Shown here: one piece after another, positions 1 through 39,974 of the stretch | Position numbering within the stretch: position 1 is the stretch's first letter | How the letters are laid out: every line of letters begins with the position of its first letter | Assembly: GCA_903954045.1 (NCBI GenBank) | Contig: CAJBMJ010000547.1 | Coordinates: forward strand, 1-39,974 | Length of the DNA: 39,974 nucleotides | Direction of reading: 5' to 3' | DNA from: an uncultured beta proteobacterium | GTDB lineage: Bacteria; Pseudomonadota; Gammaproteobacteria; Burkholderiales; Burkholderiaceae_C | Position numbers and translations under genes: made by a program | The notes under the pieces: model-generated | The model's database searches: none | Told to the model about the DNA's origin: nothing | The model's input: the letters and a program-made list of their open reading frames with translations, nothing else

Positions 1-380
1 ACAAGCTGGCGGCTCAGACCGATTTCCTCTTCCGATTCACGCAAGGCTGTATCAGACTCGTCGTTGTCACCCGGATCTGCTTTGCCGCCCGGAAAGGCTA
101 TTTGTCCGGAGTGGCTAGAGAGGTGCGCCGTGCGCTGCGTCAGGAGCACCATCAGCTGCTCTCTCATGATGATGGGAACCAGTACCGATGCAGACACCGG
201 CAGACGATCAGAGAAGCGAGGCTCCCCCCGTATCTCGGGCGACCAAGCAGGAGGACTCCGGAAACGCGCGCGAAGCGCTTCAGGCAACAATCGCGACCGT
301 GCAACGGAAGGCAAATGAGAGTCCACCCGGGTGACTGGCACCTGCAAAGGGTCAAACTTGGGGTAGGAGGACACGTTCAA
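1..380 (-). CDS. NUDIX hydrolase, CoA pyrophosphatase-like (C-terminus cut by window edge)
   Basis: Reverse-strand translation LNVSSYPKFDPLQVPVTRVDSHLP...LLTQRTAHLSSHSGQIAFPGGKADPGDNDESDTALRESEEEIGL contains a NUDIX box (GGKADPGDNDESDTALRESEEEIGL); in-frame TGA just upstream of a TTG/GTG start. Confidence 0.85.
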   Translation of the reverse strand, partial: MNVSSYPKFDPLQVPVTRVDSHLPSVARSRLLPEALRARFRSPPAWSPEIRGEPRFSDRLPVSASVLVPIIMREQLMVLLTQRTAHLSSHSGQIAFPGGKADPGDNDESDTALRESEEEIGLSRQL

Positions 381-385
381 AAATC

Positions 386-417
386 AAAAAGCCGCCACAG
401 TAGGTACTGGGCGGCTT
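386..417 (-). terminator. Rho-independent terminator after rplS
   Basis: Inverted repeat AAGCCGCC(389-396)/GGCGGCTT(410-417); on the - strand followed by TTTTTGATTTTTG. Confidence 0.75.
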
Positions 418-436
418 GTTTAGACAAGACGGCGAG

Positions 437-808
437 TTACGCAGCTGTCTTTTTGGCTGGCAGCTTTTCCTTGATACGGGCAGACTTGCCGCTACGGTCA
501 CGCAGGTAGTACAGCTTGGCGCGGCGCACATCACCGCGGCGCTTGACTTCGATACTGGCGATCAGGGGGCTGTATGTTTGGAACGTACGTTCCACGCCTT
601 CGCCGCTGGAAATTTTGCGAACAATAAAGCCGCTGTTGAGGCCACGATTGCGCTTGGCAATCACAACACCTTCATAAGCCTGAACGCGCTTGCGGTTTCC
701 CTCAACCACATTGACGCTCACAACAACGGTATCGCCGGGAGCAAAGTCAGGAATAGTCTTCCCGAGGCGAGCAATTTCTTCTTGCTCAAGAGCTTGGATA
801 ATGTTCAT
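437..808 (-). CDS. rplS: 50S ribosomal protein L19
   Basis: [61 protein letters not shown]...; ORF start trimmed to the conserved MNII start. Confidence 0.97.
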
Positions 809-946
809 GGTTTCTTTCGTGATCTTGGTCGCGCCAGCATCAACATTGACGCTAGCCACTCTTAATGCTAAAGAGCAACTCGGCCGAGCAGAGGATCGGT
901 TAGCCCGCCATTATAGCAGTCTGAACTCTGCTTAGTGAAACGGCAT

Positions 947-1651
947 TTAGTCCGCCAATTTTGCGGCCGCCAGAATGTCGGGACGATGCTGTTCTGTGAG
1001 TCGTAATCGTTGCTCATGGCGCCACCGCTCAATATGCTCATGGTGTCCGGACATTAAAACCTCCGGAACGCTCTGCCCCTGCCATGACTCTGGACGTGTG
1101 TAGTGGGGGCAATCGAGCAACCCACCCAGGGCAGGATTAAAGCTGTCCTGCTGATGACTTTCATGATCAGTCAAAACACCAGGTTGCAGCCTTGCCAGGG
1201 AGTCAAGCAACACCATTGCAGCCAACTCACCGCCAGAAAGCACAAAGTCACCCACGCTGATTTGCTGGTTCACATAGGCGTCAATGAAACGCTGATCCAC
1301 TCCCTCATAGCGCCCGCAGATCAGGATTGCACCGTCACTCATTGCCCAGTTTTGCACCGCCTGGTGGTTCAAACGCTCGCCGATGGGGGAAAAAAGAACA
1401 ACCGGCGCATTGTCCTGGCGTTGACTACGGACACACTCAACGGCTTGCGCCAATGGCTCGGCCAGCATGACCATACCGGGACCACCCCCAAAGGGCCGGT
1501 CGTCAACTCTGCGGTAATTGCCGACTGCAAAATCACGCGGATTGGTAAACCGAACGTCAACCTGGGCTGACTCAAAAGCACGCCGGGTGATGCCTACCTT
1601 CAAAAAAGGATCGAACAATTCCGGAAACAGGGTGACGATGTCAAAGCGCAT
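947..1651 (-). CDS. trmD: tRNA (guanine37-N1)-methyltransferase
   Basis: MRFDIVTLFPELFDPFLKVGITRRAFE...GGGPGMVMLAEPLAQAV...LICGRYEGVDQRFIDAYV; start trimmed to MRFDIVT. Confidence 0.97.
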   Translation of the reverse strand: MRFDIVTLFPELFDPFLKVGITRRAFESAQVDVRFTNPRDFAVGNYRRVDDRPFGGGPGMVMLAEPLAQAVECVRSQRQDNAPVVLFSPIGERLNHQAVQNWAMSDGAILICGRYEGVDQRFIDAYVNQQISVGDFVLSGGELAAMVLLDSLARLQPGVLTDHESHQQDSFNPALGGLLDCPHYTRPESWQGQSVPEVLMSGHHEHIERWRHEQRLRLTEQHRPDILAAAKLAD

Positions 1652-1661
1652 CCTCAGAAGC

Positions 1662-2264
1662 TCAGTAATCGCTCTGCCAGTCCACAACAATCTGGCGCTT
1701 GACCAGATCCACATCATCCACATACGCTGAAACGAAGGGGATCATCCGTTCCAGCAACTTGCCGTCCTGAAGGTAATCAAGAACCAGAACGGTTTGTGGG
1801 CCGGTGGACAGCAACTCCCGCACCGAGCCCATCAATTCCTGCTGGCGATTAAATACCTCCAGCCCGATCAGATCGACCCAGTAATACTCATCTTTTTCAG
1901 CAGTCGGAAAGCTGGAGCGAGAAACAAAAATACGTGCGCCACGGAGACTCTCCGCAGCATTTCGATCATCCACGCCCTGGGCCGACGCCACAACGGTATC
2001 CGAATGGTCCTTTGCCTCTTTAATGGCAAGCTTCGCCGTGCCAGAAAAAGTAGGAATGCCTTTTTCAGTTGGCAGGAGATACCAACGCTTGGACGAAAAA
2101 AGCGCCTCAGGATGGGCGCTAAAGGACAGAACTTTGAACCATCCCTTGATGCCCCAAGCGTCTGCCACTCTGCCCACCTCTACCGCATCTAGCGGCATTT
2201 CGGCAGACTCAAGTCCAGGCAACATGGCTCGTGGGCTAGTTTGGTCGGGGCGAGCCACGCTCAC
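1662..2264 (-). CDS. rimM: Ribosome maturation factor RimM
   Basis: VEVGRVADAWGIKGWFKVLSFSAHPEALFSSKRWYL...; position between rpsP and trmD; exact start uncertain. Confidence 0.93.
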   Translation of the reverse strand: MSVARPDQTSPRAMLPGLESAEMPLDAVEVGRVADAWGIKGWFKVLSFSAHPEALFSSKRWYLLPTEKGIPTFSGTAKLAIKEAKDHSDTVVASAQGVDDRNAAESLRGARIFVSRSSFPTAEKDEYYWVDLIGLEVFNRQQELMGSVRELLSTGPQTVLVLDYLQDGKLLERMIPFVSAYVDDVDLVKRQIVVDWQSDY

Positions 2265-2273
2265 CCTGAACCA

Positions 2274-2525
2274 TCAGGCTGCTTTTTTGGCAGCCTGGTT
2301 GATCAAACGCTCAACCGTGGGCGAAGCTTGGGCGCCAACACCTTGCCAGTAGGTCAGGCGGTCTTGCGCAATGCGGATGCTTTCCTCATTGGCTTTGGCA
2401 ATGGGGTTGTAAAAACCGATGCGCTCGATGAAGCGGCCATCACGACGGGTGCGCTTGTCGGCGACCACGATGTTGAAGAACGGGCGAGCTTTTGCACCGC
2501 CACGGGCGAGTCGAATAACGACCAT
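2274..2525 (-). CDS. rpsP: 30S ribosomal protein S16
   Basis: [41 protein letters not shown]. Confidence 0.97.
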
Positions 2526-2645
2526 AATTTATCCTTTGGGTGACTGAAGTTTCTTTCAGCCATTGAATTCAGAGTTGAGACACGCAACTGACCACCCGGC
2601 CAGTGACACTCGAAATAGCCTTCAATTATAACGTTTTCCTGCACC

Positions 2646-3167
2646 ATGATCAAAATTCGACCCAGTCTCGATACCGACGTCCCTGCCATTGCGGCCATCT
2701 ATGCCCATCATGTTCTCAACGGGACCGGCACCTTCGAAATCACACCTGCCTCAAATGAAGACATGCAAGCACGGCGTAGTGATGTGTTGGCAAAAAATCT
2801 TCCCTTTTTGGTACTGGAGGATTCCACCGGAATTGCGGGGTTTGCTTATTGCAACTGGTTCAAGCCTCGCCCTGCCTATCGTTTCTCGGCCGAAGATTCC
2901 ATTTACCTGGACAAACGCGTTGCGAGAAAAGGCCTGGGTCGCATCCTATTAATGGAGTTGATGACGCAAGCCGAACGGGCCGGAGTTCGCAAACTCATTG
3001 CGGTTATTGGCGACTCGGCTAATTCTGGCTCCATTGGGGTTCACCGTGCCTGCGGTTTTGCGCACGTGGGAGTGCTGGGCGCGTGCGGCTGGAAGTTCAA
3101 CCGCTGGCTGGACGTGGTTCTCATGGAGTGTGCGTTGGGGCCAGGATCCAGCACTGCTCCAGCCTGA
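2646..3167 (+). CDS. GNAT family N-acetyltransferase (phosphinothricin acetyltransferase-like)
   Basis: IRPSLDTDVPAIAAIYAHHVLNGTGTFEITPAS...GIGRILLMELMTQAE-type GNAT motifs, ...GFAHVGVLGACGWKFNRWLDVVLME. Confidence 0.9.
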   Translation: MIKIRPSLDTDVPAIAAIYAHHVLNGTGTFEITPASNEDMQARRSDVLAKNLPFLVLEDSTGIAGFAYCNWFKPRPAYRFSAEDSIYLDKRVARKGLGRILLMELMTQAERAGVRKLIAVIGDSANSGSIGVHRACGFAHVGVLGACGWKFNRWLDVVLMECALGPGSSTAPA

Positions 3168-3168
3168 T

Positions 3169-4179
3169 TCAAAAAATCTGCAAACTAACCCAATAGGCAA
3201 TGGCTGCAACAAACGCACTGGCAGGGATAGTAAGAACCCAGGCCCAGACGATATTGCCCGCCACGCCCCAGCGCACAGCACTGGCCCTTTGGGTTGATCC
3301 CACTCCCACAATGGCGCCCGTGATGGTATGGGTAGTCGAAACGGGTATGCCCAGCGACGTAGCAAGAAATAAAGTCATGGCTCCACCTGTTTCAGCACAA
3401 AACCCACCCACCGGCTTCAACTTGGTGATGCGCTGCCCCATGGTTTTGACAATGCGCCACCCGCCAAACATGGTTCCTGCGCCAATGGCGATGTAGCAAC
3501 TCACAATAGTCCAGGTTGGCGGAGACTTGTCACTGGCCGCGACGTAGCCTGTAGCGATCAGCATCATCCAGATAATGCCGATGGTTTTTTGCGCATCATT
3601 TCCACCATGCCCCAAGCTGTAGGCACCAGCGGATACCAACTGGAGGCGGCGAAACCATTTGTCCACCCGCGAAGGCCGTGCGCGCCTGCAGATCCAGGCG
3701 ACGAGAACCATCATGACGGATCCCAAAGTAAACCCGAGCAACGGGGAGACAAAGATGAATGCCACCGTCTTCAGAATGCCCGCGGAAACCAGCGCGCCTG
3801 CACCCGCTTTGGCGATCACCGCACCCACGATGCCGCCAATCAATGCATGCGAGGAACTGCTGGGAATACCGTAGTACCAGGTAATGACGTTCCAGGTGAT
3901 GGCTCCCACCAGTGCCCCGAATACCACATGGGTATCGACAACACCCGGCTGAACGATTCCTTTACCCACGGTGGCCGCCACACTGAGATGGAAAATAAAT
4001 ATGGCGATGAAGTTAAAGAACGCCGCGAATAAGACTGCCTGACCGGGCTTGAGAACACCGGTTGAAACCACGGTGGCAATGGAGTTAGCAGCATCATGAA
4101 AACCATTCATGAAGTCAAACAACAAAGCCAGTGCCACCAGCAACATGACTACCCACAGAGCCGCCTGCACGTTTTCCAT
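3169..4179 (-). CDS. Inorganic phosphate transporter, PiT family
   Basis: FDFMNGFHDAANSIATVVSTGVL...GIPSSSSHALIGG...GHGGNDAQKTIGI...GIPVSTTHTITGAIVG are PiT signature motifs. Confidence 0.95.
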   Translation of the reverse strand: MENVQAALWVVMLLVALALLFDFMNGFHDAANSIATVVSTGVLKPGQAVLFAAFFNFIAIFIFHLSVAATVGKGIVQPGVVDTHVVFGALVGAITWNVITWYYGIPSSSSHALIGGIVGAVIAKAGAGALVSAGILKTVAFIFVSPLLGFTLGSVMMVLVAWICRRARPSRVDKWFRRLQLVSAGAYSLGHGGNDAQKTIGIIWMMLIATGYVAASDKSPPTWTIVSCYIAIGAGTMFGGWRIVKTMGQRITKLKPVGGFCAETGGAMTLFLATSLGIPVSTTHTITGAIVGVGSTQRASAVRWGVAGNIVWAWVLTIPASAFVAAIAYWVSLQIF

Positions 4180-4196
4180 ATCGATTGCCTACGGGG

Positions 4197-4844
4197 TCAG
4201 GAGTTTTCGAGGATGATGCCCTCGATCACATTGGCAACGTCTTCGCATTTGTCGGTGATGGTCTCCAGCAACTCATAAATCGCCTTGAGCTTGATCACCT
4301 CACGAACATCGGGCTCTTCGCGAAACAACTTGCTCATGGCCGTGCGCATCACGCGGTCGGCATCCGACTCGAGTCGGTCAATCTCTTCGCAAGTTTTCAA
4401 TGCGGCCTCTGCTGTCGCCTGGTCAGCAATGTGATCCAGTAACTTGACTGCGTCTCGCAATCGTTCACAACACCTCAGGCTGAGGTCCGTCAGTCGGGTG
4501 ATTTCCTCAGTCATGTGGTGAATGTCGTACAGCGCCATCGTTTCTGCCGAGTCCTGAATCAGGTCGGCCACATCGTCCATCGTATTGATCAGCGAGTGAA
4601 TCTGTTCGCGATCAATGGGGGTGATGAAAGTGATGTGAATGGCCTTATTGACATCGTGCGTCACACGGTCCGCTGCGCGCTCCGCGTCATCCACTTCCTG
4701 GTTGTACTTGGCCCTGAGCCCGACATCAGCGTAGTTGGCCACTAGTTTGGAAAAAGCCTGCGCGGCCTCAACAATACGATCCGCGTGTTGATTGAACATC
4801 TCGAAAAAATTGCCTTCGCGGGGCAACAACTTTCCAAACAACAT
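4197..4844 (-). CDS. DUF47 / PhoU-like phosphate transport regulator, partner of PiT
   Basis: MLFGKLLPREGNFFEMFNQHADRIVEAAQAFSKLV... ; adjacent to pit, same strand. Confidence 0.92.
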   Translation of the reverse strand: MLFGKLLPREGNFFEMFNQHADRIVEAAQAFSKLVANYADVGLRAKYNQEVDDAERAADRVTHDVNKAIHITFITPIDREQIHSLINTMDDVADLIQDSAETMALYDIHHMTEEITRLTDLSLRCCERLRDAVKLLDHIADQATAEAALKTCEEIDRLESDADRVMRTAMSKLFREEPDVREVIKLKAIYELLETITDKCEDVANVIEGIILENS

Positions 4845-4866
4845 GACGAACTCCTATCGTTTAAAT

Positions 4867-4895
4867 ATGTCAAAAAGGTGACAAATATTTGACTT
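4867..4895 (-). promoter_or_regulatory. Putative Pho-box-like array upstream of the DUF47-pit operon
   Basis: On the - strand AAGTCAA-ATAT-TTGTCAC-CTTT-TTGACAT: three 7-mers with 11-bp period, resembling PhoB half-sites (CTGTCAT). Confidence 0.45.
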
Positions 4896-5177
4896 GGTGG
4901 AGTTTAACCGCCCCATTGGCCGGGTTATTTCACGGCATCCAACTGTATGAACTGATTGGGGTGAGTTTTGATGTACGACGGCCTGTCAGTAGGATCGTGG
5001 CTGGCGGTGGCATGAACTCGGTAAACAGTGCCTGCTGCTCATCCAGAAATGTTCTACGATTGGAAAGTCCATTGATTCAAAGCTATCGACGCGATACTTG
5101 GCTACAAAAAACCCGAACAGCTATCGCCTCACGATAGAGGCCCCTATCTTCCAGGAGCAAGTCCAAACCAGCCGCCT

Positions 5178-6392
5178 TTAGGGGGCTGTAACGGTGAAGA
5201 ACTCCCACATCCGCGGTGCGGTGGCCGCAGCACCAGGAAAGGTTGTTACACCAAGGCCTTCCAGCGTCAGTCGCAGCATGCTTTGGTGCTGATACTTCGT
5301 TGTCGAGACGTAACCTCTCCTAGAGAAGGCGGGACTAACCAGTGTTGCGACGATGTGATTGTCGTAATTGGTATCGTTTTCATCAAACAAGATGATCAAC
5401 AGGCCATCATCTTTGAAGGGCGTGCTGGTCAATAGCGGCGCAAAGTTTTTCTTCAACCAAGCGTCGGCCGTCCTGAGAGAGCAGTCGTGGGCATCATTAC
5501 ATCCGTTTGGCGTCACAAAAGAATAGTTGGGCAAGGTTCCAGCCGCCATGTCGGTCGCAAACTGCGTGAACGGCACTAGATTCTGTTTGCTTGTAGTGGT
5601 TTCAGTGACGTCGCTCAGGTAGGCTAGTGGCACGTGCCGAACAATGTAGTTGCCAGACCCCACCCCTGTGTAGCCGACTGATGGAAGATTCTCGGCATAA
5701 GCCTTCCACGTCTTGCCATTGGCATTCAACTGCCGAACCACGTTATCCGCTGTCACTGAGAAATTCGAGGGGGTCCGCGAATCATCATCGGTCAATATTT
5801 GCCCAGTTGTCAGCATGAAATAGTTGCCGATTGAAGGGTTTGTGTTGGCGAAATACTTTGATGCCAAGCCATAGCCGGATATCAACGAGTTCAAGTACGG
5901 CATAGCTGTGGTACCGACCACGTCCGCATAGTCGGTGTTCTCCAAAACGACCATGACCACATGCTTAAATGGAGCGGCGACGACTGTTGCCGCGGGGCTG
6001 ATCACGATGCTGAGGTTGGCTGATACCGTCAAAGCTTTGGAATCGCGAACCGTAAACGTTACAGCCGAAGTTCCAGCGATCGTTGGTGTTCCGGCAATGG
6101 CTCCAGTAGATGCCGTGAGCGCAAGACCAGTTGGCAAACTGCCGCTTGACACGCTCCACGTGTACGGCGCGGTGCCGCCTTTGACCTGCAAAGCCGCTTG
6201 GTAAGCACTATTGACGCCCCCACTCGGGAGAGCAGACGTTGTCACTTGAAGCACGGCTGAAGTCACCGTTGTGCTTCCCGGCGTTGTCGCGGTGTCAGCG
6301 CTGCCACCGCCACAGGCCGTCAGCATCAGCATGCTTACGAGCCCAGCCGTCGTGAGAAAGAGCTTTTTCGCCATTGAATCAACAATTTTCAT
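5178..6392 (-). CDS. Lipoprotein with putative Ig (He_PIG-like) domain and phosphoesterase/acid phosphatase domain
   Basis: Lipobox LMLTACGGG; LPSGGVNSAYQAALQVKGGTAPYTWSVSSGSLPTGLALTASTGAIAGTP; then HVVMVVLENTDYADVVGTTAMPYLNSLISGYGLASKYFANTNPSIGNYFMLTTGQ of the phosphoesterase family. Confidence 0.88.
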   Translation of the reverse strand: MKIVDSMAKKLFLTTAGLVSMLMLTACGGGSADTATTPGSTTVTSAVLQVTTSALPSGGVNSAYQAALQVKGGTAPYTWSVSSGSLPTGLALTASTGAIAGTPTIAGTSAVTFTVRDSKALTVSANLSIVISPAATVVAAPFKHVVMVVLENTDYADVVGTTAMPYLNSLISGYGLASKYFANTNPSIGNYFMLTTGQILTDDDSRTPSNFSVTADNVVRQLNANGKTWKAYAENLPSVGYTGVGSGNYIVRHVPLAYLSDVTETTTSKQNLVPFTQFATDMAAGTLPNYSFVTPNGCNDAHDCSLRTADAWLKKNFAPLLTSTPFKDDGLLIILFDENDTNYDNHIVATLVSPAFSRRGYVSTTKYQHQSMLRLTLEGLGVTTFPGAAATAPRMWEFFTVTAP

Positions 6393-6798
6393 ATTTGTCG
6401 TCCGTCTAAATAGTGGAAGTCAAAGTCGACCTGGCTGTCGATAAAAACAAACTTGCTGATCTAACGGATAAGCATTTCAACCACCTCAAGGCCAGTATCG
6501 CACCTTCGATCAGCCCAACCCACGTAAAAACCTTCGCGATTCTCGCTACAGCGTGAATCCACGGTGAGTCACCTCCAATCAGACGCATCCGGACACCACA
6601 CTGCGGGCACAGCGGCGGAAAAACCTCTCTACATGTGAGTGATCAACACCGCCCTCAGGCAATGCGTTCGACCGTTTCAGTGTCACCCACTCGGGCGGGA
6701 GTCACTTTGCGCAGCCGCTCCATAGACAACAGCGATTTTGAATCACTGCGGGCTGGCTTGTGAATTCCTCAGGTCTAAGCTGGCGGTCAATTCACTCC

Positions 6799-6850
6799 TG
6801 AATTGATAGCTTCTCGTGCACATTCCACGAGGGCTACAGGCCAATTCTTT
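6799..6850 (+). repeat. Dispersed palindromic repeat, copy A
   Basis: TGAATTGATAGCTTCTCGTGCACATTCCACGAGGGCTACAGGCCAATTCTTT; internal CTCGTG/CACGAG and TAGC/GCTA arms; related to copies at 9524, 20072, 29181, 35841. Confidence 0.7.
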
Positions 6851-6886
6851 AAAAAAGAAAGCCCCGCAGCTCGCGCCACGGGGCTT
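6851..6886 (-). terminator. Rho-independent terminator of acnB
   Basis: AAGCCCCG(6859-6866)/CGGGGCTT(6879-6886); on the - strand followed by TCTTTTTT. Confidence 0.85.
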
Positions 6887-6910
6887 ATGCCAGAAGTACT
6901 AACTCAGCGC

Positions 6911-9502
6911 TTAGGCCGTTGCCTTCACCGTAGCCGCAGCGTCCGTGTAGTCGCTGATCTTGTCAAAGTTCAGGTACTGGTACACCTTGTCGCTGGCCGC
7001 AGTCAGCACGCCCATGTCAGCCAGGTACTCTTCCTTGGTTGGAATGCGGCCCAGCTTGGAAGCGATGGCGGCAATCTCGGCTGAACCCAGGTACACAAAT
7101 GTGTCCTTGCCCAAACGGTTGGGGAAGTTGCGCGTTGATGTGGAGAGCACGGTGGCGCCCGCCTTCACCTGGGCCTGGTTGCCCATGCACAAGCTGCAAC
7201 CCGGCATTTCCATGCGGGCACCAGCACCACCCAGAATGCCGTAGTGGCCTTCGTCGCTCAACTGCTTGGCGTCCATCTTGGTCGGCGGTGCAATCCACAG
7301 ATTGACCGGAATGTCACGCTTGCCTTCCATCAGCTTGGACGCTGCACGGAAATGACCGATGTTAGTCATGCAGGAACCGATGAACACTTCGTCGATCTTG
7401 GTGCCCGCGACTTCGGCCAATGTTTTCACATCGTCCGGATCGTTGGGGCAGGCCAGGATAGGCTCGTGGATGTCTGCCAAGTCGATTTCGATCACGGCAG
7501 CATAGTCCGCGTCAGCATCGCCCTTGAGCAACTGGGGATCCTTGAGCCAGGCTTCCTGAGCCGCGATACGACGCGCCAGGGTACGAGCGTCAGAGTAGCC
7601 ATTGGCAATCATCCACTTCATCATGGTGATGTTGCTGTTGACGTATTCCTGGATCGGCTCCTTGTTCAGGTGCACCGTGCAACCGGCGGCGGAACGCTCG
7701 GCGGACGCGTCCGACAACTCAAACGCCTGCTCCACCTTCAGGTCGGGCAGACCTTCAATTTCGAGAATGCGGCCCGAGAAGATGTTCTTCTTGCCCTTTT
7801 TCTCGACAGTCAGCAGACCGGCCTTGATCGCATACAGCGGAATGGCATTCACCAGATCACGCAGGGTGATGCCGTTTTGCATCTTGCCTTTGAAACGCAC
7901 CAGCACGGATTCAGGCATGTCCAGCGGCATGACGCCGGTGGCTGCAGCAAACGCCACCAGACCGGAACCTGCTGGAAAGCTGATACCGATGGGGAAACGG
8001 GTGTGGCTGTCGCCGCCGGTGCCCACGGTATCTGGCAACAACAAGCGGTTCAGCCAGGAGTGAATCACGCCGTCACCCGGACGCAGGGCAACACCACCTC
8101 GGGTGCTGATGAAATCAGGCAGTTCATGGTGCATCTTCACGTCCACAGGCTTGGGGTAAGCAGCCGTGTGGCAGAAGGATTGCATCACCAGATCGGCGCT
8201 GAAGCCCAGGCACGCCAGATCTTTCAGTTCGTCGCGGGTCATGGGGCCGGTAGTGTCCTGCGAACCGACCGAGGTCATCTTGGGTTCGCAATAGGTACCG
8301 GGGCGAACGCCCTGGCCTTCCGGCAGGCCGCAGGCACGGCCGACCATCTTCTGGGCCAGGCTGAAACCTTTTTTGGTGTCAACTGGGTCTTGTGGCAAAC
8401 GGAACAAGGTGGAGGGCTTAAGGCCCAGTGCCTCGCGCGCCTTGGCGGTGAGGCCACGACCAATGATCAATGGAATACGGCCACCGGCACGGACTTCGTC
8501 AAACAGCACTTCACTCTTGACTTCGAAAGACGCAATTTCTTTGCCATCTTTGAAAGCCTTACCGTCGTAGGGGCGCAGCTCCACCACATCGCCCATGGCC
8601 ATTTGACTCACATCCAACTCAATCGGCAGCGCGCCAGAGTCTTCCATGGTGTTGTAGAAAATCGGGGCAATTTTTCCACCCAGACAGACTCCGCCGAAGC
8701 GCTTGTTGGGGACAAATGGAATGTCCTCGCCGGTAAACCACAAAACGGAGTTGGTCGCTGACTTGCGCGAAGAACCAGTACCCACCACATCGCCAACGTA
8801 GGCTACTAGATTGCCCTTTGCGCGCAGGTCTTCCAGGAACTTGACCGGACCACGCTTGCCATCTTCTTCGGGCGTAACGCCTGGACGGGCGTTCTTGTGC
8901 ATTGCCAGAGCATGCAAAGGAATGTCAGGGCGGCTCCAGGCATCGGGCGCAGGAGACAGGTCGTCGGTGTTGATCTCTCCAGCAACCTTGAAAATGCTTA
9001 CCGTGATGGACTTGGGCACTTCGGGACGGCTGGTGAACCACTCGGCATCAGCCCAGCTTTGCAAAACGGCTTTGGCGTGGGCATTGCCCTTATCTGCCTT
9101 CTCTTTGACATCATGGAACTGGTCAAACATTAGCAAGGTTTTCTTCAAACCTTCAGCCGCTTCCTTGGCCACTGCAGCGTCGTCCAGCAAGTCAACCATA
9201 GGGCTGATGTTGTAGCCACCCAGCATGGTGCCCAATAGTTCAGTGGCGCGGGCGCGGGAGATGAGGGCACACTTTTCAGTGCCGTGGGCCACGGCGGCCA
9301 AGTAGCTGGCTTTCACCTTGGCTGCGTCATCCACACCTGCGGGTACACGGTTGGTAATCAAATCAACCAAGGTCGCCTCCTCACCTGCCGGAGGATTTTT
9401 TAGGAGCTCAATCAATTCGCCAGTTTGCTTGGCAGTCAGGGGCAGTGGGGGAATTCCCAGCGCGGCGCGTTCGGCCACATGGTCTCGGTAGGCTTGCAAC
9501 AT
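6911..9502 (-). CDS. acnB: Aconitate hydratase B
   Basis: [37 protein letters not shown]...[57 protein letters not shown]; start trimmed to MLQAY with upstream AAAAGGAG. Confidence 0.97.
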
Positions 9503-9523
9503 GGTACTTACTCCTTTTAGAAA

Positions 9524-9571
9524 CAAAATCGAGGTCTAGCCCTTATAAAACGGGCGTAAACAGCTATAAAC
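9524..9571 (-). repeat. Dispersed palindromic repeat, copy B, in the acnB 5' region
   Basis: Reverse complement TTTATAGCTGTTTACGCCCGTTTTATAAGGGCTAGACCTCGATTTTG matches the family layout (ATAGCTG...GGGCTAnAnnC). Confidence 0.6.
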
Positions 9572-9608
9572 TCTATAGCAGTGATGGCCTGAGTCGTGAA
9601 ACATAGAC

Positions 9609-10670
9609 TCAGTGCACCGCTGCCGAAAAATACGAAAGAGCCTGCTCCGGAATAGCCACACCAGTTTGGTGCGCCCGTTCCAGAACCTGCCAGAAATACC
9701 GGTAACTCGCACGGTCATGCAATTTCCCGGCCACAGAAATCGGAGCCCAATCTTGTGCCTCTGCCTGTAACACGATCCCTGCAGCCAACTCGACCTCATC
9801 TTTGGTCGGCGCAAACGCCTCAATAATCGGTCGAATCTGATCGGGATGGATACTCCACATCCGGGTGTATCCAAACCGGGACGCAGCCATCTTGGCCGCC
9901 GCACTCAGAGCAAAAGTATCACGAAACTCAGTGACCACGCAGTGAGAAGGTACTTTCCCGAAGGCATGACAAGCACTGGCAATTTCAAGTTTGGCCCGGA
10001 CCACCATCGGGTGGTGAAATTGGTCCTGCACATCGCCGGCAGGGTCTTTGCGCACGGTCATGGCCGCGGAAGGAATAGCCCCGCCATGGGCAGAAACAAA
10101 ATCCATGAGACCAAAGCTGACCGATTCAACCCGCGGATGCGCCGCAATGTCAAAGGCGCGGTGCACCGCGGCAGGGGACTCGATGAGCACATGCAAGGGC
10201 AGAACACCCTGGCGTGGTGTCTTTGCTGCGGCGCTGTCGATGCAGGACACTGCGCGATCCACATCGGCAACCGACTCCACCTTGGGCACCATGATGTAGC
10301 TCAGGGACGGTGCAGCGCGGCCAACAACGATGTCCACGTCAGATTCAAAAAACGGATGGTCCACCTGATGCAAACGGGCGCCAACACGCCGCTGCGATCT
10401 GTCGGCTACAAGAAGAGAAGCGCTTTGCGCACCATTGGCAAGCGCTGCTACCAGATTGGCCTGGTCCACTTCACCACCAACGGGTGCACCATCTTCGCAG
10501 TCCAGGGTCACGTCAAAAACGCAAGCCCCGAACTCTTCCATCATGTCTGCCTGCAGCTGCAGGCTTTTGACCATCCGCACTTCGACACCGCTGTAGTGAT
10601 CGCATACGGGCAGTGAACCCGCAGCACCCTGGGCACCGAGCAAGACTGTACGCGGATGGGCCACGCTCAA
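9609..10670 (-). CDS. HpcH/HpaI aldolase / CitE-like CoA ester lyase
   Basis: LLGAQGAAGSLPVCDHYSGVEVRMVKSLQLQADMMEEFGACVFDVTLDCEDGAPVG...ESVSFGLMDFVSAHGGAIP...GYTRMWSIHPDQIRPIIEAFAP. Confidence 0.9.
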   Translation of the reverse strand: MSVAHPRTVLLGAQGAAGSLPVCDHYSGVEVRMVKSLQLQADMMEEFGACVFDVTLDCEDGAPVGGEVDQANLVAALANGAQSASLLVADRSQRRVGARLHQVDHPFFESDVDIVVGRAAPSLSYIMVPKVESVADVDRAVSCIDSAAAKTPRQGVLPLHVLIESPAAVHRAFDIAAHPRVESVSFGLMDFVSAHGGAIPSAAMTVRKDPAGDVQDQFHHPMVVRAKLEIASACHAFGKVPSHCVVTEFRDTFALSAAAKMAASRFGYTRMWSIHPDQIRPIIEAFAPTKDEVELAAGIVLQAEAQDWAPISVAGKLHDRASYRYFWQVLERAHQTGVAIPEQALSYFSAAVH

Positions 10671-11657
10671 TTACAGGAGGTGGGCAACGCCAGCTTGCTC
10701 GTCTTGCAGTTCTTTGAGCGTTTTGTTGATGCATTCCTGGCTGAAGGCGTCCACTGGCAATCCCTCTACCAATTTGTATTCGCCACCTTCGCAGGTCACA
10801 GCAAAACCAAACACGGTGTCTTTGGGGATGCCGTATTGACCGTCTGAAGGAATACCCATGGTGACCCACTTGCCATTGGTGCCCAGGGCCCAATCGCGCA
10901 TGTGGTCGATGGCAGCGTTGGCAGCGGACGCTGCGGAAGACACGCCACGAGCTGCAATGATGGCAGCGCCACGTTTGCCAACGGTTGGCAGGAACGTATT
11001 GGCATTCCACTCGTGGTCGTTGATCATGTCCTTGACGCTTTGGCCGTTGATGGTTGCAAAACGGTAATCGGCGTACATGGTCGGAGAATGGTTGCCCCAA
11101 ACGGCCATTTTCTCGATGTCAGCCACGGCTTTGCCGGTCTTGTCGGCCAACTGGCTCAGCGCACGGTTGTGGTCCAGACGCAGCATGGCAGTGAAGTTTT
11201 TGCGTGGCAGATCAGGCGCGCTCTTCATGGCGATGTAGGCATTGGTATTAGCGGGGTTGCCTACCACCAAAACACGCACGTCGCGGCTGGCAACGGCATT
11301 GAGGGCTTTGCCTTGGGCAGTGAAAATTTCAGCGTTGACAGCGAGCAACTCGGCACGCTCCATGCCAGGACCGCGGGGACGCGAACCGATCAAGAGTGCG
11401 TAATCCACATCTTTGAAGGCGGTCATGGGGTCGCTGTGCGCCTCAATGCCAACCAACAAGGGGAACGCACAGTCTTGCAGCTCCATGATCACGCCTTGCA
11501 GGGCTTGCTGGGCTTTTTCAACGGGGACTTCCAGCAGGCTCAGAACGACTGGCTGGTCTTTGCCCAGCATTTCGCCAGAGGCGATGCGAAACAGAATGGC
11601 GTATCCAATTTGACCTGCTGCTCCAGTAACGGCAACGCGGACGGGCTTCTTGCTCAT
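10671..11657 (-). CDS. mdh: Malate dehydrogenase
   Basis: [45 protein letters not shown]...[39 protein letters not shown]; start trimmed to MSKK. Confidence 0.97.
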
Positions 11658-11780
11658 GGTAATAACTCCAGGAAGGTTGTGAAAACGGTAGCTGTCCAGA
11701 AGCCCACGCAAAACAGTTGAGCCCTGCAGATCGGGTGCGAGTTTACCCTTGAATTTATGGCAAAGTCAATTTGTCTTATG

Positions 11781-11792
11781 TCTTATATAAGA
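11781..11792. promoter_or_regulatory. Perfect 12-bp palindrome TCTTATATAAGA, candidate operator of the adjacent GntR regulator
   Basis: TCTTATGTCTTATATAAGATATGA in the mdh/gntR divergent intergenic region; central palindrome is perfect. Confidence 0.6.
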
Positions 11793-11846
11793 TATGATTG
11801 CCAATAATTTTAAGTCTGACTTGAAGCTTACTTTTTCAGTGCTTTC

Positions 11847-12644
11847 ATGACCACCACGCCACAAACATCCAGCGACAGCGCGGCACTCGCCAGCGTGGAT
11901 TTGGCGAGCGTTTCACCGGCACCGGCGTTCAGTCCGCTGTACCAGCAAATCAAGGTATTGATGCTCAAGAGCTTGCAATCCGGCGAGTGGAAACCCAGTG
12001 CGGCCATTCCCAGCGAGATAGAGCTTGCCGCCCGCTTCAGGGTCAGCCAGGGTACGGTGCGAAAAGCCATCGACGAACTCGCCGCAGAAAACCTGCTGGT
12101 GCGCCGCCAGGGCAAGGGAACCTTTGTAGCCACCCATGCGGAACAACATGTTCAGTACCGCTTTTTGCGCCTGTTTCCCGACAGTGGTGACGCCAATAGT
12201 GAAGGCCCGGCGCAGCGCCAGATCATCGACTGCAAGCGTTCCCGCGCCTCTGGTGAGGTAGCTCGCGCTCTGCGCATCCACCAGGGCGACGCCGTTCTGC
12301 AGGTCCGGCGCGTTTTGTCCTTTGCCAAAGTTCCCACCATCCTGGAAGACATGTGGTTACCCGGCGTGCCTTTCAAGGGCTTGACCGCCGAGCGCCTGAG
12401 GGACTACGACGGACCCATGTATGCATTGTTTGAAACTGAATTTGGCGTTCGCATGGTGAGAGCGGAAGAGAAAATTCGCGCCATCCTTCCCGATGCTGAG
12501 CAGTGCGATTTACTCAAAATTTCAGTCCAGACGCCCTTGCTCAGCGTTGAACGAACTGCGTACACCTACAACGATATACCCATGGAAATGCGTCGGGGTC
12601 TTTACCTGACCGATACGCACTACTACCGAAATGAACTAAATTGA
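11847..12644 (+). CDS. GntR family (HutC/UTRA-type) transcriptional regulator
   Basis: PLYQQIKVLMLKSLQSGEWKPSAAIPSEIELAARFRVSQGTVRKAIDELAAENLLVRRQGKGTFVATH wHTH, followed by a UTRA-like ligand domain. Confidence 0.93.
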   Translation: MTTTPQTSSDSAALASVDLASVSPAPAFSPLYQQIKVLMLKSLQSGEWKPSAAIPSEIELAARFRVSQGTVRKAIDELAAENLLVRRQGKGTFVATHAEQHVQYRFLRLFPDSGDANSEGPAQRQIIDCKRSRASGEVARALRIHQGDAVLQVRRVLSFAKVPTILEDMWLPGVPFKGLTAERLRDYDGPMYALFETEFGVRMVRAEEKIRAILPDAEQCDLLKISVQTPLLSVERTAYTYNDIPMEMRRGLYLTDTHYYRNELN

Positions 12645-12668
12645 CGTCTGATCCTTCCTGCAAGTCCA

Positions 12669-12715
12669 TTGTCAGATTGATGCGGTGCAATAGAATTTCC
12701 GGATTTCGCATCAAT
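12669..12715 (+). promoter_or_regulatory. Putative sdhCDAB promoter with overlapping inverted repeat
   Basis: TTGTCA(12669-12674)-N16-TAGAAT(12691-12696); 9-bp inverted repeat ATTGATGCG(12676-12684)/CGCATCAAT(12707-12715) flanks the -10 box. Confidence 0.55.
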
Positions 12716-12749
12716 AATTACAAAGCCGTTACCAACAGAAAGCCCGCCC

Positions 12750-13193
12750 ATGACTGAGCTTGTCTCCTCCAGCCGACCTTCCCGCCCTGAATTTCGCAAT
12801 ATCAATGCGCTGAACGATCTTCCAACATACCGCCTGCCACCTGCCGGATGGGTATCTATCCTGCACCGCATCAGCGGCGTTCTGATGTTCGTTTTGATGC
12901 CCTTCATCATCTGGATGTTTGACACTTCCATCTCTTCCGAAATTTCATTTAGCAAGTTCACCAGCGCTTTTGGAGTGGGTGTTGGATTTGTCCCAGGATG
13001 GTTCTTCAAGCTGGTGGCGCTGGCCTTGATCTGGGCCTATTTGCACCACTTCATCGCGGGTTTGCGCCACCTCTGGATGGATATCAACCACGCGGTAAGC
13101 AAGGAATTCGGTCGAAGCTCCGCTTTGGTTACGCTGGTTTTGAGCCTGGGTCTCACTGCAATTCTGGGTGCCAAGCTGTTTGGTCTGTACTGA
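12750..13193 (+). CDS. sdhC: Succinate dehydrogenase cytochrome b556 subunit
   Basis: RPEFRNINALNDLPTYRLPPAGWVSILHRISGVLMFVLMPFIIWMFDTSIS...HHFIAGLRHLWMD. Confidence 0.95.
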   Translation: MTELVSSSRPSRPEFRNINALNDLPTYRLPPAGWVSILHRISGVLMFVLMPFIIWMFDTSISSEISFSKFTSAFGVGVGFVPGWFFKLVALALIWAYLHHFIAGLRHLWMDINHAVSKEFGRSSALVTLVLSLGLTAILGAKLFGLY

Positions 13194-13237
13194 CCAGATA
13201 CGCATCCATTCAATAAAACAATTCAAGGAATCTGACT

Positions 13238-13603
13238 ATGGCAGTTAATTTCGGCTCCAAGCGCATTGTTGTTGGCGCACATTACGGTCTGCGCGACTGG
13301 CTGGCACAACGCGTTACCGCCGTGCTGATGGCACTTTTCACCGTACTGGTCCTGGCGCAGGTGCTGCTCTCCAAAGGACCCATCGGGTACGACAAGTGGG
13401 CGGGCATCTTTTCTGCCCAGTGGATGAAGGCGTTGACCTTCACCATCATCATCGCCATGCTGTACCACGTCTGGGTCGGTGTGCGTGACATCTGGATGGA
13501 TTACATCAAGTCCGTATCACTCCGACTCTCGCTGCAAGTGTTTTCCATTGTCTGGCTGGTCAGCTGCGCTGGCTGGGCGATCCAGGTTCTGTGGCGTCTC
13601 TGA
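13238..13603 (+). CDS. sdhD: Succinate dehydrogenase membrane anchor subunit
   Basis: GSKRIVVGAHYGLRDWLAQRVTAVLMALFTVLVLAQVLL...YHVWVGVRDIWMDYIK. Confidence 0.94.
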   Translation: MAVNFGSKRIVVGAHYGLRDWLAQRVTAVLMALFTVLVLAQVLLSKGPIGYDKWAGIFSAQWMKALTFTIIIAMLYHVWVGVRDIWMDYIKSVSLRLSLQVFSIVWLVSCAGWAIQVLWRL

Positions 13604-13627
13604 TTCCCCTATTTCAGGCTCTATTCA

Positions 13628-15418
13628 ATGTCTACTTCTGTAACCAAACGCAAATTTGATGTCGTGATCGTCGGTGCCGGTGGCTCTGGAATGCGCGCAT
13701 CGCTGCAACTGGCCCGCGCTGGCCTCAATGTGGCTGTTCTTTCCAAAGTTTTCCCCACCCGTTCGCACACCGTGGCTGCCCAAGGCGGCATTGGTGCTTC
13801 GTTGGGCAATATGAACGACGATAACTGGCATTACCACTTCTACGACACCGTGAAGGGATCTGACTGGCTGGGTGACCAGGATGCCATTGAATTTATGTGC
13901 CGCGAAGCCCCCAAAGTCGTTTACGACCTTGAGCACATGGGTATGCCGTTTGACCGCAATGCAGACGGAACCATCTACCAGCGCCCCTTCGGTGGCCATA
14001 CAGCGAATTACGGCGAGAAGGCCGTGGAGCGTGCCTGCGCCGCCGCAGACCGCACTGGTCACGCCATGCTGCACACCCTCTACCAGCAAAACGTAGCGGC
14101 CAAAACCAGCTTCTTTGTGGAGTGGATGGCGCTGGACCTGATTCGCGACGCTGATGGCGACGTTGTAGGTGTCACTGCCCTGGAAATGGAAACTGGAGAC
14201 ATCCATATTCTGGAAGCCAAGACAACGCTTTTGGCGACCGGCGGTGCCGGTCGTATCTTCGCAGCCTCCACCAACGCCTTTATCAACACGGGTGATGGCC
14301 TGGGCATGGCCGCTCGCGCTGGCATTCCGCTGGAAGATATGGAGTTCTGGCAATTCCACCCCACTGGTGTGGCTGGTGCAGGTGTATTGCTAACCGAAGG
14401 TTGCCGGGGCGAAGGCGCGATTCTGCGCAACTCCAACGGAGAGCGCTTCATGGAGCGCTACGCGCCCACCCTGAAAGATCTGGCTCCACGTGACTTCGTT
14501 TCGCGCTCCATGGACCAGGAGATCAAGGAAGGTCGCGGTTGTGGCCCCAACAAGGATTACGTGTTGCTGGACATGACCCACCTGGGTGCAGAAACCATCC
14601 TGAAGCGTCTGCCTTCGGTGTTCGAGATTGGCCACAACTTTGCCAACGTAGACATCACCAAAGAACCTATCCCAGTGGTGCCCACCATCCATTACCAGAT
14701 GGGTGGCATTCCTACCAACGTCAATGGCCAGGTGGTTGTGCAAGCCAATGGCATTCACAACCAGGTGGTTAACGGTCTCTACGCGGTGGGCGAGTGCTCC
14801 TGCGTCAGCGTCCACGGAGCCAATCGTCTGGGTACCAACTCGCTGCTGGACCTGCTGGTCTTTGGTCGCGCCGCTGGTAACCACATTGTGGACTTCGCCA
14901 GCAAAACCAAGTCGCACAAGGAATTGCCTAAAGACGCTGCCGACCGCACCCTGGCGCGCCTTGCCCGTCTTGAAAGCACCACCCAGGGCGAATACGCCCA
15001 AGACGTTGCCAACGATCTGCGTGCTTCGATGCAATTGCACGCAGGTGTGTTCCGCACCCAGAAGAGCATGGATGAGGGCGTGGTCAAGATTGCAGAGTTG
15101 CGCGAGCGCGTCAAGTCCATCGGCCTCAAGGACAAATCCAAGGTGTTCAACACCGCGCGTATCGAAGCGCTTGAAGTGGACAACCTGATTGAAGCTGCGC
15201 AGGCAACCATCGTGTCTGCAGCAGCACGCCACGAAAGCCGCGGCGCCCATACTGTCAATGACTACGGCGACAGCCCGGAGCATCCCAATGGCCGCAACGA
15301 CGTTGAGTGGCATAAACATACGCTGTGGTACAGCGAAGGCAACCGCCTGAGCTACAAGCCTGTGCAGATGAAACCCCTGACGGTGGACTCTGTGGAACTC
15401 AAAGTTCGTACGTTCTAA
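13628..15418 (+). CDS. sdhA: Succinate dehydrogenase flavoprotein subunit
   Basis: FDVVIVGAGGSGMRASLQLARAGLNVAVLSKVFPTRSHTVAAQGGIGASLGNM. Confidence 0.98.
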   Translation: MSTSVTKRKFDVVIVGAGGSGMRASLQLARAGLNVAVLSKVFPTRSHTVAAQGGIGASLGNMNDDNWHYHFYDTVKGSDWLGDQDAIEFMCREAPKVVYDLEHMGMPFDRNADGTIYQRPFGGHTANYGEKAVERACAAADRTGHAMLHTLYQQNVAAKTSFFVEWMALDLIRDADGDVVGVTALEMETGDIHILEAKTTLLATGGAGRIFAASTNAFINTGDGLGMAARAGIPLEDMEFWQFHPTGVAGAGVLLTEGCRGEGAILRNSNGERFMERYAPTLKDLAPRDFVSRSMDQEIKEGRGCGPNKDYVLLDMTHLGAETILKRLPSVFEIGHNFANVDITKEPIPVVPTIHYQMGGIPTNVNGQVVVQANGIHNQVVNGLYAVGECSCVSVHGANRLGTNSLLDLLVFGRAAGNHIVDFASKTKSHKELPKDAADRTLARLARLESTTQGEYAQDVANDLRASMQLHAGVFRTQKSMDEGVVKIAELRERVKSIGLKDKSKVFNTARIEALEVDNLIEAAQATIVSAAARHESRGAHTVNDYGDSPEHPNGRNDVEWHKHTLWYSEGNRLSYKPVQMKPLTVDSVELKVRTF

Positions 15419-15446
15419 ACCGTAGCCCTATAACGAGATACTGACC

Positions 15447-16151
15447 ATGACCAAACGCACTTTCTCCATCTACCGCTACGATCCAGACAAGGATGCCAAG
15501 CCCTACATGCAGGAAATCGAAGTAGAGCTGGACGGTCATGAGCGCATGCTGCTGGATGCACTCATGAAACTCAAAGCGGTGGACCCCACCATCTCTTTTC
15601 GTCGCTCCTGCCGCGAAGGCGTATGCGGATCGGACGCCATGAATATCAATGGCAAGAACGGTCTGGCTTGTCTGACCAATATGCGTGACCTGCCCGGCAA
15701 GATCGTTCTCAAGCCCCTGCCCGGCCTGCCAGTTATTCGCGACCTGATCGTCGACATGACGCAGTTCTTCAAACAATACAACTCGATCAAACCGTACCTG
15801 ATTAACGGTACGGTGCCGCCTGAAAAAGAACGCTTGCAAAGTCCAGAAGAGCGGGAAGAGCTCAACGGCCTCTACGAGTGCATTCTGTGCGCCAGTTGCT
15901 CCACCTCATGCCCGAGTTTCTGGTGGAACCCGGATAAGTTCGTGGGTCCAGCTGGCTTGCTCCAGGCCTATCGCTTCATTGCAGATAGCCGTGACCAGGC
16001 TACTGGTGAGCGCCTGGACAATCTGGAAGACCCCTATCGCCTGTTCCGCTGCCACACCATCATGAATTGCGTTGATGTTTGCCCCAAGGGTTTGAACCCC
16101 ACCAAGGCAATCGGCAAGATCAAGGAAATGATGGTTCTGCGTACGGTCTGA
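15447..16151 (+). CDS. sdhB: Succinate dehydrogenase iron-sulfur subunit
   Basis: SFRRSCREGVCGSDAMNINGKNGLACLT...CILCASCSTSCPSFWWN...CVDVCPKGLNPTKAIGKIK. Confidence 0.98.
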   Translation: MTKRTFSIYRYDPDKDAKPYMQEIEVELDGHERMLLDALMKLKAVDPTISFRRSCREGVCGSDAMNINGKNGLACLTNMRDLPGKIVLKPLPGLPVIRDLIVDMTQFFKQYNSIKPYLINGTVPPEKERLQSPEEREELNGLYECILCASCSTSCPSFWWNPDKFVGPAGLLQAYRFIADSRDQATGERLDNLEDPYRLFRCHTIMNCVDVCPKGLNPTKAIGKIKEMMVLRTV

Positions 16152-16172
16152 TCCATAGAGAGTATTGAGCAC

Positions 16173-16451
16173 GTGAGTGAGGCACTGATCGATGAACGAG
16201 CCCTGAGCAAGCTGCGGTGGCGCTGCCGCCGGGGCTTGCTGGAAAACGATTTGTTCATAGAGCGGTTTTTCAACAGGTTCAGTACGGTATTGACGGTGGA
16301 CCAGGGCAAGGCACTGGCGGACCTGATGGACCTGAGTGATAACGATCTCCTGGATGTCCAGTTGGCACGAAAATCGCTCGAGCAAGTCGACGCCCAGCTG
16401 AACCGAGAAGATGTGCGTGAAGTTTTACAAATGTTGAGAGAACCCCTCTGA
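16173..16451 (+). CDS. sdhE: FAD assembly factor SdhE
   Basis: [23 protein letters not shown], the RGxxE-type motif, directly downstream of sdhB; GTG start. Confidence 0.92.
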
Positions 16452-16461
16452 AAGGCGAAAG

Positions 16462-17772
16462 ATGAAACTAGCTGATAACAAAGCCACCCTGTCGTTCAGT
16501 AACGGCAGCCCCAGCGTGGAAATGCCCGTGTACCAAGGCAACATCGGACCGGAGGTCATCGACATCCGCAAGCTGTATGCACAAACGGGAATGTTCACTT
16601 ACGACCCAGGGTTTCTATCCACCGCATCCTGCCAATCTGGAATCACCTACATCGACGGTGACAAAGGTGAGTTGCTGTATCGCGGATACCCCATCGAACA
16701 GTTAGCCACCAACTGCGATTACCTGGACACCTGCTACCTGCTGCTCAAAGGCGAACTGCCCAACGAGACACAGCGTGGCGACTTCCACAAACTGGTAATC
16801 AACCACACCATGGTTAACGAGCAGATGCAGTTCTTCCTGCGTGGCTTCCGCCGCGATGCACACCCCATGGCCGTATTGACCGGCTTGGTGGGTGCTTTGT
16901 CGGCCTTCTACCATGACAGCACCGACATCAATAACCCCGAGCACCGCGAAATTGCGGCCATTCGCCTGATTGCCAAAATGCCCACGCTGGTTGCAATGGC
17001 CTACAAGTACGGTGTTGGTCAGCCCTTCATGTACCCCAAAAATGACCTGAGCTATTCGGGCAACTTCCTGCGCATGATGTTTGGCACGCCCTGCGAAGAC
17101 TACAAGGTCAACCCCGTGATTGAGCGAGCCATGGATCGCATTTTCATCCTGCATGCAGACCACGAGCAAAACGCGTCCACATCTACCGTGCGCCTGTGCG
17201 GTTCTTCCGGCACCAACCCGTTTGCTGCTATTGCAGCCGGTGTGGCCTGCCTGTGGGGCCCTGCACACGGTGGCGCCAATGAGGCGTGCCTGAACATGCT
17301 CGAAGACATTCAGCGCAGCGGTGGCGTCTCCAAGGTCGGAGAATTCATGGAGCAAGTCAAGGACAAGAACTCCGGCGTAAAGCTGATGGGCTTCGGTCAC
17401 CGTGTTTACAAAAACTACGACCCCCGCGCCAAACTCATGCAAGAGACTTGCAATGAAGTCTTGGCTGAACTGGGCCTGGAAAACGACCCCCTGTTCAAGC
17501 TCGCTAAAGAGCTGGAAAAAATTGCTCTGGAAGACGACTACTTTGTGCAGCGCAAGCTCTACCCCAATGTGGACTTCTATTCCGGCATCGTGCAACGTGC
17601 TATCGGCGTTCCGGTCAATCTGTTCACCGGCATCTTTGCGTTGGCCCGTACCGTGGGCTGGATTGCCCAATTGAACGAAATGATCAGCGACCCTGAGTAC
17701 AAGATCGGTCGTCCCCGTCAGTTGTTCACCGGTTCCGTCAAGCGCGATGTGATGCCAATTTCACAGCGCTAA
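16462..17772 (+). CDS. gltA: Citrate synthase
   Basis: [18 protein letters not shown]...[45 protein letters not shown]...[14 protein letters not shown]. Confidence 0.98.
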
Positions 17773-17784
17773 ACCAAACCCTAA

Positions 17785-17826
17785 AAAACGCCCGCCGGAC
17801 GATAGCCCGGCGGGCGTTTTACTTTG
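17785..17826 (+). terminator. Rho-independent terminator of gltA
   Basis: 14-bp perfect stem AAAACGCCCGCCGG(17785-17798)/CCGGCGGGCGTTTT(17807-17820), then ACTTTG. Confidence 0.9.
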
Positions 17827-17864
17827 TCCGAACTAAAATCAAGGATTACTGAGGAAATAGCCCT

Positions 17865-19313
17865 ATGGGACGCACGCTGTACGACAAGCTCTGGGACGAC
17901 CACGTCGTCCATACCGAAGAGGATGGCACCACCATTCTGTATATCGATCGCCATTTGGTGCATGAAGTCACCAGTCCGCAAGCCTTTGAAGGCCTGCGCG
18001 AAGCAGGTCGCAAGGTCTGGCGAGTGAGTTCCATTGTCGCTACAGCAGACCACAACACCCCTACCACCGGATGGGAGCTTGGCTACGACGGCATCACCGA
18101 CCCTACCAGCAAAGAGCAGGTCACCACACTGGACAGCAACATTCGTGAATTCGGGTCAGCCGCCTACTTTCCGTTCCTCTCCAAACGTCAGGGCATCGTG
18201 CATGTCATCGGACCAGAGAACGGCGCTACGCTTCCCGGAATGACCGTGGTTTGCGGTGACTCGCATACCTCCACCCACGGCGCGTTTGGAGCCCTAGCCC
18301 ACGGCATTGGCACCAGCGAGGTAGAGCACGTCATGGCCACACAGACCCTTCTCGCAAAAAAAGCCAAGAACATGCTTGTCAAGGTGGAGGGGCAACTTGC
18401 CAATGGATGTACCGCCAAGGACGTGGTGCTGGCCATCATTGGCAAAATCGGCACGGCTGGCGGCACCGGATACACCATCGAGTTCGGTGGGTCTGCCATC
18501 CGCGGTCTGAGCATGGAAGGCCGCATGACAGTGTGCAACATGGCCATAGAGGCCGGTGCGCGCGCTGGCCTGGTGGCAGTCGACGAGAAAACCATTGAGT
18601 ATGTGAAAGGCCGCCCCTTGGCGCCAGGCCACAGCACAACCAGCGGCGATGCGGCATCCGTGGAGTGGGACCAGGCATTGGTGTACTGGAAGACTCTGCA
18701 TTCAGATGCAGATGCCAAGTTCGATACCGTCGTCGAACTCGATGCTTCTCAGATCGTGCCGCAAGTCACCTGGGGAACCTCTCCTGAAATGGTGCTGGGC
18801 ATCAATGATCGCGTGCCTGATCCTGACAAGGAAAAAGACGCCAACAAGCGCGGTGCCATTGAGCGTGCGCTGGTCTATATGGGACTGGAGCCAGGCAAGG
18901 CTTTGAATGACCTGTCAATCGACAAGGTGTTCATAGGCTCTTGCACCAACAGCCGCATTGAAGACATGCGCGATGCTGCCGCAGTGGTGAAGAAGCTGGG
19001 CCAGCGGGTTGCCAAAAATGTAAAGTTGGCGCTGGTAGTACCCGGCTCCGGCCTTGTGAAAGAGCAGGCCGAGCGCGAAGGACTGCACGAAATCTTCAAG
19101 GCGGCTGGCTTTGAGTGGCGCGAGCCAGGCTGCTCCATGTGCCTGGCCATGAACGCCGACCGACTCGATCCCGGTGAGCGTTGTGCCTCCACGAGCAACC
19201 GCAATTTTGAAGGTCGCCAGGGCGCTGGGGGTCGCACCCACCTGGTAAGTCCTGCCATGGCTGCCGCAGCAGCTATTCACGGTCATTTTGTTGACGTTCG
19301 AAAATTCAGCTAA
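17865..19313 (+). CDS. leuC: 3-isopropylmalate dehydratase large subunit
   Basis: [44 protein letters not shown]...[33 protein letters not shown]. Confidence 0.97.
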
Positions 19314-19331
19314 TTACCCGCGAGGTTCTAC

Positions 19332-19460
19332 ATGAAAACTCTGATCACGCTGCTACTTTCCACCTGCTTTGTACTCCTGTCCGGCTGCAACACAGTCAAG
19401 GGAGTGGGTCAGGACCTGCAAAAGGCGGGCGAAAAAATTGAGGGCGCAGCCAAAAAATGA
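19332..19460 (+). CDS. Entericidin A/B-like small lipoprotein (42 aa), overlapping the leuD start
   Basis: [42 protein letters not shown]: signal peptide, lipobox LLSGC and entericidin-like tail; too short for the ORF track; its stop overlaps the leuD ATG (ATGA). Confidence 0.88.
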
Positions 19461-20107
19461 AGAGCTTTACCGTACACAAGGGACTGGTTGCGCCCATGGA
19501 CCGTGAAAACGTCGACACGGACGCCATCATTCCCAAGCAGTTCCTGAAATCCATTCGCAAAACCGGTTTCGGCCAGAACCTCTTTGACGAGTGGCGCTAT
19601 CTGGACGCAGGCTTTCCAGGCCAGGACCCCGCAAGCCGCCGACCCAACCCCGACTTTGTACTCAACCAGCCACGTTACCGGGGTGCCTCCATTCTGCTGG
19701 CGCGCAAAAATTTTGGATGCGGGTCTTCCCGCGAGCATGCGCCGTGGGCCCTCGACCAGTTTGGTTTTCGCGCCATCATTGCGCCAAGCTATGCAGACAT
19801 CTTTTTCAATAACAGCTTCAAAAACGGCTTGCTTCCCATCGTCCTCAGCGAAACCGCCGTGGACCATTTGTTTGACGAAGCTGTGGCATTCCCGGGCTAT
19901 GCGCTCACCATCGATCTGGAGCGCCAGGTCGTCGTCAAGCCCTCGGGTGATGAAATTGCGTTCGATGTGCAGGCCTTTCGCAAGTACTGCCTGCTCAACG
20001 GCTTTGATGACATTGGCCTGACCTTGCGCCACGCCGACAAAATCAAGGCCTTTGAGACCGAACGTTTGGCACAAAAACCCTGGCTAGCCCACAGTATGCA
20101 AGCGTAA
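19457..20107 (+). CDS. leuD: 3-isopropylmalate dehydratase small subunit
   Basis: [48 protein letters not shown]...[15 protein letters not shown]. Confidence 0.97.
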
Positions 20108-20128
20108 GCAGCTACAAAAAACATAGTA
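20072..20128 (-). repeat. Dispersed palindromic repeat, copy C, overlapping the leuD 3' end
   Basis: Reverse complement ATGTTTTTTGTAGCTGCTTACGCTTGCATACTGTGGGCTAGCCAGGGTTTTTG has the family layout (GTAGCTGCTTnCGC...GGGCTAG). Confidence 0.55.
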
Positions 20129-20141
20129 ATTCAAGGATCCC

Positions 20142-21212
20142 ATGAAAATTGCAGTGCTGCCGGGTGACGGCATCGGAACCGAAATTGTGGCCGAGGCCGT
20201 CAAGGTCTTGAAGGTATTGGAACTTCCACTGGAGATGGAAAATGCTCTGGTAGGTGGTGCAGCCTATGAAGCGCACGGCCATCCATTGCCAGAGACAACG
20301 CTCAAGTTGGCCAAAGAGTCTGATGCCATTTTGTTTGGTGCCGTGGGAGACTGGAAATACGACAAGCTCGACCGCCCGTTACGCCCGGAGCAAGCCATTC
20401 TGGGCCTGCGCAAAAACTTGGGGCTCTTTGCCAACTTCCGCCCCGCCATTTGCTACGAACAACTAGTCGGAGCATCCAGCCTCAAGCCCGAACTGATTGC
20501 CGGATTGGACATCCTCATCATCCGTGAACTGACCGGCGACATCTACTTTGGCCAGCCGCGCGGCCGTCGCACGGCTGTTGATGGGCATTTCCCTGGTGCA
20601 GAAGAGGCCTTTGACACTATGCGCTACAGCAAGCCCGAGATCGAGCGCATTGCCCACGTCGCATTCCAGGCCGCACGCAAGCGAAATAAAAAGGTCACCA
20701 GCGTGGACAAGGCCAACGTGCTGGAAACTTTCCAGTTCTGGAAGGATGTGGTCACGGAGGTCCACGCACAGTACCCCGACGTTGAGTTGCAGCACATGTA
20801 CGTGGATAACGCTGCCATGCAACTGGTCAAGGCGCCCAAGGCCTTTGATGTAGTGGTCACCGGTAATATGTTTGGCGACATCCTGTCTGACGAAGCCTCT
20901 ATGCTCACCGGCTCCATTGGCATGCTCCCTTCAGCGAGTTTGAACTCCAGCAACCAGGGTTTGTACGAACCCAGTCATGGAAGTGCACCGGACATTGCAG
21001 GCAAAGGCATCGCCAATCCGCTGGCCACTATTTTGTCGGCCGCCATGATGCTGCGTTTCAGTTTGAACCAGGAAGCCGCTGCGCTGCGTATTGAAACGGC
21101 TGTTCAAAAAGTGCTGCAGCAAGGTTTGCGTACTGCGGACATCTTCAGCGAAGGCACCACCAAAGTCAGCACCGTTCAAATGGGTGACGCTGTCGTCAAG
21201 GCCCTGGGCTGA
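20142..21212 (+). CDS. leuB: 3-isopropylmalate dehydrogenase
   Basis: [27 protein letters not shown]...[14 protein letters not shown]...[27 protein letters not shown]. Confidence 0.97.
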
Positions 21213-21259
21213 TCATTCATTTGCGGCGGCCTGTAAGCCTTGTTTCAGGCCGCGTCTAC

Positions 21260-21265
21260 TACAAT
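21260..21265 (+). promoter_or_regulatory. Candidate -10 box (TACAAT) placing transcription start at or next to the leader ATG
   Basis: TACAAT 7 nt upstream of ATG 21273; no clear -35 or Shine-Dalgarno. Confidence 0.4.
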
Positions 21266-21272
21266 TAGCGCC

Positions 21273-21374
21273 ATGTTTCGCGCACGCACATTTCTGCTGA
21301 ACGTCGCCATGGTCGCCAAGACCGGCGGTGCCGTGCGCGCAAACACCTCCAAAACCACGACCATTAAAGGCTGA
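21273..21374 (+). CDS. Putative asd leader peptide (33 aa) with Thr/Lys/Ile/Asn-rich C-terminus
   Basis: MFRARTFLLNVAMVAKTGGAVRANTSKTTTIKG; below the ORF-track size cutoff; immediately followed by stem-loops before asd. Confidence 0.55.
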   Translation: MFRARTFLLNVAMVAKTGGAVRANTSKTTTIKG

Positions 21375-21379
21375 TCCAG

Positions 21380-21449
21380 CCCGGTTCGTCGTGCGCCCTC
21401 CCCGGCCAGACGAGCCGGGGGAACAGTCTGGTCACACTGTTTTTATTTT
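21380..21449 (+). promoter_or_regulatory. Putative attenuator-type RNA switch upstream of asd
   Basis: Competing helices: CCCGGTTCGTC(21380-21390)/GACGAGCCGGG(21409-21419); CCCCGGC(21400-21406)/GCCGGGG(21414-21420); GGCCAGAC(21404-21411)/GTCTGGTC(21426-21433); AACAGT(21422-21427)/ACTGTT(21436-21441) followed by TTTATTTT. Confidence 0.5.
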
Positions 21450-21463
21450 GAAAGGGCAATGAA

Positions 21464-22594
21464 ATGAGCAAGTTAGTAGGATTGGTGGGCTGGCGCGGCA
21501 TGGTCGGCTCTGTCTTGATGGACCGCATGCAGGCCGAAGGCGACTTTGGCCTGATCGAACCCCTGTTTTTCTCCACCTCCAATTCCGGAGGCAAAGCCCC
21601 CGCGCAGGCCAAAAACGAAACTACGCTGCAAGACGCCTTCGATATCGAAGCGCTCAAGCGTTGCGACATCATCATCAGCGCCCAGGGTGGCGACTACACC
21701 ACGGAGGTATTCCCCAAGCTGCGCGCTTCTGGCTGGAATGGCCACTGGATTGACGCGGCCTCCACCCTGCGGATGGAGAAAGATGCAGTCATTATTCTGG
21801 ACCCGGTCAACATGCCTGTGATCAAGGACGCCTTGGCAAAAAGTGGAAGAAACTGGGTAGGCGGAAACTGCACAGTCAGTTGCATGCTGATGGGCGTAGG
21901 TGCTCTGTACAAGGCCGGTTTGGTCGAATGGATGAGCACACAAACCTACCAGGCAGCCTCAGGCGGCGGTGCGCAGCACATGCGTGAATTGCTCACCCAA
22001 TATGGCACCCTCAATGCAGAAGTCAAAGCCTTGCTTGACGACCCGAAGAGCGCCATTCTCGAAATCGACCGCAAGGTGATCGCCAAGCAGCGCGCGCTGA
22101 CCAGCGCCGAGACTGCCAACTTCGGCGTTCCCTTGGGCGGCTCACTGATTCCCTGGATCGACAAAGACCTGGGCAACGGTCAGTCCAAGGAAGAGTGGAA
22201 AGGCATGGCAGAAACCAACAAAATTCTGGGTATGGGCGACGGATTTGGCTCAGCCGCTATTCCGGTGGACGGGTTCTGCGTGCGCGTAGGGGCCATGCGC
22301 TGTCACAGCCAGGCGCTGACCTTCAAGCTCAAAAAGGATGTTTCCTGTGCAGACATTGAAGCCATGATTGCCGCCGACAACCAGTGGGTCAAAGTGGTGC
22401 CCAATACCCGTGAAGCCACCATCAAAGACCTGACACCTGTGGCAGTCACTGGCACCATGACAATTCCAGTAGGCCGTATCCGCAAACTCGCCATGGGGCC
22501 TGAGTATGTGGGGGCGTTCACCATCGGCGACCAGTTGCTTTGGGGAGCGGCCGAGCCTTTGCGCCGTATGTTGCGCATCCTGCTGGAGGCCTGA
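21464..22594 (+). CDS. asd: Aspartate-semialdehyde dehydrogenase
   Basis: [43 protein letters not shown]...[16 protein letters not shown]. Confidence 0.97.
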
Positions 22595-22612
22595 TTCTCC
22601 AGAATTCCTGTT

Positions 22613-22649
22613 CGGCCCGACAAACATCCAGGCTTGTCGGGCCGTTGTC
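22613..22649 (+). terminator. Stem-loop after asd, probable terminator (weak U-tract)
   Basis: 11-bp perfect stem CGGCCCGACAA(22613-22623)/TTGTCGGGCCG(22634-22644), then TTGTC. Confidence 0.6.
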
Positions 22650-22830
22650 ACTGGACAACACTCTAGACGAACAACTGAGCCCCTAAAATGGGCCTTACAA
22701 GTTGAGATGTTTCTTAGCTTGTCACGCTAAGACATTGATGTTAAGGTACTTTTTCAATATTTGGGCTCGGCGTTGGCGCTGCGGTTCTCTCCTGTTTTTG
22801 CCGCTCGCCTGAGCTCCGGAGGCTAATAAA

Positions 22831-25347
22831 TTGATCGTTAAGTCACACCGCTGGCCCAAAACTGCGCTGGCGTTAGCAGTTGCCGCCGTACTGGGACTAT
22901 CGTCCTCGGGAGCCTTCGCGCTTTCTCTGGGGCGCATTACCGTTCTTTCAGCCTTGGGCGAAGGCTTGCGTGCGGAAATCGATGTGCCTGATATCAACAC
23001 CGATGAAGCAGCCACCTTGAAGGCCCAGATCGCAGCGCCGTCAGCTTTTGCTTCGGCGGGCATGGAATTCAACCCTGCCCTGACTGGATTGCAGATCAGC
23101 TTGCAGAGGCGCCCTGATGGACGCAACTACATTCGCGTCAGTGGTGAACGTGCCATCAACGATCCCTTTATCGATTTGATTTTGGAGGCCAGTTGGTCAT
23201 CCGGCCGGATCGTGCGGGATTACACCCTGTTGTTCGACCCACCAGCGCTACGTCAGGCAAGCCCTGCACCGACGCTGGCGCAAACCCCTAGCGCTGCACC
23301 AAGCCCGAGCACTACAACTGGCTCCAGCAGAACCCAAACTACTGCCCCCGAACCTGCCCCCGCCAGAATTGTTCCCAAGGCTGCGCCCTTGCCGCCGAAA
23401 GCTGCGCCACAGACTCAAAGCGTTGCTCCCTCCGACAAGCAGTGGCTTGTCAAGGAAGGAGACACTGCCAGCAAGATCGCCAACCGAAACAAACCCAGCG
23501 GGGTTTCACTCGACCAAATGTTGGTTGCCCTGTTGCGTACCAATCCAGACGCTTTCTCCAGAGAAAACATCAATCGTCTGCGCAGCGGCGTTGTGGTGGA
23601 TATACCGACCCAGGAAGAAGCCCTGGCGACTCCCAGCCAAGAGGCCACTCAAATCGTGATGGCCCACAGCAAAGACTTCAACGAGTTCCGTCGGAGCCTG
23701 GCCGCGAGTGCGCCCAAAGCAGATGTAGCGCCAAGTGACCGCAAAACCAGTGGCAAGGTCGACACCAAGATTGAAGACAAGAAGCCTGCCGCGGCTGCGC
23801 CCGACAAGCTGACTTTGTCCAAAGGCTCTGTTCAGGCGAAGGCCGACGAAGCCCGTATAGCGAAAGAGCGTGCCGACAAAGATGCAGCTGCAAGGGCGGC
23901 CGAAATCGCCAAAAACATTCAGGATCTGAGCAAACTCAGCGCTGCCAGTGCACCCGCAAGTACGCCCAAGACCGTCCCAGCTGACAAGCCATCACCAGCC
24001 GCCTCAGCGCCCGTCAACGCGGCCTCTGACATGGCCGTGACAGCACCGGCAATGCCAGCGGCATCTGCACCAGAAGCTGCTGCCTCTGTGCCACAGCCTG
24101 CCGCTTCAGCAGCGGAAAAGCCAAAGCTACCAGCATCAGCCCCCCCGGCCCCTATGCCGGAGCCTCCTGGTTTGCTCGATGAGCTGCTGGGTGATCCCAT
24201 GGTGCCTCTCGCCGCAGGCGGTCTGGTTGCCTTGCTCGGAGGATTCGCTTTTTACCGCGTTCGCCAGCGCAAGAAGAAAGAGAACCATGACGACAGTTCC
24301 TTCCTTGACAGCAAGCTGCAGCCAGAATCCTTCTTTGACGCAAGCGGGGGGCAGCACGTCGATACGGCCAATGCAGGCACCGGCAACCCCTCCTCCATGG
24401 TGTATTCCACCAGCCAGCTCGAAGGTGCCGATGATGTGGATCCGGTTGCTGAGGCTGATGTGTACCTGGCATACGGACGCGATGCGCAAGCCGAGGAAAT
24501 TCTCAAAACAGCGGCAAAAACAAACCCTGACCGTCTGGCCATTCATACCAAATTACTGGAAATTTTTGCCAAACGACGCGATACCGCCAATTTCCAGACA
24601 ACGGCACAGCATGCCTTCACACTCACCGGTGTCGACACGCCCGAATGGCAGCGCATTTGCGAGTTGGGCTTGAGTATTGATCCCGAGAATCCCCTGTACC
24701 AGCCTGGTGGTGCCACCGCCAGCGCTTTTGCCACATTGGCACGCATGTCAGAGCCGGAACCTGGAGCCTTCAATGCCACGGTGGTGCAAGCGACCGACGC
24801 ACACCTGAAAACAGGTGGCACGGATGTCGATCTGGACCTGGACTTTTCTGCAGAACAAAAGGCCGCGGAGCCAGCTGAGCCGAAACCTGCCGAACCTGCA
24901 CCAGACCAGACCACCAAACTCGATGCCGTGGCAGCGGATTCGCCAATGGACCTGGACTTTGATATTTCCGCGCCTGCAGAACTCACTGCCACTCCTGAAC
25001 TTCCTGACATCTCCCTATCGCTGGACGAACCGGGTCCGGCACCTACAACTAAAGCAGAGGCCCCCAAGCCAGCTCCCGCTCCAGTGGAAGATGCCCACAT
25101 GCTGGAATTCGACATGGACTCCCTCTCTCTGGACCTGGAGCCACCCGCGGCCAAACCCGTGGAAACCGCTACAGAGGCGCCTGATTCAGGAACCGAAGAT
25201 CCCCTGGAAACCAAATTGGCACTGGCCGAGGAATTTGTGTCCATCGGGGACGAAGATGGCGCACGCGCCCTGATCGAGGAGGTCATCTCCGAAGCCACTG
25301 GTGCAATGAAAGCCAAAGCGCAAAGCGCGCTGGCCAATTTAAGCTGA
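22831..25347 (+). CDS. fimV: FimV/HubP-like polar peptidoglycan-binding protein
   Basis: ALSLGRITVLSALGEGLRAEIDVPDIN N-domain; LysM-like WLVKEGDTASKIANRNKPSGVSLDQMLVALLRTNPDAF; Ala/Pro-rich region; TM PMVPLAAGGLVALLGGFAFYRVRQRKKK; C-terminal ETKLALAEEFVSIGDEDGARALIEEVISEA. TTG start with GGAGG 8 nt upstream. Confidence 0.93.
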   Translation: MIVKSHRWPKTALALAVAAVLGLSSSGAFALSLGRITVLSALGEGLRAEIDVPDINTDEAATLKAQIAAPSAFASAGMEFNPALTGLQISLQRRPDGRNYIRVSGERAINDPFIDLILEASWSSGRIVRDYTLLFDPPALRQASPAPTLAQTPSAAPSPSTTTGSSRTQTTAPEPAPARIVPKAAPLPPKAAPQTQSVAPSDKQWLVKEGDTASKIANRNKPSGVSLDQMLVALLRTNPDAFSRENINRLRSGVVVDIPTQEEALATPSQEATQIVMAHSKDFNEFRRSLAASAPKADVAPSDRKTSGKVDTKIEDKKPAAAAPDKLTLSKGSVQAKADEARIAKERADKDAAARAAEIAKNIQDLSKLSAASAPASTPKTVPADKPSPAASAPVNAASDMAVTAPAMPAASAPEAAASVPQPAASAAEKPKLPASAPPAPMPEPPGLLDELLGDPMVPLAAGGLVALLGGFAFYRVRQRKKKENHDDSSFLDSKLQPESFFDASGGQHVDTANAGTGNPSSMVYSTSQLEGADDVDPVAEADVYLAYGRDAQAEEILKTAAKTNPDRLAIHTKLLEIFAKRRDTANFQTTAQHAFTLTGVDTPEWQRICELGLSIDPENPLYQPGGATASAFATLARMSEPEPGAFNATVVQATDAHLKTGGTDVDLDLDFSAEQKAAEPAEPKPAEPAPDQTTKLDAVAADSPMDLDFDISAPAELTATPELPDISLSLDEPGPAPTTKAEAPKPAPAPVEDAHMLEFDMDSLSLDLEPPAAKPVETATEAPDSGTEDPLETKLALAEEFVSIGDEDGARALIEEVISEATGAMKAKAQSALANLS

Positions 25348-25393
25348 TACGGCCCGGAAAGCGCTGCACTGTGAGTTCAGGGCGATAGCCACC

Positions 25394-26176
25394 ATGAGAG
25401 TGGCGCTGGGAATCAGCTACAACGGACAGGCTTACCAGGGTTGGCAAAGCCAGTCCTCAGGACAAACCATTCAGGACCAGCTGGAGAAAGCGCTCGGCAA
25501 GTTTGCGGCCCAGCGCGTTTCCACCATTTGCGCCGGGCGCACCGATTCCGGGGTGCACGGCATCATGCAGGTAGTGCACTTTGACACCCTGTTGCAGCGT
25601 GACACCTACTCCTGGGTGCGCGGCACCAATGCCAACCTTCCCCGCGACATTGCTGTGCAATGGGCTGTGGAAACGCCAGACACTTTCCATTGCCGTGCCA
25701 GCGCCCAGTCCAGGCGCTATGCCTATGTGCTTTACGAATCCCAAATCCGCCCCAGCGTAGACCAAGGGCGCGTTGGGTGGACCTTTCATTCGCTCGATTT
25801 GGCCGCTATGCGCGAAGCCGCAGATATGCTGCTGGGAGAGCACGACTTCACCTCCTTTCGGGCCTCGCAATGCCAGGCCCTGAGCCCCGTCAAGAACATA
25901 CTGGAAATAGCCTTCAGCAAGCGCGGTTCCTACTGGCGTATCGAGTTTGAAGCCAATGCCTTTCTGCACCACATGATTCGCAACATCATGGGCTGCCTGG
26001 TGGAGATCGGCAAAGGTCGCAAGCCCGTCCAATGGATGGCCGAAGTGCTGGCCGCCCGGGACCGCCGCGTTGCTGCCCCCACCTTTTCGCCCGATGGCTT
26101 GTATTTTTTGGGCCCGCGCTACGACGCCAAGTGGGGCATCCCCGACCGTGCGCCTGCGTATGATGGCCTTCCATGA
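25394..26176 (+). CDS. truA: tRNA pseudouridine(38-40) synthase
   Basis: MRVALGISYNGQAYQGWQSQSSGQTIQDQLEKAL...CAGRTDSGVHGIMQVVHFDT. Confidence 0.96.
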   Translation: MRVALGISYNGQAYQGWQSQSSGQTIQDQLEKALGKFAAQRVSTICAGRTDSGVHGIMQVVHFDTLLQRDTYSWVRGTNANLPRDIAVQWAVETPDTFHCRASAQSRRYAYVLYESQIRPSVDQGRVGWTFHSLDLAAMREAADMLLGEHDFTSFRASQCQALSPVKNILEIAFSKRGSYWRIEFEANAFLHHMIRNIMGCLVEIGKGRKPVQWMAEVLAARDRRVAAPTFSPDGLYFLGPRYDAKWGIPDRAPAYDGLP

Positions 26177-26928
26177 AGACACGAATCAAAATTTGCGGCC
26201 TGACGCGGGAGCAGGACGTTGACTCGGCGGTAGACGCCGGGGCCGATGCCATCGGCTTTGTGCTCTACAGCAAGAGTCCGCGCTACGTCACGCCAGAACG
26301 CGCTGCCATGCTGGCACGCCGACTGCCATCTTTCGTCACACCGGTGTTACTGTTCGTGAATGCCACACCGGCCTTGGTGCGGCGGGCTTGTGAGCTTCTG
26401 CCCAATGCGACGCTGCAGTTCCATGGAGATGAAACGCCCCAGCTTTGCCTGGCACTGGCCAAGGCTTCAAGTGAACGTCCCAACCCTCGTCCCTACCTGC
26501 GCGCCGCCCGAATTCCGCTCGGTGCAGAGGCCGAACGCTTCGACCTCGTAAAATACGCTGAAAATTACTCGAGTGCCCAAGCCATCCTGTTAGACGCCCA
26601 TGTGGACGGCTTCGGTGGTGGGGGGCAAACCTTCAATTGGTCACTTCTTCCTCCAAACGTCAACGCTCACCTCGTCTTGAGTGGTGGACTCACCAGTGCA
26701 AACGTGGCCGATGGCATCGCCTCGGTACGGCCGCGTTCTAAATCGCTGGCTGTCGATGTGAGCTCGGGCGTGGAAGCGCTGGATGCTCAGGGTCTTCCGG
26801 GCAAAGGGATCAAGGACCCGGAGAGAATCTTGCAATTTGTGGTGGCAGTTCGGGCTGCCGATGCACTTTTGGACTCCCCACTCTCACCCCCCGCCCTCTT
26901 TCGCCCCGCTGGGCGAGCGAGGGAGTAA
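26173..26928 (+). CDS. trpF: Phosphoribosylanthranilate isomerase
   Basis: [48 protein letters not shown] overlap with truA. Confidence 0.95.
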
Positions 26929-26996
26929 TAACTGCCGATTTTGTTACTCCGCTTCGGCCACGCATTTACTGGTCAAAGCCCTACTACTTATTTTTT

Positions 26997-28295
26997 ATGT
27001 ACGAATACCAACAACCCGACACCAAAGGTCACTTTGGCAAATATGGGGGCAGCTTTGTCTCCGAGACGCTGACACACGCCATCAATGAGCTCAAAGATGC
27101 CTATGCCAAATACCAGCATGATCCAGAATTTCTAAAGGAATTCCAATCCGAACTGGCCCACTTTGTCGGCCGCCCTTCCCCCGTCTACCACGCGGCCCGC
27201 ATGAGCCGCGAGATGGGTGGCGCACAAATTTTTTTGAAGCGCGAAGACCTGAACCACACCGGTGCCCACAAGGTGAACAACACGATCGGTCAGGCTATGC
27301 TCGCCAAGCGCATGGGCAAGCCCCGCGTGATTGCTGAGACCGGTGCCGGCCAGCACGGCGTGGCCACCGCCACCATCTGCGCCCGCTACGGGCTGGAATG
27401 TGTGGTCTACATGGGCAGCGAAGACGTCAAACGCCAAAGCCCCAACGTCTACCGCATGAAGCTGCTGGGTGCCACCGTAGTGCCGGTGGAAAGCGGCAGC
27501 AAGACGCTCAAGGATGCGCTGAACGAGGCCATGCGCGACTGGGTCGCCAACGTGGACAACACTTTCTACATCATCGGCACCGTGGCAGGCCCCCACCCCT
27601 ACCCCATGATGGTGCGCGATTTCCAAAGCGTGATCGGCAACGAGTGCCTGGTGCAAATGCCAGAGATGCTTGCCGATGCTGGTTGTCAAACCGAGCAACC
27701 CGATGTGGTCATGGCCTGCGTGGGCGGCGGTAGCAATGCTATGGGCATCTTTTACCCCTATATTCAACATGAAAAAACCCGCCTTATCGGCGTGGAAGCT
27801 GCCGGTGAAGGCCTGGAGAGTGGCAAGCACTCCGCCTCCATCCAGAAGGGCAGTCCCGGCGTGCTGCACGGCAATCGCACCTATGTGCTGCAGGACGACA
27901 ATGGCCAGGTGACCGAGACACACAGCGTCAGTGCCGGTCTGGACTACCCCGGCGTGGGCCCAGAGCATGCCTTTCTCTCTGACATCGGCCGGGCTGAATA
28001 CGTGGGCATTACCGACAAGGAAGCGCTGGAAGCATTTCACTACCTCTGCCGAACCGAAGGCATCATCCCGGCGCTGGAATCCAGCCATGCGGTGGCCTAC
28101 GCCATGAAGCTGGCCAAAACCATGCGGCCTGACCAGAGCATTCTCGTGAATCTCTCAGGCCGTGGTGACAAGGACATTGGCACGGTGGCCGATTTGAGCA
28201 ACGCCGACTTCTACTGCCGCCCCAGCTGCAAGGGCCAGTCCGTCAAGGGTGGTGAGCAGACCGTGCAATTGGTGAAAAATGGAGGTGGCGTATGA
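26997..28295 (+). CDS. trpB: Tryptophan synthase beta chain
   Basis: [26 protein letters not shown]...[29 protein letters not shown]. Confidence 0.98.
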
Positions 28296-29173
28296 CCATC
28301 GTTCTCAAGGGCATTGCGCCCGTGGCTTCCAAGCCCCAGCCCTCACGCATTACCAGCAAGTTCAATACGCTCAAGGCCCAAGGCCGCAAGGCGCTGATTC
28401 CATTTGTCACGGCGGGCTATCCCTTTGCGGACATCACACCCGAGCTCATGCAGGCCATGGTCGCGGGCGGTGCGGATGTGATCGAGCTTGGGGTACCGTT
28501 TTCAGACCCCAGTGCCGATGGCCCGGTCATTCAAAAGGCCGGCGACAAGGCACTGGCTTTTGGCATCGGTCTGGTGCAGGTGCTGGCCATGGTGGCGGAA
28601 TTCCGCAAGACCGATTCCACCACCCCTGTGGTGCTGATGGGCTATGCCAACCCGGTAGAGCGTTACGACCAGAAACACGCCAAAACTGGCGCCAACGCCG
28701 CTACTGGCAGCCCTTTTGTCGTTGACGCTGCTGCGGCCGGCGTGGACGGCGTGCTGATCGTGGACTACCCGCCCGAAGAGTGCGAGGAATTTGCAGCCGA
28801 CCTGCGGGCCCACGGCATGGACCTGATCTTTTTGCTGGCCCCTACCAGCACCGATGATCGTATGCAGCAGGTGGCCAAGGTGGCCAGCGGCTATGTGTAT
28901 TACGTATCGCTCAAGGGCGTCACCGGCTCTGGCGCGCTGGATACCAATGCGGTAGAAGCCATGTTGCCGCGCATCCGCCAGCACATCCACATCCCCGTGG
29001 GCGTGGGCTTTGGCATACGTGATGCGGCGACCGCCAAAACCATCTCCAAAGTGGCGGATGCCGTGGTGATCGGCAGCAAAATCATTCAGCTGCTCGAAGA
29101 CCAAGCGCGCGACAAGGTGGCCGAAACCGCGCAGAATTTCCTGCAAGAAATACGGACTGCGCTGGACTTTTGA
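28292..29173 (+). CDS. trpA: Tryptophan synthase alpha chain
   Basis: [67 protein letters not shown] overlap with trpB. Confidence 0.97.
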
Positions 29174-29180
29174 GTGCCAA

Positions 29181-29230
29181 GTTTGGCTGTAGCGCACATC
29201 CATACTGCCTGAGCAGCTATCAATTTGAAA
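29181..29230 (-). repeat. Dispersed palindromic repeat, copy D, trpA-SDR intergenic
   Basis: Reverse complement TTTCAAATTGATAGCTGCTCAGGCAGTATGGATGTGCGCTACAGCCAAAC; shares AATTGATAGCT and GCGCTACAGCC-type ends with the other copies. Confidence 0.7.
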
Positions 29231-29237
29231 GCAAACG

Positions 29238-30260
29238 ATGACTCAAAAAACCATTCTTGTCACTGGCATTTCGGGATTCATCGCCAAACACTGTGCTGTG
29301 GACTTGCTAAGGCAAGGCTACCGCGTTCGCGGAACGGTGCGCAGCCTTCAGAAAGCCGAAGAGGTCAAAGTCACATTAGCAAAGCACTGTGACATCAGCC
29401 CCTTGGAGTTTGTTCAGGCCGACTTGTTGTCGGATGCAGGCTGGGATGCCGCCATGCAAGGCGTGCACGGCGTGCTGCACCTTGCGTCACCCTTCATCCT
29501 GAATGAGCCCAAAGACCCCAACGAACTCATTCGCCCGGCGGTTGAAGGCACTTTGCGCGTGCTGCAAGCGGCCGTGGCGGCCAAAGTACAGCGCTTTGTG
29601 CAAACCTCGTCAATGGCTGCCATTGCCTACGGCCACCCCAAAACCCGCACGAACCCCTTCACCGAAGACGACTGGACGATTCAGGACGGCCCTGGCGTGA
29701 CCAGCTACACCCGTTCCAAAACACTCTCCGAGCGGGCTGCCCGAGACTTTATGGCCCAGCACCGGCCTGATATGCATTACGCCAGCATTAATCCGGGTTT
29801 GGTCTTGGGTCCGCTCCTGGACCGCGATATGGGTGGCTCGGCAGAAGTGATTCAGATGTTTTTGCGGGGTAAGTACCCAGGCTGCCCCAAGCTGTCGTTT
29901 GGGGTGGTGGATGTGCGAGACGTAGCCGTCATGCATCGCCTGGCCCTGGAGACCAGTGAACCCAGCGGCGGGCGCTACATGGGCGTCTCCGAATCGGCCT
30001 GGTTTATGGACATGATGCGCCCCATCAAAGCCCAATTGGGCGCACAAGCCAAAAAGGTGCCGAGTTTTGAATTGCCTAACTTCATGATCCGGCTGGTCGC
30101 ATTGTTTGACCCGGCCGCGCGCGGCATCGTGCCCGATCTGGGCCTGGAACTTCGCATTGACAACAGCCGCACGCGCAAAGCGCTGGGCATGGAATTTATT
30201 GGCGTAGAAGAATCGGCTCCCGCCATGGCGAAAAGCCTGGTGGACTTGGATTTGGTCTGA
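29238..30260 (+). CDS. NAD(P)-dependent SDR, dihydroflavonol-4-reductase/epimerase-like
   Basis: ILVTGISGFIAKHCAVDLLRQGYRVRGTVRSLQKAEEV...VLHLASPF...VTSYTRSKTLSERAARDF. Confidence 0.92.
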   Translation: MTQKTILVTGISGFIAKHCAVDLLRQGYRVRGTVRSLQKAEEVKVTLAKHCDISPLEFVQADLLSDAGWDAAMQGVHGVLHLASPFILNEPKDPNELIRPAVEGTLRVLQAAVAAKVQRFVQTSSMAAIAYGHPKTRTNPFTEDDWTIQDGPGVTSYTRSKTLSERAARDFMAQHRPDMHYASINPGLVLGPLLDRDMGGSAEVIQMFLRGKYPGCPKLSFGVVDVRDVAVMHRLALETSEPSGGRYMGVSESAWFMDMMRPIKAQLGAQAKKVPSFELPNFMIRLVALFDPAARGIVPDLGLELRIDNSRTRKALGMEFIGVEESAPAMAKSLVDLDLV

Positions 30261-30326
30261 GCGGCCGTGGGCAGGACCATGCATCCTCGTTCCACCCGTA
30301 AACCGCTAACAACTTAGGAAAACGCC

Positions 30327-36922
<6,596 letters not shown>

Positions 36923-36926
<4 letters not shown>

Positions 36927-38050
36927 CCATCACCAAGCAAGAACCGAAAGAATTCACCGTCATGGTTGTCGACGATACGGCTGCCAATTTGATGCTGATG
37001 AATGACCTGTTGCAGCCCTTTTACACAGTCAAGGTTGCATCCAGCGGCGTCAGGGCCCTGAAGATCGCCAACTCGGGCACTCCACCGGATTTGGTGCTGC
37101 TGGACATCATGATGCCGGAGATGGACGGGTATGAGGTGTGCCGTCAGCTCAAATCCAACCCGGCCACGCGCGACATTCCGGTCATTTTTCTGACCGCAAA
37201 AACAGAGACCAGTGACGAGCAAATGGGTTTTGAGCTGGGCGCAGTGGACTACATCACCAAGCCGATCAGCCCACCGATTGTGCTGGCGCGAGTCAAAACC
37301 AACCTGACGCTCAAGGCTTCCGCAGATTTCCTGAAGGACAAAAATGCCTTTCTGGAACAGGAAGTGGCGCGCCGCACAGAAGAGGTCCGCGATATTCAGG
37401 ATGTGACGATTCTGACCATGGCCTCCCTGGCCGAAACCCGCGACAACGAAACTGGCAACCACATCATTCGTACCCAGCACTATGTAAAACTGCTGGCGAT
37501 CCAGTTGCAACAACATCCGCGCTTCGCATCGCATCTGGATGACGCGACGATTGACCTGCTCTTCAAATCCGCGCCGTTGCACGACATCGGCAAAGTTGGC
37601 ATTCCGGACAGCATCCTGCTGAAGCCCGGCAAGCTGACCCAGGACGAGTTTGAAACCATGAAGACCCACACCATGCTGGGCAAGTCCGCCATTGAAGCTG
37701 CCGAGTCGCGCTTGGGGAAAAACGTCCCCTTTTTGCGCTGCGCCAAGGAGATTGCGTATTCCCATCAGGAAAAGTGGGATGGATCGGGCTACCCCGAAGG
37801 TCTGGCAGGTGATGCCATCCCCCTCTCTGCCCGCCTGATGGCGATCGCCGATGTGTACGACGCGCTGATCAGTAGACGAGTCTACAAACCGCCTTTCTCT
37901 CACGAAGCGGCCATGGCCATCATTGAAGAAGGTAGGGGTCGTCACTTTGACCCGGATGTTGTGGATGCTTTTGTCGCGATCCAATTGCAGTGCAGGGACA
38001 TCGCCGCGCAGCATGCCAACACGGACAATGACCTGTCAAAGCATTCATAA
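36923..38050 (+). CDS. REC-HD-GYP response regulator (putative c-di-GMP phosphodiesterase)
   Basis: [18 protein letters not shown]...[20 protein letters not shown] receiver; [20 protein letters not shown] and [41 protein letters not shown] motifs; ATGA overlap with the kinase. Confidence 0.95.
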
Positions 38051-38089
38051 TTGGGGCATCGCGACAGTGCCCAAGAGACCGGAGAACGT

Positions 38090-38962
38090 ATGAGTTGGCT
38101 TGAAAAACTATTGCCCCCGAAGATCCAGAAAACCGACCCTGCTGATCGCCGCAGTGTGCCTGAGGGCCTGTGGATCAAATGCCCCAGCTGCGAAGCCGTG
38201 CTTTACAAGACCGATCTGGAGCAAAACCAGAACGTTTGCCCCACCTGCAGCCACCACCACCGCATTGGTGCGCGTGCGCGCCTCAATGTCTTTCTGGATA
38301 ACGAAGGCCGATTCGAGATCGGGCAGGAAGTGCTGCCGGTCGACGCGCTCAAGTTCAAAGACAGCCGCAAATACCCCGAGCGTCTCAAAGAAGCGCTGGA
38401 AAACACCGGGGAAACCGACGCACTGGTCGTCATGGGCGGAGCAGTGCATGGCATCAGCCTGGTGGCAGCCTGCTTTGAATTCGAATTTATGGGCGGCAGC
38501 ATGGGCTCGGTGGTCGGAGAGCGCTTTGTTCGCGGCGTTGAAACCGCGGTAGAACAAAAGGTGCCGTTTGTGTGCTTTACCGCCACTGGCGGCGCGCGCA
38601 TGCAAGAAGGCTTGCTGTCCTTGATGCAAATGGCCAAAACCAATGCATCGCTGACTCGCTTGGCCAAGAAGGGTCTACCTTACATCAGCGTGCTAACCGA
38701 CCCCACCATGGGCGGCGTGAGCGCAGGCTTTGCCTTTCTGGGTGACATCGTGATTGCCGAACCCAAAGCGCTGATCGGCTTTGCCGGTCCCCGGGTGATC
38801 GAATCCACCGTGCGCGTGACATTGCCCGAGGGTTTTCAGCGGGCAGAATTCCTGCAGACCAAAGGTGCGATCGACTTTATCTGCGACCGCCGCGAACTGC
38901 GAAAAACCATTGCCGACTCACTGGCCATGCTGCAGCGCCAGCCTGCGGATGCGGTGATTTAG
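38090..38962 (+). CDS. accD: Acetyl-CoA carboxylase carboxyltransferase subunit beta
   Basis: [65 protein letters not shown] zinc ribbon; start trimmed to MSWLEK. Confidence 0.97.
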
Positions 38963-39532
38963 CTAAAGCGCCATGCCCAACGCCGTGGCCTGCACTGCGC
39001 CCAGCACAATCGCCGCAATCTGCAACAGCACCAGCAACACCAGCGGTGACAGGTCTATGCCCCCCACCAGGGGCAGCACGCGGCGGATGGGGATGAGCAC
39101 CGGCATCACCAGGCGCTCCATCAGGTCGGCCAGATAAGACTGCGTCTGCACCCACGACAGGATGGCGTACACAATGACCAGCCCGGTCAATCCCGAAATG
39201 GCCATGCGGACCACGCCAAACAGGGCCAGCACCACCACTGACAACAGGCTGGCTGCCATGCCCGTAAGTGCCCACAACACGACAAACTGCAGCAGCTGCA
39301 CCAGCAGGGCTGCAACCAGGCTGGCCAGATCCCAGCGTCCCAATGCAGGTACCACACGTCGTAAGGGCAACACCAGCCAGTCGGTCAGGGCGAAAACGAA
39401 TTTACCCAAAGGGTTGCCAGAGCGGGCAGACATAGGGATGCGCTGGTACTGCATGTACAGGCGCAAAAGGCACACACCGGCCACCAGGCCAGCGGCGACT
39501 TCAAGTAGCAGGGAGACGATTTGGTACAGCAT
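38963..39532 (-). CDS. YggT family membrane protein
   Basis: Two hydrophobic repeats with RRVVPALGRWDLASLVAALL and RRVLPLVGGIDLSPLVLLVLLQ, typical of YggT. Confidence 0.9.
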   Translation of the reverse strand: MLYQIVSLLLEVAAGLVAGVCLLRLYMQYQRIPMSARSGNPLGKFVFALTDWLVLPLRRVVPALGRWDLASLVAALLVQLLQFVVLWALTGMAASLLSVVVLALFGVVRMAISGLTGLVIVYAILSWVQTQSYLADLMERLVMPVLIPIRRVLPLVGGIDLSPLVLLVLLQIAAIVLGAVQATALGMAL

Positions 39533-39630
39533 AGAGTTCCAGCTTTGGGGGCGTGGGCATCATAGCCGCAGTCTCGGGCATTGCGTCCCACTTAGAATCG
39601 AAGGTTTTGTCAAGCGCAAAGCCCTTCTTC

Positions 39631-39974
39631 ATGTCTGATCACCCCACCACCGCTCCCCAGGACGAGAACCAGCTGATGCACGAGCGTCGTGAAAAGCTCA
39701 AAGCGATTCGCCAGCATCAAGCCGAAGGCAAGGGCGTTGCGTTTCCCAACGACTTTGCACCCAGCCACAAGGCAGAACAGTTGTTTGCCGAGTACGACGC
39801 ACAAACGTCCGAAGCGCTGCTTGCCCTGGGCGCGAGCGTTAAGGTGGCAGGTCGAATGATGCTCAAGCGGGTGATGGGCAAGGCCAGTTTCTGCACCTTG
39901 CAGGACGCCTCGTTTGGCCCGTCTGGCGGCCGCATACAGGTCTATGTCAAAGGCGAGGACGTAGGTACCGAGCT
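39631..39974 (+). CDS. lysS: Lysyl-tRNA synthetase, class II (3' end cut by window edge)
   Basis: [56 protein letters not shown]...[26 protein letters not shown]-like anticodon-binding domain start. Confidence 0.93.
   Translation, partial: [114 protein letters not shown]

Follow-up and report, generated by a model that had tools for sequence, protein, structure and literature searches.

In the thrL, ilvL, and trpL attenuators of enterobacteria, a short reading frame rich in codons for the products of the pathway lies beside mutually exclusive RNA helices, and a stalled ribosome favors expression. In rph-pyrE attenuation of E. coli, the UTP supply is read via polymerase pausing, and it is a ribosome on the end of the upstream protein gene that controls the next gene. 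The LEU element, located before leuA in Actinobacteria, includes a leader peptide with product codons, and its run of Leu codons pairs with the Shine-Dalgarno (SD) sequence (PMC1262725). In mycobacteria, leaderless short ORFs that encode polycysteine attenuate downstream genes (Canestrari et al. 2020, as cited in PMC9031893).

The region upstream of asd described here resembles each of these systems in part. In the mechanism proposed below, it would share a product-rich frame, competing helices, and the direction of response to stalling with the enterobacterial leaders; like the LEU element, it would pair a structure with the SD of the gene that it regulates; like rph-pyrE, it would place a gene under the control of a ribosome at the end of the preceding protein gene; and, as in the mycobacterial ORFs, so far as the citing article outlines them, a leaderless start would be combined with a codon run that reports amino acid supply. 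It is quite likely that the region attenuates asd by way of the ribosome, reads Thr, Lys, Ile, and occasionally Met, receives ribosomes from two alternative sources, and switches between one helix, P1, and a pair of others, P2 and P4. No paper describing an attenuator of this type for asd, or one with its sensor in the C-terminal tail of an enzyme, was found in a literature that included few subscription journals.

Locus and Leader Frame

The window, which is the whole 39,974-nucleotide stretch of DNA analysed, contains leuB (20142–21212) followed by asd (21464–22594), the gene for aspartate-semialdehyde dehydrogenase and the regulated gene of the proposed system; these and the other features of the locus are on the forward strand. 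LeuB of the window ends ...GDAVVKALG and has no sensor tail. Between the two genes, the sequence-only reading of this DNA had placed a 33-codon ORF at 21273–21374, and this frame is confirmed; it encodes MFRARTFLLNVAMVAKTGGAVRANTSKTTTIKG and contains the sensor codons TCC AAA ACC ACG ACC ATT AAA GGC (S K T T T I K G) at 21348–21371. The hexamer TACAAT (21260–21265), 7 nt upstream of the leader ATG, could serve as the −10 box of a promoter devoted to the leader and is the sole match of this box-leader layout within the window. Three features were missing from that reading, namely this box, a pairing of 21395–21399 with 21453–21457 in the SD of asd, and a hairpin around the leader stop codon. 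An inverted repeat, GCGGCCTG...CAGGCCGC, is present at 21226–21253, 3′ of leuB and directly before the leader promoter, and may be the end of the leu transcript. Farther upstream, between leuC and leuD, a 42-residue lipoprotein-like ORF resembling entericidin occupies 19332–19460.

Codon Run and Putatively Sensed Amino Acids

The family to which the window belongs was represented by 121 genomes, each from a different genus, and asd was found in 119 of them; 110 regions upstream of asd, all from separate genera, were used for comparison. With a codon run defined as at least five Thr, Lys, Ile, or Met codons among the last ten of a frame ending before asd, a run is present in 95 of the 110 regions, in frames that end 72–166 nt upstream of asd, as compared with 1.6% of dinucleotide shuffles; at a stricter threshold of at least seven in ten, the counts are 78 of 110 and none, respectively. 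The element is absent from 15 of the 110 genera.

Positions −2 to −8 comprise 665 codons over the 95 genera, of which 625 specify Thr, Lys, Ile, or Met (327/357 where the run is part of LeuB and 298/308 where it ends a separate leader), and these residues interchange freely at individual sites; at position −6 in the LeuB-tail set, for example, there are 23 Thr and 22 Lys. Asn is found at none of the 665 positions, although Lys is common. Asd lies on the route to Thr, Lys, Ile, and Met but not on that to Asn. Because Asn and Lys codons differ only at the third base, the free exchange of the four residues and the absence of Asn argue for selection on the decoded amino acids. On this comparison, the sensed set would be Thr, Lys, and Ile plus a little Met. 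Asn, which had originally been counted with Thr, Lys, and Ile in the signal, is thereby ruled out as a sensed residue, whereas the other three are retained.

Stand-alone Leaders and LeuB Tails

The run occurs in two designs. In 44 genera, including that of the window, it ends a separate peptide of about 28–45 residues that lies at the same place before asd. Alignment of the upstream regions, which had been suggested as a check, shows that relatives keep the ORF and, at its C-terminal end, the Thr/Lys/Ile codons, with the N-terminal part of the leader free to vary. A TATAAT-like hexamer is located 6–12 nt (mostly 6–9 nt) before the leader start in 43 of the 44, as compared with a mean of 1.2 of 44 in shuffled sequences, and an SD-like motif precedes the leader in 1 of 44. 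The stand-alone leader is probably leaderless, with a transcript that starts at or a few nucleotides from the AUG, as judged solely from the position of the −10 box. Named members of this group are Acidovorax, Paracidovorax, Hydrogenophaga, Limnohabitans, Polaromonas, Hylemonella, and Brachymonas.

In 51 genera, among them Variovorax, Ramlibacter, Roseateles, Pelomonas, Rubrivivax, Ideonella, Caldimonas, Sphaerotilus, and Curvibacter, there is no separate peptide, and the run forms a C-terminal tail of LeuB (for example, ...MGDAVVAAITTTTKTIKS). The LeuB proteins of other families and the solved relative 4iwh end at about ...MGDAVVAAL and have no tail. The earlier proposal of translation-coupled attenuation of asd by several end products is supported with respect to the conserved codons and helices but not in its restriction to a leader peptide, since half of the genera use the end of LeuB. 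Neither design is present in Undibacterium, Aquabacterium (L193), or Rhodoferax antarcticus (L203); the last two and four other family members (L013, L047, L055, and L101) have asd without a leader or LeuB tail, the element having been lost or never gained.

In most genomes, asd follows leuB; in several, leuB is distant from asd and the stand-alone leader still adjoins asd. A concatenated tree indicates at least three changes between the designs, but the trees are poorly supported and this one includes two very long rows (L004 and L150) in which the LeuB part is probably misassigned, so that the order of the two designs is not read from them. An AlphaFold model of a tailed LeuB (mean pLDDT 67.5, below 50 for residues 360–363) is too poor for interpretation of the tail. 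It is reasonably probable that the C-terminal codons of LeuB are kept for the ribosome, as a report on Thr/Lys/Ile supply to asd, rather than for LeuB itself, and that they have been swapped with the leaderless peptide in evolution.

The element appears, from sequence searches, to occur in the Comamonadaceae and close relatives. Model R1 has a single strong copy in the genome of the window, before asd (next best E = 0.5), and across the order its clear matches are only in the same family, with weak ones in other families (best E = 5e-5). Two MAG records that are public under the titles Singulisphaera and Akkermansia muciniphila (L151 and L166) have asd 91–94% identical to that of the window and are probably mislabelled or contaminated bins. 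Among 39 regions from other families, a different Thr/Lys/Ile-rich frame precedes asd in three of family f14 (L143, L228, and L229) and one of family f32 (L137); these frames (such as ...TTTIITKTVMKG and ...STTIITKKTKTTVLV) lie 80–91 nt before asd and have another inverted-repeat RNA after the stop. They are possibly independent asd attenuators, and the attenuator idea may consequently have multiple origins or be older than the sequence of its RNA shows.

Conserved Helices after the Stop Codon

In both designs, the same segments follow the stop codon in the same order, arm 1 (GC[U]CCGGUUCGUC), a GCGCCC segment, a C-rich segment, and arm 3 (GACGAGCCGGG), and the distance from stop to arm 1 is nearly constant. 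In the window, arm 1 (21380–21390) pairs with arm 3 (21409–21419) to form the putative antisequestor helix P1 (21380–21419), and arm 3 is also used by its competitor, P2 (21400–21420), in which 21400–21406 pair with 21414–21420. Both pairings were known from the sequence-only reading and, checked base by base, consist of 11 bp with one G-U and of 7 bp, respectively. For P1, scored over 91 genera, 92% of the cells are paired and 12 show a double change, a number reached by 0 of 500 shuffles; for P2, 89% are paired and 7 show a double change, reached by 1 of 500. The covariation in P1 is modest because the helix is so strongly conserved. The two helices are mutually exclusive, since both require arm 3. 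A check of helix conservation had also been proposed, and in it the helices after the stop were found to be conserved with some compensatory changes; a third pairing put forward at the same time, 21404–21411 with 21426–21433, is not conserved across genera, and its own partner is no better than a foreign one.

P4 would be formed by the GCGCCC segment and the SD of asd. In the window, its 5′ side is the anti-SD segment GCCCT (21395–21399) and its 3′ side is 21453–21457, within the SD GAAAGGGC (21450–21457). Variants in relatives include UCGCCC/GGGCGA, ACGCCC/GGGCGU, GUGCGCCU/AGGCGCAU, UGCCCCU/AGGGGCA, and GCCCCA/UGGGGC. Own partners pair better than foreign partners when all loci are taken together (p = 6e-7) and when the LeuB-tail set is taken by itself (p = 2e-4), with no such advantage within the stand-alone set; it should be noted that these and the other p-values were computed on related sequences and are uncorrected for phylogeny. 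P4 helices of at least 6 bp are present in 20 of 49 LeuB-tail and 20 of 42 stand-alone loci, as compared with shuffled maxima of 12 and 15. P0 (21369–21381; 21369–21372 with 21378–21381), the small hairpin that brackets the leader stop, has covariants in relatives (AGGAC/GTCCT, GAGCG/CGCTC, and GGCGC/GCGCC), and its own partner is the better one in the LeuB-tail set (p = 1e-5) but not in the stand-alone set.

P3 (21422–21449) consists of the hairpin 21422–21427/21436–21441 and a T-rich stretch and, from its sequence, is a possible weak terminator. It coevolves in the LeuB-tail set. In loci of that set such as L018, L023, L039, L069, L094, and L095, P3 is strong and coevolving (for example, CUGGACCCC/GGGGUCCGG), encloses P2, and has no U-tract; the role of this P3 in the off state is not accounted for by SD pairing alone. 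A search of the 4227 families of Rfam release 15 gave no match at the gathering score and none at E ≤ 10, and the idea of a known Rfam element was dropped.

Predicted Folding and Proposed Mechanism

Each RNA was folded either free or with its first 15 nt, counted from the stop, masked in imitation of a ribosome at the stop; being equilibrium predictions on related sequences, the resulting numbers are guides and not proof. Among stand-alone loci, P1 is predicted in 37 of 42 free RNAs, and P4 rises from 5 of 42 free to 39 of 42 masked. P4 is predicted in 29 of 49 LeuB-tail loci already without masking and in 46 of 49 with it, and in 34–39% of shuffled masked folds. The full predicted switch, from P1 with an open SD when free to P2 plus P4 when masked, is obtained for 34 of 42 stand-alone loci (shuffles, 0.7%) and 17 of 49 LeuB-tail loci (shuffles, 1%). 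Accessibility of the SD is lower upon masking in 29 of 42 stand-alone loci (p = 3e-8); its mean in the LeuB-tail loci is not lowered by masking arm 1, and the mean for the window itself changes little, from 0.52 to 0.49. The 95-nt RNA that follows the stop in the window folds better than shuffles (z = −2.18).

Sequence comparison establishes the presence and placement of the codon run, the existence of two designs, and the conservation of the competing helices; ribosome stalling, the direction of the switch, and a translational output are inferred as follows. A ribosome would translate the Thr/Lys/Ile codon run, which ends a few nucleotides before arm 1. It can be proposed that a shortage of these aminoacyl-tRNAs stalls the ribosome within the run and leaves arm 1 free to pair with arm 3; with P1 formed, the anti-SD segment would be held in the P1 loop and the SD of asd would be open, so that asd is on. 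When aminoacyl-tRNAs are ample, a ribosome at the stop would cover arm 1, arm 3 would enter P2, and the anti-SD segment would pair with the SD in P4, turning asd off; this state may be aided in some genera by a terminator hairpin. In 44 genera, that of the window among them, the ribosome would come from the short ORF, which is probably leaderless and has a putative promoter of its own; in the 51 others, it would be the one finishing leuB, with the codon run as the tail.

Discussion

The same sensor could instead act through classic transcription attenuation, in which P3 and its U-rich tail terminate transcription before asd and P4 is incidental. The hairpin of the window is indeed followed by TTTTTATTTT, T-rich tracts precede asd in 27 of 42 stand-alone and 16 of 49 LeuB-tail loci (43 of 91 in total), and some LeuB-tail P3 helices coevolve. 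However, a canonical hairpin with a U-tract is missing in most loci, so that the U-tailed hairpin of the sequence-only reading, although present in the window, is not a universal part of the element; a terminator scan finds none within the window; and SD pairing is more widespread than terminators. In addition, the stand-alone P3 is compatible with both P1 and P2 and therefore would not be switched. Control by termination is for these reasons considered unlikely, and sequestration of the asd SD is a more likely output than a plain terminator alone. It is considerably less probable that there is no folding switch and that ribosomes finishing leuB or the leader simply reinitiate at asd, with the codon run only tuning the flow. 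Such translational coupling would suit the position of asd after leuB in most genomes and of the leader stop just 72–130 nt upstream of asd in nearly all loci, but that distance is long for reinitiation, and the conserved competition of P1 with P2 and the exact amino acid set would be left unexplained.

The C-terminal end of the peptide or LeuB tail is conserved at the residue level, as it would be if it had a protein function (a small protein, degron, or enzyme control) to which the RNA hairpins were unrelated; this is very improbable, because these residues are shared by a 33-residue peptide and a 360-residue enzyme and in either always abut the same RNA, the N termini are unrelated between genera, and the order of Thr, Lys, and Ile is free. 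Still less probable is a run that senses t6A37, a threonine-derived modification of tRNAs for codons that start with A. Such codons make up 627 of the 665 at −2 to −8, but others with the same first base are avoided (Asn AAY, 0, and AGN, 2 of 665), which fits the products of Asd rather than t6A. The least probable of all is a riboswitch or protein-binding RNA before asd with an incidental reading frame; the RNA is conserved and structured, but its helices are short and competing, the conservation upstream of it is in codon phase, and not even a marginal Rfam match was obtained.

As the branch-point enzyme of the aspartate family, Asd would gain a multi-product sensor in a group for which none was found described. 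If the ribosome-mediated attenuator is correct, the regulatory codons of an attenuator can sit on the end of an ordinary enzyme, outside the reach of searches for leader peptides, and either a leaderless peptide or the upstream gene can serve one and the same switch RNA. The presence of both designs in sister genera makes possible a direct test of what an attenuator requires.

In contrast to rph-pyrE, the signal would here be read from product codons that extend the C terminus of the upstream enzyme. In the LEU element, it is the run of Leu codons that does the pairing with the SD, and the sequence, gene, and phylum are unrelated. The mycobacterial polycysteine ORFs, as represented in the citing article, involve other amino acids, another gene, and another phylum, whereas the asd locus has a conserved switch RNA, and they include no counterpart of the LeuB-tail form. 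Unlike trpL with its superattenuation, the asd RNA would be on without any ribosome, a point that was counted against the proposed model. The thrL, ilvL, and trpL leaders differ further in that here asd is the regulated gene, Lys is sensed besides Thr and Ile, the output is probably SD sequestration, the stand-alone form is probably leaderless, the sensor is often the end of LeuB, and the RNA matches no Rfam family. By analogy, the proposed mode of working is nevertheless of the thrL and ilvL kind, combined with a probable leaderless start and a predicted SD pairing such as are found in other known systems.
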